64,000 nucleotides of DNA. Source: Intestinimonas massiliensis (ex Afouda et al. 2020). Lineage in GTDB: Bacteria; Bacillota; Clostridia; Oscillospirales; Oscillospiraceae. Every line of letters starts with the position of its first letter. Positions within the stretch are counted from its first letter, which is position 1. The stretch covers positions 131,454 through 195,453 of the forward strand of contig NZ_LN869529.1 of the NCBI RefSeq assembly GCF_001244995.1. The letters are read 5' to 3'. Shown here piece after piece: positions 1 through 64,000 of this stretch. A model generated the notes under the pieces. The model worked only from the letters and a program-made list of their open reading frames with translations. It did not search any database and was not told where the DNA came from. Position numbers and translations under genes: made by a program.

Positions 1-696
1 GGGCTTCACAGCCTCGCGGGTCCAGACGCCAGTGAAGGTCAGGCCGCCCTGGACCATCTCGATCTGGGTGTTGGGGGCAACATCGACGCCGTTTAGCTGC
101 CAGGTCTGGAACTTCCAGATGTAATCGCCAACCGTGACGTCCTCAGGCTTTGCCGCCGTCGTGACCTTCTGGCCGACGGAGTAGGTGTAGCTGTTGGTGG
201 GCAGGGTGGCCATGACCTCGGCGGGAACGCTGTTGTCATAGCTGTAGGTGACGCCGTACTCGCACTCCACGTCGATGGCGGGCAAGGAGGTTGCCAACGG
301 GGCATCCCAACGGGTGCCGTTCCAAGTCATATTAAAGGAGATCGAATCATCAACGGCGGAGTGCTTCTCGCCGACTTTCTCAGAATATGCATCCGCATAT
401 TTCGAGGTGGACACAGTGATGGGGCAGACATAGCTGTCGCCGCTCTGGGACACCGTGCCGATGGAAGCGGTATCCGCGATCTGATAGACGGACACCGCAG
501 TATGTCCGGCGCCCTCGGTGACGCACTGAACGGTATAGGCGGTGGGGAGATCGGTTGCGGCAGGCGCGTCGGGAGCCGTTTCACCGGGCTGGTCACCACC
601 TCTGATAGCGCCCGCAAATGCTGCGGTGGGGAAAAGTCCCAGCAACATCACGCAGCACAGCAGCGTACTCATCAGTTTAGTTATTCTCTTCTTCAT
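1..696 (-). CDS. Secreted surface protein with SHIRT-like domain, C-terminus outside window
   Basis: The leftward frame stays open from an ATG at 696 to the window edge (232 codons). An AGGAGG lies about 6 bases before the ATG and decides the start. Residues 1-28 form a classic signal peptide: MKKR, a hydrophobic core LLCCVMLLGLF, then an AFA cleavage site. A Pro/Ala-rich linker follows. Around residues 148-232 the pattern VTYSYD, an aromatic-rich middle and W..FQTW.LNG resembles the SHIRT domain of cell-wall adhesins. The protein is therefore probably exported and perhaps wall-anchored, but any LPXTG or further repeats lie outside the window. Upstream is a possible invertible promoter next to a serine recombinase. 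The domain name rests on motif memory only. Confidence 0.7.
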   Translation of the reverse strand, partial: MKKRITKLMSTLLCCVMLLGLFPTAAFAGAIRGGDQPGETAPDAPAATDLPTAYTVQCVTEGAGHTAVSVYQIADTASIGTVSQSGDSYVCPITVSTSKYADAYSEKVGEKHSAVDDSISFNMTWNGTRWDAPLATSLPAIDVECEYGVTYSYDNSVPAEVMATLPTNSYTYSVGQKVTTAAKPEDVTVGDYIWKFQTWQLNGVDVAPNTQIEMVQGGLTFTGVWTREAVKP

Positions 697-927
697 TTTT
701 TTCCTCCTCATCGTTAAAATAGCGGGTATTTCATATGCGCTCTCTGGCGACGCCGCAGTTTTGGGAGAGCCCTCTATAATTTGCGAGAAAGCCTCCTGGC
801 GGGCGGTTTTTGTTTCGACGCTCCTTAAGCGGCGTTGCCGCATTCACATTCATATATGCCCATCACCACCTTTCCCGCGAGGCTGCCGTTTTCCAGCAGA
901 TGTTTCCATGGGTTCAAGTGGCAAAAT
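697..927. other. Leader region upstream of the surface protein; no gene
   Basis: No convincing gene lies between the surface protein start and the left inverted repeat. On the minus strand it holds only the AGGAGG ribosome binding site next to 696 and AT-rich TTATAG-like sequence near 780 without a good -35. I recognise no riboswitch or terminator. It would serve as a long 5' leader if transcription enters from the repeat-bounded segment on the right. Confidence 0.4.
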
Positions 928-1069
928 GTGTACCTTTTGACACTTGCTCTTTTGGGGCGTAATTAGGAAAAGGTTGCAGACTCTGTCAAGAAAAATGACG
1001 GAAATGCTTGCTCTTGAGCTGGGGTTGTGCTATGATTTCTTATGTATAAGTGGCTATCAAAAGGTACAC
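928..1069. repeat. Inverted-repeat-bounded segment, candidate invertible promoter
   Basis: A 13-base sequence, GTGTACCTTTTGA, at 928-940 recurs as its exact reverse complement at 1057-1069, leaving 116 bases between. The segment lies between the surface protein leader and the 3' end of a serine recombinase gene. It contains a rightward promoter (1008-1036) and a leftward TTGACA (984-989) with a poor -10. The arrangement resembles Hin/fim-type phase switches, where the recombinase inverts a promoter between short inverted repeats. Inversion itself is inferred. Paired operator sites are the main alternative. Confidence 0.5.
1008..1036 (+). promoter_or_regulatory. Extended -10 promoter inside the inverted-repeat segment
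   Basis: TTGCTC, a 17-base spacer, then TATGAT preceded by TG (extended -10). As read here it points into the 3' end of the recombinase gene, so it drives no sense gene. If the segment flipped, the promoter would point toward the surface protein at 696. Confidence 0.45.
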
Positions 1070-1085
1070 CTTGCGGTAGCTACTG

Positions 1086-2150
<1,065 letters not shown>

Positions 2151-2189
2151 GGCACCATATCCAGCAAAAGCTGAATATGGTGCCTTTTT
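2151..2189. terminator. Strong intrinsic terminator, probably bidirectional
   Basis: Fifteen-base arms 2151-2165 and 2170-2184 with one mismatch and an AAAA loop, flanked by A and T tracts so it works on either strand. No recognised plus-strand gene ends here, so its partner gene may be lost. Confidence 0.75.
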
Positions 2190-2293
2190 CATTAGCCAAT
2201 CCCCGTCTGACAGATGCTCATTTCGTAATTTCGGCCTAAACCTGTTTTACAAACACCTGCTTAAAGCCCGGGGGCGGTTATTAATAGGAGCAA

Positions 2294-3715
2294 TCAGAGG
2301 GTGTAGCAGACCTTTCCGGGGTTGAGGATCATCTTGGGATCGAAGACCTTCTTGATCTCCTCCATGAGGCGCATATTGACGGGCCCCACGGACTCGGCCA
2401 GGTACTCCACCTTGCCCATGCCGATGCCGTGCTCGCCGGAGATCTGGCCGCCCAGCTCGGTGGTCTTGGCGTAGAGCTTGCGCATGAACTGGTCCACCTG
2501 CTTGACGAAGGCGTCCATCTCCATGTCCACGGAGCAGGTGTAAACGTGCAGGTTGCCGTCGCCGGCGTGGCCGAACATCTTGACCTCAAAGTCGAACTCC
2601 TTGTCGATCTCCTTGATGTAGAGCACGAAGTCGGCGATCTTGGAGACGGGGACGACCACGTCGCACTCGTCCAGCAGCTTGGTCTGCTCCTCGATGCCCT
2701 CCAGGAAGGAGGAGCGGGCGGCCCAGGCGTCCTTCATCTTGGCGGGGGTGTCGGCCACCAGGACGTCCATGGCGCCGGCCTCGACCACCAGCTCGGCGGC
2801 CTGCTCCACCAGGGCGTCGATGGCGTCCTGGGTGTTGGCGTCGAAGGTCACCAGCAGATAGGCGCCCACGTCCTGCCCGCCGATGTTGCGGGGGAACACG
2901 GCCTTGCCCAGATACTCCTCGGAGGAGATGAGGATCTCTCGCTCAAAGAACTCCAGAGCCTGGGGGTCCATGTGGGCCTTCTTGAACAGGGGCACGGTGG
3001 AGATGCAGGTGGCCAGGTCCTCGAAGGGGCAGATGAGGCTGACGGTCTGCTTGGGGGCGGGGATGAGCTTGAGGGTCAGCTCGGTGATGATGCCGAGGGT
3101 GCCCTCGGAGCCGATGATGAGGTTGAGCAGGGAGTAGCCGGAGGAGGTCTTGGAGACGGTGGCGCCCATCTTGACGATCTCGCCGGTGGGCAGGACCACG
3201 GTCATGGCCCGGACATAGTCGCGGGTGGCGCCGTACTTGACGGCCCGCATGCCGCCGGCGTTGGTGGAGACGTTGCCGCCCAGCGTGGCAAACTTCTCGC
3301 CGGGATCGGGGGGATACAGCAGGCCCTGCTTCAGGGCGTCCTCAGCCAGGTCGTTGAGCAGCACGCCGGGCTGGACCCGGACGACAAAGTTGTCGGTATC
3401 ATATTCCAGGATCTGCTTCATGCGCATGGTGCACAGCACCACACCGCCGGCGATGGGGGTACAGGCACCCACCAGGCCGGTGCCGGCGCCGCGGCAGGTC
3501 ACGGGGATGTTGTTGTCATAGCAGACCTTCATGATGGCGGAGACCTCTTCGGTGCTCAGCACATCAATGGAGACGTCGGGCATCTTGGTGCCGTAGATGG
3601 GCATCTCGTCGCGGGAGTAGTCGGGGTTGACGTCCGCGCCCACGACGACGCGGTCGCCGGAGATCTTCTTCAGCTCTTCGATGATTTCAGGGGTGACTGG
3701 ATTGTAGGTTGCCAT
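2294..3715 (-). CDS. FAD-binding 2-hydroxyacid dehydrogenase (GlcD / D-lactate dehydrogenase type)
   Basis: A 473-residue flavoprotein that oxidises a 2-hydroxyacid, probably D-lactate, to the 2-oxoacid. The N-terminal PCMH FAD domain shows TCRGAGTGLVGA near residue 60 and GGNVSTNAGGMRAVKYG near 145. The C-terminal FAD-oxidase domain shows MFGHAGDGNLHVY and ends with SGEHGIGMGKVEYL and DPKMILNPGKV. The ATG at 3715 has AGGAGG 7 bases upstream, preferred over the in-frame ATG at 3742. It is the last gene of the leftward lactate operon after larA and lctP. No etfAB lies alongside, so the electron acceptor is not visible here. Confidence 0.9.
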   Translation of the reverse strand: MATYNPVTPEIIEELKKISGDRVVVGADVNPDYSRDEMPIYGTKMPDVSIDVLSTEEVSAIMKVCYDNNIPVTCRGAGTGLVGACTPIAGGVVLCTMRMKQILEYDTDNFVVRVQPGVLLNDLAEDALKQGLLYPPDPGEKFATLGGNVSTNAGGMRAVKYGATRDYVRAMTVVLPTGEIVKMGATVSKTSSGYSLLNLIIGSEGTLGIITELTLKLIPAPKQTVSLICPFEDLATCISTVPLFKKAHMDPQALEFFEREILISSEEYLGKAVFPRNIGGQDVGAYLLVTFDANTQDAIDALVEQAAELVVEAGAMDVLVADTPAKMKDAWAARSSFLEGIEEQTKLLDECDVVVPVSKIADFVLYIKEIDKEFDFEVKMFGHAGDGNLHVYTCSVDMEMDAFVKQVDQFMRKLYAKTTELGGQISGEHGIGMGKVEYLAESVGPVNMRLMEEIKKVFDPKMILNPGKVCYTL

Positions 3716-3754
3716 ATGGATTCCTCCTAACGTATTTTTCAACGGTCGGCGTCT

Positions 3755-5023
3755 TTACTCCTCCACGATGACGGAGATGCCGTTGGGGATGACCACGGTG
3801 TGGGCGTCCTTGCCCTTGAGGGCGTAGGCCCGGTCCAGAGCAGTCTCCAGGTCGGGGGCGTACTCCAGCTTCATGTCCTCCACAAACTGCCTGGCGGAGG
3901 GGTCGGAGACGAAGATGATATGGTGCTTGCACATCATGCGCACCAGGATCTGGTACTCCCACTGGTCGGGGTTGGTCTGCTCCATGGGGATCTTGAGGGT
4001 CTCCTCCTGGAGCTTCTCCGGGGATTCACAGTCCTTCAGAGCCCGGTAGAAGCCCTCGCCGCCGGTGCCGTCGTTGCAGCGGGAGCAGATGATGAGCACG
4101 GCGCCGGGAGCGGCGGCGGACTCGGCGGCGGTCAGGCCCTTGACGCTCTGGTACATGTTCTGATCCAGGGGCGCGCCGCCGTTGGAGGTGATGACCACGT
4201 CGCCCCGCTTCTGGGGCTTCACCCGGCAGTAGCCCTTCAGGAACGCACAGCCAGTCTCATGGGCCTTGACGTAGTTGCCGGCAAAGGCGGCGACTACCTT
4301 CTTGTCCTCGTCGATGATGACGTTGACGATGTAGGCCAGCTTGGCCTGCCGGGCGGCGTCCACCATGTCGATGTGCAGGGGGTTGCCCTTCAGCACGCCG
4401 GTGCGGGCGCAGTCGGAGGCGATGAACTTGGCGCAGTGGTTGCCCAGCACCGTCACCTGATCGCACACGCCGGGCAGCACGCTCTTGCGGCCGCCGGAGA
4501 AGCCGGCGAAGAAGTGGGGCTCGATAAAGCCCTCGCTGACCAGCAGCTCGGTCTCGGCCGCCACCTTGTCGATGACCAGCCGGGCCCCGGAGGGCAGCAC
4601 GCCGATCTCCACGTTGCTGGCCGGGTCCTGGCTGTCATGGATGACGATCTTCTCCTCCGCCACGATCTTTTCGCCCAGCTTTTGGATGAGCTCGTCCTTG
4701 CTGGTGGGGCGGTGGAAGCCGGTGGCCACCAGCAGGGTGATGTCGATATCGGGGCTGCCCTGCCGCAGCTCGGCGAGCATGAAGGGGATGATGTGCTTGC
4801 TGGGCACCGGACGGGTATGGTCGCTGATGATGATGGTGCAGGTCTTTTTGCCCTTGGCCAGCTCGGACAGCTTGGGAGAGTCGATGGGCTTGGCCATGGC
4901 CTCCAGCACCAGCTCGTCCTCGCTCTTCGTCGCCTTCAGCTCGCCGATCCCGGACTCCAGAACCTCCACGCCCTCCAGGCTCCGCACCCAGGGTATCCCG
5001 CTGGTTCCGTACGCGATTTGCAT
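3755..5023 (-). CDS. larA: Nickel-pincer lactate racemase LarA (DUF2088 family)
   Basis: A 422-residue LarA-family protein expected to interconvert L- and D-lactate using a nickel-pincer nucleotide bound to a lysine. Family marks are SDHTRPVP near residue 70, ATGFHRPT near 105 and HFFAGFSGGRKSVLPG near 170-185, whose Lys matches the cofactor-bound one, followed by GNHCAKF. It sits between the permease and the FAD dehydrogenase, so together they can import either lactate isomer, equilibrate it and oxidise it. The cofactor genes larB, larC and larE are not in the window. LarA homologues act on other 2-hydroxyacids too, so lactate rests on the permease next door. Confidence 0.88.
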   Translation of the reverse strand: MQIAYGTSGIPWVRSLEGVEVLESGIGELKATKSEDELVLEAMAKPIDSPKLSELAKGKKTCTIIISDHTRPVPSKHIIPFMLAELRQGSPDIDITLLVATGFHRPTSKDELIQKLGEKIVAEEKIVIHDSQDPASNVEIGVLPSGARLVIDKVAAETELLVSEGFIEPHFFAGFSGGRKSVLPGVCDQVTVLGNHCAKFIASDCARTGVLKGNPLHIDMVDAARQAKLAYIVNVIIDEDKKVVAAFAGNYVKAHETGCAFLKGYCRVKPQKRGDVVITSNGGAPLDQNMYQSVKGLTAAESAAAPGAVLIICSRCNDGTGGEGFYRALKDCESPEKLQEETLKIPMEQTNPDQWEYQILVRMMCKHHIIFVSDPSARQFVEDMKLEYAPDLETALDRAYALKGKDAHTVVIPNGISVIVEE

Positions 5024-5105
5024 GGTATTCCTCCTTTAATAAGCAGTTGCATGGCTCCGTCTGCTGGCCAGGCTGGATGGCGTGGCCGAACAGAGTGAGA
5101 TCGGG

Positions 5106-6656
5106 TCAGCCGATGCTGAACCAATAGACGCCGGCGTAAGAGAAGACGCACAGGAAGACCAGGAAGATGGCGCAGTAGACGATGGCCTTCCGAATGATGA
5201 TGCCGTCGGAGCCCACGCAGCCGGTGGCCGCAGCGGCCATGGCGATGGACTGGGGCGAGATGACCTTGCCTACTGTAGCACCGGCGGCGTTGGCGGCCAC
5301 CAGCCACTCCTGGCTCAGCCCCAGTGTGGAGGCGGTCTGTGCCTGCAGGGCGCTGAACAGGGTGCAGGAGGAGGTGACGCTGCCGGTGATAAAGGTACCG
5401 ATGCCGCCGATGATGGGGGCGAACAGGGGATACAGAGAGCCGGTGAGGGCCACCATGCCGGTGGCGATATCGGCCACCATGCCGGCATAGCCCATGACCT
5501 TGGCGATGGCGATAATGGAGACGATGGTGATGATGGACTTAAACATCTGCTTCAGGGAGGCGCCCAACACGCCTGCCATATCGGAAATCGAGGCGCCCTG
5601 GATGAGGCCGCCGATGACGCCGGACAGGAAAATCAGCACGCCGGGGGTGTTGATCCAGGAGAAAGTATACATGGCCGTCCGCTCACCGGCGGCGTTAATG
5701 TAGATGGGCACGGCGCTCTTGATGGCGGACAGGGGGGCGTTGATGGCGGGGAACAGCTTGGAGGTGAGCAGCATGGAGACGAACATGAGGAGGAAGGGGC
5801 TCCACGCCTTGACCATATCGGCGGTGGAGAGCTGCTTCATTTTTTCACGGGCGGCGTCGGCGCCGTCCATGTAGTATTCCTTATCCGTGGTCTTGTTGAC
5901 GGTTTTAGCCATGGCGAAGGTGGCCACCAGAGAGCCGATGGCGCCCACCAGGGTGCTCAGCTCGGGGCCGACAAAGGCGCCGATAAGATAGGCCGGAACG
6001 GCAAAGGCCAGGCCGGAAACCAGGGTGGTGGCCCACACGCCCTTGAGCTTGCCCGCCAAGCGCACCATAAAGATGGGGCAGACCACGATCAGCACGAAGA
6101 GCTGCAGAACAGCAAAGCCGCTGACGGTGGTGGCGTTGAGATTGGTCAGGCTGGCGCCGGTGATGACGGGGATGCCGATGGCGCCCAGCTCCGCTACGGG
6201 GACGTTGGACAGCAGACAGATGATGCAGGACTGGATGGGATTAAAGCCCAGGCCCACCAGGATGGCGGCGGGGATGGCCACGGAGGTGCCAAAGCCGGAG
6301 GCGCCCTCCAAGAAACCGCCAAAGCCCCATGCGATGATGAGGACCTGGATACGGCGGTCGGCGGAGATGGCGGTCAGGGTAGTCTTGATGGTATCCATGC
6401 CGCCAGTTTTGACTGACAGGTTATAGACGAAAATAGCGGCGATGACGATGATGCCGATGGGCCAGACGGCCATGGCCACGCCCTCCAGGGCGGCGGTCAG
6501 AGCGCTGACCACGGGCATATGCCAGTTGAACAGGGCCAGCACGATGGTGATGGCCAAACCGATGGGACAGCAGATGTGGCCCGGCAGCTTCAAAACGACA
6601 AAGCCTATGATCAGCCAGGCGATGGTAATCAGTGCGATCAAATAATCAAAGCTCAT
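5106..6656 (-). CDS. lctP: L-lactate permease
   Basis: A 516-residue polytopic membrane protein of the LctP/LldP family that imports lactate with protons. The sequence is hydrophobic throughout, with the family stretch WGFGGFLEGASGFGTSVAIPAAIL and LLSNVPVAELGAIGIPV in the first half. GTFITGSVTSSCTLFSALQAQTA and TVGKVISPQSIAMAAAATG lie near the end. The ATG at 6656 has AAGGAT at a proper distance, and the in-frame ATG at 6710 lacks a ribosome site. It is the first gene of the operon lctP-larA-FAD dehydrogenase and is divergent from a LysR regulator. Confidence 0.93.
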   Translation of the reverse strand: MSFDYLIALITIAWLIIGFVVLKLPGHICCPIGLAITIVLALFNWHMPVVSALTAALEGVAMAVWPIGIIVIAAIFVYNLSVKTGGMDTIKTTLTAISADRRIQVLIIAWGFGGFLEGASGFGTSVAIPAAILVGLGFNPIQSCIICLLSNVPVAELGAIGIPVITGASLTNLNATTVSGFAVLQLFVLIVVCPIFMVRLAGKLKGVWATTLVSGLAFAVPAYLIGAFVGPELSTLVGAIGSLVATFAMAKTVNKTTDKEYYMDGADAAREKMKQLSTADMVKAWSPFLLMFVSMLLTSKLFPAINAPLSAIKSAVPIYINAAGERTAMYTFSWINTPGVLIFLSGVIGGLIQGASISDMAGVLGASLKQMFKSIITIVSIIAIAKVMGYAGMVADIATGMVALTGSLYPLFAPIIGGIGTFITGSVTSSCTLFSALQAQTASTLGLSQEWLVAANAAGATVGKVISPQSIAMAAAATGCVGSDGIIIRKAIVYCAIFLVFLCVFSYAGVYWFSIG

Positions 6657-6920
6657 GTTCCATCCTTCTTTCCAATGATTGTGGCAGGCCCGCACTGTGT
6701 TCAGCGCCACCCTTCACAGATACAGCCGGGGGATGCGGGGCGGGATAGCGGGGTGGCGGACAGACGGCTCCCCAAGCCCCCTGGACCCCGCTGTCCTTTG
6801 TCTAAAACGATCATACCTCCTTGCCTTTTCCTCAACGCGAGTATATACTATGAACATAAATAATGAAAGCCAATTTTCCTAATGTAAAAATAAGCGTAAC
6901 TTATGAAATGGGGGACCGGA
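6657..6920. promoter_or_regulatory. Divergent control region between lctP and its LysR-type neighbour
   Basis: About 260 bases separate the two start codons. A perfect palindrome AGTATATACT lies at 6840-6849 in AT-rich sequence that also holds TATACT on both strands. It is a plausible shared promoter and LysR binding area. No further element is certain. Confidence 0.4.
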
Positions 6921-7796
6921 TTGGAACGGTATTTTGCCCTGCTGAAAATTTTGGAGATCGGCAGCTTTACCAAGGCGGCCGAAGCCATGGGGTATTCCCA
7001 GTCGGCGGTGAGCCAGATGGTGCAGTCGCTGGAGTCAGAGCTGTCGCTGAAGCTGCTCTACCGCTCCCGCAACGGCATCAAGCTGACCCCGGAGGGAGAG
7101 GCCCTCCTTCCATACATCCAGAGGACGGTCAACCACTACAACGCCATGCTGGAAAAGACCCGGGAGCTGAAGGGCCTGAACGGCGGCCTGATCCGGATCG
7201 GCACCCTGTCCAGCGTCTCCAGCCAGTGGCTGCCCGGGCTCATCAAGGACTTTCAGACCCTGTACCCCAAGGTCCACTTTCTGCTGCACCAGGGGGACTA
7301 CACCACCATCCCGGCCTGGGTCCGGGCGGGGGAGATCGACTTCGGCTTCGTCAACCCGGACGCGGAGAGTGTCCGCGGCCTGCACACCATTTTTGTCACC
7401 AGCGGAGGGCACAAGGCTATTCTCCACCCCGACCACCCTCTGGCCGCCCAGCCGTGGGTCACCCTGGAGCAGTTGGCCAAGGAGACCTTCCTGCTGCTGG
7501 AGGAGGGGTGCCTCAGCGAGCCTCTGGAGGCCTTCCGCACCCTGGGACTGGAGCCACGGGTGGAGCTGCGGATGCACGACAACTTTTCCATCTGCTCCAT
7601 GGTGGAGGCCAATGTGGGAGTCAGCATCCTGCCCGAGCTGGCCCTCAGAAAGATGAACTTCCGCATCGTGCAGCTCCCCACCGTGCCGCCCGTCATCCGC
7701 CGGGTGTCGCTGGTGATGAAGGACCCCGATATCCTGCCCATCGCCAGCCGGTACTTCATCGAGTTCTTCCTCAAGCGGGCGGACACCCTGCCGTAG
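6921..7796 (+). CDS. LysR-family transcriptional regulator
   Basis: A 291-residue LysR regulator. The winged HTH is at residues 1-60 (FTKAAEAMGYSQSAVSQMVQSLESEL, then YRSRNGIKLTPEGEALLPY) and is followed by a substrate-binding domain opening at GGLIRIGTLSSVSSQWLP. A TTG at 6921 preceded by GGGGGA fits the family start (MERYFALLKI) better than the ATG at 6903, which would place extra residues before the first helix. It is divergent from lctP, so it probably senses lactate or a relative and controls the lactate operon and itself. That role is inferred from position. Confidence 0.88.
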   Translation: MERYFALLKILEIGSFTKAAEAMGYSQSAVSQMVQSLESELSLKLLYRSRNGIKLTPEGEALLPYIQRTVNHYNAMLEKTRELKGLNGGLIRIGTLSSVSSQWLPGLIKDFQTLYPKVHFLLHQGDYTTIPAWVRAGEIDFGFVNPDAESVRGLHTIFVTSGGHKAILHPDHPLAAQPWVTLEQLAKETFLLLEEGCLSEPLEAFRTLGLEPRVELRMHDNFSICSMVEANVGVSILPELALRKMNFRIVQLPTVPPVIRRVSLVMKDPDILPIASRYFIEFFLKRADTLP

Positions 7797-7814
7797 GCCG
7801 GTGGGAGATGCGGC

Positions 7815-7843
7815 TTGTGCCCGGCGGTATTCCGTGGTACAAT
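7815..7843 (+). promoter_or_regulatory. Promoter for the DtxR-like regulator
   Basis: TTGTGC, a 17-base spacer and TACAAT, ending 38 bases before the TTG start codon at 7882. Confidence 0.5.
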
Positions 7844-7881
7844 AACGCACAGACCCCATGGCAGAAAGGAGCGGGTGACAC

Positions 7882-8262
7882 TTGACCATCAACGAGTCGG
7901 TCGAGGACTATCTGGAGGCCATTCTGGTGCTGAAGGAGAAGAACGGCATGGTCCGGTCCATCGACGTGGTACACCACATGAACTACAGCAAGCCCAGCAT
8001 CAGCCGGGCCATGAGCCGCCTGCGGGAAAACGGCTACATCACCATGGACCCGGAGGGCTGGCTGGGGCTGACCGACGCCGGGCGGGAGATCGCCGAGCGC
8101 ATCTACGAGCGCCACCGCCTGCTCACCGAGTGGCTGACCGCTCTGGGCGTGGACCCCGAGGTGGCCCGGGAGGACGCCTGCCGCATGGAGCACGACATCA
8201 GCGCCGAGACCTTCGACTGCATCCGGGCCCATATTCTCCGGAACGGCCAGAAGCGGAACTGA
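7882..8262 (+). CDS. DtxR/MntR-type metal-dependent regulator, short form
   Basis: A 126-residue iron- or manganese-dependent repressor homologue. The winged HTH is INESVEDYLEAILVLKEKNG, SIDVVHHMNYSKPSISRAMSRLRENGYI, and the dimer/metal region follows (RHRLLTEWLTALGVDPEVAREDACRMEHDIS). It lacks the SH3-like third domain of full DtxR, as MntR does. The start is TTG at 7882, 11 bases after AAGGAG. No in-frame ATG precedes the HTH. Two GTTAGC-type dyads lie just downstream, before the DUF3793 gene, and are its probable targets. A second short homologue ends the cluster at 9497-9880. Confidence 0.85.
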   Translation: MTINESVEDYLEAILVLKEKNGMVRSIDVVHHMNYSKPSISRAMSRLRENGYITMDPEGWLGLTDAGREIAERIYERHRLLTEWLTALGVDPEVAREDACRMEHDISAETFDCIRAHILRNGQKRN

Positions 8263-8289
8263 AAAAAGGCCGGGCGGGAGAAAAAAGAT

Positions 8290-8318
8290 TTGACAACCGA
8301 GGGCAGATGTGGTATCTT
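8290..8318 (+). promoter_or_regulatory. Promoter of the DUF3793-flavodoxin operon
   Basis: TTGACA, a 17-base spacer and TATCTT. A metal-regulator dyad begins 10 bases after the -10, so a bound repressor would cover the transcription start. Confidence 0.6.
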
Positions 8319-8328
8319 ATCCATACCG

Positions 8329-8346
8329 GTTAGCAAAAGCTAACCA
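8329..8346. promoter_or_regulatory. Operator dyad 1, DtxR-like
   Basis: A perfect inverted repeat GGTTAGC-4-GCTAACC just downstream of the -10 element. It resembles the TTAG..CTAA half-sites of DtxR/IdeR-type operators. Confidence 0.65.
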
Positions 8347-8381
8347 GGAAAAGGGCGGGCGCCTTTTTCTTTTGCATCAGA

Positions 8382-8397
8382 GTTAGCAGAAACTAAC
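8382..8397. promoter_or_regulatory. Operator dyad 2, DtxR-like
   Basis: GTTAG-6-CTAAC, the same half-sites and overall length as dyad 1, placed 3 bases before the ribosome site of the DUF3793 gene. Confidence 0.55.
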
Positions 8398-8412
8398 CAA
8401 GGGAGGGTGAGC

Positions 8413-8994
8413 ATGGGATCTGCGCGCTTTGAGGAGACGGTGGTCTATCACTGCTCCCCGGCGCTGGTGGGACTGAAGTCCGCCTGCCTCATTTCTCTGG
8501 CGGCGGAGCAGTATCCGGGGCTGGCGTCCATGGTGGAGGGCTATCGCGCCGCTCTGGAGGGGCGGGGCATCCGGTTCGAGCTGCTGTGCCGCTGCGACCG
8601 CCGGTTCCTGCTGTTGGTCTACCGACCCGCCCTGCTGGAGCGGCATCTGGCCCGGCCGGAGGTGGACCGCCTGCTGGTCCAGGCGGGCTACCCGGCGGAG
8701 GGGCCCCTGTCCGGGCGGCTGGCGTACCTGCGGCGGCGGCTGACGGCGGCGGGCGGCTTTCCCCATGAGATCGGCCTGTTTCTGGGCTACCCCGCCGAGG
8801 ATGTGCGGGCGTTTCAGGCACGGGGCGGCGCGGGGTGCAAGCTGTGCGGGTACTGGAAGGTCTACCACGACGTGGAGGAGGCCCGGCGGCAGTTTCGGCG
8901 CTTCGACCGCTGCCGGGACAGTCTCCTGGCCCGGCTGAGAGCCGGCATGACGCTTTCACAACTGTTCGGCGTCTCCGGGACGCTGGCGGCGTGA
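8413..8994 (+). CDS. DUF3793 family protein
   Basis: A 193-residue member of DUF3793, a family of Clostridia often found with iron-uptake and flavodoxin genes. The family hallmark is near residues 118-155: FPHEIGLFLGYPAEDVRAF, then CKLCGYWKVYHD. The ATG at 8413 follows GGGAGG by 6 bases; the GTG at 8407 is too close to that site. Biochemical function is unknown. The operator dyads upstream and the flavodoxin downstream suggest a role when iron is scarce. The CKLC pair could bind a metal, which is inference. Confidence 0.8.
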   Translation: MGSARFEETVVYHCSPALVGLKSACLISLAAEQYPGLASMVEGYRAALEGRGIRFELLCRCDRRFLLLVYRPALLERHLARPEVDRLLVQAGYPAEGPLSGRLAYLRRRLTAAGGFPHEIGLFLGYPAEDVRAFQARGGAGCKLCGYWKVYHDVEEARRQFRRFDRCRDSLLARLRAGMTLSQLFGVSGTLAA

Positions 8995-9037
8995 GATCAG
9001 AGCAACCCTTACATTCTATCAACAGGAGGTTTCCATT

Positions 9038-9466
9038 ATGAGTAAGCTGGCAGTGATTTATTGGACCGGAACGGGCAATACCGGCGCCATGGCCCAGGCC
9101 GTGGCGGACGGGGCCAAGGGCGCCGGGGCGGAGGCGGAGCTGCTGACCGTCTCTGAGATCAGCGCCGACGCGGCGGCGGCCTATGACAAGCTGGCCTTGG
9201 GCTGCCCCGCTATGGGGGCCGAGGTGCTGGAGGAGGGGGAGTTCGAGCCCTTCTTCACCGCTCTGGAGGGCAAGCTGTCCGGGAAGAAGGTGGCCCTGTT
9301 CGGCTCTTACGGCTGGGGCGACGGACAGTGGATGCGGGAGTGGCAGGAGCGGACCGAGAAGGCCGGCGCCGTCCTCTGCGGCGAGGGGCTGATCGTCAAC
9401 GAGGCCCCCGACGAGGCGGGGCTGGAGTCCTGCCGGGCGCTGGGCGCACGCCTGGCCTCCGCCTGA
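9038..9466 (+). CDS. Flavodoxin
   Basis: A 142-residue cytosolic FMN electron carrier that can replace ferredoxin when iron is limiting. The phosphate-binding loop is WTGTGNTGAMA at residues 9-19. LALGCPAMGAEVLEE near residue 53 and LFGSYGWGDGQWM near 88 make the isoalloxazine contacts. AGGAGG lies upstream of the ATG. It follows the DUF3793 gene by 43 bases and probably shares its metal-regulated promoter, fitting an iron-sparing response. Confidence 0.93.
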   Translation: MSKLAVIYWTGTGNTGAMAQAVADGAKGAGAEAELLTVSEISADAAAAYDKLALGCPAMGAEVLEEGEFEPFFTALEGKLSGKKVALFGSYGWGDGQWMREWQERTEKAGAVLCGEGLIVNEAPDEAGLESCRALGARLASA

Positions 9467-9496
9467 GCGGGCCCGAGGCCGGGGAGGAACGGGCAC

Positions 9497-9880
9497 ATGG
9501 GAATTTCGCAGGCCGCGATCCGCTATCTGCTGACCATCTATGAGCTCAGCGACGATGGCACCGCGGTGCGCTCGGTGGACATTTCCCGCCGCCTGGAGGT
9601 GACGCCGGCCAGCGTGGTCCACATGCTGGGCGTGCTGTCTGCCGAGGGGCTGGCAGAGAAGCGATACTACGGCAAGGTCCGGCTGACGGAGCGGGGCATC
9701 CGGGAGGCCAACCGCCTCTATACCGCCTGCGCCCTGCTGAAGGCCTATTTTACCGAATACCTGGAGGTGGACAGCGAGACGGCCCGGGCCGACGCCGTCA
9801 ACTGCCTGTGCTGCCTGTCGGAGCGCAGTCTGGCCCAAATCGAGGGGAAGGTCCTGGAGGAGCGGGGCTGCACCGCCTGA
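9497..9880 (+). CDS. Second short DtxR/MntR-type regulator
   Basis: A 127-residue winged-HTH protein: AAIRYLLTIYELSDDGTAVRSVDISRRLEVTPASVVHMLGVLSAEGLAE, then YGKVRLTERGIREANRLYTACALLKAYFTEYLEVD. The dimerisation part is short and Cys-containing (CLCCLSE) where MntR/DtxR carry His/Glu ligands. It is the third gene after DUF3793 and flavodoxin, 30 bases after the latter, and probably feeds back on the same operon. Metal specificity is not visible. Confidence 0.8.
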   Translation: MGISQAAIRYLLTIYELSDDGTAVRSVDISRRLEVTPASVVHMLGVLSAEGLAEKRYYGKVRLTERGIREANRLYTACALLKAYFTEYLEVDSETARADAVNCLCCLSERSLAQIEGKVLEERGCTA

Positions 9881-9890
9881 ATACCCACAG

Positions 9891-9930
9891 CGAGCGCCCG
9901 CCGGAGCGAGACCGGCGGGCGCTCGTTCTA
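9891..9930 (+). terminator. Intrinsic terminator after the metal-response operon
   Basis: Perfect 14-base GC-rich arms 9891-9904 and 9912-9925 with a 7-base loop, followed by only a weak T-rich tail (TTCT). Confidence 0.7.
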
Positions 9931-9978
9931 TGCGCCTGGCGTTGGACGCATTTTGTTTATGAATTAAAAATTTGAATA

Positions 9979-10373
9979 GTGTCTACGGAAGGAACCGCCA
10001 AGCGGTTTATTCGTGCGGCCACTGCGTATTTCTGCTGGAGCGCCGTATTGTTCCGGCGGAAGGTGCAAGGTTTTCTGGCTCATTTACCAAGAAACCCTGC
10101 ACCGGAACAAAGCCAATGGGCCTTGAAAGCCTTGGGGTTTAAGACTTTTGGCTTTATTCAGTACGCATTACTTTGGTGGATGGCTTAAGCAATCCATTGG
10201 CTTTCATGCTCAGTTCCGGCAACGACCATGATTCCGTTCATGCCGTTTCTTTGCTCAGCCAGTTCAACATTGAGAGAAACAATATCCTTGGAGATAAGGC
10301 GTGCGGAGCAAAGGCGATCCGAGAGTTCCACGCCTACTACAGCAGAGCCGAAAATATAAATGCATTCAATTGA
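9979..10373 (+). pseudogene. Decayed IS5-type transposase fragment
   Basis: The frame at 10173-10373 reads VDGLSNPLAFMLSSGNDHDSVHAV and NNILGDKACGAKAIREF, typical of the catalytic centre of IS5-family transposases (the DG.GNP and LGDKAYG blocks). It lacks the N- and C-terminal parts. The preceding frame (9979-10188) ends in a sequence that would join only after a frameshift near 10180. No terminal repeats are evident. This is an old, inactive remnant. Confidence 0.6.
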
Positions 10374-10447
10374 GACTTTCGACTTGCGAAGGTAGAAGAA
10401 GCTGTCTATAATAATCTATAATAATAAAAAAAGGAGGAGGGCCGAAT

Positions 10448-10954
10448 ATGGGAGATAAAAGAGAGGAACTGCTGCGGCAGCTATGGACGGCCCAGGACGA
10501 AGCGTATGATCTGATGTGCGAGTATGATTCTCTGCCCCACCACTATGGAGAGAACATCCTCTATCAGGCGGAGGGGCATATCATCGACCTCATTGCCGCC
10601 TATCCCGGCATCACCATTACCGACCTGGGCAACATTTTGAAAAAGACCCCCAGCGCCTGTTCCCAGATCGTGCGCAAGCTGAAGGAGAAGGGCTGGGTGG
10701 AGCAGACCCGGAACCGGGACAACAATCGACAGTTCAACCTGAAGCTCACGGAGAGCGGGCAAAAGGTTTATGAGGACCACCTGGAGTTCAACCGCTACTG
10801 CCAGGCCGAGACCTTCGGGCTGCTTGCGGGATTTTCCAGCGAGGAGCTGGAGCATCACGTGATGGTCCAGCGGAAGATCAACGAGGCCTATCAGGGCGAC
10901 GTGCGCCGCAGCCGGGAGCGGTTTTTAAAGTCGGAGGCCAGCCGGAACGAGTGA
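10448..10954 (+). CDS. MarR-family transcriptional regulator
   Basis: A 168-residue MarR protein. The winged HTH spans roughly residues 45-105: DLIAAYPGITITDLGNILKKTPSACSQIVRKLKEKGWVEQ, and NRDNNRQFNLKLTESGQKVYEDH for the wing. AGGAGG precedes the ATG by 9 bases. It lies directly upstream of an amino acid permease whose promoter overlaps a 9-base-arm inverted repeat (11125-11149), the kind of site MarR dimers use. It is therefore the likely regulator of the permease and possibly the C-S lyase that follows. The ligand is unknown. Confidence 0.88.
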   Translation: MGDKREELLRQLWTAQDEAYDLMCEYDSLPHHYGENILYQAEGHIIDLIAAYPGITITDLGNILKKTPSACSQIVRKLKEKGWVEQTRNRDNNRQFNLKLTESGQKVYEDHLEFNRYCQAETFGLLAGFSSEELEHHVMVQRKINEAYQGDVRRSRERFLKSEASRNE

Positions 10955-10969
10955 TTCGATCAAAGGGAG

Positions 10970-11006
10970 CAGGGCCGGACAGCAGAAGCTGTCCGGCCCT
11001 GTTTTT
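10970..11006 (+). terminator. Intrinsic terminator after the MarR gene
   Basis: Perfect 14-base arms 10970-10983 and 10988-11001 around AGAA, followed by TTTTT. It separates the regulator from the permease transcript. Confidence 0.9.
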
Positions 11007-11095
11007 CTGTAAATGGATGATGTGCAAATCCGACAAAAAGAAAAAACCTATTTTGTGCGATGCGCATGAATTGTAGAAAAAGCACAAAAAACTCC

Positions 11096-11123
11096 TTGAC
11101 GTATCCCAATAAAATGTTATGAT
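11096..11123 (+). promoter_or_regulatory. Promoter of the permease gene
   Basis: TTGACG, a 16-base spacer and TATGAT. It is followed at once by an inverted repeat, then a 180-base leader before the start codon at 11307. Confidence 0.75.
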
Positions 11124-11124
11124 G

Positions 11125-11149
11125 AATATACTTCATAATTAAGTATATT
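11125..11149. promoter_or_regulatory. Inverted repeat over the transcription start, probable MarR operator
   Basis: Perfect arms AATATACTT and AAGTATATT separated by 7 bases, directly after the -10 element. A bound dimer would block transcription start. The MarR gene next door is the natural candidate. Confidence 0.6.
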
Positions 11150-11171
11150 AAAGATTGAGGTGATTAATTGG

Positions 11172-11220
11172 ACGATGGAAAGGCTAGCCTTTCCATCGTG
11201 TTCCGCATGCGGAACACGAT
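11172..11220 (+). repeat. Two overlapping perfect palindromes in the permease leader
   Basis: A 28-base perfect palindrome (11172-11199, centre GGCTAGCC) overlaps by five bases a 26-base perfect palindrome (11195-11220, centre CGCATGCG). Both hairpins cannot form fully at once, as in an attenuator or antiterminator. No T tract follows, so a simple terminator is unlikely. They might instead bind proteins as DNA. Confidence 0.6.
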
Positions 11221-11306
11221 ACTCCTTCCAAACCGTCGGGAAGTAGAAGCGGGCCCGCTTTTATGAATAAGAGTAAAAATCGGGAAACCTTTGAGGAGGA
11301 AACAAA

Positions 11307-12725
11307 ATGCAAGCTGAGAAAAAGAAACTAGGGCTGTTCAATATCTTCAGCCTGGGTGTGGGCGGCGCCATCGGATCGGGCATTTTCGTGATGATGGGCT
11401 TCGGCATCGCCTATACCGGCCGCTCCATCGTTTTGGCGGTCTCCGTGGGCTGTCTGTACATGCTGCTGGCTTACCTGTTCCACCCCATCATGAGCTCCAT
11501 GTTCGTCCTCCCCGGCGGCGATTATGATATGAAGGCCATGCTGATGGGGCCCACCATGACGGGCTTTTCCGCTCTGGCCACCATTGTCAACGGCCTTGGA
11601 ATGGCTTCCTACGGCCTGGCCTTTGCCAGTTACTTCGTCTCAGTCTTCACAGGCTTGGCGGAATATCAGCTTTGGATCGCGGCCCTGCTGATAGTGATTT
11701 TCTTTGCCATATCCATTAAGGGCACTAAGGCAATGGCTACCATTACCACGATTATCACCGCCTCACTGCTGATTTCCATTGTCGTATTCTTGGCCGCGGG
11801 CCTTCCCCAAGTGCAGCCCGGGTATTTCTCTAACGCTGACGGCCAGTTTTTTTCCGGCGGCTTTGGCGGCCTGATCGGCGCCATCGCCATGATGTCCTTT
11901 GCCTGCCAGGGCACCACCATGGCCCCTGTCTCGGTCATGCCTGCCACCAAAAAGCCCCGCAAGACGATTCCCATCGGAATTCTGCTCATCTGCCTGACCG
12001 TCGCCGTGGTGTATGCGCTGATGTCCATTGTTGCCGCCGGCGTGCTCCCCGTGGAGCAGGTCGCGGGGGAAAACTTGTCCCTGGTGGCCCAGACCATCTT
12101 TAGCCCCACGATGTTTAACATCTTTATTCTGGGCGCCGCCTGCTGCGCCATCATGTCCTCCCTGGCCTCCGGCATGACCATGCTGCGCTACCCCCTGCTG
12201 GCCGTGGCCGAGGATGGCTGGCTGCCCAAGATCTTCGCGAAGACCACGAGTAGCGGCTACCCCTACATGATGATGGGCTTTTTCCTGGTGTTCTCTATTG
12301 TGCCGCTGTTCACCGGCCTGTCCGTGGACGCGCTGATCTCCCTGCTCATGATCATCTCCATGGTTATGAACGCCTATATGAATATCTCCATGATCAAGCT
12401 GGTCAAGCGGTATCCCGAGCAGTGGAAAAAGGCCACCCTGCATATGCCTACCCCCATCTTCAACTGCCTGTGCATCATCGGCACGGTGTGTGCGTTGGCT
12501 GTATCCTACTACCTGTTTAAGGATCTGAGCGTGGGCTCCATGGTCTTCTGTGTGGTGCTGCTGGTGGTCATGATGGGCCTGGCGCAGTTGCGGCTCAGAA
12601 CCGGCGCTGTGAAGAAGGAAGATCTGCTAGCCAAACGCGAGCGGATCGCGGCCGCCGCCCTGGCCGCCACCGCGGCCGAGGAGGCCGAGGAGTTGCGGGA
12701 GGCCAAGGCCGCCAAGGCTGTCTGA
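11307..12725 (+). CDS. APC-superfamily amino acid permease
   Basis: A 472-residue membrane transporter with about 12 helices. The APC signature is at the start: FSLGVGGAIGSGIFVMMG (residues 15-31), the GSGIF bend that binds the amino acid backbone. Helix 6 carries AIAMMSFACQGTTMAPV. The C-terminus is a charged Ala/Glu/Lys-rich cytosolic tail (RIAAAALAATAAEEAEEL). A GAGGAGG site precedes the ATG. It is probably regulated by the upstream MarR protein and followed by a MalY-type lyase, suggesting import of a sulfur amino acid. The substrate is inferred, not seen. Confidence 0.88.
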   Translation: MQAEKKKLGLFNIFSLGVGGAIGSGIFVMMGFGIAYTGRSIVLAVSVGCLYMLLAYLFHPIMSSMFVLPGGDYDMKAMLMGPTMTGFSALATIVNGLGMASYGLAFASYFVSVFTGLAEYQLWIAALLIVIFFAISIKGTKAMATITTIITASLLISIVVFLAAGLPQVQPGYFSNADGQFFSGGFGGLIGAIAMMSFACQGTTMAPVSVMPATKKPRKTIPIGILLICLTVAVVYALMSIVAAGVLPVEQVAGENLSLVAQTIFSPTMFNIFILGAACCAIMSSLASGMTMLRYPLLAVAEDGWLPKIFAKTTSSGYPYMMMGFFLVFSIVPLFTGLSVDALISLLMIISMVMNAYMNISMIKLVKRYPEQWKKATLHMPTPIFNCLCIIGTVCALAVSYYLFKDLSVGSMVFCVVLLVVMMGLAQLRLRTGAVKKEDLLAKRERIAAAALAATAAEEAEELREAKAAKAV

Positions 12726-12742
12726 GTCTCTTCGTTTTCCCT

Positions 12743-12786
12743 CGGATAAGGGAAGTCGGTTCCTTTGGACCGGCTTCCCTTATCCG
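12743..12786 (+). other. Intercistronic hairpin between permease and lyase
   Basis: Near-perfect 18-base arms 12743-12760 and 12769-12786, not followed by a T tract. It could set the ratio of permease to lyase message, protect an mRNA end, or be a partial terminator. Confidence 0.5.
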
Positions 12787-12845
12787 TGGAAATATAGTAT
12801 AGTAAATAAAGGATGTAAAATCAGAAAGGACCGATTACAATTACA

Positions 12846-14081
12846 ATGAAGTACGATTTCACCTCTATCATGGACCGCCATGGCAAGGACGCCATCGCCG
12901 TCGACGTGGTCCCCCAGCCGGATGCCGCGGGCAACTTCGTTATGAAGCCCTTGGCGGACGTACAGATCAAGGATGGCCTGGACACCATCCCTATGTGGGT
13001 GGCCGACATGAACTTCCCTACCTGCCCTACCATCCCCCAGGCCATCATCGAGCGGGCCCAGCATCCGGCCTTCGGCTACTTCCAGCCCACCGAGGAGTAC
13101 TTCGACTCCATTATCCAGTGGCACGAGACCCGCAACGGGGTCACCGGCCTGAAGCGGGAGCACATCGGCTATGAAAACGGCGTCCTGGGCGGCGTGATCA
13201 GCGCCCTGAACGTGTTCTGCTCCAAGGGTGACAACGTGCTGCTGCACACCCCCACCTACATCGGCTTCACCAGTGCCCTCACCAACAACGGCTATAACAT
13301 GGTCCTCTCTCCCCTGGTCAAGGACGCCGAGGGCGTCTGGCGCATGGACTTTGAGGACATGGAGAAGCGCATCGTGGAGAACAAGATCCACGCCACCGTC
13401 TTCTGTTCCCCCCACAACCCCTGTGGCCGCGTGTGGGAGAAGTGGGAAGTGGAGAAGGCCATGGAGCTGTTCAAGAAGCACGACGTGTTCGTGGTCTCCG
13501 ACGAGATCTGGTCCGATATTATCCTCACCGGCCACAAGCACGTGCCCACCCAGTCCGTCAGCGAGGACGCCCGGATGCGCACCGCTGCCATCTACGCTCC
13601 CTCCAAGACCTTCAATCTGGCTGGCCTGGTTGGCTCCTACCATATCGTCTACAACCAGTGGATCCGGGAGCGGATGGACAAGGAGTCCTCTCTGCCCCAC
13701 TACAACGACATGAACGTCTTGTCCCTCCACGCACTCATCGGGGCCTACAAGCCCGAGGGCTACGAGTGGTGCGACGAGCTGTGCGAGACCGTCACCGGCA
13801 ACATCGACTACGCCTGTGACTACATCGCCAAGCACTTCGAGGGCGTGGAGGTCTCCAAGCCCCAGGGCACTTACATGCTGTTCCTGGACTGCTCCAAGTG
13901 GTGTGAGGTTCACGGCAAGACCATCGACGACGTGGAGAAGGCCGGCCTGGAGTGCGGCGTCATCTGGCAGGACGGCCGGATGTTCCACGGCCCCTGCCAT
14001 ATCCGTCTGAACCTGGCTCTGCCCCTCTCCCGTGTGAAGGAGGCCTTCGAGCGACTGGACAAGTACGTCTTCAACGCCTGA
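12846..14081 (+). CDS. MalY/PatB-type PLP-dependent C-S lyase
   Basis: A 411-residue fold-type I aminotransferase-like enzyme of the MalY/PatB group, which cleaves cystathionine or cysteine to pyruvate, ammonia and a thiol. Marks are the family N-terminus (IPMWVADMNFPTCP near 50-63, GYFQPTEEYFDSI), the PLP-site SPHNPCGRVW near 188, SDEIWSDI near 220 and APSKTFNLAGL near 257 with the Schiff-base lysine. HIRLNLALPLSRV near the end holds the carboxylate-binding Arg. It lies 120 bases after the permease and a hairpin, and probably shares control with it. Aminotransferase activity on aromatic amino acids is an alternative. Confidence 0.88.
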   Translation: MKYDFTSIMDRHGKDAIAVDVVPQPDAAGNFVMKPLADVQIKDGLDTIPMWVADMNFPTCPTIPQAIIERAQHPAFGYFQPTEEYFDSIIQWHETRNGVTGLKREHIGYENGVLGGVISALNVFCSKGDNVLLHTPTYIGFTSALTNNGYNMVLSPLVKDAEGVWRMDFEDMEKRIVENKIHATVFCSPHNPCGRVWEKWEVEKAMELFKKHDVFVVSDEIWSDIILTGHKHVPTQSVSEDARMRTAAIYAPSKTFNLAGLVGSYHIVYNQWIRERMDKESSLPHYNDMNVLSLHALIGAYKPEGYEWCDELCETVTGNIDYACDYIAKHFEGVEVSKPQGTYMLFLDCSKWCEVHGKTIDDVEKAGLECGVIWQDGRMFHGPCHIRLNLALPLSRVKEAFERLDKYVFNA

Positions 14082-14171
14082 GTTCCCAGCTTCAAACCGC
14101 CTGTCCCCAACAAGGCTCTTTTTTACCGGGGATTGGGCCCATCCGCCTGAATCACGAAAGGAGTTTTTGCC

Positions 14172-14717
14172 ATGCCCAAGCTCACTGTGGGTACCCAGAT
14201 GCCCGACTTCACCTTCGACACCCCCTTTGAAAGCGGCCGCACCCTGGCCGAGACCGCCGGGAAGACGGCAGGGAAGACCGCCCTGGTGTTCCTGCGCTAC
14301 TATGGCTGCACCCTGTGCCAGTACGACATCCATCAGTTTACCGCCCAATATGACAAAATCGCCGCCACCGGCGGGCAGATGCTGGTGGTGCTTCAGTCCG
14401 ACCCCGCCAAGCTGGCAGGCCAGATGAAGCCCGGCGACCTGCCCTTCGACATCGTCTGCGACCCGGAGCAGAAGCTGTACAAGAAATTTGAGATCGCCCC
14501 CGCCGAGTCCAAGGCCAAGATGGCCGATCTGAAGACCATGGGAAAGATCGCCAAAGCCACCGCCGGCGGCTTCAAGCACGGCGATTACGAGGGGGACGAG
14601 CTCCAACTCCCCGCTTGTTTCGTCATGGGGCCGGATCGGGTCCTGAGCTACGCCCACTACGGCGTCTCCGCCGGGGACGTGCCCACGCCGCAGGAACTGG
14701 TGGAATTGCTGAAATAA
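14172..14717 (+). CDS. AhpC/TSA-family redoxin (peroxiredoxin-like)
   Basis: A 181-residue thioredoxin-fold protein with PKLTVGTQMPDFTFDTP at the start and FLRYYGCTLCQYDIHQF near residues 46-58. The CTLC pair occupies the peroxidatic position, a CXXC form found in peroxiredoxin-like and bacterioferritin-comigratory relatives. LVVLQSDPAKL and FDIVCDPEQKLYKKFEI are the usual redoxin core. AAAGGAG precedes the ATG. It is a separate cistron 90 bases after the lyase and ends with its own terminator. It probably reduces peroxides or disulfides in the cytosol. The reductant is unknown. Confidence 0.82.
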   Translation: MPKLTVGTQMPDFTFDTPFESGRTLAETAGKTAGKTALVFLRYYGCTLCQYDIHQFTAQYDKIAATGGQMLVVLQSDPAKLAGQMKPGDLPFDIVCDPEQKLYKKFEIAPAESKAKMADLKTMGKIAKATAGGFKHGDYEGDELQLPACFVMGPDRVLSYAHYGVSAGDVPTPQELVELLK

Positions 14718-14732
14718 ACTTGCGCGTTTGGA

Positions 14733-14759
14733 AAGGGCGGCCTTCGGGCCGCCCTTTTT
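14733..14759 (+). terminator. Intrinsic terminator after the redoxin gene
   Basis: Ten-base GC-rich arms 14733-14742 and 14747-14756 around a TTCG tetraloop, followed by TTTTT. Confidence 0.92.
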
Positions 14760-14854
14760 CTGCGGTTTTATGCCCTAAATGCTCCTCCGTGTGAGGCAGT
14801 GCTCTTTGGCAACTACTGATTTTACATGGAGGATTTTATTATGTACAAACAATA

Positions 14855-15325
14855 TTAAATATTTACTAACATGAGATAGGCGAGCAGGCGCAAAAGGGCG
14901 CGCTGAATCTTGCGGAGATTCAGCACCAGCACGGACATGGCAATCACATGGGCAGCGGTTTCCCGCAGCTTTGCGGTGACCAGCCCCAGGCCGCATTTGC
15001 GTTTCGCCAGGCTGAACCTGCGCTCCACTTCTACTCGTTCGCATTCGTCCCGGTAGTCCTGAGCCTTGTCTCTGGTCTCCCCCTTCTTGGGCTGTCCCAA
15101 AGCCGGGATATCCAGTTTTGCGCCAAACTCCGCTGGCCTGCCTGCCTTTCCCCGCACAATGGGACGGACAAAGGGCTGGCTCACACTGACGATTCGGTCA
15201 GCCGCACAGTGGGTGTGGTGATCATGAGGGTTTTTACATAAGCTGTCAATTTTTGCCTCTAAAATAACATAATCTGTCGAGACAAGCAGCGGCATGAGTG
15301 AGCGTTTCAAGAAGCTCAAAAGCAA
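14855..15325 (-). pseudogene. Internally deleted IS5/IS1182-type transposase remnant
   Basis: The frame has DRIVSVSQPFVRPIVRGKAGRPAEFGAKLDI, typical of the catalytic region, joined directly to PALGQPKKGETR..CERVEVERRFSLAKRKCGLGLVTAKLRETA, typical of the C-terminus. About 80-100 residues between them, including the second catalytic Asp block, are missing. No N-terminal domain or ribosome site is visible. It is a dead remnant unrelated to the IS110 copy at 45.7 kb. Its right side abuts a truncated zinc-ribbon frame. Confidence 0.7.
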
Positions 15326-15386
15326 ACAGCTCCGGGCTTTTTGAAAAAGTTCTTAATTTTTTGTCCTTTTCTTGGCATAATGGGAT

Positions 15387-15518
15387 GAGCTGGACCGCAT
15401 CGTGCTGGAAAACGCGGACCGGTGCTGCCGGCTGTGCCACAGTACCGGCCCCAACCTGATCCGGAATGGCGAGGATTGGTTCTGCTCCGCCTGCGCGGCC
15501 CGCATCAAGGCCCTTTGA
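15387..15518 (+). pseudogene. C-terminal fragment of a zinc-ribbon protein
   Basis: An open frame without a start codon reads ELDRIVLENADRCCRLCHS, then NGEDWFCSACAARIKAL before TGA at 15518. The two CXXC pairs look like a zinc ribbon. It appears cut at its 5' side next to the transposase remnant, so it is probably the tail of a gene destroyed by insertion or deletion. Confidence 0.4.
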
Positions 15519-15531
15519 GCCCTTCTTTTCG

Positions 15532-15560
15532 TTGACTTTCTCCGCCGCCGCGGTTAGACT
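15532..15560 (+). promoter_or_regulatory. Promoter of the WYL regulator-luxS operon
   Basis: TTGACT, a 17-base spacer and TAGACT, ending 32 bases before the start codon at 15593. Confidence 0.55.
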
Positions 15561-15592
15561 GGAGGCAGGACCGGGACAAGGGGGGAGAGGCC

Positions 15593-16513
15593 ATGCAGTT
15601 ATCCCGGCTGTTCGAGCTGGTTTACCTACTGCTGGACCGCAAGGGCATGACGGCGGACGAGCTGGCCGAGCACTTCGAAGTCTCGCGCCGCACCATCTAC
15701 CGGGACGTGGACACCCTGGCCCAGGCGGGTATCCCCATCTACGCCGAGCGGGGCAAGGGAGGCGGCATCCGGCTCACCGAGCAGTTCGTCCTCAACAAGT
15801 CGGTGCTCTCCGCCGAGGAGCGCCGCAGCCTTCTGGCCGCCCTGCGGGGCATGGAGGCCGTGGGGCCCGGCGGCGCGGGGCCGGTGCTGGACAAGCTCTC
15901 CGCCCTCTTCGGCGGGGAGGAGGAGGACTGGCTCCAGGTGGACTTCTCCGCCTGGAGCCCCGACAGCCCGCTGACCGACCGCTTCCGGCGGCTCAGGGAG
16001 GCCATTTTCCGCCGGGAGGTCCTCACCTTCCGCTACAGCGGCGCGGCGGGCGGCACCGAGGTCCGTACCGCGGAGCCCATGAAGCTGGTCTTTCGGGGCA
16101 ATGACTGGTACTTGCTGGCCTGGTGCCGCCGGCGGGAGGATTTCCGCTATTTCAAGCTCACCCGCATGGACGGTGTGGAGGCCCCCGGGGAGCGGTTCCG
16201 GCGCCGGGCCCTGCCGCCCCCGGCCACAGAGGACCGGGCGGACGGCTACGGCGGCAGCGCCGTGGACCTGGAGGCCCGCATCGCTCCGACCATGGCCTTC
16301 CGGGTGCGGGACGAGTTTCCCCCGGAGCGGCGGGAGGAGCTGCCGGACGGCGGCTTTCGGGTACGGCTGCGGCTGCCGGACAACGAGTGGATGTACGAAT
16401 ACCTGATGACCTACGGCGGGGCCCTGCGGGTCCTGTCTCCGGAGCGGGTCCGGCAGGAGCTGGCCCGCCGGCACTGGGCGGCCTGGGAAACCAACAAGGA
16501 GGAAGATGGATGA
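15593..16513 (+). CDS. WYL-domain transcriptional regulator (YafY type)
   Basis: A 306-residue regulator with an N-terminal DeoR-like winged HTH (LFELVYLLLDRKGMTADELAEHFEVSRRTIYRDVDTL, residues 6-43). The WYL domain follows around residues 135-210 (REAIFRREVLTFRYSG, then GNDWYLLAWCRRREDFRYFKLTRM), and a WCX extension ends the protein. GGGGGAGAGG precedes the ATG. Its stop overlaps the luxS start, so the two are co-translated. Downstream are GyrI-like ligand-binding proteins and two copies of a TGACATACAG-TGTC dyad that may be its operators. The effector is unknown. Confidence 0.88.
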   Translation: MQLSRLFELVYLLLDRKGMTADELAEHFEVSRRTIYRDVDTLAQAGIPIYAERGKGGGIRLTEQFVLNKSVLSAEERRSLLAALRGMEAVGPGGAGPVLDKLSALFGGEEEDWLQVDFSAWSPDSPLTDRFRRLREAIFRREVLTFRYSGAAGGTEVRTAEPMKLVFRGNDWYLLAWCRRREDFRYFKLTRMDGVEAPGERFRRRALPPPATEDRADGYGGSAVDLEARIAPTMAFRVRDEFPPERREELPDGGFRVRLRLPDNEWMYEYLMTYGGALRVLSPERVRQELARRHWAAWETNKEEDG

Positions 16514-16971
16514 TGGAACTCAAACCAATTGCCAGCTTTCAGGTGGACCACACCAAGCTCACCGAGGGGATGTATATCTCCCGGGTGGACGGGGACGTGG
16601 TGACCTATGATATCCGCATGGTGCGGCCCAACTGCGGGACCTATCTGGGCTATGGCGCGATCCACAGCTTTGAACACCTGTTCGCCACCTATGTACGCAG
16701 CGGCCCCCTGTCCGGGCAGGTCATCTACGCCGGCCCCATGGGCTGCCGGACCGGATTCTACTTTCTGGTGCGGGACATGGCTCCAGAGACGGCCATCCGC
16801 CTGGTGCGGGAGACCATGGCCTTTATCGCGGACTACCAGGGCCCCATCCCCGGGGCCACCGAGGCGGAGTGCGGCAACTACCGGGAGCAGGACCTGGAGG
16901 GAGCCCGGGCCGCCGCCCGGAAGATGCTCCCCATCCTGAAGGACTGGACGGTGGAAAAGCTGGCCTATTAA
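16510..16971 (+). CDS. luxS: S-ribosylhomocysteine lyase LuxS
   Basis: A 153-residue LuxS, which cleaves S-ribosylhomocysteine to homocysteine and DPD, the autoinducer-2 precursor, in the activated methyl cycle. Visible marks are SFQVDHTKL near the start, DIRMVRPN near 36, the zinc ligands in IHSFEHLFAT near residues 50-60, the catalytic Cys in GPMGCRTGFY near 80, and AECGNY near 120 with the third zinc ligand. Length is normal for the family. The start is ATG at 16510 (or the next codon), 5-8 bases after AAGGAGG, overlapping the WYL regulator stop. No mtnN/pfs gene is nearby. Confidence 0.93.
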   Translation: MMELKPIASFQVDHTKLTEGMYISRVDGDVVTYDIRMVRPNCGTYLGYGAIHSFEHLFATYVRSGPLSGQVIYAGPMGCRTGFYFLVRDMAPETAIRLVRETMAFIADYQGPIPGATEAECGNYREQDLEGARAAARKMLPILKDWTVEKLAY

Positions 16972-16974
16972 AAG

Positions 16975-17033
16975 AAATATGACATACAGATGTCCACTGC
17001 CGTCCTGTAAACTGTCCATCAAAGAGGAGGGAC
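16975..17033 (+). repeat. Intergenic repeat copy 1, operator-like dyad plus ribosome site
   Basis: Twenty-four bases from 16975 recur at 17472 with one difference. The core TGACATACAGATGTCC is a near-palindrome (TGACAT-4-ATGTC). Similarity continues through CTGTAA and ATCAA to the GAGGAGGGAC ribosome site. Confidence 0.6.
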
Positions 17034-17038
17034 TTAAA

Positions 17039-17479
17039 ATGGAGACCTGGAGTCAATTGGACCCGTCGGCCGCGCCCGACCTAGAGACCTGTGAGGCCTA
17101 TGTGGATAATCCCTTTTGGGGAGAACTGCGGACCTATCTGGAGCGCGCCTATGATACCGCACCTGTATGGGAGTACAGCCGGTGTGTGCCCACGGGATGG
17201 AATATAAAATACCGCAAGGGCGGGCGGGGTTTGTGTACCCTGTATCCCATGCGGGGGTATTTTACTGCCCTGGTGGTGATCGGACGGCGGGAGCGGCCTG
17301 GGGCGGACCTGCTGCTGCCCATGCTGAGCGAGGGCACCCGGCGGCTTTGGCAGGACACCAGGGAGGGAATGGGCCAAAAGTGGCTGATGATCGACGTGGC
17401 AGACCGGGAGAGTCTGGAGGATGTAAAGCGCCTGATCGCCCTCCGGCGAGCCCCGGTGAGATATTGGAACAAAATATGA
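17039..17479 (+). CDS. DUF3788 family protein
   Basis: A 146-residue protein of the DUF3788 type, seen next to GyrI-like ligand-binding proteins and regulators in Clostridia. Characteristic segments are W..L....Y......EYSRCVPTGWNIKYRKGGRGLCTLYPMRGYFTALVVIG in the middle and GQKWLMIDVADRESLEDVKRLIALRR near the end. The ATG at 17039 has AGAGGAGGG at good spacing, preferred over the in-frame ATG at 16979 within the repeat. It is flanked on both sides by copies of the same intergenic repeat. Molecular function is unknown; a small-molecule-binding fold is plausible. Confidence 0.7.
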   Translation: METWSQLDPSAAPDLETCEAYVDNPFWGELRTYLERAYDTAPVWEYSRCVPTGWNIKYRKGGRGLCTLYPMRGYFTALVVIGRRERPGADLLLPMLSEGTRRLWQDTREGMGQKWLMIDVADRESLEDVKRLIALRRAPVRYWNKI

Positions 17480-17533
17480 CATACAGGTGTCCACTTTTAC
17501 CCTGTAAGATGGTGTCATCAACCACAGGAGGGA
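17472..17533 (+). repeat. Intergenic repeat copy 2, operator-like dyad plus ribosome site
   Basis: It repeats the 16975 element: TGACATACAGGTGTCC core, CTGTAA, ATCAA, then CAGGAGGGAC. The stop codon of the DUF3788 gene lies inside it. Confidence 0.6.
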
Positions 17534-17541
17534 CAGACGGT

Positions 17542-18039
17542 ATGGATATGAGCTATCAGATCGTGGAGCTGGAGGAAAAGACGGTGGTGGGCCTAACCGC
17601 CCGGATGCGCAACGACGACCCGGAGTGCGGCGCGGCCATCGGGGCGCTGTGGCGGCGGCTGTTTGAGGAGGGCATTTTCTTTGCCGTCCCGCACCCCGCC
17701 GACGACCACTCCATCGGGCTCTACGACGCCTACGAGACCGATATGACCGGCCCCTACGACGTGACCATCGGACGGGCGGTGACCGAGGCAGCGGAACGCC
17801 CGGCGGGCACGGCGGTCAAGACCATCCCCGCAGGACGGTACGCTGAGTTTGTGGTCCGGGGGGACGTCCAGAGGGCCGCGGGGGAGTTCTGGACGGAGGT
17901 CTGGAAGCTGCCGCTGGACCGGGCCTACACGGCGGATTTTGAGGAGTATTGGCCGGAGGCGGAGGGCGAGGAGCAGGAGATCCACGTCTTTCTGGCACTG
18001 AAGCAGGAGGGAGAACATGGCGGACAAGCGGGATTATAA
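17542..18039 (+). CDS. GyrI-like / AraC effector-binding domain protein
   Basis: A 165-residue stand-alone effector-binding (GyrI-like) protein. It reads MSYQIVELEEKTVVGLTARMRND at the start, then IGALWRRLFEEG, SIGLYDAYETDMTGPYDVTIG near 70 and TIPAGRYAEFVVRGDVQRAAGEFWTEVWK near 105-130, the usual order of the SOUL-like two-repeat fold. CAGGAGGG precedes the ATG. It overlaps the next gene by 23 bases. Such proteins bind hydrophobic drugs or metabolites or inhibit gyrase. No DNA-binding domain is present. Ligand unknown. Confidence 0.83.
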   Translation: MDMSYQIVELEEKTVVGLTARMRNDDPECGAAIGALWRRLFEEGIFFAVPHPADDHSIGLYDAYETDMTGPYDVTIGRAVTEAAERPAGTAVKTIPAGRYAEFVVRGDVQRAAGEFWTEVWKLPLDRAYTADFEEYWPEAEGEEQEIHVFLALKQEGEHGGQAGL

Positions 18040-18655
18040 AAAGGAGTACCGGGATCTCTACCAGCCGGGAAAGCGGCCCAGCCTGGTGGACGTGCCGCCC
18101 ATCCCCATGTTTCTGGTGGATGGGGCGGGGGACCCCAGCGGGGCGGCGTACCAGGCGGCTATGAGCGCCCTCTACACCGTCACCTTCACCCTGAAAATGA
18201 GCAGGCTGGGCCCCTGGCAGCCGGAGGGATATTTCGACTACGTGCTGCCCCCGCTGGAGGGCTTTTGGTGGACGGAGGAGGGGGGGCACGATCTCCTCTC
18301 CGTGCCCAGATCCACCTGGCGGTGGACCTCGGCCCTGCGGGCCCCGGAATACGCCACGCCCCAGGTGCTTCACTGGGCGCTGGAGGAGTGCGCACGAAAA
18401 AAGCCCGGTGTGGACCTGTCCGGAGTACGGCTGGAGACGGTGACGGAGGGGCTGTGCGTCCAGTGCCTGCACGTGGGGCCCTATGACGCAGAGACCGCCG
18501 CCATGGAGCGGATGATGGCCTTTGCCGGGGAGCAGGGCCTGCGGCCCTCGGACGACCCGGCCCGCAGGCACCACGAGATCTACCTGGGGGACCCCAGAAG
18601 GGTCCCGCCGGAGAAGTGGCGGACCATACTGCGCCTGCCGGTAGAGAGGGGGTAA
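18017..18655 (+). CDS. GyrI-like small-molecule-binding domain protein
   Basis: A 212-residue protein of the second GyrI-like type, starting MADKRDYKKEYRDLYQPGKRPSLVDVPPIPMFLVDGAGDP. It continues with YTVTFTLKM, GHDLLSVPRSTWRWT and CLHVGPYDAETAAMERMMAFA near residue 150, ending in HHEIYLGDPRRVPPEKWRTILRLPV. Each segment is typical of this family. Its start lies inside the preceding gene, giving translational coupling. With the WYL regulator and the other GyrI-like protein it forms a small ligand-sensing or detoxification group. Binding partner unknown. Confidence 0.83.
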   Translation: MADKRDYKKEYRDLYQPGKRPSLVDVPPIPMFLVDGAGDPSGAAYQAAMSALYTVTFTLKMSRLGPWQPEGYFDYVLPPLEGFWWTEEGGHDLLSVPRSTWRWTSALRAPEYATPQVLHWALEECARKKPGVDLSGVRLETVTEGLCVQCLHVGPYDAETAAMERMMAFAGEQGLRPSDDPARRHHEIYLGDPRRVPPEKWRTILRLPVERG

Positions 18656-18659
18656 CGCC

Positions 18660-19493
18660 ATGCTGGAGCTGCCGGAGGCCCTGGTCCTTGCGGGGCAGAT
18701 CAACGAAAGGGCCCGGGGCAGGCGGGTGGTCCGGGCGGAGGCGGGCGGCACACCCCACCGCTTCGCCTTCTTCCAGGGGGAGCCGGCCTGGTATCCCCGG
18801 CTTCTGGAGGGCCGCAGGCTGGAGGAGGCCCAGGCCTATGGCGGGCGGGTGGAGCTGAGGCTGGAGGACAGCCGTCTGGACCTCAGCGACGGGGTGAACC
18901 TGCGATGGCTGGCGCCGGGGGCCAGGCACCCGGACCGGCGCCAGCTCCTGCTGGAGCTGGACGATGGCGCCGCCCTGGTGGCCAGCGTCCAGATGTATGG
19001 GGCCCTGCTGGCCTTCCCGGCAGGGGCCATCGACGATAACTTCTATTACCGGGTGGCTCGGGAGAAGCCCTCTCCGCTGTCGGGGGACTTTGACGAGAGC
19101 TACTTCGGCGGGCTGTGGGCACAGGCCAGGCCCGGTCTGTCCGCCAAGGCGTTTTTGGCCGCCGAGCAGCGTATCCCCGGCCTGGGGAACGGCTGCCTCC
19201 AGGATATTTTGTTCCGGGCGGGCGTCCACCCTAAGCGCAGACTGGAGACCCTGAGGGAGACCGAGCGGACCAGGCTGTTCCACTCAGTGAAGGACACCCT
19301 CCGGGAGATGGCGGACCAGGGGGGAAGGGACACCGAAAAGGACCTGATGGGCCAGAGCGGTGGCTATCAGACCTACCTGTCCGCCAAGACCTGGAGGGGG
19401 GCTTGCCCCTTCTGTGGAGGAGCGATTATCCGCCAGGCCTATCTGGGGGGCAACGTCTACTTCTGTATCCGCTGCCAGCCGCTCGAGGGGTAA
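18660..19493 (+). CDS. Fpg/Nei-family protein lacking the N-terminal proline
   Basis: A 277-residue homologue of formamidopyrimidine-DNA glycosylase / endonuclease VIII. The H2TH domain reads AEQRIPGLGNGCLQDILFRAGVHPKRR near residues 168-196. The C-terminal four-cysteine zinc finger is CPFCGGAII...YFCIRCQ near 250-272. In active Fpg/Nei the residue after Met is a proline nucleophile (MPELPE). Here it is Leu (MLELPE). Lyase chemistry through an N-terminal Pro is therefore not possible as in the classic enzymes. The protein could bind damaged DNA, use another nucleophile, or do something else. It starts 4 bases after the GyrI-like gene, so it is in that operon. Confidence 0.85.
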   Translation: MLELPEALVLAGQINERARGRRVVRAEAGGTPHRFAFFQGEPAWYPRLLEGRRLEEAQAYGGRVELRLEDSRLDLSDGVNLRWLAPGARHPDRRQLLLELDDGAALVASVQMYGALLAFPAGAIDDNFYYRVAREKPSPLSGDFDESYFGGLWAQARPGLSAKAFLAAEQRIPGLGNGCLQDILFRAGVHPKRRLETLRETERTRLFHSVKDTLREMADQGGRDTEKDLMGQSGGYQTYLSAKTWRGACPFCGGAIIRQAYLGGNVYFCIRCQPLEG

Positions 19494-19786
19494 GGATGGT
19501 CAAAGAGGCCCACCGCAATGCGGCGGGCCTCAGCGTGTCGAAAAAGCCTCGGCTAAAAGCAAAGACAGCTTTTGCAGCACGTTCATCTCATCCTTTCCAG
19601 GTCATAATGTCATTATACCGCCCGTTCCTGAAACCAGTCTGAAAGACTGAGCGGGCAAATCGGAATAGTCTGTGCTTCTGTGGCCAGACGAATCCTATCT
19701 CCCGGCAAATAATCCAAAAGGAAACGGAAGGTGTTCCGCTTCAGACGGTTTCCGCTACATGATAGAAGACGAAAGGAGAATGACAG
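19494..19786. other. Intergenic region without a recognised gene
   Basis: Nearly 300 bases. A GC-rich imperfect hairpin (about 19506-19531, AGGCCC/GGGCCT arms) follows the glycosylase and may be its terminator, although no T tract follows. The rest shows no gene-like frame with a ribosome site. Confidence 0.3.
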
Positions 19787-20146
19787 ATGCTGTTGGTATG
19801 GTATCCCAAATGCTCCACCTGCCAGAAGGCGAAGGCCTGGCTGGACGGGCGGGGCGTCGGCTGTGGCACCCGTGACATCAAGCTGGAGCATCCCGGCGAG
19901 GACGAGCTGCGGAAGTGGCACGCGAAAAGCGGCCTGCCCCTCAAGCGGTTTTTCAACACCAGCGGACTGAAATACAAGGAGCTCTCCCTGAAGGACCGGC
20001 TCCCCGACCTGACGGAGGATGAGCAGTATGCCCTGCTGGCCGCCGACGGGATGCTGGTCAAGCGGCCCATCCTGGTGGGGGAGGACTTTGTGCTGGTGGG
20101 CTTCCGGGAGAAAGAGTGGGCACAGCAGCTGGGCTTCAGCGACTAG
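19787..20146 (+). CDS. ArsC/Spx-family thioredoxin-fold protein
   Basis: A 119-residue protein of the ArsC-like group (Spx, MgsR, YffB). WYPKCSTCQKAKAWL near the start holds a CXXC redox pair, followed by RDIKLEHPGEDELRKWHAKSGLPLKRFFNTSGLKYKEL and LLAADGMLVKRPILVG, the hallmark core. AAAGGAG precedes the ATG. Spx members bind RNA polymerase and lack glutathione-dependent arsenate chemistry; the Arg triad of true arsenate reductases is not evident. Role uncertain: regulator or small redox enzyme. It stands alone, and a degraded frame follows. Confidence 0.85.
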   Translation: MLLVWYPKCSTCQKAKAWLDGRGVGCGTRDIKLEHPGEDELRKWHAKSGLPLKRFFNTSGLKYKELSLKDRLPDLTEDEQYALLAADGMLVKRPILVGEDFVLVGFREKEWAQQLGFSD

Positions 20147-20411
20147 GATGCACGCCAGGAGTGCGCCGACGGCCTGGAGGCGGAGGTGGCCGCCGGGTCC
20201 GATGAGGCGTACTTCCCGTTGGGCCGCTGCTGCGCCGGGCCGGTCCTGGACCGGGTGCGGGCCAATCTGCGCATGTGGGCTATGAGCCCGCCGTCACCGT
20301 GACCATGACCCCGCCAAAAGACGACGGGGGCTGTTAGGATTTCAGCCAGAACGACTTCGACCGCCCGGACGCCAAGATGATGCCCTGCGTCTCCAACGGA
20401 CCGGAGTTGAG
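20147..20411 (+). pseudogene. Degraded coding remnant after the ArsC-like gene
   Basis: After the stop at 20146 the same frame reads on with coding-like codon use (ECADGLEAEVAAGSDEAYF, then CCAGPVLDRVRANLR). It becomes sensible only in another frame (HVGYEPAVTVTMTPPKDDGGC, stop near 20337), then again as DFSQNDFDRPDAKMMPCVSNGPEL. No start codon or ribosome site is visible. It looks like a gene broken by at least two frameshifts. I do not recognise the family. Confidence 0.35.
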
Positions 20412-20412
20412 C

Positions 20413-20446
20413 AAAAAGCCCCGCAGGCCGTATGGCCTGCGGGGCT
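20413..20446 (-). terminator. Intrinsic terminator of the hydrolase gene
   Basis: Perfect 13-base GC-rich arms 20417-20429 and 20434-20446; on the minus strand five T follow. It lies 8 bases after the hydrolase stop. Confidence 0.9.
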
Positions 20447-20453
20447 GCTGCGT

Positions 20454-21389
20454 TCAGGGCAGATGCTCCTCCAGCCAGGCCAGCACGTCGGCGTACACCT
20501 CGTCCCGGTTGATCTCATTGAGCATCTCATGCCGTCCGCCGGGGTAGAGCTTCATGCGCAGATCCCTGGTCCCGGCCTTTTGGAAAAAGCCGTACACCTT
20601 TTGGACACCCCTGCCGTTGGAGCCCACCGGGTCCCGGTCTCCTGAGAAGAGATAGACCGGAGTGGAGGGGTCCATCTTCCGCAGGTTTTCCGGGCGGGCA
20701 ATGTATTGCAGGGCCTCCATCATGTCGTGAAACATGCCCACCGTGGGGACGAAGCGGCACATGGGGTCGGCGGCATAGGCGTCCACCACCGCAGTGTCCC
20801 GGCTGATCCAGTCCACCGTGGTGCGGTTGGGCCGGAAGTGGAGGTTGTAGCCCCCCAGGGAGAGGGCGGTGAGGAGCCTGCTGACGTACCGGGGGCCCTT
20901 GTGCCGGGCGTAGAAGGTGGACAGCAGCCGGCCCACCTCCACCAGGAGCGCCGGTTCCTGTCCGGTGCCGGAAAGGAGGCAGCCGTCCACGGTGCCGGGA
21001 AAGTCGATGAGGTAGAGCCGGACGGCAAAGGAGCCCATGGAGTGACCCAACAGGAAATAGGGCAGGCCGGGAAAACGCTCTCCGGCCGCCGTGCGGAGGG
21101 AGCGGATGTCGTTGCGGATGTGCCGCCAGCCGTCCTGGTCGGCGAAATAGCCGTATTCCTCCCGGCCCGAGGCGGTCTTGCCGTGTCCCAGGTGGTCGTG
21201 CCCCACCACGGCGAAGCCGTGGTCCGTCAGAAACCGAGCAAAGGAGGAATAGCGCCCGATGTATTCCGAGATGCCGTGGACCAGTTGGACCACTCCGCGG
21301 GGCGAGCCGCTTTCGGGAAGCCACTCCATGGCGTGGACCCGGTGGACCCCGTCGCTGGAGGGAAAGGTAAATTCTCGGCAAGAGGCCAT
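20454..21389 (-). CDS. Alpha/beta hydrolase, monoacylglycerol-lipase-like
   Basis: A 311-residue serine hydrolase of the Hydrolase_4 / lysophospholipase group. The oxyanion region is VQLVHGISEYIGRY near 36, GHDHLGHGKTA near 64 is the usual strand-4 motif, and the nucleophile elbow GHSMGSFA is near 114. SGDRDPVGSNGRGV near 247 supplies the acid and LYPGGRHEMLNE near 285 the catalytic His. AAAGGAG precedes the ATG at 21389. No signal peptide, so cytosolic. It is a single-gene unit with its own terminator. The natural ester substrate cannot be read from the sequence. Confidence 0.9.
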   Translation of the reverse strand: MASCREFTFPSSDGVHRVHAMEWLPESGSPRGVVQLVHGISEYIGRYSSFARFLTDHGFAVVGHDHLGHGKTASGREEYGYFADQDGWRHIRNDIRSLRTAAGERFPGLPYFLLGHSMGSFAVRLYLIDFPGTVDGCLLSGTGQEPALLVEVGRLLSTFYARHKGPRYVSRLLTALSLGGYNLHFRPNRTTVDWISRDTAVVDAYAADPMCRFVPTVGMFHDMMEALQYIARPENLRKMDPSTPVYLFSGDRDPVGSNGRGVQKVYGFFQKAGTRDLRMKLYPGGRHEMLNEINRDEVYADVLAWLEEHLP

Positions 21390-21593
21390 AGCATTGCAGC
21401 TCCTTTTGTGATAAAATAACCATATTGCAGTTGGCTTGCCCGGCTTCCGGCGGCGGCGCGAGGATCACGCAAGACGCTGCATGCACGGCAAATGAAGGTA
21501 TGTTCCCAGTTTATCTTTCCCGCCGAAGGCCGTCAATAGACATTTGCGGCACGTTGGGAAAAAACGGTGACTCCACAGAAAGGAACGGAACGT

Positions 21594-22808
21594 ATGACAG
21601 TTGTGGAACGTTTTTTGAAGTATGTGAGCTTTGACACCCAGTCGGACGAGGACTCCATGACCGTGCCCAGCAGCGCCAAGCAGAAGGTGCTGGGGGCGGA
21701 ATTGGCCGCCGAGCTGTCCCAGATGGGCCTCCACGGGGCCAGGATGGACGAGTACGGCTATGTTTACGGATGGCTTCCCGCCACCGCCGGGTGCGAGGGA
21801 GTGCCCTGCCTGGGCCTGATCGCCCACATGGATACCTCGCCCGACGCGCCGGGCGCCCACGTGCAGGCCCGCATTGTCCGCTATGAGGGGGGTGTGCTGG
21901 TTCAGAACGCCGAGCAGGGCATCTCCATGAGCCCCGAGGAGTACGAGAGCCTGCGCAGCTATGCGGGGCAGGATCTGATCGTCACCGACGGCACCACCCT
22001 GCTGGGGGCGGACGACAAGGCCGGGGTGGCCGAGATTTTCACCGCCCTGGAGTACCTGACCGCCCACCCGGAGCTGCCCCATGGCCGCATCGCCGTATGC
22101 ATCACCCCTGATGAGGAGGTGGGCCGGGGGTCCGACCACTTCGACGTGGAGGGCTTTGGGGCCGCCGCGGCCTACACCGTGGACGGCGGTGAGCTGGGCG
22201 AGCTGGAGTACGAGAACTTCAACGCCGCCTCCGCCACGGTTACGGTCCACGGTCTCAACATCCACCCCGGCTCGGCCAAGAACAAGATGAAGAACGCCGC
22301 CCTGATGGCCGTGGAGCTGGTGAACATGCTGCCGCCGGCGGAGACTCCCGCCCACACCGAGGGGTACGAGGGCTTCTATCACCTCAACCACATGGAGGGC
22401 AACGAGACCCAGGCCCGGCTCTCCTTCATCATCCGGGACCACGACCGGGCTGGCTTTGAGCGGCGGAAGGAGCGCATGGGGCTTATCTGCTCCTACCTCA
22501 ACGGCAAGTATGGCCCCAACACCTTCCAGTTGGAGGTGAAGGACTCTTATTATAATATGCGGCAGGCCGTGGAGCCCCATATGTACCTGATCCACCGGGC
22601 CCGGGCCGCCTTTGAGAAGGCGGGAGTGGCGGCCCGGGAGGTGCCCATCCGGGGCGGCACCGACGGAGCCCGTCTGAGCTACATGGGCCTGCCCTGTCCC
22701 AACCTGTCCACCGGCGGGGTCAACTTCCACGGGGTCCACGAGTACATCCCGGTTCGGTCCCTGGAAAAGATGGTGGAGGTGCTGGTCAACCTGGTGACCC
22801 AGTCGTAG
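21594..22808 (+). CDS. pepT: Peptidase T (tripeptide aminopeptidase)
   Basis: A 404-residue M20-family zinc aminopeptidase that removes N-terminal residues from tripeptides in the cytosol. Metal and catalytic motifs appear in order: GLIAHMDTSPDAPG near residue 75, LLGADDKAGVAEI near 140, CITPDEEVGRGSDHFD near 172 with the catalytic Glu pair, PIRGGTDGARLSYMGLPCPN near 350 and GVHEYIPVRS near 380. AAAGGAA at good spacing selects the ATG at 21594 over 21567. It is monocistronic with a strong terminator. It probably supports peptide fermentation. Confidence 0.95.
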   Translation: MTVVERFLKYVSFDTQSDEDSMTVPSSAKQKVLGAELAAELSQMGLHGARMDEYGYVYGWLPATAGCEGVPCLGLIAHMDTSPDAPGAHVQARIVRYEGGVLVQNAEQGISMSPEEYESLRSYAGQDLIVTDGTTLLGADDKAGVAEIFTALEYLTAHPELPHGRIAVCITPDEEVGRGSDHFDVEGFGAAAAYTVDGGELGELEYENFNAASATVTVHGLNIHPGSAKNKMKNAALMAVELVNMLPPAETPAHTEGYEGFYHLNHMEGNETQARLSFIIRDHDRAGFERRKERMGLICSYLNGKYGPNTFQLEVKDSYYNMRQAVEPHMYLIHRARAAFEKAGVAAREVPIRGGTDGARLSYMGLPCPNLSTGGVNFHGVHEYIPVRSLEKMVEVLVNLVTQS

Positions 22809-22825
22809 CGAAGGAACACGCAGGC

Positions 22826-22863
22826 GCAGGGGGCGCTCCGAAAGGAGCGCCCCCTGCCGTTTT
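22826..22863 (+). terminator. Intrinsic terminator after pepT
   Basis: Fourteen-base GC arms 22826-22839 and 22844-22857 around GAAA, followed by CGTTTT. Confidence 0.88.
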
Positions 22864-22981
22864 CCGCCGGAAGGAGCGCCTGAATTCCAAAACGGTATGA
22901 GGCCATGCAAAAATCGTATCTCAAAGCGCCGTATTTTATGCTATGCTATAAGAGCAGAGAAAACAGCAGGAGGAGATGGCC

Positions 22982-24076
22982 ATGAGCTTTACGCTGCCCG
23001 CCTATCGTGCCCCGGATTTTACCGCGCTGGGGCTGGAGGACGCCCCTGAGGTCCAACTGGTCCCCGTGGAGCGGGACGGCGTGGCCCCGGCGGGGTACCA
23101 CGCCACCACCCTGTTTCCCGAGTATTTCCGCCTGAACGGCCGCTGGGTGCTGGCCGAGGAGAGCCGCATGGACTGCGTGGCCGTGTGCCGGGCGGGTGCG
23201 GTGTCCATCGTGGAGTTTCGCGGCCTGAAGCGGGGCGACATGGTGGCGGTGGGCCGTACCGAGGACGGCGGGGAGGGCATCTACGTCCACACCGCTGGCT
23301 TTGAAGAGAAGGGTGACGGGGACGGCGAGTCCTTCTCCTTCCGGCAGGGCCGGTCCCGGGAGACCGCCTATTCCATGGACTACGACTCCATCTACGAGCT
23401 TCTGCGGCACGAGCGGGACCATGGGAATATCGTCTGGGTGCTGGGCCCGGCCTGCTCCTTCGACGCCGACGCCCGCTCCGCCTTTGCCGCCCTGGTGCGG
23501 GAGGGCTTTGTGGACGGGCTTCTGGCGGGCAACGCCCTGGCCACCCACGATCTGGAGGCGGGCTATCTGGGCACTGCCCTGGGGCAGGACATCTACACCC
23601 AGCGCAGCGTGCCCAACGGTCACTACCACCACATCGACACCATCAACGCCGTCCGGTCCCTGGGATCCATCCCTGCCTTCGTGGAGTCCGGCGCGGTGAA
23701 GGATGGTATCCTCTGTGAGTGCGTCCGGCGCCGGGTCCCCTTTGTGCTGGTGGGCTCGGTACGGGACGACGGGCCTCTGCCCGAGGTCTACGGCAACGTC
23801 TACGAGGGACAGGACGCCATGCGCGCCCTGGTGCGGAAGGCCACCACCATCATCTGCATGGCTTCCACCCTCCACACCGTGGCCACCGGCAACATGACCC
23901 CCTGCTACCGGGTGGTGGACGGAGCGGTGCGCCCCCTATACTTCTATTCGGTGGATATCTCCGAGTTCGCCGTCAATAAGCTCAGGGACCGGGGCAGTCT
24001 CAGCGTGCGGACCATCGTCACCAACGTGCAGGACTTTATCGTCAACGTCCGCAAAGGGGTCTGCGGACCGGCGTGA
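22982..24076 (+). CDS. LOR/SDH-like ornithine cyclodeaminase-type enzyme (TIGR00300 family)
   Basis: A 364-residue member of the family formerly called LOR/SDH bifunctional-enzyme conserved domain, some of whose members are NAD-dependent ornithine cyclodeaminases. Typical segments are ALATHDLEAGYLGTALGQDIYT near 190, GHYHHIDTINAVRSLGSIPAFVESGAVKDGILCECVRRRVPFVLVGSVRDDGPLPEV near 215-270, and MASTLHTVATGNMTPCYR near 300. It differs from the classic mu-crystallin-type cyclodeaminase. AGGAGG sits 7 bases before the ATG at 22982, whereas the ATG at 22976 is too close to it. It is monocistronic. The exact substrate is not certain. Confidence 0.82.
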   Translation: MSFTLPAYRAPDFTALGLEDAPEVQLVPVERDGVAPAGYHATTLFPEYFRLNGRWVLAEESRMDCVAVCRAGAVSIVEFRGLKRGDMVAVGRTEDGGEGIYVHTAGFEEKGDGDGESFSFRQGRSRETAYSMDYDSIYELLRHERDHGNIVWVLGPACSFDADARSAFAALVREGFVDGLLAGNALATHDLEAGYLGTALGQDIYTQRSVPNGHYHHIDTINAVRSLGSIPAFVESGAVKDGILCECVRRRVPFVLVGSVRDDGPLPEVYGNVYEGQDAMRALVRKATTIICMASTLHTVATGNMTPCYRVVDGAVRPLYFYSVDISEFAVNKLRDRGSLSVRTIVTNVQDFIVNVRKGVCGPA

Positions 24077-24083
24077 CACACAG

Positions 24084-24123
24084 GCAGGGCGCGGAGCGGT
24101 GAAGCTCCGCGCCCTGCTCGTTT
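24084..24123 (+). terminator. Intrinsic terminator after the cyclodeaminase-like gene
   Basis: Perfect 14-base arms 24084-24097 and 24104-24117 with a 6-base loop, then TCGTTT. Confidence 0.85.
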
Positions 24124-24124
24124 G

Positions 24125-24337
24125 CTATTTTTTGCGAAATCGCCGTTTCAGCCGATTCCAGAAGGTGTCCAGCTCGTAGCCCTTGGAGGCCCGGAAAGCC
24201 CGCTCGGCCTCCTCGGCCTGCTTGAGGGCGGCCTTCTCGTCCCGGCCAAGTCCACCGCCGGCAGACTCTGATAGACTGGCAGTGTTTCGGCTCCCGGGGC
24301 CGAAGGTACGGGAACTGCTCCACCAATTGCTTGCCAT
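24125..24337 (-). CDS. Small basic protein, intact member of a tandem pair
   Basis: A 70-residue open frame with a start ATG at 24337 and GGAGATAGGA upstream. It has a Ser/Gly-rich N-terminus and a charged helical C-terminus: GRDEKAALKQAEEAERAF, RASKGYELDTFWNRLKRRFRKK. Its middle is nearly identical at DNA level to the neighbouring frame at 24379-24525, so the two arose by duplication. No family is recognised. The basic amphipathic tail might bind nucleic acid or membrane, which is inference. Confidence 0.5.
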   Translation of the reverse strand: MASNWWSSSRTFGPGSRNTASLSESAGGGLGRDEKAALKQAEEAERAFRASKGYELDTFWNRLKRRFRKK

Positions 24338-24378
24338 AACGCACCGTCCTATCTCCAGAATTTTTTCTCGAGCCGGTA

Positions 24379-24525
24379 CTACAAGGTGTCTGGCTCGTAG
24401 CCCCTGGAGGCCCGGAAAGCCCCCTCGGCCCGCTTGAGGGCGGCCTTCTCGTCCCGGCCCAGGGGCACAGCTTCCGCCTCTTTTGCCGCCAACGTAACAT
24501 TGAGGTCCAAGCGACTGCCAGACAT
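24379..24525 (-). CDS. Small protein, truncated tandem paralogue
   Basis: A 48-residue frame with a good AGGAGG nine bases before its ATG: MSGSRLDLNVTLAAKEAEA, then GRDEKAALKRAEGAFRASRGYEPDTL and a TAG stop. Where its neighbour continues DTFWNRLKRRF, this copy has DTL then TAG. Reading past the stop gives YRLEKKF, aligned with the neighbour's NRLKRRF. The stop therefore looks like a nonsense mutation in the tail codon matching Trp. It is the upstream gene of the pair. Confidence 0.45.
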   Translation of the reverse strand: MSGSRLDLNVTLAAKEAEAVPLGRDEKAALKRAEGAFRASRGYEPDTL

Positions 24526-24571
24526 GAGAATCCCTCCTTCTGCCATACAAACGATCCAGCGGCGGAAAAGC

Positions 24572-25183
24572 TTACAGGACCATCTGAAAAAAGCGCAGGA
24601 TCAGCCGGGCCCCATAGACCAGGATGACCAGGCCGCAGACCACGTTGATGCCCCGGAGGACCTTGTCGCTGAACCGGGCGGAGAAGCAGGAGATAAGGAT
24701 GGTCACGCCGAAGAACCACAGGAAGGAGGCGGAGGAGGAGCCCAGAATGAGCTGGGCGCTCACCCCGCCGGAATTGCCCGCCCGGAAGCCGCCGAAGAGC
24801 ATGGTGCCGTCGATGAGGGCCTGGGGATTGCACCAGGTGACCACACAGGCTCTGGCCGCCACCTTGGGCAGGGTCAGGGCGGCCTCTCCTCCGGCGTGGA
24901 GGACGGGCTTTTCCCGCAGCAGCCCCACGCCAATCCACATCACCACGGCTCCGCCGGCCAGCAGCACGATGCGCTGGAGCCAGGCGAAGTGCTCCATCAG
25001 GGCCCCCACGCCGAAGAAACAGGCCAGAGCCAGCGTGACGTCAAAAAAGACGACGATCAGGGCGGTCAGCAGGGCCCGCCGCCGGGGCTGGGTCAGGGCG
25101 GCGTTGATGACAAACAGATTCTGCATTCCAATGGGGGCCACGTAGGCCAGACCGATGGTCAGGCCCTGCAAAAAGGGGGGCAT
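24572..25183 (-). CDS. LysE/ArgO-family amino acid exporter
   Basis: A 203-residue inner-membrane exporter with six predicted helices. Family marks are FLQGLTIGLAYVAPIGMQNLFVINAAL at the N-terminus, where the PIG/Q/N cluster is typical of LysE/ArgO, and VVTWCNPQALIDGTMLFGGF near residue 113. It is expected to export basic amino acids such as lysine or arginine. AGGAGG precedes the ATG. It is divergent from an HxlR regulator with two TACCWGGTA sites between, so its expression is probably controlled by that protein. Confidence 0.9.
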   Translation of the reverse strand: MPPFLQGLTIGLAYVAPIGMQNLFVINAALTQPRRRALLTALIVVFFDVTLALACFFGVGALMEHFAWLQRIVLLAGGAVVMWIGVGLLREKPVLHAGGEAALTLPKVAARACVVTWCNPQALIDGTMLFGGFRAGNSGGVSAQLILGSSSASFLWFFGVTILISCFSARFSDKVLRGINVVCGLVILVYGARLILRFFQMVL

Positions 25184-25221
25184 GGCGATTCCTCCTGAAA
25201 AAGACTTTCCTTTTGAATTGC

Positions 25222-25285
25222 TACCTGGTATGATAATAGCACTACTGGGGGAAAAAACAAGAACGCAGAATTTCCGTACCAGGTA
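25222..25285. promoter_or_regulatory. Divergent operators for the HxlR regulator
   Basis: TACCTGGTA at 25222-25230 and its reverse complement TACCAGGTA at 25277-25285. Each is a nine-base palindrome with a central W. The first sits in AT-rich -10-like sequence for both directions. The second overlaps the region just before the hxlR-type ribosome site. They fit operator sites of an HxlR dimer controlling both genes. Confidence 0.6.
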
Positions 25286-25299
25286 AGGAGGAACTGACC

Positions 25300-25629
25300 A
25301 TGGAGCGGCCCGGACATGAGAATTGTCCCTGCATGGAGACCTGTCCCCTGAACCGGGCCCTAGGCCTCATCGGCGGAAAGTGGAAAATGCAGATCCTGTG
25401 CGCGCTGTCCAACAACGGCCCAACCCGCTACAATCGGCTGAAAAAGACGTTGGACAGGGTGTCCAACACGGTGCTGGCCAACGCACTGCGGGAGCTGGAG
25501 GAGGACGGCCTGGTGCTCCGGCGGGAGTATCTGGAGGTGCCGGTGCGGGTGGAGTACGAGATCACCGCGCCCGGCCGCGCCCTTGTCCCCATCCTGGACC
25601 GGCTGGGGGACTGGAGCATGGGCCTGTGA
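25300..25629 (+). CDS. HxlR-family transcriptional regulator
   Basis: A 109-residue winged-HTH protein. CPLNRALGLIGGKWKMQILCAL is the HxlR opening with its typical Cys and GGKW. TRYNRLKKTLDRVSNTVLANALRELEEDGLVLRREY is the recognition helix and wing, and VPVRVEYEITAPGRALVPILDRLGDWSM closes the domain. AAGGAGG precedes the ATG. It is divergent from the LysE-type exporter and probably represses it and itself. The N-terminal Cys residues could sense redox or electrophiles, as in relatives. Confidence 0.9.
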   Translation: MERPGHENCPCMETCPLNRALGLIGGKWKMQILCALSNNGPTRYNRLKKTLDRVSNTVLANALRELEEDGLVLRREYLEVPVRVEYEITAPGRALVPILDRLGDWSMGL

Positions 25630-25735
25630 TTTACAGGGCCTTCAGATCGGCGGCGGTCGCTTTGCGTATCGTGGCTTACTCGTCCTTTCCCGTTCCGTAT
25701 AGAGGAACCACCCAAAGATAGCAAGGAGTATCGAT

Positions 25736-27916
25736 ATGGCAAAAACGCTGGTATTGGCGGAAAAACCCTCGGTGGGCAAGGAGATCGCCCGGGTACTGGG
25801 CTGCCGGCGCGCCCTGGACGGCGGCCTGGAGGGGGAGCGGTATGTGGTCACCTGGGCCCTGGGTCACCTGGTGGAGCTGGCGCCTCCGGAGGACTACGAC
25901 AAGACCTGGACCAAGTGGGACCTGCTGACCCTGCCCATGCTGCCGGAGCAGATGAAAACTGTGGTCATCAGGGAGTCCAGCCGCCAGTTTCGGGCGGTCC
26001 AGGCCCTGATGCGCCGGGGAGACGTGTCCGAGCTGGTCATCGCCACCGACTCCGGCCGGGAGGGGGAGCTGGTGGCCCGATGGATCATGGAGAAGGCGGG
26101 CTGGAAAAAGCCCGCCAAACGGCTGTGGATCTCCTCCCAGACCGACAAGGCCATCCGCGAGGGCTTCCAGAACCTGCGCCCCGCTCAGGCATACGACGAC
26201 CTGTACCACTCTGCCCGGGCCCGCAGCGAGGCCGACTGGCTGGTGGGCCTCAACGTCACCCGGGCCCTCACCTGCAAGTACGGGGCTCAGCTCTCCGCCG
26301 GACGGGTCCAGACCCCGACCCTGGCCCTCATTGTGGACCGGGAGGAGGAAATCCGCCGGTTCGTGCCTAAGGAGTTTTACACCCTCCAGGTCAAGTGCCA
26401 GGGCTTTTCCGCAATCTGGCGGGACAAAAACGGCCAGGCCCGTACCTTCGACCGGGCCCAGGCGGAGCGGCTGGCCGCCGCCCTTGGAGGCAAGACCGGG
26501 GTGCTCACCGAGGTCAGACGCACCTACCGACAGACCCCGCCGCCCGCAGCCTACGACCTCACCGAGCTCCAGCGGGATGCCAACAAGAAATACGCTTACT
26601 CCGCCAAGGAGACCCTCTCCCTGATGCAGTCCCTCTACGAGCGGCACAAGCTGCTGACCTATCCCCGCACCGACTCCCGGTATATTTCCGACGACGTGAC
26701 AGCCACCCTGCCCGAGCGGCTCAAGAGCGTCATGGTGGACGAGTACCGGGACCTGGCCCGGGCCATCCTCATGAAGCGGCCCCTCCAGACCCGGTTTTTG
26801 GTCAACAACGCCAAGGTCACCGACCACCACGCCATCATTCCCACCGAGGAGCAGCCCGACCTGTACCGGCTTACCGGGCCGGAGCGGAACATCTATGATC
26901 TGGTGGTGCGGCGGTTTCTGGCGGTGCTGCTGCCCCCCTGCGAGTACGAGGAGACCAAGCTCACCCTTACCGTGGACGGCCAGACCTTCACCGCCCGGGG
27001 CAAGATCAGGAAGGAGCCGGGCTGGCGGCAGGCGTACAGCCGCTTTACGCTGGAGGAGGACGAGGAGACCGACGAGGACGAGCGGGAGCAGAGCCTGCCC
27101 GCCATCCGGCAGGGAGACCGGGTGCAGATTCTCAGCGCCCGGGTCAATACCGGCAGGACCTCGCCCCCCAAACGGTATACCGAGGCCACCCTTCTCACCG
27201 CCATGGAGCATCCCCAGGTCCAGGTACAGGACCGGGAGCAGTCTAAAATCTTGGAGGAGACCGGCGGTCTGGGTACCCCCGCCACCCGGGCGGATATCAT
27301 CGAGAAGCTCTTCTCCGCCTTCTACGTGGAGCGGCGGGGCAAGGAGCTGGTCCCCACCTCCAAAGGGCGGCAGGTGGTGGAGTTGGCCCCGTCCGACCTG
27401 CGCTCGGCGGCGCTGACCGCCCAATGGGAGGCGCGGCTGGGGGATATCGCCCGGGGCCGGGAGCAGGAGCAGCGGTTCGTGGGGGAGATGCGGCGGTACG
27501 CCGCCCGGCTGGTGAGCGAGGTGAAGGCCAGCGACGCCGTCTACCGGCACGACAACGTGACCCGGGAGAAGTGCCCGGACTGCGGCAAGTTTTTGCTGGC
27601 CGTCCAGGGCAAGCGGGGCAAGCTGCTGGTCTGCCCCGACCGGGAATGCGGCTACCGCCGGAGCGTCACCCAGACCACCAACGCCCGCTGCCCCAACTGC
27701 CACAAGAAGATGGAGCTGCGGGGCGAGGGGGAGAGCCAGTTCTTTGCCTGCGTGTGCGGCTACCGGGAGAAGCTCTCCGACTTCAAGAAGCGGCGGGAGA
27801 CCGGCGCGGCGGGCAAACGGGACGTGCAGCGGTATCTGGCCGGCCAGCAGGAGGAAAAGGGCACTTCCGCCATGGCCGAGCAGCTCAAAAAGTGGCTGGA
27901 ACAAAACCAGAAATAA
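25736..27916 (+). CDS. topB: DNA topoisomerase III (type IA)
   Basis: A 726-residue type IA topoisomerase that passes and decatenates single DNA strands. The Toprim domain starts TLVLAEKPSVGKEIARVLG and holds IATDSGREGELVARWI near residue 103. SAGRVQTPTLALIVDRE is near 183, the catalytic tyrosine is in LLTYPRTDSRYISDD near 305, and GLGTPATRADIIEKL lies near 518. The C-terminus has two zinc ribbons, CPDCGKF...CPDRECGYRR near 612 and CPNCHKKM...CVCGYREK near 655. AGCAAGGAG precedes the ATG. No conjugation genes are around, so it looks chromosomal rather than part of an integrative element. Confidence 0.95.
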   Translation: MAKTLVLAEKPSVGKEIARVLGCRRALDGGLEGERYVVTWALGHLVELAPPEDYDKTWTKWDLLTLPMLPEQMKTVVIRESSRQFRAVQALMRRGDVSELVIATDSGREGELVARWIMEKAGWKKPAKRLWISSQTDKAIREGFQNLRPAQAYDDLYHSARARSEADWLVGLNVTRALTCKYGAQLSAGRVQTPTLALIVDREEEIRRFVPKEFYTLQVKCQGFSAIWRDKNGQARTFDRAQAERLAAALGGKTGVLTEVRRTYRQTPPPAAYDLTELQRDANKKYAYSAKETLSLMQSLYERHKLLTYPRTDSRYISDDVTATLPERLKSVMVDEYRDLARAILMKRPLQTRFLVNNAKVTDHHAIIPTEEQPDLYRLTGPERNIYDLVVRRFLAVLLPPCEYEETKLTLTVDGQTFTARGKIRKEPGWRQAYSRFTLEEDEETDEDEREQSLPAIRQGDRVQILSARVNTGRTSPPKRYTEATLLTAMEHPQVQVQDREQSKILEETGGLGTPATRADIIEKLFSAFYVERRGKELVPTSKGRQVVELAPSDLRSAALTAQWEARLGDIARGREQEQRFVGEMRRYAARLVSEVKASDAVYRHDNVTREKCPDCGKFLLAVQGKRGKLLVCPDRECGYRRSVTQTTNARCPNCHKKMELRGEGESQFFACVCGYREKLSDFKKRRETGAAGKRDVQRYLAGQQEEKGTSAMAEQLKKWLEQNQK

Positions 27917-27918
27917 AA

Positions 27919-27947
27919 GAAGGAGGCCGGTTTTCCGGTCTCCTTCC
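27919..27947. terminator. Terminator between topB and the convergent small gene
   Basis: Twelve-base arms 27919-27930 and 27935-27946 with one G-T pair and a TTTT loop, lying between convergent stops. Confidence 0.65.
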
Positions 27948-27950
27948 TGC

Positions 27951-28193
27951 TTATCTTTCCGCTCGGTCCGCGGCCAGCGCCGCCGCCAGCGCCTGCTTGG
28001 CGGAGGCGAGGTCCGGGGGCAGCGGAGCCTCTCCCAGAAGGTAGCATATGGCGTCGGCATACTGCTCCAGGGGAAACCGTCCGTCCGGGATGTCCAGGAC
28101 GGCCCGCGCCTGCTGCGCGGGGAAAGAGCGGTAATGCAGGTCAGACAGGTAGGCGCAGCCCAGCAGCTCCACCAGATAGTCCAGCAGCTCCAT
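27951..28193 (-). CDS. Small conserved-looking protein of unknown function
   Basis: An 80-residue acidic, helical protein: MELLDYLVELLGCAYLSDLHY, ARAVLDIPDGRFPLEQYADAICYLLGEAPLPPDLASAKQALAAALA. GGAGGG lies 10 bases before the ATG at 28193 and inside the longer frame starting at 28211, so the shorter start is preferred. It is convergent with topB. I do not recognise a family. Its codon use matches its neighbours, so it is probably a real gene. Confidence 0.6.
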   Translation of the reverse strand: MELLDYLVELLGCAYLSDLHYRSFPAQQARAVLDIPDGRFPLEQYADAICYLLGEAPLPPDLASAKQALAAALAADRAER

Positions 28194-28345
28194 GGACTTT
28201 GATCCCTCCATCCAGCGTTAACATGTCTCCATTGAGCAAAGGCAGTATACCATGGGCGAGGAGGAAAAACAATACTAATTGATTTAATTCAAGTTGACGG
28301 TATCTGTAATACGGTGGGTATCCCCGATAGAATAATACTTGGGTG

Positions 28346-28675
28346 ATGGGAATGAAAGTGGACTACGCCGCAATCGGACACCGGGTCAAGGACAGACGGC
28401 GCGCCCTGCACAGGACGCAGGAATGGCTGGCGGAACAGATTCATGTGTCTGTGGGCTACATCAGTCAGATCGAACGGGGCGTGACCCGGGTGAATCTGGA
28501 TACTCTGGCCGAAATCGCGGACTGCCTGGACTGTGGCCTGGAGGAACTGGTGACGGGGGTGTCGTCCGGAAGCGAAAACTATCTCAAAGGCGAGCTGTCC
28601 AGGACGCTGGAACGGATGAATGCCAAGCAGCGGAGCATGCTGCTGGAAATGGCGGAGCTGATCCTGAATTTTTAA
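28346..28675 (+). CDS. XRE-family helix-turn-helix regulator
   Basis: A 109-residue protein with a Cro/CI-type HTH at residues 8-65: AIGHRVKDRRRALHRTQEWLAEQIHVSVGYISQIERGVTRVNLDTLAEIADCL. A short C-terminal part follows (LKGELSRTLERMNAKQRSMLLEMAELILNF), resembling the tail of small Clostridial XRE regulators. The start is uncertain between 28346 and 28352, as neither has a strong ribosome site. It is monocistronic. Target genes are unknown. Confidence 0.85.
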   Translation: MGMKVDYAAIGHRVKDRRRALHRTQEWLAEQIHVSVGYISQIERGVTRVNLDTLAEIADCLDCGLEELVTGVSSGSENYLKGELSRTLERMNAKQRSMLLEMAELILNF

Positions 28676-28688
28676 GCGGCAGAAATCC

Positions 28689-28725
28689 AAAGGGGACCGG
28701 GTGCACACTGCGCCCGGTCCCCTTT
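28689..28725. terminator. Terminator between the XRE gene and convergent pncB
   Basis: Thirteen-base arms 28689-28701 and 28713-28725 with an 11-base loop, A-rich on one side and T-rich on the other. It lies between convergent stop codons. Confidence 0.7.
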
Positions 28726-28738
28726 CCCTGGGGCTGCG

Positions 28739-30181
28739 TCAGCCACGCTTTTCCAGCAGCTTCTGCTTGATGTCCCAGAGCTTCTGGCTCAGGTCCACGT
28801 AATAGTTGTGGGGGTTCTCGAACCGCTTTACCTCGTCCCACAGCAGGTCCACCTGTCCGGCGCACCAGGAGCGCATCTCCTCAATGGTGGGCTGCTGGTA
28901 AACCAGCTTGCCCTGCCGGAAGATGGGCACCAGCAGCTCACGGGCGGTGAAATCGCTGAAGGTCTTGCGTTTCCAGGTGGCCTCCGGGTCAAAGAGCTCC
29001 AGGGGCTTGGTGCAGTCGATGACCTCGTCGTGAACGCAGATCAGGTCGGCAAAGGCTTTGCCCGTCTCGTTTTCAAAAAGGCGGTAGACCTTCTTGAAGT
29101 GGGGATTGGTGATCTTGGCGGGATTTTCGCTGATCTTGATCTTGGGGATGATGGCTCCGTCCGTATCCTCAATGGCGGAGAGCTTATACACCCCTCCGAA
29201 CACCGGCTCGGACTTGGAGGTGATGAGCCGCTCACCCACGCCGAAGGAGTCGATCTGGGCTCCCTGGAGCAGCAGGTCCCGGATGATATACTCGTCCAGC
29301 GAGTTGGAGGCCACGATTTTGCACTGGGGGAGCCCGGCGGCGTCCAGCATCTTGCGTGCCTTCCGGGACAGATAGGTCAGGTCGCCGGAATCCAGCCGGA
29401 TGGCGCAGTTGGTGATGCCCTGGGGCAGCAGCACTTCCTGAAACGCCCGAATGGCGTTGGGCACCCCGGACTTGAGCACGTTGTAGGTGTCCACCAGCAG
29501 GGTGGCGGAGTGGGGGTAGAGCTGGCAGTAGGTCTTGAAGGCGGTGTATTCGTCGGGGAACATCTGCACCCAGGAGTGGGCCATGGTGCCGCCGGCGGGG
29601 GAGCCGTACACCCGGTCGGCCAGGGTACAGGCGGTGCCGGCGCAGCCGGCGATGTAGGAGGCGCGGGCCCCCAGCACGGCGGCGTCCGCCCCCTGCGCCC
29701 GGCGGGAGCCAAACTCGGATACGGGACGGCCCTGGGCCGCCCGGACGATGCGGTTGGATTTGGTGGCGATGAGGGACTGATGGTTCAGGATGAGCAGCAC
29801 ATAGGTCTCGATGAACTGGGCCTGGACGGCCGGGGCGCGGACGGTCATGAAGGGCTCGCCGGGGAAGATGGGCGTGCCCTCAGGCACCGCCCAGATGTCG
29901 CCGGTGAACCGGAAGTGGCGCAGATAGTCCAGGAACCCCTCGTCAAAGCCGCCCTTGCTGCGCAGGTAGTCCAGGTCGTCCTCGCTGAAGTGGAGCTTTT
30001 GGATGTAGTCGATGACCTGCTCCAGACCGGCGGCGATGGCAAAGCCGCCCCCATCGGGCACGTCCCGGAAAAAGACGTCAAAATAGCAGATGCGCTTGTC
30101 CAGGCCGGTCTGGAAATAGCCGTTGCCCATGGTGAGCTCGTAGAAGTCGCAGAGCATGGTGTAATTTTCGGTGTGATTCAT
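28739..30181 (-). CDS. pncB: Nicotinate phosphoribosyltransferase
   Basis: A 480-residue enzyme converting nicotinate and PRPP to nicotinate mononucleotide, the committed step of NAD salvage. It starts YTMLCDFYELTMGNGYFQTG, typical of the long Firmicute form. VSEFGSRRAQG near 155, GTMAHSWVQMFP near 200, CAIRLDSGDLTYLSRKARKML near 262 and ASNSLDEYII with FGVGERLITS near 300 form the active-site face. It lies 5 bases after the nicotinamidase gene in one operon, so nicotinamide is deamidated and the product loaded in sequence. Confidence 0.95.
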   Translation of the reverse strand: MNHTENYTMLCDFYELTMGNGYFQTGLDKRICYFDVFFRDVPDGGGFAIAAGLEQVIDYIQKLHFSEDDLDYLRSKGGFDEGFLDYLRHFRFTGDIWAVPEGTPIFPGEPFMTVRAPAVQAQFIETYVLLILNHQSLIATKSNRIVRAAQGRPVSEFGSRRAQGADAAVLGARASYIAGCAGTACTLADRVYGSPAGGTMAHSWVQMFPDEYTAFKTYCQLYPHSATLLVDTYNVLKSGVPNAIRAFQEVLLPQGITNCAIRLDSGDLTYLSRKARKMLDAAGLPQCKIVASNSLDEYIIRDLLLQGAQIDSFGVGERLITSKSEPVFGGVYKLSAIEDTDGAIIPKIKISENPAKITNPHFKKVYRLFENETGKAFADLICVHDEVIDCTKPLELFDPEATWKRKTFSDFTARELLVPIFRQGKLVYQQPTIEEMRSWCAGQVDLLWDEVKRFENPHNYYVDLSQKLWDIKQKLLEKRG

Positions 30182-30186
30182 GTCGG

Positions 30187-30720
30187 TTACCTCTCTCTTC
30201 CCGTGACCGTGACCTGAAGGGTTTCCAGCAGGTCCAGGGCTTTTTTATGGAGCGCCGGATCGGGCCCTCCGGTGCAGCGGGCGTCCACCGAGACCTCCGC
30301 CTCCGGCAGGGCGGCCTTCACCACCACGGCGTTGGACAGCACGCAGATGTAGGACACCAGCCCGCACAGCTCCACAGCGCCGTAGTCCCGGCCGGACAGC
30401 CACTCCCCCAGATCCAGGGAGGGAAAGGCCGGCTTTTCAAACACCGGGTCGCCGCTTTGGAGGAGCCCGGCCGTCCGGCCGTAGAGCCTCCAGCCGGGCT
30501 CGCCCTTAATGCAGTGGGGCACCGGGAGCTTTTTCCCTTCCTGGGTCCCGGCGTAGCCGGGGCCGTGGGTGTCCAGGGTAAAGGCCACGTCGTCCCCCGC
30601 CGCCCGGTAGGCGGCGATCTTTTCCGCGATGGGCTCGTCCAGCGCCTCCGCGCCGGGGAAGCCCAGCGCCCCGTCCACAAAGTCCTTTTGGTAGTCCACC
30701 ACGATAAGCAGCCGCTTCAT
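30187..30720 (-). CDS. pncA: Nicotinamidase/isochorismatase-family hydrolase
   Basis: A 177-residue cysteine hydrolase expected to convert nicotinamide to nicotinate. The catalytic triad can be seen: Asp in VVDYQKDFVDGALG near residue 9, Lys in VFEKPAFPS near 95, Cys in GLVSYICVLSNAVV near 126. FTLDTHGPGYAGTQEGKKLPVPHCIKG holds the metal-site region; the second metal His of the usual DXHXXH is replaced by this GPGY stretch with later His. GAGAGGTGA precedes the ATG. The tight link to pncB supports the assignment over a generic isochorismatase. Confidence 0.88.
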   Translation of the reverse strand: MKRLLIVVDYQKDFVDGALGFPGAEALDEPIAEKIAAYRAAGDDVAFTLDTHGPGYAGTQEGKKLPVPHCIKGEPGWRLYGRTAGLLQSGDPVFEKPAFPSLDLGEWLSGRDYGAVELCGLVSYICVLSNAVVVKAALPEAEVSVDARCTGGPDPALHKKALDLLETLQVTVTGRER

Positions 30721-30749
30721 AGTGTCACCTCTCGGTCAAAATTGAATAC

Positions 30750-30778
30750 ATTATATGCGGTTTAGGAAAAAAATGCAA
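30750..30778 (-). promoter_or_regulatory. Promoter of pncA-pncB
   Basis: On the minus strand TTGCAT, a 17-base spacer and a perfect TATAAT, ending 29 bases before the pncA start codon. Confidence 0.75.
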
Positions 30779-30800
30779 GGCCAAAGTGTCAAGACAGGTG

Positions 30801-31310
30801 TCACAGCAGTTTTTCGAAGGCGGGAAAGGGCAGGCTCCGGCCGGGGAGATGGATCTCACCCCGCTGGACAAAGCCCCGCTTGCGGAAGAGCGCCTGCATT
30901 TTGCGGTTTTTACAGTAGGTGTCGGCGTGAAAGACCGGGATACCCCGGGCCCGGGCCCAGTCCTCGGCGTATGTCAGCAGGGCGGAGGCCACGCCGCCGC
31001 GCTCGAGCGCCGGGTCCACCGCCACCCGGTGGACGACCAGGGCAGGGCCCTCCACGGCCCAGGGCACCCCGGCATAGGCGGTCTCCGGCTCGTCGGTGAT
31101 GCAGGCGCAGCCCAGCACCTGCCCTTGAGCGGAGACGGCCGCTGCCAGCCGGCCCCGCCGGAGGTCCTCTTCGTAGTCGGCCCGGGTGGGGTAATCCTCC
31201 CCCCACTGCTCGCTGCCCTCTTCCCGCATTTTTTGCACCGCCCGCCGGACCAGCGCCCAGACGGCGTCCAGGTCCCCGGGCGCGGCGGGGCGCACGATGA
31301 TCTCTTCCAT
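30801..31310 (-). CDS. GNAT-family N-acetyltransferase
   Basis: A 169-residue acetyl-CoA-dependent acetyltransferase. IIVRPAAPGDLDAVWALVRRAVQKM opens the fold, GQVLGCACITDEPE is near 85, and LVVHRVAVDPALERGGVASALLTYAEDWARARG near 110-140 is motif A, which grips the CoA pyrophosphate. VFHADTYCKNRKMQALFRKRGFVQRGEIHLP completes motif B. A GGTGAA-type site precedes the ATG at 31310. It is a single gene whose substrate is not predictable. Confidence 0.88.
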   Translation of the reverse strand: MEEIIVRPAAPGDLDAVWALVRRAVQKMREEGSEQWGEDYPTRADYEEDLRRGRLAAAVSAQGQVLGCACITDEPETAYAGVPWAVEGPALVVHRVAVDPALERGGVASALLTYAEDWARARGIPVFHADTYCKNRKMQALFRKRGFVQRGEIHLPGRSLPFPAFEKLL

Positions 31311-31382
31311 GGATTCACCTCAAACGGAGATACTGTCAGAGAGAAGTATACGCTAAAACCGGGAAAAAGGAAAGAGCGAATA

Positions 31383-31418
31383 CAAAAAGGGCGCTTGCAG
31401 CCGCAAGCGCCCTTTTTG
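31383..31418 (-). terminator. Strong terminator at the end of the oxidoreductase operon
   Basis: Perfect 16-base arms 31383-31398 and 31403-31418 with A and T tracts on both sides. It lies 68 bases after the last gene of the leftward 2-oxoacid oxidoreductase operon. Confidence 0.92.
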
Positions 31419-31485
31419 TGTGGCATAGTGGGAGAAACGAATGGGGGAAGGATGGGAAAAAGAGCTGGGAAATGGCGTGTGATGC

Positions 31486-32052
31486 TCAGCGCACGCAGGA
31501 GGCGGCCGCCACCGCCTCTACGGCGTTGTAGCCTGCGTCAAAGGCCTTGGCGTTGGCCTCGTTGAACTTGGACTTGCCCTTTTTGGCAAACATGTGGTTC
31601 ATAGCGGTCACGGCGGCGTCGTGGGTGAAGTCGCCCATCAGCTTGACGATGGCGCCGGTCATGACGATGTTGGCCCCCTTGGGGTTGCCCAGGCCGGTGG
31701 CGATCTCGGTGCAGTTGACCTTGACGTAGGTCACGTCCTGACGGGCTCCCTCGGGCAGCTCCACGGTGTCCCCGATCAGCACGGTGCCGCCGGGGGCCAC
31801 GATGGGCAGAAACTTGAGCAGGGACGGCTCGTTCATGGCCAGCAGCAGATCGGGCGCCTCCTGAGAGGGGTTGTAAATGTAATTTTCCGCGCAGTATTTC
31901 ACGGTGCAGTTGGCCGTGCCGCCCCGCATGGCGGAGCCGTAGGAGGGGACCCAGGTGACGTTGATGCCCTCGCTGGCGGCGATGTCGGAAATGATCAGGC
32001 CCGAGGTCAGTACGCCTTGGCCGCCGGAACCGGCAAATACGATCTCCTTCAT
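31486..32052 (-). CDS. 2-oxoacid:ferredoxin oxidoreductase, gamma subunit
   Basis: A 188-residue gamma subunit of a VOR/KOR-type complex. KEIVFAGSGGQGVLTSGLIISDIA opens the domain, and VTWVPSYGSAMRGGTANCTVKY near residue 33 is the family hallmark. IVAPGGTVLIGDTV and NIVMTGAIVKLMGDF follow. It is the last of four subunit genes (delta, alpha, beta, gamma), one base after beta. The complex decarboxylates a 2-oxoacid to acyl-CoA and reduces ferredoxin in the cytosol. Confidence 0.93.
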   Translation of the reverse strand: MKEIVFAGSGGQGVLTSGLIISDIAASEGINVTWVPSYGSAMRGGTANCTVKYCAENYIYNPSQEAPDLLLAMNEPSLLKFLPIVAPGGTVLIGDTVELPEGARQDVTYVKVNCTEIATGLGNPKGANIVMTGAIVKLMGDFTHDAAVTAMNHMFAKKGKSKFNEANAKAFDAGYNAVEAVAAASCVR

Positions 32053-32053
32053 C

Positions 32054-32806
32054 TTACTGGTTCTCCCCTCTCTTCTTGAATTCGCCGATGGGATAATAGG
32101 GAATGAGCTCCTTCTCGATGCGCTCCATGGCCTTCACCGGGCTGAGGCCCCAGTTGATGGGGCAGGGGGACAGGACCTCCACAATGGAGTAGCCCTCGTG
32201 GTTCATCTGGGCCTGGAGGGCATTTTTGATGTAGCCCTTGAGCTTGTTGATGTTGGCAGGGGTGGTGACGGTGCCCCGGGCGGCGTAGGCCGCGTTGGGA
32301 AACTCCCGGGCCACCATCTCGGGGAACCGGATGGGGTAGCCGGTGACCGCGCAGTCGCGGCCGTGGACCGAGGTGGCGGTCTTCTGGCCTTCCATAGTGG
32401 TCAGACTCATCTGGCCGCCCGTCATGCCGAAGTTGGTGTTGTTGACCACGATGACGGTGATGTTCTCACCGCGGTAGGCGGCGTTGAAGGTTTCGGCGAT
32501 GCCGATGTTGTAGGCGTCGCCGTCGCCCTGATAGGAGACCACCAGCACGTCGGGGTTGACCCGCTTCATGCCGGTGGCTACGGCGCCGGCGCGGCCGTGG
32601 CAGCAGTGCAGACGGTCGCACTCCAGGCCGGCTCCCAGGTTGGAGGAGCAGCCCACGCCGATGGGGAAGATGATGTTATCCATCTGGTCCAGCTCCTCCA
32701 GCGCCTCCATGATGAGGCGGCTGATGATGCCGTGGCCGCAGCCGGGGCAGAAGTCCATCGGCTTGTCGACCAGGGCGGGGACCTTCTTTTCGCGGGTAGC
32801 AGCCAT
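32054..32806 (-). CDS. 2-oxoacid:ferredoxin oxidoreductase, beta (TPP-binding) subunit
   Basis: A 250-residue thiamine-diphosphate-binding subunit. MDFCPGCGHGIISRLIMEAL near residue 18 is the conserved start. CHGRAGAVATGMKRVNPDVLVVSYQGDGDAYNIGIAETFNAAYRGENITVIVVNNTNFGMTGGQMS near 68-135 holds the GDGD...N TPP-magnesium motif. The ending AKGYI-like VEVLSPCPINWGLSP is normal for VOR/KOR beta. It lies one base after alpha. Length matches the VOR/KOR class rather than fused pyruvate oxidoreductase. Confidence 0.94.
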   Translation of the reverse strand: MAATREKKVPALVDKPMDFCPGCGHGIISRLIMEALEELDQMDNIIFPIGVGCSSNLGAGLECDRLHCCHGRAGAVATGMKRVNPDVLVVSYQGDGDAYNIGIAETFNAAYRGENITVIVVNNTNFGMTGGQMSLTTMEGQKTATSVHGRDCAVTGYPIRFPEMVAREFPNAAYAARGTVTTPANINKLKGYIKNALQAQMNHEGYSIVEVLSPCPINWGLSPVKAMERIEKELIPYYPIGEFKKRGENQ

Positions 32807-32807
32807 A

Positions 32808-33869
32808 TCAGTAGACCTCCTTTACTTCGCCGTTCTTGACCTTGAAATAGTCCTCCTTGATCCGGCGGATGGGAGGGGTGTTGTAGACGTAGGTCAGGGC
32901 GTAGGCCGGGATGTTCCGGTCCTTGTGGGTCTTTTTAATGGCCAGGGCGGCGTCGTCGATCATCTGGCCCGTGGCGTTCTCCTCCACGGTGATGATGCCC
33001 TTCACGTTGGGATTGATGCGGGCGAAGGCCTTCTCGGGATAGGGCCAGGCGGTGATGGGACGAATGAGGCCCACCTTCTCGCCGGCGGCGCGCAGCTCCC
33101 GCACCGCGCCCAGGGTGGCCCGGCCGGGCACGCCATAGGCCACGAACACGTAGTCGGCATCCTCAATGGACTCCTCCTGCCAGCGCTGCTCATTCTCCTG
33201 GATGGCGGCGTACTTCTCCCGCAGCTCCACGGCCTCTTTCATCGAGTCGCGCTCGAAAATGCCGATCTTCTTGTAAGTATAGTGGCCGTTCAGAGCCCAG
33301 GGTGTGCGCTTGGTCTCCACGAAGTCGGGCAGGGTCACCGGCTCCATCATCTGGCCCAGGGTGCCCTCGCCCATCATCACGACCACGATGCGGTATTTCT
33401 CCGCAAGCTCATAGGCGGGCAGCATCAGGTCCACATACTCCTGGATGGAGGAGGGGCACAGCACGATGCAGCGGTAGTCGCCCTGACCGCCGCCGCGGGT
33501 CTCGCGGTTGTAGTCGCACTGGGAGGTAAACAGGGTGCCCAAGCCGTTGCCGTAGCGCACCTGGGTGATGACCACGGCGGACAGGCCCTCGTCGCACAGG
33601 GTGGAGATGCCCTCCTGCTTCAGAGAGATGCCCGGGCCGGACGAGGCGGTCAGCGCCCGCACGCCGCAGGCGGCCGCGCCGATGACCATATTGATGCCGG
33701 CCAGCTCGCTCTCCGCCTGGACAAAGGCGCCGCCCACTTCCTCCATGCGCCAGGACAGATACTCCATGATCTCGCTGGAGGGGGTGATGGGATAACCGGC
33801 GTAGAAACGTGCGCCGGCGCGTACCGCGGCTTCCGCGATGGCCTCATTGCCTTTCATCATTTCTGCCAT
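32808..33869 (-). CDS. vorB: 2-oxoacid:ferredoxin oxidoreductase, alpha subunit (VorB type)
   Basis: A 353-residue pyrimidine-binding subunit that most resembles the 3-methyl-2-oxobutanoate (2-ketoisovalerate) oxidoreductase VorB. MMKGNEAIAEAAVRAGARFYAGYPITPSSEIMEYLSWRM is the start, followed by VQAESELAGINMVIGAAACGVRALTASSGPGISLKQEGIS and GGGQGDYRCIVLCPSSIQE. These together are typical of VorB. Substrate preference (branched-chain, 2-oxoglutarate or other) cannot be fixed from motifs. Its operon faces away from butyrate kinase across an IclR gene, suggesting that its acyl-CoA product goes to Ptb and Buk. Confidence 0.9.
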   Translation of the reverse strand: MAEMMKGNEAIAEAAVRAGARFYAGYPITPSSEIMEYLSWRMEEVGGAFVQAESELAGINMVIGAAACGVRALTASSGPGISLKQEGISTLCDEGLSAVVITQVRYGNGLGTLFTSQCDYNRETRGGGQGDYRCIVLCPSSIQEYVDLMLPAYELAEKYRIVVVMMGEGTLGQMMEPVTLPDFVETKRTPWALNGHYTYKKIGIFERDSMKEAVELREKYAAIQENEQRWQEESIEDADYVFVAYGVPGRATLGAVRELRAAGEKVGLIRPITAWPYPEKAFARINPNVKGIITVEENATGQMIDDAALAIKKTHKDRNIPAYALTYVYNTPPIRRIKEDYFKVKNGEVKEVY

Positions 33870-33893
33870 AATGAATCGTCACGCTCCTTTCCG

Positions 33894-34091
33894 TTAACCT
33901 AGTACATGAAATACGCCGTCGGGGCAGGTGGTATAGCAGATCCCGCAGGCGATGCATTTCTCATCGTCGATCTGTACGGGATAATAGCCGTTGGCGTTGA
34001 GATGGTCCGACTTGCGGATGGCGTCCTTGGGGCAGTGGTGGATGCACAGTCCGCACTCCTTGCACCGCTCCCGATTGACTTCGACCTTCAT
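33894..34091 (-). CDS. 2-oxoacid:ferredoxin oxidoreductase, delta subunit (2[4Fe-4S])
   Basis: A 65-residue ferredoxin-like subunit with two complete cluster motifs, CKECGLCIHHCPKDA near residue 10 and CIACGICYTTCPDG near 46. It carries electrons from the TPP centre to soluble ferredoxin. It is the first gene of the leftward operon, with a TTGACA/TATGCT promoter 57 bases upstream. Confidence 0.94.
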   Translation of the reverse strand: MKVEVNRERCKECGLCIHHCPKDAIRKSDHLNANGYYPVQIDDEKCIACGICYTTCPDGVFHVLG

Positions 34092-34147
34092 TCAGTTCCC
34101 TCCGATCCATGATGTTCTGTTGAGTAGAACGTTGTTCCGATGAAAAA

Positions 34148-34177
34148 AGCATACACCCAGGTCGAGCGGAATGTCAA
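34148..34177 (-). promoter_or_regulatory. Promoter of the oxidoreductase operon
   Basis: On the minus strand TTGACA, an 18-base spacer and TATGCT, the same elements and spacing as the butyrate kinase promoter at 35234-35263. The operator-like dyad at 34196-34218 lies 18 bases upstream of the -35. Confidence 0.75.
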
Positions 34178-34195
34178 GTCCCCCCAAGAAAAAAA

Positions 34196-34218
34196 TTTTT
34201 GTTTCATCTGGCGGAACA
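34196..34218. promoter_or_regulatory. IclR-type operator candidate, copy A
   Basis: TTTTTGTTTC-7-GGAACA, a dyad with TGTT.C and GGAACA half-sites. The same pattern and spacing recur at 35161-35183. It lies between the divergent promoters of the oxidoreductase operon and the IclR gene, ending two bases before the latter's -35. Confidence 0.6.
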
Positions 34219-34220
34219 TC

Positions 34221-34250
34221 TTGACAGGGGTCTTTCCCAGTGAGTAAAAT
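34221..34250 (+). promoter_or_regulatory. Promoter of the IclR gene
   Basis: TTGACA, an 18-base spacer and TAAAAT. It abuts the operator-like dyad, suggesting autoregulation. Confidence 0.65.
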
Positions 34251-34364
34251 GAACGAGAGAGAACGCTGTTTCTAACGAAAGAAACCAAAATTATGAACGA
34301 CGGCTGGCGCCGCCCCACGCCGGAGGGCGTGGGGGAGCCGGACGCTTGGAAAGGGGGAACCATC

Positions 34365-35132
34365 ATGGCATCGGATGTGATCCAGTCGGTGGACCGGGCA
34401 CTTGAGGTCCTGATCTATCTCTACTACGAGGGCAAGGAGACCAGTATCACGAAAATTGCCAACGACATGGGCGTGTATAAGAGCACGGTATTCCGCACGC
34501 TGGCCACCCTGGAGGCCCGGGGCTTTGTCAAAAAGAACCCGGAAACCGAAAAGTACTGGCTGGGGAGCCGTCTGTTTACTTTGGGCAAGGCGGTGGAGAA
34601 CAAGATGGGGCTGCAGGAGATCATTCGGCCCTATGCCCGCAAGCTCTACGAGGCCTATCATGAGGTGGTCAATGTCTCCATCCTGGAGCGCAACCCCGGC
34701 GACGTGTACCGCAGCGTCATCATTCTGAAGGAGGAGAGCCCCAGCCAGGTGCTCACGGTCAACCCGCCCGTGGGCTCCAGCAGCGAGTGCCACTGCTCCT
34801 CCGTGGGCAAGTGCCTGCTGGCCTTCGGGTCAAAGATTGACCTGAGCGTCTATGAGAATGTGAGTCTGACCGCCCATACCGCCCACACCATTACCTCTGC
34901 CGACGCGCTGCGGGCTGAGCTGGCCAAAATCCGCTCCGACGGATATGCTGTGGACCGGGAGGAGCTGGAGATGGGGCTGACGTGCATCGGTGCGCCCATC
35001 CTGGATCGGAGCGGCGTGGCTCTGGCGGCCATCTCCCTGTCCGGCCCCACCAGCCGCATGCTGGCCGGCGACCTGGACGAGCGGGTGGAGGCCGTGCGGC
35101 GGATTGCGCGGGAGATTTCCAATAACTTCTAG
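34365..35132 (+). CDS. IclR-family transcriptional regulator
   Basis: A 255-residue IclR regulator. The winged HTH is at residues 1-65 (SVDRALEVLIYLYYEGKETSITKIANDMGVYKSTVFRTLATLEARGFV). The ligand domain includes LEIIRP-like LQEIIRPYARKLYEAYHEVVNVSILE, CHCSSVGKCLLAF near 140 and GLTCIGAPILDRSGVALAAISLSGP near 205. AAGGGGGAA precedes the ATG at 34365. It lies between the oxidoreductase operon and butyrate kinase, and matching dyads occur at both promoters. The likely signal is the 2-oxo- or 2-hydroxyacid that the pathway consumes. Confidence 0.9.
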   Translation: MASDVIQSVDRALEVLIYLYYEGKETSITKIANDMGVYKSTVFRTLATLEARGFVKKNPETEKYWLGSRLFTLGKAVENKMGLQEIIRPYARKLYEAYHEVVNVSILERNPGDVYRSVIILKEESPSQVLTVNPPVGSSSECHCSSVGKCLLAFGSKIDLSVYENVSLTAHTAHTITSADALRAELAKIRSDGYAVDREELEMGLTCIGAPILDRSGVALAAISLSGPTSRMLAGDLDERVEAVRRIAREISNNF

Positions 35133-35160
35133 TTTGGCGGAAAAAACCTTTGACACCCGC

Positions 35161-35183
35161 TTTTTGTTCCGCCACATGGAATA
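35161..35183. promoter_or_regulatory. IclR-type operator candidate, copy B
   Basis: TTTTTGTTCC-7-GGAATA, matching copy A at 34196 in both half-sites and spacing, 50 bases upstream of the butyrate kinase -35. A further CGGAACA half-site lies near 35196. Confidence 0.6.
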
Positions 35184-35233
35184 GAAGGATTATTGTACGG
35201 AACAGCGGTCGGTATTTTGTACAAAAAGCGAAG

Positions 35234-35263
35234 TTGACATTTGGACGGCGAGTGTGCTATGCT
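35234..35263 (+). promoter_or_regulatory. Promoter of the butyrate kinase operon
   Basis: TTGACA, an 18-base spacer and TATGCT, followed by a 131-base leader to the start codon at 35395. Confidence 0.78.
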
Positions 35264-35394
35264 CCAACCGTACCAAAAAGATGGGGAGGAATTATCTGCA
35301 GTTCCTCCCCGATTCGCGGGACACATAGCAGAACGAGGTTCCGAACAATAGAACAATATACCCCCAAGCAGCGAGAAAGCGAGGCGTATCGCAC

Positions 35395-36456
35395 ATGAAA
35401 ATCTTGGTCATCAACCCGGGGGGGACCTCCACCAAGATTGCAGTATTTGAAGACGAAAAGGAACTGTTCAAGGAGAATATCACCCACACCGGGGAGGATC
35501 TGAAGGGATTTCCCCATGTATTTGATCAGTTTGGCTACCGGAAGGACATCATCCTGGAGACGCTGAAGAAGGCGGGCTTTGAGATCCGTACCTTTGCCGC
35601 GGTGGCGGGGCGGGGCGGCCTGATGAACCCCATCCCCGGCGGCACCTATACGGTAAACAGCCGGATGGTGGAGGACCTGCGCGGCGCGATCCATGGCGAA
35701 CACCCCTCCAATCTGGGAGCGGTGCTAGCCAAGGAGATCGGCGACGAGATCGGCGCCTCTTCCTTTGTGGTGGACCCGGTATCGGTGGATGAACTGATGC
35801 CCAAGGCCCGCATCTCCGGCATCTCCGATCTGGAGCGGCCCAGTTGGTTCCACGCCCTGAACCACAAGGCGGTGGCCCGGTGGGCGGCGGAGCGCATCGG
35901 CAAGAAATATGAGGACTGTAACCTCATCATCGCCCATCTGGGGTCGGGCAACTCCATCGTGGCCCACAGAAAGGGTCGGATGGTGGACGGCAGCGGCGGC
36001 CGGACCAACGGTCCATTCTCCCCCGAGCGCAGCGGCGGACTGCCCACCTATCCGCTGGTGGAGCTTTGCTACTCCGGCAAGTACACCCATGAACAGATGG
36101 TCGCCAAGCTGAGCAGCGTGGGCGGCATGTACGATTACCTGGGCACCAAGGACGCCCAGGAGGTGGAGCGCCGGATGGAAGCCGGCGACGAAAAGGCCCG
36201 GCTGGTCTATGAGGCGTTCGTCTACTCCGTGGCCAAGGAGATCTGCTCCTACGCCGCCGCCTTTGACGGGCCGGTGGACCGTATCGTCCTTACCGGCGGC
36301 ATCGCCCACGCCAAGTACGTGGTGGACGAGGTCTCCCGCATGACGGCCTTCCTGGCCCCCATGGAAGTGGTGGCCGGTGAGTTCGAGATGGAGGCCTTGG
36401 CTCTGGGCGCCCTCCGGGTCCTCCGGGGCGAGGAAGAGCCCCAAATTTACGCGTGA
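35395..36456 (+). CDS. buk: Butyrate kinase (or branched-chain fatty acid kinase)
   Basis: A 353-residue acetokinase-superfamily enzyme that transfers phosphate from butyryl- or isobutyryl-phosphate to ADP. ILVINPGGTSTKIAVFEDEKELF is the N-terminal phosphate loop. PIPGGTYTVNS near 80, HALNHKAVARWAAE near 155, IIAHLGSGNSIVAHRKGRMVDGSGG near 180 and RIVLTGGIAHAKYVVDEV near 300 are the family blocks. It is the first gene of a rightward operon that also holds ptb. With the VOR complex next door, branched-chain acyl-phosphates are as likely as butyryl-phosphate. Confidence 0.92.
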   Translation: MKILVINPGGTSTKIAVFEDEKELFKENITHTGEDLKGFPHVFDQFGYRKDIILETLKKAGFEIRTFAAVAGRGGLMNPIPGGTYTVNSRMVEDLRGAIHGEHPSNLGAVLAKEIGDEIGASSFVVDPVSVDELMPKARISGISDLERPSWFHALNHKAVARWAAERIGKKYEDCNLIIAHLGSGNSIVAHRKGRMVDGSGGRTNGPFSPERSGGLPTYPLVELCYSGKYTHEQMVAKLSSVGGMYDYLGTKDAQEVERRMEAGDEKARLVYEAFVYSVAKEICSYAAAFDGPVDRIVLTGGIAHAKYVVDEVSRMTAFLAPMEVVAGEFEMEALALGALRVLRGEEEPQIYA

Positions 36457-36552
36457 CCGAGCTACGGCGCTTTCCCCGGCATATTCGTCGCACGCATTCG
36501 GAAAAATGTGTGTGGGTAAGGAAGGGTAACACCGAGAAAGAAGGCGACTTTT

Positions 36553-38007
36553 TTGTCAGAAGCCGTGAACGAGAAGCGGGAGCCCAGTACTGGCATGTCT
36601 TTTGCCGTGTTCGGCATCTCGATTGCGATCATCCTCCTAGGCGTCGTAGTCCTGGGATTTGACATCCACATCATCCTGCTCGTCGCGCTGGCCTTTGCCT
36701 GCCTGGTATCCGCCACGCTGGGCTACCAGTTTGACGATCTGGTGGAGTGCATGAAGAAGCCCCTGGGACAGGCGATGTCGGCCATGATCATCTTCATTTT
36801 CATCGGCATCATCATCGCGTCCTGGATTTTCTCCGGTACGGTGCCCGCGCTGATCTACTACGGGCTCCACTATATTACACCGAAGTTCTTCCTGCCGGTG
36901 GGCCTGCTGCTGTGCAGCCTGACGTCCATGTCCATCGGTACTTCCTGGGGGACCATGGGTACCATGGGCCTGGCCATGATGGGCATTGGCGCCGGCATGG
37001 GCATCCCGCCCGCCGTCACGGCCGGCATGGTCATCTCGGGCTCCTTCTTCGGGGACAAGATGTCTCCCATCTCCGATACCACCAACCTGGCCCCCGCCTC
37101 AGCAGGCACAACCCTCTACAAGCATATCGGGGCCATGTGGAAGACCACGCTGCCCGCCTATCTCATTACCTTTGGCTGCTTTACCGTACTGGGCTTCTTC
37201 TACCAGGGCGGCCAGGTGGACCACGCTACCATTGATCTGTTTATTGACACCATCGGCGCCAATTTCCGCATTACCCCGCTGCTTCTTCTGCCCATGGTGG
37301 TACTGCTGGTGCTGAACATGCGGAAATTCCCTGCCATCCCCGGTATGGCCATCGGCAGCCTGCTGGCGGTTATCCTGGCGGTAGCGGTCCAGGGATTTCC
37401 GGTGGGCCAGGTGGTGGCCGGCCTCAATTATGGCTATGTCACTCCCACCGGCGTGGACCTGGTGGATCAGCTCCTGCTGCGGGGCGGTATCCAGAACATG
37501 ATGTATACCTTCTCCCTCTCCTGCATCGCCATCTCCTTCGGCGGCGTCATGGAGCACGTTGGGTATCTGAAAAAAATCGTAGCCGTGGTCATCAGCCGTG
37601 TGAAGTACGACTTCCTGATGGTTCCGGTGGTCATCCTCAGTACGACTCTGGGTACCCTCACGATGGGCGAGGTCTACCTCTCCATCGTGGTCAACGGGAG
37701 CCTTTACCGCCAGGCTTTCCAGGAGCGGAAGCTGCGCCCGGAGATGCTCTCCCGGCTTTTGGAGGAGGGCGGCACCCTGACCCAGGTGTTCATTCCCTGG
37801 TCCACCAGCGGCGTGTTCATCGCCGCCACTTTGGGCGTGAGCACGGCGGAATACTGGAAATTTGCGTTCCTGAACTACATCAATCCGCTGCTGTCCATCG
37901 TTTTGTGCCTGTTCGGCTACGGCGTCCTGCGGGTCGGCCAGGCCGGTTGGCGGGAGAAGAGGGGCGGCATTCACCACACTTCCACGGAGGAATCAGAAAA
38001 ATGCTGA
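36553..38007 (+). CDS. NhaC-family Na+/H+ antiporter
   Basis: A 484-residue membrane protein with about 12 helices. ALLYYG-like VPALIYYGLHYITPKFFLPVGLLLCSLTSMSIGTSWGTMGTMG near 95-135 and GSFFGDKMSPISDTTNLAPA near 165-185 are NhaC/ArcD-group hallmarks. The frame opens at a TTG at 36553 with AAGGCG upstream; later in-frame GTG and ATG codons are alternatives. Its end overlaps ptb by 7 bases. NhaC members exchange Na+ for H+, or an amino or organic acid in some relatives. Here the job may be uptake of the organic acid or removal of Na+ during fermentation. Confidence 0.85.
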   Translation: MSEAVNEKREPSTGMSFAVFGISIAIILLGVVVLGFDIHIILLVALAFACLVSATLGYQFDDLVECMKKPLGQAMSAMIIFIFIGIIIASWIFSGTVPALIYYGLHYITPKFFLPVGLLLCSLTSMSIGTSWGTMGTMGLAMMGIGAGMGIPPAVTAGMVISGSFFGDKMSPISDTTNLAPASAGTTLYKHIGAMWKTTLPAYLITFGCFTVLGFFYQGGQVDHATIDLFIDTIGANFRITPLLLLPMVVLLVLNMRKFPAIPGMAIGSLLAVILAVAVQGFPVGQVVAGLNYGYVTPTGVDLVDQLLLRGGIQNMMYTFSLSCIAISFGGVMEHVGYLKKIVAVVISRVKYDFLMVPVVILSTTLGTLTMGEVYLSIVVNGSLYRQAFQERKLRPEMLSRLLEEGGTLTQVFIPWSTSGVFIAATLGVSTAEYWKFAFLNYINPLLSIVLCLFGYGVLRVGQAGWREKRGGIHHTSTEESEKC

Positions 38008-38900
38008 AAGATTTTGACGAGGTCATTGAAAAAGTACGCTCCATCGAGCCTTTTACCGTCAGCGTGGCCGCCGCCGCGGACAAGGAGCTGCTCCAGGCGG
38101 TGAAAGCCGCCGCAGACCTGGGCTTTGTTCGTCCGGTGCTGGTGGGCGACGCAAAGGCCGTGGGCGATATCTGCGCCGACATTGGCCTTCGGCCCCTGGA
38201 CATCCTGCCCGCTCAGGGGGAGGATGAGGCCGTGGACGTGGCGGTCCGGGCCGTGAAGGACGGCGGAGCCCAGGTGTTAATGAAGGGGCTGGTGAACACC
38301 AGCATCTACATGCGGGGCATCCTCAATAAGGAACACGGCCTGCGCACCGGACGGCTGCTGTCCATGATGGCGGTTTACGAGGCGCCGGGCTACCACAAGC
38401 TGGTCTACTGCTCCGACAGCGGCATCAACGTGGCCCCCACCTTTGAGCAGAAAAAGGATATTCTGAAAAACATCCTGATCGCCACCCGCGCCATCGGACT
38501 GGAGAACCCCAAGGTGGCGGCCCTTACCGCCAACGAGATGGTAGATCCCAAGATCCAGTCCACCGTGGATGCCGCCGGACTGGTGGAATACGCCAGGAGC
38601 GGTGAGCTGGGACTGCCCTGCGTCATCGAAGGCCCCATCGCCTTCGACGTGGCGTTCGATCCCCACGCCGCCGCCCACAAGAAGATCGACAGCAAGATCA
38701 CCGGAGAGACCGATATCGTCATCTTCCCCAACATGGAAGCGGGCAATATCATGGGCAAGTCCTGGATTCACCTGTGCAAGTGCCGCTGGGCGGGTATCGT
38801 CCTGGGCGCGACCAACCCGGTGATTTTGGGCTCCCGGGCCGACACTCCGGAGATCAAACTCAACTCCATCGCTCTGGCCTGCCTGGCCGCGCGGAGCTGA
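38001..38900 (+). CDS. ptb: Phosphate butyryltransferase
   Basis: A 299-residue phosphate acyltransferase that swaps CoA for phosphate on butyryl- or branched-chain acyl-CoA. FVRPVLVGDAKAVGDIC near residue 35, VLMKGLVNTSIYMRGILNKEHGLRTG near 90-115, NPKVAALTANEMVDPKIQST near 170, and FPNMEAGNIMGKSWIHLCKCRWAGIVLGATNPVILGSRADTPEIKLNSIALA near 240-295 are family blocks. GGAGGAA precedes the ATG at 38001, which lies inside the end of the antiporter gene. With buk it conserves energy from acyl-CoA as ATP. Confidence 0.93.
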   Translation: MLKDFDEVIEKVRSIEPFTVSVAAAADKELLQAVKAAADLGFVRPVLVGDAKAVGDICADIGLRPLDILPAQGEDEAVDVAVRAVKDGGAQVLMKGLVNTSIYMRGILNKEHGLRTGRLLSMMAVYEAPGYHKLVYCSDSGINVAPTFEQKKDILKNILIATRAIGLENPKVAALTANEMVDPKIQSTVDAAGLVEYARSGELGLPCVIEGPIAFDVAFDPHAAAHKKIDSKITGETDIVIFPNMEAGNIMGKSWIHLCKCRWAGIVLGATNPVILGSRADTPEIKLNSIALACLAARS

Positions 38901-38991
38901 GCAGACGTTTGTGCTCTATGACCCGGCACCTGAGAGAGGGGCGTCGGGCCGGAATATCACCAACGCAAAGTAAAGAAAGGGAGGAATACCC

Positions 38992-40290
38992 GTGAGTGAA
39001 CAAGCCAAACGCAAAACGACCCTGTCCATCAAGCAGCTCCTCATCATCTTTTTCCTCGGTTTGGGCTACACCGTCGTCTACGCGACCCCCTTCATCCAGT
39101 ATGTCTTTTATGACTCCCTGGTAGAGGCCCTCCAGTGTACCAATCAGCAACTGGGCTACCTCATCACCATTTTTGGCATCGGCAACCTGCTGGCTCCCAT
39201 CGGCGGCGCCCTCAGCGACAAGTTCAATACCAAGAGAATTTACATCATCTCCATGCTGGCCATCTGTGTGCTCAACGTGCTGTTTGCGCTGAACATGAAC
39301 TACAGCTTCTCCCTGGTGATCTGGGGCGGCTTCGCCATTGCCGGACTGTTCCTCTACTTCCCCGCCCACACCAAGCTGACCCGCCTGGTGGGCAACGAGG
39401 AGCAGCAGGGCACCATCTTCGGCTTTACCGAGTCCTTCTGCGGCATCACCAACGTCATCGTCAACTTCATCGCCCTGGGCCTGTTTGCCTACTTCTCCAA
39501 CAAGTACTTCGGCGTGGCCGGACTGAAGGCCGCCATCATCGGCTATGCCGTGCTGGGCGTCATCGCCGTCATCTTCCTGGCCATCTTGGTGCCCGACCCC
39601 GGCAAGAGCACTTCCACCGGCGAGGAGAACGCCATCAACGCCAAGATGGGCGTGAAGGACTGGATCAGCATCGTCACCAATCCCCGCACTTGGCTGTCCG
39701 GCATCGCCGTGTTCGCTACCTACACCATGTACTGCACCCTGTCCTATTACACCCCCTACTTCAGCAACGTGCTGGGCGTGTCCGTGGTCTTTACCGGCGG
39801 CCTGTCCATCTTCCGCCAGTATGGCACCCGTTTCATCGGCGCTCCCGTGGGCGGCTGGCTGGGCGACAAGATCAAGTCGGTCTCCACGGTGGTGGGCGTC
39901 TCTCTGGCCGTGGCCGTGATTATGGTCATCGCCTTCATGCTCATGCCTGCCGGTTCCAACGCCAACATCCTCATCGTCCTCACTCTGGCCGCCGGTATCC
40001 TGACCTATATGGCCCGCGGCTCTATGTTCGCCATCCCCTCTGAGCTGAAGATCCCCAGAAAGTATGCGGGCACCACCTCCGGCGTGGTCTGCGCCATCGG
40101 CTACTGCCCCGACCTGTTCATCTTCGTGCTCTACGGCTACTGGCTGGACAACTTTGGCAACGACGGCTACCGCAACATCTTCATTTATGCCGCCGTGGTC
40201 ATGGCCATCGGCGTCGTCAACGCTATTGTTACTCAGATTTACAAGAAAAAGGTCCTCGCCAAAGAGGCGGCGGCCGAGCATGCGGAGTAA
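38992..40290 (+). CDS. Major facilitator superfamily transporter
   Basis: A 432-residue transporter with 12 predicted helices. The loop 2-3 signature is GNLLAPIGGALSDKFNTKRIYI near residues 64-85, and the second-half equivalent is GAPVGGWLGDKIKSVSTVVG near 280. TRLVGNEEQQGTIFGFTESFCGITN near 125 resembles UhpC/YihN-type carriers. It starts at GTG 38992 after GGGAGG. Its place between ptb and a 2-hydroxyacid dehydrogenase suggests that it carries the substrate or product of the pathway. Specificity cannot be read. Confidence 0.87.
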   Translation: MSEQAKRKTTLSIKQLLIIFFLGLGYTVVYATPFIQYVFYDSLVEALQCTNQQLGYLITIFGIGNLLAPIGGALSDKFNTKRIYIISMLAICVLNVLFALNMNYSFSLVIWGGFAIAGLFLYFPAHTKLTRLVGNEEQQGTIFGFTESFCGITNVIVNFIALGLFAYFSNKYFGVAGLKAAIIGYAVLGVIAVIFLAILVPDPGKSTSTGEENAINAKMGVKDWISIVTNPRTWLSGIAVFATYTMYCTLSYYTPYFSNVLGVSVVFTGGLSIFRQYGTRFIGAPVGGWLGDKIKSVSTVVGVSLAVAVIMVIAFMLMPAGSNANILIVLTLAAGILTYMARGSMFAIPSELKIPRKYAGTTSGVVCAIGYCPDLFIFVLYGYWLDNFGNDGYRNIFIYAAVVMAIGVVNAIVTQIYKKKVLAKEAAAEHAE

Positions 40291-40328
40291 GAGTGTCCGC
40301 AGCGTGATTTGTGAAAGGGGTATTTATC

Positions 40329-41720
40329 ATGAAACAGGAACTCATTGACGCCCTGATCGGCATCTCCGGCAAGGATTACGTATTTTTTGCCCACGAGGAT
40401 ATTGAGGGCTACCTCTATGACGAGACCGAGGAGTTTGTCCGGCCCGAGGCCTGCCAGGACTGTGTGGTGATCCGACCCGGCACCTACGAGGAGGTCTCCG
40501 CCATCCTGAAGCTGTGCAACGAGACCAAGACCCCCGTCATCCCCCGGGGCGGCGGCACCGGCGCCTGCGGCGCGGCCATTCCGACGGTGCCCTCCATCAT
40601 CATGTCCATGGAGCGCTTCCGGGAGATCCTGGAGGTGGATGAGACCAATATGATGGTCACCTGCCAGACCGGTGTCACCCTGGCCAAGCTGAACGAGTAT
40701 CTGGACGAGCACGTCCACGCCTTGTATTTCCCCTGCCATCCCGGCGACGAGGGCGCCCAGATGGGCGGCATGGCCATCGAGAACGCCGGCGGCGTCCGGG
40801 CCGTCAAGCACGGCATCATGCGCAACTATATCAAGGGCATGAAGGTGGCACTGCCCTCCGGCCAGGTTGTCCAGTTGGGGGGCAAGCTGGTAAAGAACAA
40901 CATGGGCTATGACCTCATGCATCTGCTCATCGGCTCCGAAGGCACTCTGGCGGTGGTCCTGGAGGTCACCCTGAAGCTCTACCCCCGCCTGGATTACACC
41001 GGCGCGTTGGTGTGCTCCTTCAAGAACACCGAGGACGCCATCGAGTCCGTGGCCGCCGTTCAGCACCAGGGCATCATTCCCCTGGCGGTGGAGTACATGG
41101 ACCGCATGATCGCCGTGGAGACCGCCGAGAAAATCAGCAAGACCTGGCCCATGAGCGACGAGGGCAAGGTGGATCTCATCTACATGGTGGAAGAGGCCAC
41201 GGAGGACGCCCTCTATGAGACCGCCGGCACCATCGCTGAGACCTGCGAGGCCCATGGGGCTCTGAACTCCGTCATCGCGGAGAACGACAAGGACCAGCGC
41301 AACATCCTGGAGGTCCGCTCCAACATCTACGAGATTTTCAAGCCCTATTTTGTGGACTCTCTGGATACCGCAGTGCCCATGGCCCATATCGGAGACCTGA
41401 TGCGGGACATCGACGCCATTGCCGAGAAGCACCACACCACCTCCCCCCGTGTGGGCCACGTGGCCGACGGCAACTTCCATAACTTCATCATGCTGGAGGA
41501 CGGCAAGGTGCCCGCCTGGGCTGACGACATGCGCAAGGATATCTATGAAGCGGCCCTGAAGTACGGCGGGACCGTCACCGCCGAGCACGGTACCGGCAAG
41601 ACCCGCAAGAAGTACATGGATCTCCAGTTCAGCCCCGAAGTCATCGAGATCATGAAGGGCATCAAGCGGACCTTCGACCCCAACGGTATCCTCAATCCCG
41701 GCGTGATCGTGGATCTGTAA
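40329..41720 (+). CDS. FAD-binding 2-hydroxyacid dehydrogenase (GlcD family), second copy
   Basis: A 463-residue flavoprotein homologous to the dehydrogenase at 2294-3715. The FAD domain shows VIPRGGGTGACGAAIP near residue 70, MGGMAIENAGGVRAVKHG near 140 and LLIGSEGTLAVVLEVTLKL near 200. The C-terminal part has PRVGHVADGNFHNFI near 380, TAEHGTGKTRKKYMDLQFSP near 420 and DPNGILNPGVIVDL at the end. AAAGGGG precedes the ATG at 40329. It is the last gene of the buk operon and would oxidise a 2-hydroxyacid to the 2-oxoacid used by the VOR complex. The divergence between the two copies suggests different substrates. Confidence 0.9.
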   Translation: MKQELIDALIGISGKDYVFFAHEDIEGYLYDETEEFVRPEACQDCVVIRPGTYEEVSAILKLCNETKTPVIPRGGGTGACGAAIPTVPSIIMSMERFREILEVDETNMMVTCQTGVTLAKLNEYLDEHVHALYFPCHPGDEGAQMGGMAIENAGGVRAVKHGIMRNYIKGMKVALPSGQVVQLGGKLVKNNMGYDLMHLLIGSEGTLAVVLEVTLKLYPRLDYTGALVCSFKNTEDAIESVAAVQHQGIIPLAVEYMDRMIAVETAEKISKTWPMSDEGKVDLIYMVEEATEDALYETAGTIAETCEAHGALNSVIAENDKDQRNILEVRSNIYEIFKPYFVDSLDTAVPMAHIGDLMRDIDAIAEKHHTTSPRVGHVADGNFHNFIMLEDGKVPAWADDMRKDIYEAALKYGGTVTAEHGTGKTRKKYMDLQFSPEVIEIMKGIKRTFDPNGILNPGVIVDL

Positions 41721-41777
41721 GAAAACGCTTGATCCCCCATCGGACCGTGTGGAAAGGCGACCGCGCGGCCCCAAAGG

Positions 41778-41816
41778 AAAACCGGCTCCCGGATTTATTC
41801 CGGGAGCCGGTTTTTT
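41778..41816. terminator. Strong bidirectional terminator
   Basis: Fifteen-plus-base arms 41778-41793 and 41799-41814 with a 5-base loop and T tracts in both directions. It lies between the dehydrogenase and convergent TetR stop codons. Confidence 0.93.
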
Positions 41817-41823
41817 GATGGTA

Positions 41824-42429
41824 TCACGTCGGCTGATAGGCCTTGAGCAGTCGGACGGCAAACCTGCGGGTGGCGGCGGTCAGGTTGTATGCCCCGCCCT
41901 TGGTGCACCAGTTGTAAACCAGGCCGCGGACGGAGATCATCAGGTATTCGGCGATCTCGTCGGCGCTGTCACCACCGGCCAGTTCGCCCTGTTCCAGCCC
42001 CTCCCGAAGCAGCTCGATCAGCACGCCCACCATGCCCTGATGGGGGTCCCGGTTAAAAAAGGGGTTGTCGGTGTTGTAGAGCAGCCGAGTCATCTTCATG
42101 TCCGTCAGGTCGCTGTTGTAGTGGGCGTAGTAGTCGAAGAAGGCGAGGATGCGTTCGTATACCGTGCCCTGCGTCAGGGCCGGGGCCACCACCTCGCTAA
42201 AGTAGTGGTCCGCCACCCGGTAAGTCTCGTAAAAGACCTCCATTTTGGTGGAGTAGTAGTTGTAGAAGGTCCCGATGGACACGTGGGCCTTGGCCACGAT
42301 GTCCCGGATCGTGATCTGTTCAAAGTCCTTCTCCGCCAGCAGAGAGACTGCCGCCTCGAAAAGCTTGTCTTTGGTCTGCTCCGCCTGAAGCTGGCGCCGG
42401 GTTTTGACCTGGGACGGGAAATCTTCCAT
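41824..42429 (-). CDS. TetR-family transcriptional regulator
   Basis: A 201-residue TetR protein. The HTH covers residues 14-60: QAEQTKDKLFEAAVSLLAEKDFEQITIRDIVAKAHVSIGTFYNYYSTKMEVFYETY. The rest is helical ligand-binding domain (TQGTVYERILAFFDYYAHYN, DEIAEYLMISVRGLVYNWCTKGG). It is divergent from a CoA-transferase and acyl-CoA dehydrogenase pair. Two GAACAAGTTC dyads straddle the promoter of that pair, so it is the likely repressor, perhaps sensing an acyl-CoA. Confidence 0.9.
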   Translation of the reverse strand: MEDFPSQVKTRRQLQAEQTKDKLFEAAVSLLAEKDFEQITIRDIVAKAHVSIGTFYNYYSTKMEVFYETYRVADHYFSEVVAPALTQGTVYERILAFFDYYAHYNSDLTDMKMTRLLYNTDNPFFNRDPHQGMVGVLIELLREGLEQGELAGGDSADEIAEYLMISVRGLVYNWCTKGGAYNLTAATRRFAVRLLKAYQPT

Positions 42430-42559
42430 GTGCGTTCACCGCTTCCGTTTCTTTTTCCGATTAGTAGGATTATACAGGAAAAACGTCGGACCTGCAAGGC
42501 CTGACCTGTGGCATCCCCGCACAATACTGAGTAAGGAAATGCGCCATGTTGCACAAAAA

Positions 42560-42571
42560 TGAACAAGTTCA
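42560..42571. promoter_or_regulatory. TetR operator candidate 1
   Basis: A perfect 12-base palindrome TGAACAAGTTCA ending 10 bases before the -35 element of the CoA-transferase promoter. Confidence 0.65.
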
Positions 42572-42581
42572 TCTATTTTGG

Positions 42582-42610
42582 TTGACGGATCACACAAGGT
42601 GTGCTACAGT
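42582..42610 (+). promoter_or_regulatory. Promoter of the CoA-transferase operon
   Basis: TTGACG, a 17-base spacer and TACAGT, flanked on both sides by GAACAAGTTC palindromes. Confidence 0.65.
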
Positions 42611-42616
42611 TTTTTC

Positions 42617-42626
42617 GAACAAGTTC
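42617..42626. promoter_or_regulatory. TetR operator candidate 2
   Basis: GAACAAGTTC repeats the core of operator 1 just after the -10, overlapping the expected transcription start. A further GTGAAC half-site follows. Confidence 0.6.
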
Positions 42627-42662
42627 AGTGAACAAAATCATTGGGTGCTTGGAGGAAAAAAC

Positions 42663-44285
42663 ATGGCAAAATTCATTACCGCGCAAGAGGCGGCCAAACA
42701 GATCCCCGACGGGGCGACGGTGGGCATTGCGGGTATGGGACTGTCGGGCTGGCCGGAGGAGGTCGCCTGCGCCATACGGGACCGCTTTCGGGAGACGGGC
42801 CATCCCTGCTCGCTGGAGCTGCACCAGGGCAGCGCCATGGGAGACTGGGGCTACGGCAACCAGTTCCTGGGCTGGGACCGGACCCGGCGCCCGGACGGCC
42901 CGGATACGGCCCACGGCAACCGGGGTGTGACTCGCCTGGGGGAGGCCGGAGAGGGGCTGGTTACCAAGTGGAGCGGGGCTCATGTGGGCAGCGCCTTCAC
43001 GCTGCGGGACCTGGCGGCACAGGACAAGCTGGAGTGCCACTGCCTGCCTCAGGGGGTGGCTGTGAACCTGTGGCGTGAGATTGCCGCCGGCCGGCCCGGT
43101 CTGTTCACTAAGGTAGGCTTGGGCACCTTCGTGGACCCCCGGGTGGAGGGCGGCCGGATGAACCGGTGCACCAGGGACAACGTGGCCGAGCTGGTGGAGG
43201 TCAACGGCGAGGAGTATCTGTTCTTCAAGAGCTTTCCGCTGCATGTGGCCCTGCTGCGGGGCACGGTGGCGGACGAGAAGGGCAACATCTCCTTCATGCA
43301 CGAGAGTGTCATCAACGAGGGCCTGGCGGTGGCGCAGGCGGCGCACAACTCCGGCGGTATCGTCATTGTCCAGGTGGAGTACGTTACCAAGGCCGAGACC
43401 CTGAACCCCAAGGATGTGAAGATTCCGGGCATTCTGGTGGACTACGTGGTCCAGGCCACCGACCCCATGGCCTGCTGGCAGGCGGAGGGCGTATACTGGG
43501 AGCCCTCCTTCTCCGGGCAGATCCGCCGGCCCACCAAGGCCATCCCCCCGCTGCCGCTGACCGAGCGGAAGGTCATCGCCCGCCGGTGTGCCATGGAGGT
43601 GCCCGCAGGGGCGGTGCTGAACCTGGGGGTGGGTATGTCCGCCGACGTAGGCAGCATTGTGGCCGAGGAGGGATGCCTGGACCGGGTGACCATGGCCGCC
43701 GAGAGCGGTATGATCGGCGGCGTGATGTGTGCCCTGCCCAACTTTGGCAGCAGCTACAACCCCGAGTGCACGCTGGAGCACAACGCCACCTTCGATCTGA
43801 TCGACGGCGGTGGTCTGGATATGACCTGTCTGGGTCTGGGGGAGTGCGATGCGGAAGGTAATGTCAATGTGAGCAAATTTGGCCCCCGCCTCACTGGCCC
43901 CGGCGGCTTCATCGACATCACCAACGCCACGCCCAAGGTCGTGTTCTGCGGCACCTTTATGGGGAAGGCCAAGTACGCCGTGGGAGACGGAAAGCTGACC
44001 ATCCTCCAGGAGGGGACCATTCAGAAATTTGTCAAGAACGTGGAGCAGATTACCTTTGCCGGGCAGTACGCAAAGCCCAGCCAGGAGGTCCTGTACGTCA
44101 CCGAGCGGTGTGTGTTCCAGCTCATGGATGGGAAGATGACCCTCATTGAGATCGCCCCTGGCATCGACCTGGAGAAGGACGTGCTGGCCCATATGGGCTT
44201 TACCCCCGCAGTCTCCCCGAACCTTAAAACGATGGACCTGGCCCTCTTCCAGGAGACCTGGGGTGGGCTGGCGCAGACCCTTTAA
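42663..44285 (+). CDS. Acyl-CoA:acetate/3-ketoacid CoA-transferase, fused alpha-beta
   Basis: A 540-residue family I CoA-transferase of the propionate CoA-transferase / YdiF kind, with alpha and beta domains in one chain. The alpha half starts MAKFITAQEAAKQIPDGATVGIAGMGLSGWPEE. The beta half has LNLGVGMSADVGSIVAEEG, then the catalytic glutamate in AAESGMIGG near residue 345. GFIDITNATPKVVFCGTF follows near 420. TTGGAGGAA decides the ATG at 42663; the frame is open further back to 42546 across the promoter. It moves CoA between short-chain acids. It is co-transcribed with an acyl-CoA dehydrogenase under a TetR regulator. Confidence 0.9.
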   Translation: MAKFITAQEAAKQIPDGATVGIAGMGLSGWPEEVACAIRDRFRETGHPCSLELHQGSAMGDWGYGNQFLGWDRTRRPDGPDTAHGNRGVTRLGEAGEGLVTKWSGAHVGSAFTLRDLAAQDKLECHCLPQGVAVNLWREIAAGRPGLFTKVGLGTFVDPRVEGGRMNRCTRDNVAELVEVNGEEYLFFKSFPLHVALLRGTVADEKGNISFMHESVINEGLAVAQAAHNSGGIVIVQVEYVTKAETLNPKDVKIPGILVDYVVQATDPMACWQAEGVYWEPSFSGQIRRPTKAIPPLPLTERKVIARRCAMEVPAGAVLNLGVGMSADVGSIVAEEGCLDRVTMAAESGMIGGVMCALPNFGSSYNPECTLEHNATFDLIDGGGLDMTCLGLGECDAEGNVNVSKFGPRLTGPGGFIDITNATPKVVFCGTFMGKAKYAVGDGKLTILQEGTIQKFVKNVEQITFAGQYAKPSQEVLYVTERCVFQLMDGKMTLIEIAPGIDLEKDVLAHMGFTPAVSPNLKTMDLALFQETWGGLAQTL

Positions 44286-44338
44286 ACTCTGCCGAAGATT
44301 TTTTCATCAATCAAACATGTCGTCTAGGAGGAACACAC

Positions 44339-45481
44339 ATGAGCAGTCTGTATTTCAACGAGGATCACGAAGGCATCCGTGAGATGGCGAAGGATTTCGC
44401 CGAAAAGACCCTGGCCCCCATCGCGGGGGAGATCGACAAAACCGAGGCATTCCCCATGGACGTGGTGAAGACCATGGCGGACATGGGCTTTCTGGGACTG
44501 AAGATCCCCGAGGAGTACGGCGGTCTGGGCCTGGATATGCGCAGCTATGTCTGCGTCATGGAGGAGATCGCCAAGAAGTGCGCTACTGCTACGATCTTCA
44601 TCTCTTCGGCCAACTCCCTGTCCACTGCCCCCATCGTCATCTCCGGCACCCCGGAGCAGAAGGAGAAGTACCTGCCCGGCGTGGCCGCCGGCGAGAGCTT
44701 GATCGCCTTTGGCCTCACCGAGCCCAACGCCGGCTCGGATGCCGCGTCCATGACCACCCGCGCGGTGGAGGACGGAGACAGCTACATCCTCAACGGCCGC
44801 AAGTGCTTCATCACCATGGCTCCCATCGCCGATCAGTGCATCGTCTACGCCAAGACCGACCCGGAGAAGGGGGCCAAGGGCATCACCTGCTTTATGGTGG
44901 ATATGAACCTGCCCGGCGTGTCCTGCGGCCGCCACGAGGAGAAGATGGGCCAGCGGGGCGTGCCGGTGAGCGATGTGGTGCTGGAGGACGTGCGGGTACC
45001 CAAGGACTGCGTCATCGGCGAGGTGGGCATGGGCTTCATCAACGCCATGAAGACGCTGTCCGTGGGCCGCGTGGGGGTGTCGTCCATGTGCCTGGGCATG
45101 GCCCAGGAGGCCATCGACCTTGCGGTGAACCACACCAAGAACCGGGTGCAGTTCGGCAAGCCCCTGGCCAAAATGCAGGCCCTGCAGTTTATGATGGCGG
45201 ATATGGAGACCAAGCTCAACGCCGCCCGGCTGCTGACCTACAACGCCGCTTACCTGCTGGACACCAGGCAGCCGGCGGACAAGGCCGCCTCCATGGCCAA
45301 GTATTACTCCGCGGAGGCCGCCATTGAGATCGTCAACAAGTCCCTCCAGCTCCACGGCGGCTACGGCTATTCCCGCGAGTACGAGATCGAGCGCATCTAC
45401 CGCGACGTCCGGGTCTGCTCCATCTACGAGGGCTCCTCCCAGGTCCAGCAGATGGTCATCTCCGGCCAGCTTTTGAAGTAA
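44339..45481 (+). CDS. Acyl-CoA dehydrogenase (short-chain type)
   Basis: A 380-residue FAD enzyme that oxidises acyl-CoA to enoyl-CoA or runs the reverse reaction with an electron-transfer flavoprotein. GFLGLKIPEEYGGLGLDM near residue 48, AFGLTEPNAGSDAASMTT near 122, KCFITMAPIADQCIVYAKT near 152 and RVQFGKPLAKMQALQFMMADM near 270 are family blocks. The catalytic Glu sits in CSIYEGSSQVQQMVI near 367, the normal place for butyryl-CoA-type enzymes. AGGAGGAA precedes the ATG. No etfBA is adjacent, and an insertion sequence sits downstream. Substrate may be butyryl- or branched-chain acyl-CoA. Confidence 0.92.
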   Translation: MSSLYFNEDHEGIREMAKDFAEKTLAPIAGEIDKTEAFPMDVVKTMADMGFLGLKIPEEYGGLGLDMRSYVCVMEEIAKKCATATIFISSANSLSTAPIVISGTPEQKEKYLPGVAAGESLIAFGLTEPNAGSDAASMTTRAVEDGDSYILNGRKCFITMAPIADQCIVYAKTDPEKGAKGITCFMVDMNLPGVSCGRHEEKMGQRGVPVSDVVLEDVRVPKDCVIGEVGMGFINAMKTLSVGRVGVSSMCLGMAQEAIDLAVNHTKNRVQFGKPLAKMQALQFMMADMETKLNAARLLTYNAAYLLDTRQPADKAASMAKYYSAEAAIEIVNKSLQLHGGYGYSREYEIERIYRDVRVCSIYEGSSQVQQMVISGQLLK

Positions 45482-45498
45482 GGCCCGGAGGAAGACGA

Positions 45499-45533
45499 AA
45501 AGGCGGGAGCGCTTACAGGGCGCTCCCGCCTTT
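45499..45533 (+). terminator. Terminator after the acyl-CoA dehydrogenase
   Basis: Fourteen-base GC-rich arms 45499-45512 and 45520-45533 ending in a short T run. Confidence 0.8.
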
Positions 45534-45544
45534 GGTACCATGCA

Positions 45545-47050
45545 CGGCGGTCGAGAGAAAGATTAACTATTAGAAGTCAACCCCCAAAATGAATGGCGGT
45601 GGTACAAAAACAGATGGTTCAAAAAAAGTATATCAAAGTAGAGGTCCGTTAGGACCCCGGATGCCAGCAAGAGTAAGTTAGGCTACCAGACGGTACGGTT
45701 GTCTGGACTTCTCCAGAGCGAAGATGAGCCGTACCAGTTTCTTGGCCGCGTGGGAGATTGCAACATTGTAATGCTTGCCTTCCGCTCGTTTCTTGGCAAG
45801 GTAAGACGCAAAGGCCGGGTCCCATAAGCAGACATACTTGGTGGCGTTGTAAATGGCGTAGCGAAGGTATCTGGAGCCGCGTTTTTCCATGTGCGGATAG
45901 CAGTTCTTGAGCTGTCCGGATTGGTAGGTCGATGGTGAAAGCCCTGCATAGGCAAGCAGCTTGTCGGGAGATTCAAAGCGGGAGAAGTCCCCAACCTCGG
46001 CAAGGATCATAGCCCCCATGCGACAGCCAATGCCCGGAATGGTCGTGATCGGAGAGTGCAGTTCATCCATCATAGCTTGGATTTCTGTTTCGATTTCCTC
46101 AATTTCAGCGTCCAGTTCCCGGATAAGCCGGATGGTATGCTGCAATTCGAGGGACTTGGCAGGCATTCTGGAGCCTATGGAATTCCTGGCAGCATCCCGG
46201 ATGTCCAGGGCCATGTCCCGCCCGTAACGGCCTCTGGAGGCGTCAGTCAAAAGGGATTTCAGTCGTGTCAGGTGCGCCCCGGCGATCTGAACGGCGCCAG
46301 GGAACTCTTCCAGCAAGGCATAGACAGAAGCCCCATGGAGGGACGGTACCAGATTTTCCAACTCTGGGAACAGGATGCAGACCAGCCTGGAAACAGAGCA
46401 TTTCAGTTTGGCTCGTTCTTTCACCTTGTCGAAACGGTATCTTGTGAGTGACTTTAGCTCCTCATTGTGGTATGCTGTGTCTGTGTAGGGCTTGAGGCCT
46501 ACATCGGACAGAAGCATAGCTGCAATCGTTCGTGCATCCACACGGTCAGTCTTTGTCTTTCTTAAGCTGAGACTTTTCCTGTAGAGATTGGTGCGCAAAG
46601 GGTTCAAGACATAGGTGGCCAGACCGTTGTCAAGAAGAAACCCAAGGATGTTGTAGCTGTAATGTCCGGTCGCCTCAAGCCCTACTCTTATTTTGTCCTG
46701 GGATGTGGTGCAGTCCCGGATTTTCTGAAGCAGGCAGGTAAAACCATCCATGTTGTTGGGAATGGTGAACACATCTGCCAGGACTTCACCTTCCGAGTTG
46801 AGAATGAAGCAGTCGTGCTTGTCCTTTGAGACATCAATGCCAACAGAAACTACCATGATAAAACCTCCAACGGTAAGATTGTGATGCTGCTCCACAGAAC
46901 ACTTTGCTCTTGTAGCCTTGTTCCACATAAACCGTCTGGCGGTATTTAACTGATTAACAAAACTGCAAAGGGCTGTGGTTGGAACCTTTCTTAAACCATC
47001 TTCTGGTAGGAGGACAACACCAATCCACAGCATCCCTTACAGTGTAGCAC
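45545..47050 (-). mobile_element. IS110-type insertion sequence, ends approximate
   Basis: An intact transposase gene with about 130 bases of non-coding DNA on its 3' side and 180-190 bases on its 5' side, between a terminated acyl-CoA dehydrogenase operon and a membrane protein gene. The DNA is visibly more AT-rich than its neighbours. I see no clear terminal inverted repeat or target duplication, as expected for IS110 elements, so the limits are estimates. GTCCGTTAGGAC near 45646 could form a small hairpin. The 5' non-coding end is where IS110 members encode their bridge RNA. Confidence 0.65.
45678..46856 (-). CDS. IS110-family transposase (RuvC-like DEDD)
   Basis: A 392-residue DEDD recombinase. 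MVVSVGIDVSKDKHDCFIL begins the RuvC-like domain with its first Asp, IRVGLEATGHYSYNILGFL near 66 carries the Glu, and KTKTDRVDARTIAAML near 105 the two later Asp. The C-terminal Tnp2 domain holds ITTIPGIGCRMGAMILAEVGDFSRFESPDKLLAYAGLSPSTYQSG near 270-315 with the serine nucleophile region. TTGGAGG precedes the ATG at 46856; the frame is open further back without a ribosome site. It appears intact and may be active. Confidence 0.93.
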   Translation of the reverse strand: MVVSVGIDVSKDKHDCFILNSEGEVLADVFTIPNNMDGFTCLLQKIRDCTTSQDKIRVGLEATGHYSYNILGFLLDNGLATYVLNPLRTNLYRKSLSLRKTKTDRVDARTIAAMLLSDVGLKPYTDTAYHNEELKSLTRYRFDKVKERAKLKCSVSRLVCILFPELENLVPSLHGASVYALLEEFPGAVQIAGAHLTRLKSLLTDASRGRYGRDMALDIRDAARNSIGSRMPAKSLELQHTIRLIRELDAEIEEIETEIQAMMDELHSPITTIPGIGCRMGAMILAEVGDFSRFESPDKLLAYAGLSPSTYQSGQLKNCYPHMEKRGSRYLRYAIYNATKYVCLWDPAFASYLAKKRAEGKHYNVAISHAAKKLVRLIFALEKSRQPYRLVA

Positions 47051-47108
47051 ATAGCCCTTGGAGAGGGGCTCTAATAACTACTACTTTATAATACAAGGAA
47101 GAGAAGGA
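46857..47108. other. IS110 5' non-coding end and junction with the downstream gene
   Basis: About 250 bases without a gene. The part next to the transposase could encode a structured bridge RNA on the minus strand. A TATAAT at 47087-47092 lies just before the membrane protein gene, without a well-spaced -35. Confidence 0.35.
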
Positions 47109-47828
47109 ATGAGAAAGAGCACACCGGCACAATGGGGCCTGCGGGTCCTGGTCTATATTTTGGGACTGTTCTGCCTGGCGGTTGGCGTGGCCCTCTCCGT
47201 CAACGCCAACCTGGGCATATCCCCGGTGAATTCCCTGCCCTATGTGGTCAGTAAGATTCTGGGGACGGCCATGAGCACCTGCGTCATCGGAATCTTCAGC
47301 TTTTATATTCTGCTCCAGATCGTGATTCTGCGGAAGGAGTTCAAGCCCATCCACCTGACCCAGCTCATCTTCTCCACCATTTTCGGCTATTTTGTGGACT
47401 TTGCCAAGTGGCTACTGGGGGATTTTTGCCTGCCGGGCTACGGCGGACGGCTGGGGATGCTGTGTATGAGCATCGTGGTGGTAGCCGTCGGCGTGGTGCT
47501 GTATATTGACACCGAGCTGGTCCCCATGCCTATGGAAGGTCTGGCTCTGGCTCTGGCAAAAAAGAGCGGAAAGCCTTTTCACAACGTAAAGATCGTGGTA
47601 GACTGCACGGTAGTGGTCACCGGCCTGGCGCTGTCTCTGGTATGCCTGCGCCGTCTGGACGGTATCCGGGAGGGCACCGTGATCGCCGCCATCGTCACGG
47701 GAAAGGTGATTGCGTGGGTGAAAAAGCCCCTGTCCCCCGTGCTCCAGCGGGTCTGCTTCGGCGCCGCCGGCGAGGAGGGCCAGACGGTCCGGGAACTGGA
47801 GGAGCTGGAGGGTGCGGGACAGGAATAA
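47109..47828 (+). CDS. YczE/YitT-like integral membrane protein
   Basis: A 239-residue membrane protein of the YczE/YyaS/YitT group with about five helices. GLRVLVYILGLFCLAVGVALSVNANLGISPVNSLPYVVSKILG is the conserved N-terminal pair of helices, and VLYIDTELVPMPMEGLALALAKKSGKPFHNVKIVVD near residue 140-175 is the second family block. A cytosolic tail ends it (EEGQTVRELEELEGAGQE). AAGGA precedes the ATG at 47109. The IS110 element ends just upstream and may have separated it from its original promoter. Function of the family is poorly known. Confidence 0.8.
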   Translation: MRKSTPAQWGLRVLVYILGLFCLAVGVALSVNANLGISPVNSLPYVVSKILGTAMSTCVIGIFSFYILLQIVILRKEFKPIHLTQLIFSTIFGYFVDFAKWLLGDFCLPGYGGRLGMLCMSIVVVAVGVVLYIDTELVPMPMEGLALALAKKSGKPFHNVKIVVDCTVVVTGLALSLVCLRRLDGIREGTVIAAIVTGKVIAWVKKPLSPVLQRVCFGAAGEEGQTVRELEELEGAGQE

Positions 47829-47848
47829 GAAGATCTGAGGTGGCTGGG

Positions 47849-48655
47849 ATGGATTATTTCGAACAGGTGGACCTGGCTTATCAGACGCTGAAGGGCCCGG
47901 CGCTGGAGCGCCGGCTGCGGGAACTGACGGACCGCTGCCGGGCAGAGTACGGCGAGCGGGGCGCCCTCTACGGCTCCATGCTCAATGAGCTGGGGAGCTA
48001 CTACCGGGGGCAGGGCCGGTACGAGGCATCGGAGCGGGCCTTCCGGGAAGCGCTGGAGCTGCTGGCGCAAAGCCGCGGTACCGACAGCCCGGACTATGCC
48101 ACTGCCCTGAACAACCTGGCCGGGACTCACCGGCTGATGGGCCGGCTGAAGGAGGCAGAGCGGGAGTTTGCCGCCTGCCTGACGCTCTACCGCGAGACAC
48201 TGGGCGAGGGGCACATCCTGTATGCCGCCGGGCTGAACAATCTGAGTCTGGTCTGTCTGGACCGGGGGGAGCTGGAGCGGGCGGCGGAGCTCCAGGGCCG
48301 GGCCGCCCGGGTGCTGGAGACGATGCCCGACCGCAGAGACGAGCTGGCCGCCGCCCTGTGCAACCTGGGGGAGCTGCGCCGCAGACAGGGGCGGCCGGAG
48401 GAGGCGGAGCGGTGCCTGCTCCGGGCGCTGGAGCTCTTTCAGCGGGAACTGGGTGTGGACACGCCCCACTACCATGCTGCGCTCAATGGCCTGGGCGGCC
48501 TCTGCTGCGAGGTAGGCCGCTATGAGGAGGCCTGCCGCTGGTTCCTGGCCGCGGCGGCCGCGGCGGAGAAGCTCTACGGCAGTGAGCACCGGGAGCACCG
48601 GGCCGCCCTGGAGCACCTGCGCATGGCCCGCCGGGCGGCGGAGGCTGGGGTATGA
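47849..48655 (+). CDS. Tetratricopeptide repeat protein
   Basis: A 268-residue all-helical protein built of about five TPR/kinesin-light-chain-type repeats, e.g. GSMLNELGSYYRGQGRYEASERAFREALEL, ATALNNLAGTHRLMGRLKEAEREFAACLTLY, AAGLNNLSLVCLDRGELERAAE, AALCNLGELRRRQGRPEEAERCLLRALEL. It serves as a protein-interaction scaffold and has no catalytic part. It overlaps the DUF4037 gene by ATGA, with DUF4125 next, an arrangement that implies a joint complex. No signal peptide. Confidence 0.85.
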   Translation: MDYFEQVDLAYQTLKGPALERRLRELTDRCRAEYGERGALYGSMLNELGSYYRGQGRYEASERAFREALELLAQSRGTDSPDYATALNNLAGTHRLMGRLKEAEREFAACLTLYRETLGEGHILYAAGLNNLSLVCLDRGELERAAELQGRAARVLETMPDRRDELAAALCNLGELRRRQGRPEEAERCLLRALELFQRELGVDTPHYHAALNGLGGLCCEVGRYEEACRWFLAAAAAAEKLYGSEHREHRAALEHLRMARRAAEAGV

Positions 48656-49572
48656 AGGGGCTGGAACTGTCCCGACGCTACTGGCGGGAGGTGGGGCGGC
48701 CCGCTCTGGAGCGGGACTGCCCCCAGGTGTTGGAGTCGGCCGCGGCGGGTCTGGCGGGCGAGGGCTCGGAGTGCTTCGGCTATGACGACGTCATCTCCCG
48801 TGACCACGACTGGGGCCCCGGCTTTTGTCTCTGGCTGGACCGGGAGACGATGGCCCGGTGGGGGCGGGAGGCTGCGGCGGTATACGCCAGGCTTCCCCCG
48901 GCGTTTCTGGGCTTTCGCCGCCTGCGGCCTGACCCGATGAGCGCCGGGCGGGTGGGAGTGCTGGAGACCGGCGCCTTCTACCGGCGGTTTTTCGGCTTGG
49001 ACCGGCCGCCTGAAACGCTGGCGGAGTGGCGGAGCTTGCCGGAGACGGGGCTGGCCGCAGCCACCAACGGCGCGGTATTCGAGGACCAGAGCGGGACGTT
49101 CACCGCCTTTCGCCGGGCCCTGCTGGCCTACTACCCGGAGGATCTGCGCCGCAAGAAGCTGGCTGCCCGCTGTGCCCTGGCGGCCCAGTCGGGGCAGTAC
49201 AATTATGCCCGCTGTCGGAGGCGGGGAGACCGGGTGGCGGCCCTGCTGGCCCTGGCCCAGTTCATTGACCATGCCCAAGCTGCGGTGTTCCTGCTGAACC
49301 GCCGTTACCGACCCTATTACAAGTGGGCCCAGCGCGCCCTGGAGGATCTGCCCCTCCTGGGCCGGACGGTGGGCCCGCTCCTGCGCGGGCTGGCAGGGGA
49401 ACAGGAGGACAAGACCGGGGACATCGAGGCGGTCAGCGCCCTGCTGATCGGGGAACTGGCGCGGCAGGGTCTCTCGGGTGGGAGAGCGGACTTCCTGCTG
49501 CCCCATGCCCGGGAGATCCAGGCCGGTATCCGCGACCCGGACCTGCGGGACCTGCACCTGATGGCGGAATAG
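48652..49572 (+). CDS. DUF4037 protein, nucleotidyltransferase-like
   Basis: A 306-residue DUF4037 protein. The N-terminal GEGSECFGYDDVISRDHDWGPGFCLW near residues 36-60 is the family hallmark. The DD and DHD cluster resembles the metal site of minimal nucleotidyltransferases. The C-terminal half is helical: SGQYNYARCRRRGDRVAALLALAQFIDHAQAAVFLLNRRYRPYYKWAQRAL, as in substrate-binding helical domains of such enzymes. It may transfer a nucleotide to an unknown acceptor. It is translationally coupled to the TPR gene and 12 bases ahead of DUF4125. Confidence 0.82.
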   Translation: MKGLELSRRYWREVGRPALERDCPQVLESAAAGLAGEGSECFGYDDVISRDHDWGPGFCLWLDRETMARWGREAAAVYARLPPAFLGFRRLRPDPMSAGRVGVLETGAFYRRFFGLDRPPETLAEWRSLPETGLAAATNGAVFEDQSGTFTAFRRALLAYYPEDLRRKKLAARCALAAQSGQYNYARCRRRGDRVAALLALAQFIDHAQAAVFLLNRRYRPYYKWAQRALEDLPLLGRTVGPLLRGLAGEQEDKTGDIEAVSALLIGELARQGLSGGRADFLLPHAREIQAGIRDPDLRDLHLMAE

Positions 49573-49584
49573 GAGGGAACGGAT

Positions 49585-50238
49585 ATGGACCGGGAGCTGA
49601 TCCAGCGCCTGGTGGCGCTGGAGTGGGAGTTCTTTCAGGCCACCCGAAACGAGGGCGGCCGCGCCCCGTGCCAGGACGACCGCGAGACCTTTTGGGTCGT
49701 GCGCACGGGCCAGGCCATGGGCTGGTCGGAGGAGATGGCGGCCGCCTGGCTGTCCGACCTGGAGGCGGCCCGGACGGCGGGGCGCAATCCGGTGATGGAG
49801 AAGTACGCCCGGATGATGGCCTTTACAGCGCCGGAGGCCTATGCCAAGCTGGCCCATTTTCTGCCGCCGGTGGAGCCGGAGATGGAAAAGCTGGCCCGGG
49901 CTCTGGCCGACCAGACGGTGGCCTGGGCGGAAGCGGCGGCGCAGCGGTACCCCTATCTCTGCGCCAGCGGACGGCCCATTCGGTCGTCGGCGGACAGCGC
50001 TGCGGTCACCTCGCTGGAGACCTACTGCTACGGCGAACTGTTGACCTGCCGTCCGGAGACCCTGCGCCTGTTCCAGCGCTATTACGCGGAAAAGGCACGG
50101 CGGGGAGAGAACCTGTACGTGGAGATCCAGGCGCATACCGCCCGCCTGCTGGGGTATGGCTCCCTGGAGGAGGCGGAGCGGACGCTGTTCGCCTCCGCCC
50201 GCTCCTGCTGCCACAGCGATCCGATGCAGAGCGGCTGA
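49585..50238 (+). CDS. DUF4125 family protein
   Basis: A 217-residue helical protein. LVALEWEFFQATRNEGGRAPCQDDRETFWVVRTGQAMGW at residues 9-47 is the DUF4125 hallmark. The middle reads NPVMEKYARMMAFTAPEAYAKL, and the end TSLETYCYGELLTCRPETLRLFQRYY. GGAGGGAA precedes the ATG. The family occurs with DUF4037 and TPR proteins in Clostridia, as here. No catalytic motif is obvious beyond conserved Cys, Asp and Glu in the hallmark. Function unknown. Confidence 0.82.
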   Translation: MDRELIQRLVALEWEFFQATRNEGGRAPCQDDRETFWVVRTGQAMGWSEEMAAAWLSDLEAARTAGRNPVMEKYARMMAFTAPEAYAKLAHFLPPVEPEMEKLARALADQTVAWAEAAAQRYPYLCASGRPIRSSADSAAVTSLETYCYGELLTCRPETLRLFQRYYAEKARRGENLYVEIQAHTARLLGYGSLEEAERTLFASARSCCHSDPMQSG

Positions 50239-50291
50239 GACAAACGCAAAGCGAGGACCGGGCCATGCCCGGTCCTCGCTTTGCGTTTGTC
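50239..50291 (+). terminator. Exceptionally long perfect hairpin terminator
   Basis: Twenty-five perfectly paired bases (50239-50263 with 50267-50291) around a CAT loop, starting at the first base after the DUF4125 stop. Only a short T-rich tail follows. A smaller 17-base palindrome (TTTCCATG-C-CATGGAAA) sits at 50294-50310. Confidence 0.8.
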
Positions 50292-50317
50292 ATTTCCATG
50301 CCATGGAAAAAACAGGC

Positions 50318-50346
50318 TTGACAAACAGCCCCTTGTAGCGTAAAAT
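50318..50346 (+). promoter_or_regulatory. Promoter of the fatty acid synthesis operon
   Basis: TTGACA, a 17-base spacer and TAAAAT. The operator region begins 6 bases downstream. Confidence 0.82.
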
Positions 50347-50352
50347 ACAACT

Positions 50353-50400
50353 CAAATAATTTACTTAAAAAAATTTAGATAAATTATTTGATTAATCAAG
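50353..50400. promoter_or_regulatory. FabT-like operator region before acpP
   Basis: Two nested signals. An inverted repeat has perfect 11-base arms, CAAATAATTTA at 50353-50363 and its complement at 50380-50390. A perfect 12-base palindrome, TTGATTAATCAA, lies at 50388-50399 and resembles the TTTGATTATCAAA box of streptococcal FabT. The palindrome ends one base before the ribosome site of acpP. A MarR/FabT-like gene closes the operon. Confidence 0.65.
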
Positions 50401-50415
50401 AGGGAGTGCGTGACA

Positions 50416-50646
50416 ATGACTTTTGAAAAAGTACGGGATAGGATCGTGGAGACCCTGAGCTGCGATGCCGACAAGGTGACCATGGAGGCCCGCCTGGCCG
50501 AGGATCTGGAGGCCGACTCTCTGGCCGCGGTGGAGTTGTCCATGGCGCTAGAGGAGGCCTTCGGCGTGACCATCGAGGACGGAGTGCTGCCCACCCTCAA
50601 GACGGTGGGCGACCTGGTGAACTACGTGGACGCCCACCGGAACTGA
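50416..50646 (+). CDS. acpP: Acyl carrier protein
   Basis: A 76-residue acidic four-helix protein that carries growing acyl chains on a phosphopantetheine. The attachment serine is in LEADSLAAVELSMALEEAFGV near residue 36 (DSL motif). The ATG at 50416 is 9 bases from GGGAG; the GTG at 50410 is too close. It is the first gene of the fatty acid operon, directly after the FabT-like box. Confidence 0.95.
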   Translation: MTFEKVRDRIVETLSCDADKVTMEARLAEDLEADSLAAVELSMALEEAFGVTIEDGVLPTLKTVGDLVNYVDAHRN

Positions 50647-50656
50647 GAGGCCGCCC

Positions 50657-51061
50657 ATGACGAACCAGGAGCTCTTTGAGCTGATGGACCGCTTTTCGGC
50701 CAGCGGACTGACGGGGCTGCGACTGACGCAAAAGGACGTATCCCTGGAGCTGACCCGGAACGGGGGGGCTGCGCCGGCCGCCCCAGCCGCGGCCTGCGCT
50801 CCGGCGGGGCCGGAACCGGCGGGGAAGGTCCTGTCCGCACCGCTGGTGGGGACCTATTACGCCGCCTCTGCGCCGGACGCCGCCCCCTTCGTAACGGCGG
50901 GTGCGCAGGTGTCCGAGGGACAGACGGTCTGTCTCATCGAGGCCATGAAGATGATGAACGAGGTCAAGGCCCCCTGCGACTGCATGGTGGAGGAGCTGTA
51001 CGGCCGGGACGGCGAGCTGGTAGAATTCGGCGCCCCACTTCTCCGCTACCGCCCCCTGTAA
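50657..51061 (+). CDS. accB: Biotin carboxyl carrier protein of acetyl-CoA carboxylase
   Basis: A 134-residue carrier with an Ala/Pro-rich linker (GGAAPAAPAAACAPAGPEPAG) between a short N-terminal domain and the biotinyl domain. The biotinylated lysine is in CLIEAMKMMNEVKAPCDCMVEEL near residue 97. It brings carboxybiotin from AccC to AccDA to make malonyl-CoA. It lies 10 bases after acpP and 3 before accC. Confidence 0.95.
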   Translation: MTNQELFELMDRFSASGLTGLRLTQKDVSLELTRNGGAAPAAPAAACAPAGPEPAGKVLSAPLVGTYYAASAPDAAPFVTAGAQVSEGQTVCLIEAMKMMNEVKAPCDCMVEELYGRDGELVEFGAPLLRYRPL

Positions 51062-51064
51062 GCC

Positions 51065-52434
<1,370 letters not shown>

Positions 52435-52438
<4 letters not shown>

Positions 52439-53301
52439 CCGATTTGTTTGCCAAGCGCCGGGCCCGCCTGCTGGCCCTGAAGGCCCTGCGGGACGGCCAG
52501 AGCCACCCGGCCCTGGACAACACCCTGGCCGCCCCCTGCCCGGCCTGCGGCGCCGTGGCGTCCAAGCGGGAGCTGGCCAAAAGCCTCTATGTCTGTCCCC
52601 GATGCGGCCATCACAACCCGGTGGGCGCCTATTACCGGCTGCGGCTGGTGCTGGACCCCGGTACCTTCCGGGAGCTGGGGGAGAGGATCGGGGCCCGGGA
52701 TCCTCTGAATTTCCCGGGTTATGGGGAGAAGCTGGACGACGCCCAGCGCCGCACCGGCCTTACCGAGGCGGCGGTCACCGCCACGGGACGGCTGGACGGC
52801 CGCAAGGTGGCGGTGGGGGTGCTGGACGGCCGCTTCCTCATGGGCAGCATATCCGCCGCCGTGGGGGAGAAGGTGGCCCAGCTTGTGGAGTACGCGGCCC
52901 AATATAAGCTTCCCCTCATCCTGTTCTCCGCCAGCGGCGGGGCCCGGATGCAGGAGGGCATTTTATCCCTGATGCAGATGGCCAAGACCGCCGCCGCCCT
53001 GGAGCGGTTCTCTCAAAAGGGGGGAGTGTACCTCTCCGTGCTCACCGACCCCACCACCGGGGGAGTGACGGCCAGCTTTGCCAGCCTGGGGGACGTGATC
53101 CTGGCGGAGCCTGGCGCTCTCATCGGATTTGCCGGGCCCCGGGTCATCCGGCAGACCATCCACCAGACCCTGCCCCAGGGCTTCCAGCGGGCGGAATTTT
53201 TACAGGAGCACGGCTTTGTGGACGAAGTGGTCCCCCGGGCCGAGCTGCGGGAGACCCTGGCCCGTCTGCTGAGGCTCCACGGAAAGGGGGGAGGGCGATG
53301 A
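52435..53301 (+). CDS. accD: Acetyl-CoA carboxylase carboxyltransferase beta subunit
   Basis: A 288-residue crotonase-fold subunit with an N-terminal zinc ribbon: CPACGAVASKRELAKSLYVCPRCGHH near residues 33-58. LILFSASGGARMQEGILSLMQMAKT near 160 and VYLSVLTDPTTGGVTASFASLGDVILAEPGALIGFAGPRVI near 197-240 are the CoA-binding core. It pairs with AccA to carboxylate acetyl-CoA. It overlaps both neighbours by ATGA, which keeps the four subunits in step. Confidence 0.95.
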
Positions 53302-54119
53302 ACGGGAACCGCACCGCCTGGGAGCGGGTGACCCTTGCCCGGCACCCGGACCGACCGGGAACGGCGGACTACATCGCCGCCCTGTTCACCGATTTTTTTG
53401 AGCAGCGGGGGGACCGCCTGTGCGGAGAGGACGGCAGCATCCTGGGGGGCGTGGCCCTGTACCACGGCCGCCCGGTTACCGTTCTGGGCCATCGGAAGGG
53501 AAAGACCCTGGAGGAGCACCTTCGGTTCCGCTTCGGGATGCCCAACCCGGAGGGCTACCGCAAGGCCCGGCGGCTGATGGACCAGGCGGAAAAATTCCAC
53601 CGCCCGATCCTTACCTTTATCGACACTCCCGGCGCTTATCCCGGCCTGGAGGCCGAGGAACGGGGCCAGGGGGAGGCCATCGCCCGCACCCTGGCCCGGA
53701 TGAGCGCCCTCACCGTGCCGGTGGTGTCGGTGATCACCGGGGAGGGAGGCAGCGGCGGGGCCCTGGCCCTAGGGGTGGGCAACGTGGTGCTCATGCAGGA
53801 GAACGCCGTCTACTCCGTCCTGTCGCCGGAGGGCTTTGCCGCCATTCTGTGGAAAGACGCGGGACGGGCGGAGGAGGCCAGCGGGGTGATGAAGCTCACC
53901 GCGCCGGACCTGCGGCGGCTGGGGGTCATCGACGGCATCATCGCCGAGCCCCCCGGCGGGGCCCATACCGACCCGGCCGCCGCCTTCGCCGCCATGGATC
54001 GGGCCCTGACCCGGGCCCTGGGCTCCCTGCGGAAGCAGAGCGGCGAGGCCCTGGCAGCCCAGCGGTATCAAAAATTCCGGGCCATGGGAGACCCGGCAGG
54101 AAAGAAGGAACGCGCGTGA
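53298..54119 (+). CDS. accA: Acetyl-CoA carboxylase carboxyltransferase alpha subunit
   Basis: A 273-residue partner of AccD. FFEQRGDRLCGEDGSILGGVALYHGRPVTVLGHRKG near residue 35, NPEGYRKARRLMDQAEKFHRPILTFIDTPGAYPGLEAEERGQGEAIA near 78-125 and GEGGSGGALALGVGNVVLMQENAVYSVLSPEGFAAILW near 150-190 are the standard blocks. It lacks the N-terminal coiled part of longer AccA forms, as is usual in Clostridia. GTGA overlaps the fabH start. Confidence 0.95.
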   Translation: MNGNRTAWERVTLARHPDRPGTADYIAALFTDFFEQRGDRLCGEDGSILGGVALYHGRPVTVLGHRKGKTLEEHLRFRFGMPNPEGYRKARRLMDQAEKFHRPILTFIDTPGAYPGLEAEERGQGEAIARTLARMSALTVPVVSVITGEGGSGGALALGVGNVVLMQENAVYSVLSPEGFAAILWKDAGRAEEASGVMKLTAPDLRRLGVIDGIIAEPPGGAHTDPAAAFAAMDRALTRALGSLRKQSGEALAAQRYQKFRAMGDPAGKKERA

Positions 54120-55072
54120 GCGGAATCAGGCTCAAGGGCACGGGCAGCGCCCTGCCCCGGCAGGTGGTCACCAACCGGGATCTGCAGCGGATCGTGGAGA
54201 CCGACGACGCCTGGATCGTCAGCCGCACCGGCATCCGGGAGCGGCGGAAATGCAGGGACGAGACCCAGAGCAGCCTGGCCGAGGCCGCCGCCCGGGCGGC
54301 CATGGAGATGGCCGGAATCGGTCCGGAGACCGTAGGGGTCTGCCTGGTCCCCACCATCACCGCCGACTACATCACCCCCTCCACTGCCTGCGTGCTGCAA
54401 AACCGGCTGGGTCTGCCGGAGGACACGGTGTGCTTCGATCTGAATGCCGCCTGCTCCGGCTTCGTCTACGGCCTGCACACCGCCCAGGCCCTGCTGGCGG
54501 CCAGCCCCCGGAAATACGGCCTGGTGGTCTGCTCCGAGGTGCTCACCCGCATCACCAACTACACCGACCGGGGCACCTGCATCCTCTTCGGGGACGGGGC
54601 GGCCGCCGCGGTGGTGGAGTATGGGGAGACCTATCCCCCTATGCCCACGGTGCTGGGGGCCCGGGGGACCTGGGACATTCTCAACGGGCCGGGGATCAAC
54701 CGGGGGGCCGAGCCGGTGCTGTATATGGAGGGAACGGCGGTGTTCCGGTTTGCCGTGGAGACCGTACCCCGGTGCATGGATCAGGTGCTGGACCGGGCTG
54801 GGCTGGCGTTGGAGGACGTGGATGAATTTGTCTTCCACCAGGCCAACCGCCGCATCCTGGAGCACATCCGGAAAAAATGCGGCATCCCGCCGGAGAAGGT
54901 ATGGATGAACATGGACCGATACGGCAACGTCTCTTCGGCCAGCACCGCCCTGGCGCTGGACGAGGTGGTCCGGGCCGGGCGGCTGGGGCCGGGGAAACGG
55001 GCCCTCTGCGTGGCCTTCGGCGGCGGGCTGACCTGGGGCGGCGCCCTTGTGGAAATGGGGGAGAGAACATGA
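54116..55072 (+). CDS. fabH: Beta-ketoacyl-ACP synthase III
   Basis: A 318-residue condensing enzyme that starts chains from acetyl- or branched acyl-CoA and malonyl-ACP. The catalytic Cys is in FDLNAACSGFVYGLH near residue 111, His in EFVFHQANRRILEHI near 245 and Asn in MDRYGNVSSASTALAL near 275. It starts at the GTG at 54116 that overlaps the accA stop. Upstream in-frame codons lie within accA and are shadows. Substrate width (straight or branched) cannot be told from these motifs. Confidence 0.94.
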   Translation: MSGIRLKGTGSALPRQVVTNRDLQRIVETDDAWIVSRTGIRERRKCRDETQSSLAEAAARAAMEMAGIGPETVGVCLVPTITADYITPSTACVLQNRLGLPEDTVCFDLNAACSGFVYGLHTAQALLAASPRKYGLVVCSEVLTRITNYTDRGTCILFGDGAAAAVVEYGETYPPMPTVLGARGTWDILNGPGINRGAEPVLYMEGTAVFRFAVETVPRCMDQVLDRAGLALEDVDEFVFHQANRRILEHIRKKCGIPPEKVWMNMDRYGNVSSASTALALDEVVRAGRLGPGKRALCVAFGGGLTWGGALVEMGERT

Positions 55073-55998
55073 AGCTCAATGAACTTCTGGGGACGGAGTT
55101 CCCCTTTATCCAGGGCGGCATGGCCAACATCGCCACCGGCGCGTTTGCCGCCGCCGTCTCTAACGCCGGGGCCCTGGGCCTGATCGGAGGGGGCGGCATG
55201 GACGCCGAGACCCTGCGGATGCATATCCGCCAGTGCAGGGCGCTCACCGACAAGCCCTTCGGGGTGAATATCATGCTGATGAACCCCGCCGCCCCGGAGA
55301 TGGCCAAGGTGGTGGCCGAGGAGGGGGTCAAGGTGGTGACCACCGGGGCGGGCCTGCCCACCGCCTACCTTCCCCTGTGGAAGGAGGCGGGGATTACCGT
55401 ATACCCGGTGGTAGCGGCCTCCCTGGTGGCCAAGCGGCTGGCCCGCAGCGGCATCGACGGCGTGATCGCCGAGGGCTGCGAGTCCGGCGGCCACGTGGGG
55501 GAGATGACCACTATGGCCCTGGTGCCCCAGGTGGCGGACGCGGTGGATCTGCCCGTGGTGGCCGCCGGCGGCGTTGCCGACGGCCGGCAGCTCACCGCCG
55601 CCTTTGCCCTGGGGGCCTGCGGCGTCCAGCTTGGCACCTGCCTGCTGACCAGCCTGGAGTGCCCCATCCACGACAACTACAAGCAGGCCCTTTTGAAGGC
55701 CAAGGACAGCGACACCATGGTCACCGGCCGCACCACCGGCGCGCCGGTGCGGGTGCTGAAAAACAAGATGGCTCGGGAATACGTCCGCATGGAAAAGCGG
55801 GACGTGCCCTTGATGGAGCTGGAAAAGCTCACCCTGGGCTCCCTGCGCCGGGCGGTGTTCGACGGCGACGTGGACACCGGCAGCCTGATGGCGGGCCAGG
55901 TGGCGGGGATGCTCCACGAGATCCGCCCCCTGCGGGCCATCTTCGAGGACCTGTGGACGGGGTATCAAAGCTGTGTGAAAGGACTGACGGAGCGATGA
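55069..55998 (+). CDS. fabK: Enoyl-ACP reductase II (FMN-dependent)
   Basis: A 309-residue TIM-barrel flavoenzyme of the FabK/nitronate monooxygenase family that reduces enoyl-ACP. FPFIQGGMANIATGAFAAAVSNAGALGLIGGGGM near 11-45, KPFGVNIMLMNP near 62, VIAEGCESGGHVGE near 135 and PVVAAGGVADGRQLTAAFALGACGVQLGTCLL near 165-200 bind FMN. It replaces FabI; no fabI-like gene is in the operon. It overlaps fabH by ATGA. Confidence 0.94.
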   Translation: MKLNELLGTEFPFIQGGMANIATGAFAAAVSNAGALGLIGGGGMDAETLRMHIRQCRALTDKPFGVNIMLMNPAAPEMAKVVAEEGVKVVTTGAGLPTAYLPLWKEAGITVYPVVAASLVAKRLARSGIDGVIAEGCESGGHVGEMTTMALVPQVADAVDLPVVAAGGVADGRQLTAAFALGACGVQLGTCLLTSLECPIHDNYKQALLKAKDSDTMVTGRTTGAPVRVLKNKMAREYVRMEKRDVPLMELEKLTLGSLRRAVFDGDVDTGSLMAGQVAGMLHEIRPLRAIFEDLWTGYQSCVKGLTER

Positions 55999-56921
55999 AG
56001 CTGGCCTTTTTATACGCCGGGCAGGGCAGTCAGCACCCCGGCATGGGGCGGGCGTTTTACGAGTCCAGCCCTCTGTTCCGACAGGCCTACGACGGGGCCC
56101 CGGTGGACTTCGATCTGGCCGAAACCTGTCTGGATGACCCCCAGGGGGTGCTGAACCAGACCGCCTACACCCAGCCCTGCCTGGTAGCCTTCGCCGTGGG
56201 CGTGACCAAGCTGCTGAAGGCGGCAGGACTGCGTCCGGACTACTGCGCCGGCCTCAGCCTGGGGGAGTATTCCGCCCTTCACTGTGCCGGGGTGCTGGAC
56301 GACGAGACCGCCATTTCCCTGGCCGCCTTCCGGGGCAGGGCCATGGCTCAGGCGGCCCAGGGCGTGGAATCCGCCATGATGGCGGTGCTGAATTTGGACC
56401 GGGCGGCGCTGTCGGAGTGCTGCCGGGAGGCGTCGGACCTGGGCGTGGTGGAGATCGCCAACTACAACTGCCCCGGCCAGCTTGTCATCGGCGGTGAAAA
56501 GGCCGCGGTGGAGCGGGTCGCTGCCCTGGCCCGGGAAAAGGGAGCCCGGCGCTGCCTGCCCCTGAAGGTCAGCGGGCCCTTCCACACCTCGCTGCTGGCC
56601 CCCGCTGGCGACGCCCTGCGGGAGCGGTTCCAGACCGTGGCCTTCCGCCCCATGGAGGTCCCTGTGCTCTTCAACTGCCTGGGGGACCTGATGGGCCCGG
56701 CGGATACCATCCCCGCCCTACTGGAGCGGCAGGTCCAGTCCAGCGTCTACATGGAGGACACCATTCGCCGTCTGGCGGCGCTGGGGGTGGACGCTGTGGT
56801 GGAGATCGGTCCGGGTAAAACCCTGTCCGGCTTCGTCCGCAAGACCGCCCCGGAGATGCAAACCTATGCCGTGGAGACTCCCGCCGAGCTGGACGGGGCG
56901 GTCTCTGCCCTGAAAGGATAA
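55995..56921 (+). CDS. fabD: Malonyl-CoA:ACP transacylase
   Basis: A 308-residue acyltransferase that loads malonate on ACP. LAFLYAGQGSQHPGMG is the N-terminal oxyanion loop. The nucleophile Ser is in YCAGLSLGEYSALHCAG near residue 88. GRAMAQAAQGVESAMMAVL near 113 carries the malonate Arg, and VSGPFHTSLLAPAGDAL near 195 the catalytic His. It overlaps fabK by ATGA and lies 6 bases before fabG. Confidence 0.95.
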   Translation: MKLAFLYAGQGSQHPGMGRAFYESSPLFRQAYDGAPVDFDLAETCLDDPQGVLNQTAYTQPCLVAFAVGVTKLLKAAGLRPDYCAGLSLGEYSALHCAGVLDDETAISLAAFRGRAMAQAAQGVESAMMAVLNLDRAALSECCREASDLGVVEIANYNCPGQLVIGGEKAAVERVAALAREKGARRCLPLKVSGPFHTSLLAPAGDALRERFQTVAFRPMEVPVLFNCLGDLMGPADTIPALLERQVQSSVYMEDTIRRLAALGVDAVVEIGPGKTLSGFVRKTAPEMQTYAVETPAELDGAVSALKG

Positions 56922-56927
56922 CATGCC

Positions 56928-57671
56928 ATGAGTTTAGAAGGAAAAATCGCCGTGGTCACCGGCGGCAGCCGGGGGATCGGCCGGGCGGTCTGCCTGGAGC
57001 TGGCCCGACAGGGCGCCGCAGTGGTGTTCAGCTACGCGGGCAACACCGCCGCTGCCCGGGAGACGGAGGCCGCCTGCGCCGCCCAGGGCAGGCCCGCCCG
57101 GGGCGTCCGGGCCGACGTGACGGACGCCGCCGCCGTGAAAGCCCTGCTGGACGGGGTGGTGAAAGAGTTCGGCCGCATCGACATCCTGGTCAACAACGCT
57201 GGCATCACCCGGGACGATCTGGTGATGCGGATGAAGGAGGAGGACTTCGACGCCGTCCTCGCCACCAATTTGAAGGGGGCCTTTCTGTGCTGTAAGACGG
57301 CGGCCCGGACCATGATAAAGCAGCGCTTCGGCCGTGTCGTCAACGTCAGCTCAGTGGTGGGCCTGCGGGGCAACGCGGGGCAGTCCAACTACGCCGCCAG
57401 CAAGGCGGGACTCATCGGCCTGACCAAGTCCCTGGCCAAGGAGCTGGCCACCCGGGGCGTCACCGTCAACGCGGTGGCTCCCGGCTTCATCGACACCGAT
57501 ATGACCGCCGTCCTGCCCGAGACCGCCCGCACCGCCCTGCTGGACACCATCCCCATGAAGCGGCTGGGCACAGGGGCGGATGTGGCCGCCGCCGTGGCCT
57601 TTTTTGCCTCGGAGGAGGCGGGCTATCTCACCGGCCAGGTTCTCTGCGTGGATGGGGGCATGGCCGTATGA
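56928..57671 (+). CDS. fabG: 3-oxoacyl-ACP reductase
   Basis: A 247-residue short-chain dehydrogenase. The NADP-binding TGGSRGIGRAVC is at residues 11-22 and DILVNNAGITRDDLVMRM near 87. The catalytic Ser and Tyr-Lys are in RVVNVSSVVGLRGNAGQSNYAASKAGLIG near 138-160. It reduces 3-oxoacyl-ACP to 3-hydroxyacyl-ACP. FabG sits in order with the other elongation genes, which separates it from the many catabolic relatives. Confidence 0.95.
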   Translation: MSLEGKIAVVTGGSRGIGRAVCLELARQGAAVVFSYAGNTAAARETEAACAAQGRPARGVRADVTDAAAVKALLDGVVKEFGRIDILVNNAGITRDDLVMRMKEEDFDAVLATNLKGAFLCCKTAARTMIKQRFGRVVNVSSVVGLRGNAGQSNYAASKAGLIGLTKSLAKELATRGVTVNAVAPGFIDTDMTAVLPETARTALLDTIPMKRLGTGADVAAAVAFFASEEAGYLTGQVLCVDGGMAV

Positions 57672-57685
57672 AGGAGGTTGGTTCG

Positions 57686-58930
57686 ATGGAAAAACGACGG
57701 GTCGTCATCACCGGACTGGGGTGTGTCACCCCGCTGGGCCACACCGTGGCCGAGACCTGGCAGGCGGTGAAGGACGGGGTGTGCGGCATCGGCCCCATCA
57801 CCCAGTATGACGCGGAAAACCAGAAGGTCAAGCTGTGCGCCGAGGTAAAGGATTTCGACCCCACGGCCTGGATGGACCGGCGGGAGGCCAAGCATATGGC
57901 CCGATTTGCCCAGCTTGCGGTGGCGTCGGCCCAGCAGGCCGTAGCGGACGGCGGGCTGGACATGGAGCGGGAGGACCCCCTGCGCTGCGGCGTCATCGTC
58001 TCCAGCGGCATCGGCGGGCTGTCCATCACGGTGGAGGAGCTGGTGAAGGGCCAGACCAAGGGCTTCGACCGAATCTCTCCCTTTTATATCCCCATGACCA
58101 TCTGCAACATGGCCGCCGGGCTCATCGCCATCCGGCACGGCTTTCAGGGCATGTGTACCTGCCCGGTCACCGCCTGCGCCGGGGGCACCAACGCGGTGGG
58201 CGACGCCTTCCGGCAAATCCGGGACGGCTACGCCGACGTGATGCTCTGTGGCGGGGCCGAGAGCGTGGTCACCCCCCTGGCCGTCGGCGGCTTTACCTCC
58301 ATGAAGGCCCTGCACACTGGGGACGACCCGGCCCGGGCCTCCATCCCCTTTGACAGGGAGCGCAGCGGCTTTGTTTTGGGAGAGGGGGCCGGCATTCTGC
58401 TTCTGGAGGAGTATGACCACGCCAAGGCCCGGGGGGCCCGGATCCATGCCGAGGTGGCGGGCTACGGCGCTACCTGCGACGCCTACCACATGACCGCCCC
58501 GGCCCCCGACGGCTCCGGCGGGGCGTCGGCCATGGCCCTGGCGTTGGCCGACGGAGGAATCCGGCCGGAGGAAGTGGATTACATCAACGCCCACGGCACC
58601 TCTACCCCCCTGAACGACAAGGGGGAGACCGCGGCGGTGAAGGCGGTGTTCGGGGACTGGGCCTATCGGCTGGCTATGAGCTCGACCAAGTCCATGACCG
58701 GCCATATGCTGGGGGCCGCCGGGGCGGTGGAGGCCATTTTCTCCGCGCTGGCCCTGGTGGACGGCTATCTCCCGGCCACCATCCACTACCGGGAGCCCGA
58801 CCCGGAGTGCGACCTGGACGTGGTGCCCAACACGGGCCGGAACGCCGACCTGCGCTGCGTCCTGTCCAACTCCCTGGGCTTCGGCGGCCACAACGCCAGC
58901 CTGCTGTTTCAGAGATGGGAGGGACGGTAG
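57686..58930 (+). CDS. fabF: Beta-ketoacyl-ACP synthase II
   Basis: A 414-residue elongation condensing enzyme. RRVVITGLGCVTPLGHTVAETW begins it. The catalytic Cys is in TCPVTACAGGTNAVGDAFR near residue 164, with one His in YINAHGTSTPLNDKGET near 303 and the other in STKSMTGHMLGAAGAVEAIF near 340. AAGGAGG eight bases upstream picks the ATG at 57686 over 57668. It also sets temperature- or chain-length-dependent elongation in relatives. Confidence 0.95.
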   Translation: MEKRRVVITGLGCVTPLGHTVAETWQAVKDGVCGIGPITQYDAENQKVKLCAEVKDFDPTAWMDRREAKHMARFAQLAVASAQQAVADGGLDMEREDPLRCGVIVSSGIGGLSITVEELVKGQTKGFDRISPFYIPMTICNMAAGLIAIRHGFQGMCTCPVTACAGGTNAVGDAFRQIRDGYADVMLCGGAESVVTPLAVGGFTSMKALHTGDDPARASIPFDRERSGFVLGEGAGILLLEEYDHAKARGARIHAEVAGYGATCDAYHMTAPAPDGSGGASAMALALADGGIRPEEVDYINAHGTSTPLNDKGETAAVKAVFGDWAYRLAMSSTKSMTGHMLGAAGAVEAIFSALALVDGYLPATIHYREPDPECDLDVVPNTGRNADLRCVLSNSLGFGGHNASLLFQRWEGR

Positions 58931-59362
58931 ATGGAGCTGGATTCCAATCAGATCGCCGCGCTGCTGCCCCACCGCTACCCCTTCGCCCTGGTGGACCGGA
59001 TCACGGACTACGAGCCCGGAGCGTGGGCCAGGGGAATCAAGTGCGTGTCGGTGAACGAACCGTTCTTCTGCGGCCATTTTCCCCAGAAGCACGTGATGCC
59101 GGGAGTGCTCATCCTGGAGGCCCTGGCCCAGGTGGGGGCGGTGGCGGCCCTGTCCCTGCCGGAGAACAGGGGCAAGCTGGCCATTTTCGGCGGCATTAAA
59201 AACGCCCGGTTCAAGCGCCGGGTGGCGCCCGGCGACGTGCTGGAGCTGGAGTGCGCGATGGTGAAGCGGAAGGGCCCAGTGGGCATCGGCGCGGCCAGGG
59301 CCACGGTGGACGGCCAGGTGGCCGCGGTGGCGGAGCTGACCTTTGTACTGACCGACCAGTGA
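58931..59362 (+). CDS. fabZ: 3-hydroxyacyl-ACP dehydratase
   Basis: A 143-residue hot-dog-fold enzyme that removes water from 3-hydroxyacyl-ACP. [17 protein letters not shown] near residue 8 and the active-site [27 protein letters not shown] near 45-70 hold the His and Glu pair. [18 protein letters not shown] is near 90. The start codon follows the fabF stop without a gap. No fabA, fabM or other isomerase gene is visible, so the origin of unsaturated chains is not explained here. Confidence 0.94.
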
Positions 59363-59365
59363 GAC

Positions 59366-59394
59366 TTGCCGTTCTCCCCGCCGTCTGATACAAT
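59366..59394 (+). promoter_or_regulatory. Promoter for the FabT-like regulator
   Basis: TTGCCG, a 17-base spacer and TACAAT, right after the fabZ stop. It allows expression of the regulator apart from the long operon transcript. Confidence 0.6.
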
Positions 59395-59434
59395 AAGAAA
59401 AACGCACAGGATCATCGACGTGGAGGCGGGACGC

Positions 59435-59896
59435 ATGCTGGAGCAGAAATTCGCGGAGGTCTATACCAAATTCAAGCTGCACTTCTATCTGGAGACGTTT
59501 GAGCGCTTCCAGAGGCGGGAGGCCAGCCTGACCACGGTGGAGACCTTTGCCATGGAGACCATCCAGGCGCTGGGGGAACCTACGGTAAACGAGTTTGCCT
59601 CCTTTATGAAGATCTCCTCGCCCAACGCAGCCTATAAGGTAAACAGCCTAATCAAAAAGGGCTATGTGGTGAAGGTGCGCTCGGAGAGCGACAAGCGGGA
59701 GTACCATCTGCGGCCCACCCAGAAGTATTTGGACTACTATAACATCAGCAACGACTACATCCAGACGGTGATGGGCCGGGTGGTCCGGCGGTTTTCCCCG
59801 GCCGAGTGCGCCCAGCTCGAGGAGATATTGACCGTCCTGAGTCGGGAGCTGATGCCAGAGGTGCAGCTTCCCGGCGCTCCGGCGGACCGGGAATGA
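59435..59896 (+). CDS. fabT: MarR-family regulator, FabT-like
   Basis: A 153-residue MarR protein. MLEQKFAEVYTKFKLHFYLETFERF is the dimer helix. LTTVETFAMETIQALGEPTVNEFASFMKISSPNAAYKVNSLIKKGYVVKVRSESDKREYHLRPTQKY is the winged HTH near 30-100. GGAGG decides the ATG at 59435. FabT repressors of Firmicutes sit in fab operons and bind TTTGA..TCAAA-type boxes, and a TTGATTAATCAA palindrome lies before acpP. It is the likely lipid-responsive repressor of this operon. It has its own promoter and stands last, while in streptococci FabT stands near the front. Confidence 0.82.
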   Translation: MLEQKFAEVYTKFKLHFYLETFERFQRREASLTTVETFAMETIQALGEPTVNEFASFMKISSPNAAYKVNSLIKKGYVVKVRSESDKREYHLRPTQKYLDYYNISNDYIQTVMGRVVRRFSPAECAQLEEILTVLSRELMPEVQLPGAPADRE

Positions 59897-59931
59897 GCCT
59901 GTATACGGCGCCCGCCCCAGTGGAAAGCGGA

Positions 59932-59959
59932 ACGCGGCCCCCGCGTGGGCCGCGTTTTT
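59932..59959 (+). terminator. Terminator of the fatty acid operon
   Basis: Nine-base GC arms 59932-59940 and 59947-59955 with a 6-base loop, followed by TTTTT. Confidence 0.88.
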
Positions 59960-60040
59960 GCATACCTGCCCGGCGGGAATAGGGTGGACAAAGCCCCTGC
60001 CGGCGGTGTATAGTAATAGAATCGAAAGGAAGCGGGAACG

Positions 60041-60907
60041 ATGTGGGTTCTTTATGCGTTTGGTTCTGCCCTCTTCGCCGGCATCACGGCGGTACTGGCC
60101 AAGATCGGCATCAAGGGAGTCAACTCCCACCTGGCCACCGCCCTGCGCACCGTGGTGGTGGCGGTGTTTGCCTGGCTGATGGTGCTCATCGTGGGCTCCG
60201 GCGGCACCATAGGAGACATCCGGGCCGGGAGCTGGCTCTTCCTGGTCCTCTCCGGCCTGGCCACCGGGGCAAGCTGGATCTGTTATTTCCGGGCCCTCCA
60301 GCTCGGCAGCGTGAACCAGGTGGCGCCCATCGACAAGTCCAGCACCGTGCTCACCATGCTTCTGGCCTTTCTGCTGCTGCGGGAGCGTATCTCCCTCAAC
60401 ATGCTGCTGGGAATGGGCCTCATCCTGGGCGGCACCCTGCTGATGCTCCAGCGGCAGGAGAGCGCCAAGGCAGAGCCGGAGGGGAAGGGCTGGCTCGTCT
60501 GGGCGGTGCTCTCCGCCGTGTTTGCCAGCCTCACCGCCATTTTGGGAAAGGTGGGCATCCAGGGAGTGGAGTCCAACCTGGGTACCGCCATCCGGACCCT
60601 GGTGGTGCTGGCTATGGCCTGGGGGATCGTCTTTGCACAGGGCCTCCAGCGGCAGATCCCCGCCATTGACGCCAGAAGCTGGATCTTTTTGGCCCTGTCC
60701 GGCCTGGCCACGGGACTGTCCTGGATGCTCTATTACCGGGCCCTCCAGGATGGACTGGCCAGCGTGGTGGTCCCCATCGACAAGCTGAGCATCCTGGTCA
60801 CGGTGGCCTTTTCCGCTCTGCTGCTGAAGGAGCGCCTCAGCCGCCGGGCAGGCGTGGGGCTGGCTCTGCTCACCGCCGGGACCCTACTTCTGCTGGTGAA
60901 ATTTTAG
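60041..60907 (+). CDS. EamA-family (DMT) transporter
   Basis: A 288-residue membrane protein with ten predicted helices in two repeated EamA halves. FGSALFAGITAVLAKIGIKGVNSHLATALRT in the first half matches LSAVFASLTAILGKVGIQGVESNLGTAIRT in the second. Likewise LVLSGLATGASWICYFRALQLGSVNQVAPIDK matches LALSGLATGLSWMLYYRALQDGLASVVVPIDK. The repeat shows the internal duplication clearly. Substrate is unknown; relatives export metabolites. GAAAGGAAGC precedes the ATG. The ApbE gene follows in 10 bases. Confidence 0.9.
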   Translation: MWVLYAFGSALFAGITAVLAKIGIKGVNSHLATALRTVVVAVFAWLMVLIVGSGGTIGDIRAGSWLFLVLSGLATGASWICYFRALQLGSVNQVAPIDKSSTVLTMLLAFLLLRERISLNMLLGMGLILGGTLLMLQRQESAKAEPEGKGWLVWAVLSAVFASLTAILGKVGIQGVESNLGTAIRTLVVLAMAWGIVFAQGLQRQIPAIDARSWIFLALSGLATGLSWMLYYRALQDGLASVVVPIDKLSILVTVAFSALLLKERLSRRAGVGLALLTAGTLLLLVKF

Positions 60908-60917
60908 GAGGAATCCC

Positions 60918-61967
60918 ATGAGACGATTGCTGGCGGCCCTGTGCGCCGCGCTGCTGCTGGCGCTGACCGCCTGCACACCCCGGAGCCAGACGCCGGAGCG
61001 CCACGAGCTCACCTATCTGGACGTCTTTGACACGGTCACCACCCTGGTGGCCTACGGCGGGACCGGGGAGGACTTCAGCGCGGAGGCCGGACGCATTCAC
61101 GCCGAGCTGTTGGACTATCACCGGCTCTACGACATCTACAACGACTACCCCGGCCTCAACAACCTCAAGACGGTGAACGACCGGGCGGGAGAGGCCCCGG
61201 TGGAGGTGGACCGGCGGATCATCGACCTGCTGCTGGAGGCCCGGGAGATGTACGGCGTCACCGGCGGCAAGGTCAACGTGGCCTTCGGCAGCGTGCTGTC
61301 CATCTGGCACGACTACCGGGAGGCGGGCATTCTGGACCCGGAGCGGGCCGCGCTGCCCCCCATGGAGGCGCTGCGGGCGGCGGCGGAGCACACGGACCCG
61401 GAAGCTGTGGTCATTGACGAGGAGCGCTCCACCGTCTATCTGGCCGACCCGGCCATGAGCCTGGACGTGGGGGCCATCGCCAAGGGCTATGCCGCCCAGC
61501 GGGTCTGCGACAGCGCCCGGGCGCGGGGGGTAGAATCCCTGCTCCTCAGCGTGGGGGGCAACGTGTGCGCCATCGGCAGCCGCCTGGGGGCGGACGATCC
61601 CTGGCCGGTGGGGGTGGAGAACCCCTTCCCGGGGGAGGGCGGCTACCTCCACACTCTGCGCATCGCCGGCCAGAACCTGGTGACCAGCGGCAGCTACCAG
61701 CGCTATTACACCGTGAACGGCAGAGACTACCACCATATTATTGACCCGGACACCCTGATGCCGGCGGACTATTTTGCCTCCGTCACAGTACTGGCGGACG
61801 ACTCGGGGAAGGCGGATGCGCTGTCCACCGCCCTGTTCAACCTGCCCTATGAGGCGGGAAAGGAGCTGGCGGAATCCCTGGAGGGGGTGGAGGCTTTCTG
61901 GGTGGAGCCGGACGGAACCGAACACTGTACCGACGGCTTCCAGGCCGTGATGGACGACCAGACCTGA
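60918..61967 (+). CDS. apbE: FAD:protein FMN transferase, lipoprotein
   Basis: A 349-residue ApbE that attaches FMN to threonines of exported flavoproteins such as Rnf or Nqr subunits. RRLLAALCAALLLALTACTP is a lipoprotein signal, with the lipidated Cys in LTAC near residue 19. DVFDTVTTLVAYGG, YNDYPGLNNLKTVND near 79, SLDVGAIAKGYAAQRV near 185, LLSVGGNVCAIGS and VTSGSYQRYYTVNGRDYHHIIDPDTLMPA near 255-280 are family blocks. The protein acts outside the membrane. Its flavoprotein targets are not in the window. Confidence 0.93.
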   Translation: MRRLLAALCAALLLALTACTPRSQTPERHELTYLDVFDTVTTLVAYGGTGEDFSAEAGRIHAELLDYHRLYDIYNDYPGLNNLKTVNDRAGEAPVEVDRRIIDLLLEAREMYGVTGGKVNVAFGSVLSIWHDYREAGILDPERAALPPMEALRAAAEHTDPEAVVIDEERSTVYLADPAMSLDVGAIAKGYAAQRVCDSARARGVESLLLSVGGNVCAIGSRLGADDPWPVGVENPFPGEGGYLHTLRIAGQNLVTSGSYQRYYTVNGRDYHHIIDPDTLMPADYFASVTVLADDSGKADALSTALFNLPYEAGKELAESLEGVEAFWVEPDGTEHCTDGFQAVMDDQT

Positions 61968-61983
61968 GTGGAGGGAACGAGAG

Positions 61984-62406
61984 ATGCGCATTTTAGTCAT
62001 CGACGGGCAGGGCGGCGGCATCGGAAGCCGTCTGGTGGCCCTGCTCAAGCCCCGGCTCCTGCCGGGGTGGGAGCTGCTGGCGGCGGGCACCAACGTGCTG
62101 GCCACCAACGCCATGCTCAAAGCGGGGGCTGGCCGTGGCGCCACCGGAGAGAACGCCATCGCCGTCAATGCGGTCCGGGCGGACATCATTCTGGGCCCCA
62201 TCGGCGTGATCCTGGCCAACGGTCTCATGGGCGAGGTGCCGCCGGCGGTGGCCTCCGCCGTGTCCGGGGCGGAGGGGGTCAAGATTCTGATCCCCTCCAA
62301 CGCCTGCGGAACCCGGATTGCCGGGACCGAGGAGATGAAGCTGGAGGAATACCTGCGGCGGGCCGTGGAGCTGGCCGCGGCGGAGATGGAGAAAAAGAGC
62401 TCATAA
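61984..62406 (+). CDS. DUF3842 family protein
   Basis: A 140-residue protein of DUF3842: MRILVIDGQGGGIGSRLVALLK resembles a glycine-rich nucleotide loop. TNVLATNAMLKAGAGRGATGENAIAVNAVRADIILGPIGVILANGLMGE in the middle and KILIPSNACGTRIAGTEEMKLEEYLRRA near the end are the conserved segments. GGAGGGAA precedes the ATG. It follows apbE by 16 bases, so a link to flavin or redox biology is possible, but the function is unknown. Confidence 0.85.
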   Translation: MRILVIDGQGGGIGSRLVALLKPRLLPGWELLAAGTNVLATNAMLKAGAGRGATGENAIAVNAVRADIILGPIGVILANGLMGEVPPAVASAVSGAEGVKILIPSNACGTRIAGTEEMKLEEYLRRAVELAAAEMEKKSS

Positions 62407-62409
62407 AGG

Positions 62410-62446
62410 ATACGGGGCCGTCCCATTGGGACGGCCCCGTATGTTT
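62410..62446. terminator. Terminator between the DUF3842 gene and convergent glpK
   Basis: Perfect 15-base arms 62410-62424 and 62428-62442 around ATT, then GTTT. Confidence 0.88.
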
Positions 62447-62485
62447 ATAAGGTGACCCAATACCGCCTTAACCCGTCCTTTCGCG

Positions 62486-63970
62486 TCATCTGGCCCAGCC
62501 GCGGCTGCGGTCCACGGCCCTGTGCCAGTCGGACAGCAGTGTTTCCCGCCGCTGAGGGGCCATATCCGGATCGAAGGTCACATCGCACTTCCAGAGTCCC
62601 TCGATCTCGTCCTGGTCCTTCCACACCCCCACGGCCAGCCCGGCCAGATAGGCCGCGCCCAGAGCGGTGGTCTCCCGGATCACCGGACGCCGGACCTGCC
62701 GGTCCAGGATATCGGCCTGGAACTGCAGCAGAAAGCCGTCCCGGCTGGCCCCGCCGTCGGCCCGGAGCTGGTCCAGCGGAATGCCGGTGTCCTTCTCCAT
62801 GGCGGTGGCCAGGTCACAGACCTGATAGGCGATGGACTCCTGAGCCGCCCGGATGATGTGCTCCCGCCGGGTGCCCCGGGTCAGGCCCACGATGCAGCCT
62901 CGGGCGTACATGTCCCAGTAGGGGGCTCCCAGGCCGGTGAAGGCGGGCACCAGATACACGCCCCCGGTATCGGGGACCTTTTGCGCGTAATATTCCGCGT
63001 CCCGGCTCTCGGTGAGAAAGCGCATCTCATCCCGGACCCACTGGATGACCGCGCCTCCCACAAAGACCGAGCCCTCCAGGGCATACTGCACCTTCCCGCC
63101 CAGGCCCACGGCGATGGTGGTGATGAGGCCGTTCTGACTGACACAGGGGATGGCGCCGGTGTTCATCAGCAGGAAGCAGCCGGTGCCGTAGGTATTCTTG
63201 GCCTGGCCGGGGCGGAAGCAGGTCTGCCCGAAGAGGGCGGCCTGCTGGTCGCCGGCGATGCCGGCGATGGGCACCTGCGCCCCGGCAAATTCAGCGTAGC
63301 CATACACCGCGCTGGAATCCCGCACCTCCGGCAAGATGGCCCGGGGGATGTCCAGGGCGGCGAGCAGGGTGTCGTCCCAGCACAGCTTATGGATGTCGTA
63401 GAGCATGGTGCGGGAGGCATTGGTGTAGTCGGTGACGTGGACGGCCCCGCCGGTCAGCTTCCACAGCAGCCAGGTGTCCACCGTGCCGAAGAGGATCTCT
63501 CCGCGGCGGGCCCGCTCCTGCGCGCCCTCCACATGATCCAGCATCCATCGGATCTTGGTGGCGGAGAAATAGGCATCGGGCACCAGGCCGGTGGTCTGCC
63601 TGATGTGATCCCCGAGACCGTCGGCGAGCAGTCTGTCCACGATGGGGGCGGTGCGGCGGCACTGCCACACGATGGCGTTGCAGATGGGCCGCCCGGTGTC
63701 CTTTTCCCACAGGATGGTGGTCTCCCGCTGATTGGTGATGCCGATGGCGGCGATTTGGGCGGGGGTGACCCCTGTCTGGGCGATGACCTCCATCATCACG
63801 CCGTACTGGGAGGACCAGATCTCCATGGGGTCGTGCTCCACCCAGCCTTCCTGAGGATAGAACTGGGTAAATTCCTTTTGGGCCACGCCCACGATGTTCT
63901 GCTCCCGGTCAAAGAGAATGGCCCGGGAGCTGGTGGTGCCTTGGTCCAGGGCCAGCAGATAGGCGCCCAT
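62486..63970 (-). CDS. glpK: Glycerol kinase
   Basis: A 494-residue FGGY kinase that phosphorylates glycerol with [21 protein letters not shown] is the N-terminal ATP loop. [14 protein letters not shown] near 45, [32 protein letters not shown] near 75-105 and [20 protein letters not shown] near 180 are conserved. [16 protein letters not shown] near 240, [15 protein letters not shown] near 262 and [21 protein letters not shown] near 400 complete the fold. AAAGGAGG precedes the ATG at 63970. It is convergent with the DUF3842 gene and its upstream partners lie outside the window. Confidence 0.96.
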
Positions 63971-64000
63971 ACCGGCCGCCTCCTTTCCTTGTCTGGTGGA

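Follow-up and report, generated by a model that had tools for sequence, protein, structure and literature searches.

A putative invertible promoter beside a small serine recombinase in Intestinimonas massiliensis, and similarly paired sites in related Clostridia

Genes and paired sites at the locus

The window, a 64,000-nucleotide stretch of the Intestinimonas massiliensis genome, opens with the 5' part of a leftward gene (positions 1 to 696, minus strand) that extends beyond the window and whose product has a signal-peptide-like N-terminus by eye. The first-pass annotation read this gene as a SHIRT-like surface protein starting at 696, and a SHIRT domain match (2.4e-8) bears this out. Further downstream on the same strand lies an open reading frame (L003:7065-8369) ending in repeats that by eye resemble S-layer homology domains; it probably belongs to the same gene, with a masked stretch between the two parts. 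On the other side of an intergenic region, positions 1086 to 1706 (minus strand) encode a small serine recombinase of 206 amino acids (Pfam Resolvase PF00239, 5.3e-30) with RVSS and DRLGR motifs, which we take to contain the catalytic serine and arginine residues. The size and enzyme class annotated earlier therefore stand, but the designation Hin-type says too much: among solved relatives Sin scores best (1.4e-29), and a DNA invertase scores 8.4e-18. The match to the NCBIfam Mpi family NF009949 reaches 39.8 bits, below its cut-off of 272. A 77-residue open reading frame (1703 to 1936, minus strand) overlaps the recombinase start and has no Pfam or NCBIfam match; relatives of it are present in 17 of 278 recombinase loci, directly upstream of the recombinase in 10 of these. 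A second homologue of the recombinase in the same genome (L194) is 59% identical and has no clear site pair downstream. Beyond the recombinase, at 2146 to 2189, a 20-bp inverted repeat with 95% complementary arms and a 4-base loop probably forms a bidirectional terminator that separates the recombinase side from the gene at 2294 to 3742, which by eye resembles an FAD-linked oxidase. No Rfam match was found at 600 to 2300, and no terminator-like site at 650 to 1150.

Between the surface-protein and recombinase genes, the sequence GTGTACCTTTTGA at 928 to 940 recurs as its exact inverse at 1057 to 1069, with a gap of 116 bases, just as had been annotated. A search of the whole 3.1-Mb genome finds two exact copies of this 13-mer, both at this locus, and thus no further copy of the kind expected if it were an isolated regulator site. 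The visible repeat is part of two longer sites of 26 bp. The putative left crossover site (918 to 943), also present in L035 (see below), is a dyad with 10 of 12 symmetric positions and a GT centre at 930-931, and holds the first 13-mer; the putative right site (1054 to 1079), with 9 of 12 symmetric positions and an AC centre at 1066-1067, is inverted relative to the left and holds the second. Small serine recombinases cut a palindromic site with a 2-bp overlap, and a dyad with a GT or AC centre has the layout of such a crossover site. Since the GT and AC overlaps are inverted, recombination would invert the segment between them rather than delete it. The proposed invertible segment runs from 932 to 1065, and the distance between centres is 136 bp, or 13 helical turns. 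The two sites score 15 and 16 of 18 against the family consensus described below and are weaker than most: 115 of 162 family sites score at least 17 of 18, and pairs in which neither site exceeds 16 make up only 14 of 81. At both sites the inner half agrees with the consensus and the outer half deviates, and a low rate of flipping, or a locked state, is a possible consequence of such weak sites.

Predicted promoters within the segment

The segment contains a predicted promoter with an extended -10 element, TTGCTC-17-TG.TATGAT, on the plus strand at 1008 to 1036 (-35 at 1008-1013, TG at 1028-1029, TATGAT at 1031-1036). As the first-pass annotation described, it is aimed at the 3' end of the recombinase gene, an orientation that is OFF for the surface-protein gene. 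Its -35 hexamer, with three of six consensus bases, lies 49 bp from the far 20-bp site core, counted start to start, which is the position seen across the family; a generic promoter scan omitted this promoter from its list. Inverted recombination sites thus flank a promoter predicted by sequence, the arrangement that defines an inverton.

The closest relative of this locus, L035 in Pseudoflavonifractor sp. Marseille-P3106, has a homologous surface-protein gene after its switch, promoter hexamers identical to those of the window, and 152 of 162 bases conserved in the site-to-site region. The annotation had also noted a leftward TTGACA with a weak -10 and cautioned that the difference between the orientations may be incomplete. 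The hexamer itself is not conserved (TCGGCA in L035), but the caution holds, as another weak leftward match is conserved: TTGATA-17-AATCAT at 1060 to 1032, with 9 of 12 consensus bases (0.5 such matches expected in shuffles), is common to the window and L035. Its -35 forms part of the crossover site and, as the segment now lies, it would read towards the surface gene, so that the OFF state may leak.

By promoter call both the window and L035 are OFF, and in these two loci OFF is the only orientation seen. The L035 recombinase is 98% identical to that of the window, with 22 synonymous and 4 non-synonymous codon differences (dN 0.010, dS 0.175, dN/dS of about 0.05), values that indicate purifying selection. 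These comparisons bear on whether the locus is a former inverton now locked OFF in this lineage, with decayed outer half-sites and a recombinase that no longer inverts the segment. The departure of both outer half-sites from the consensus would fit such a decay, as would the shared orientation of the sole relative found with the locus; the selection on the recombinase, the intact inner half-sites and the conservation of the site-to-site region nevertheless make it unlikely.

Paired sites beside related recombinases

Of 394 genomes sampled from the order, 110 have a relative of the recombinase (E of 1e-40 or better). The loci we compared are the best-scoring relatives (many of them from lists limited to the best 80 in named records or the best 30 per genome search) rather than a random sample: a first set of 190 loci, 166 of them examined after 16 short or N-containing loci and 8 duplicates were dropped, and an enlarged set of 278, from which the loss of 22 short or N-containing loci and 10 duplicates left 246. 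All thresholds were set by the analyst, and randomised sequences were sampled from first-order Markov statistics. In the first set, 81 of 166 loci have an inverted pair of sites resembling TCAAAARGT-nn-ACYTTTTGA near the 3' end of the recombinase gene, as compared with 0 of 155 upstream regions, 0 of 152 far downstream regions and 0 of 498 randomised sequences. A detector that uses no consensus finds 103 pairs in the 246 downstream regions of the enlarged set at a score reached in none of 246 randomised regions (one copy of each), and the earlier judgement that the inverted repeat exceeds chance is thereby supported. Counting only pairs with complementary centres, the union of both detectors gives 115 of 246 related loci, a count that leaves out two loci whose centres are not complementary (L157 and L260); neither detector finds a complementary pair in the remaining 131 of the 246. 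By recombinase identity, pairs are found in 18 of 26 loci of at least 75%, 49 of 69 at 70-75%, 30 of 59 at 65-70%, 15 of 71 at 60-65%, and 3 of 21 below 60%. Comparison of these loci bears out the sites themselves, their dyad form and their pairing as features of the family. Viral contigs contain nine relatives of the recombinase, of which one (L283) has a pair at threshold and two have too little downstream sequence; the sites and spacing of L283 are those of L010.

Central dinucleotides and helical spacing

With the centre left unscored, 80 of 81 pairs from the first detector and 102 of 103 (70 of 70 and 32 of 33) from the consensus-free one have centres that are reverse complements of each other. 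The agreement extends to the centres AG/CT, CT/AG, AA/TT, TT/AA and AT/AT, and the exceptions are L157 and L260, the latter with AC/AC. Because both detectors seek inverted pairs, we ran a control detector that rewards direct pairing; its 88 pairs comprise 82 with inverted centres, 5 with palindromic centres and 1 with direct centres. Such agreement of the centres within a locus is the mark of two sites that recombine together as inverted partners. The palindromic centre AT/AT occurs in L142, L059, L121, L132 and L134, and in principle permits deletion as well as inversion.

The distances between centres, which lie between 115 and 170 bp in 103 of 115 loci, cluster at 115, 125, 136-137, 146-147, 157 and 168 bp. 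For 67 non-redundant segments the resultant at a period of 10.5 bp is 0.69 (Rayleigh p of about 2e-14) and the best period is 10.57; with the main spacing cluster removed, p is about 1.6e-8 (n = 37). Non-redundancy was defined by shared 10-mers and not by a tree (fewer than four for the 67 segments, which included L157, and fewer than three for the consensus-free set). The other detector gives p of about 1e-9 for 44 non-redundant segments of the first set, and a second sample of 15 segments, with no 10-mers in common among themselves or with the first, gives about 2e-5. Likewise, where nearest-neighbour recombinases have spacings that differ by at least 5 bp, the difference falls within 2 bp of a multiple of 10.5 in 42 of 59 cases, and the mean deviation from such a multiple is 1.6, compared with 2.6 expected. 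The simplest reading is that the paired sites would have to face the same side of a tight DNA loop. Helical phasing of the Fis enhancer has been reported for Hin (PMC3798978), and in our literature search we met no natural inverton whose crossover sites had been described as whole turns apart.

The spacing, together with the recurrence of the pair in the same place after the recombinase in 115 of 246 loci, also leaves scarcely any room for the view that the 142-bp unit has nothing to do with the recombinase and is a MITE-like insertion bounded by terminal inverted repeats; it does have the short length and inverted ends of such an element, but it is present in a single copy in the genome.

Promoter position and orientation across the family

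Comparison across the family establishes both the sequence and the fixed place of the promoter: 78 of 114 segments contain one of the TTG...-17-TG.TATAAT-like form with its -35 at 46-50 bp from the far site, whereas five other offset windows give 2, 13, 2, 3 and 0 promoters in the same 114 segments. A second, smaller group of 13 segments has its promoter at an offset of 56-60, which puts it roughly a helical turn more distant from that site. A whole-segment promoter scan had left many loci uncalled, and the promoter position was then fixed. With the fixed position, the first set gives 61 OFF, 9 ON and 11 uncalled of 81 loci; the enlarged set, for which other cut-offs were used, gives 74 OFF (aimed at the recombinase), 7 ON (aimed at the next gene) and 34 uncalled of 115. 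This excess of OFF calls could stem from growth before sequencing, from majority calling during assembly, or from damping of the recombinase by antisense transcription.

The annotation had proposed that related genomes be compared for a flipped form of this locus, and we found none. Among 11 genomes of the genus only the window's own matches, and it is not flipped. Ten of 400 genomes of the family match, but only the window's own and one other (G692) do so over the whole 241 bases, and these two are co-linear; G692 is probably the same genome as L035, and all three are in one orientation. A search of viral contigs with one junction pattern for the flipped junction of this locus likewise gave no match.

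Opposite orientations are seen in one pair of more distant relatives, L038 from an uncultured Neglecta and L051 from an uncultured Lachnospiraceae. Their recombinases are 93.6% identical, and the segments match at 78% identity with one on the opposite strand to the other. The outer half-sites and immediate flanks are unflipped; because these remain co-oriented, the exchange points lie within the site cores. The promoter calls are OFF for L038 and ON for L051. This is the one opposite pair among 12 homologous segment pairs of at least 60 bp, the other 11 being co-oriented. A shorter match of 29 bases on opposite strands links L076 and L112, which are called ON and OFF.

The L038 and L051 pair argues against an alternative that involves no inversion, in which the recombinase is a Sin- or Tn3-type resolvase and the dyads serve as subsites of a single res site or as autoregulatory operators. 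Sin and Tn3 are the best-scoring solved sequence relatives of the window recombinase, and res sites contain several dimer-binding sites (PMC9943657). The resolvases described there use accessory sites, whereas here there are two full sites with inverted centres; direct orientation of the crossover sites is seen neither in the window, where GT and AC are inverted, nor in nearly all pairs of the family. L038 and L051, moreover, differ by exchange at both sites, and the promoter keeps a fixed place between the dyads. Accessory sites are not known to need matching, inverted centres, and such centres are found family-wide at both sites. We consider a resolvase very improbable.

A model for inversion

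The best explanation of the window locus, and one in which we have considerable confidence, is an invertible promoter switch operated by the adjacent serine recombinase, as the first-pass annotation had suggested. It draws support from the family-wide paired dyads, their reverse-complementary centres, the helical phasing, the fixed place of the promoter and the opposite orientations of L038 and L051; flipping at the window locus itself we infer from these sequence comparisons. In the proposed mechanism the recombinase, presumably the enzyme that acts here, would bind the dyads at 918-943 and 1054-1079 and pair them by closing a short loop of 136 bp, after which cutting at the central GT/AC, rotation and rejoining would invert the DNA between the sites. 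In the present state the sole good promoter, if active, would read rightward and antisense to the end of the recombinase gene, leaving the surface gene OFF or low; in the inverted state, which a locus still able to flip should also adopt, it would read leftward through a leader of about 250 nucleotides into the SHIRT gene at 696, turning on a gene that it presumably controls.

Comparison with known systems

Several elements of this switch have precedents. Promoter inversion by a serine recombinase is already known from Mpi of Bacteroides fragilis, described as a serine DNA invertase of capsule promoters and as a master enzyme that inverts 13 regions (PMC4747536), and short invertons are already known in Clostridia (PMC5903667). 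The window recombinase resembles Mpi, as described there, in being a serine recombinase associated with a promoter segment in a gut bacterium and with variation of surface structures, but it lies beside one segment rather than acting on 13. Nor does the genome offer the many target sites of an Mpi-like enzyme, as a genome scan allowing up to three mismatches to the 20-bp family site finds, beyond the local pair, one other sequence, distant and with three mismatches, at two places.

The small serine recombinase and its dyad crossover sites also recall Hin and Gin, whose crossover sites are dyads some 26 bp long around a 2-bp centre. A Fis-bound enhancer controls Hin (PMC3798978), and the hin gene lies inside its invertible segment (PMC5903667), whereas the window recombinase lies outside and the spacing in its family is mostly 115-170 bp. 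Within Clostridia, the RecV switches of C. difficile are reported as short invertons of tyrosine recombinases (PMC5903667), and inverton group 139, given as the main Clostridia group in a defined gut community, is linked to tyrosine recombinases as well (PMC11892184). The present family is like both in its short invertible regulatory segments, but differs in lying beside a serine recombinase and in its 26-bp dyads.

Genes behind the putative switches

The longest nearby open reading frame, by mechanical calls, shares the strand of the recombinase in 74 of 81 loci, lies on the opposite strand in 3 and is missing in 4. A rule that favours the recombinase strand gives 94 of 109 on the same strand, 5 opposite and 10 with none, a further 6 loci being too short. 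A domain scan of 93 downstream proteins and that of the window matched 102 families, and among the 25 of these that are listed the counts are BspA leucine-rich repeats 7, AMP-binding 5, Cas12f1-like/TnpB 5, S-layer homology 4, List-Bact repeats 4, SPFH 3, VWA 3, flagellin 2, Eco57I methylase 2 and TIR 2. Individual loci carry, among others, a flagellar rod protein, a C39 exporter, a radical-SAM enzyme and a kinase that bears leucine-rich repeats. By a crude pattern, 43 of the 93 downstream proteins have an N-terminus of signal-like or membrane type.

With downstream genes so diverse, recombinase and segment together have the look of a portable unit. We tentatively propose, with slightly less than even confidence, that there is a widespread Clostridia family of self-contained switches, each with one small serine recombinase and one promoter segment, mostly of 105-180 bp, placed before very diverse genes. 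Such switches would use no remote enhancer and would close a tight loop that tolerates only whole helical turns, and in the OFF state the promoter would damp the recombinase by antisense transcription, biasing the population towards OFF. Our literature search, which did not extend to supplements, found no description of a Clostridia serine-recombinase switch family, and members may stand in published tables. If the proposal is correct, Clostridia, often ones living in animal guts, possess a modular device for phase variation that can be recognised in assembled sequence alone by its site motif, and the device would point to the surface proteins, flagellins, methylases, exporters and enzymes that undergo switching. 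Its quantised loop length would also be a natural experiment on the pairing of two recombinase dimers on short DNA.

Three groups of downstream genes may be noted separately. TnpB/OrfB-like proteins (Cas12f1-like TNB) are encoded by the first gene after the switch in four to five of 94 loci, including, by eye, L116:1518-2705. Methylase genes directly follow the switch at the two Eco57I loci and at L036:4791-5540, an MmeI methylase just under the cut-off, and their position suggests phase-variable restriction-modification. Finally, AMP-binding (adenylation) enzymes follow the switch in five of 94 loci, including L046 and L149, an unusual target for phase variation in that these are not surface proteins.
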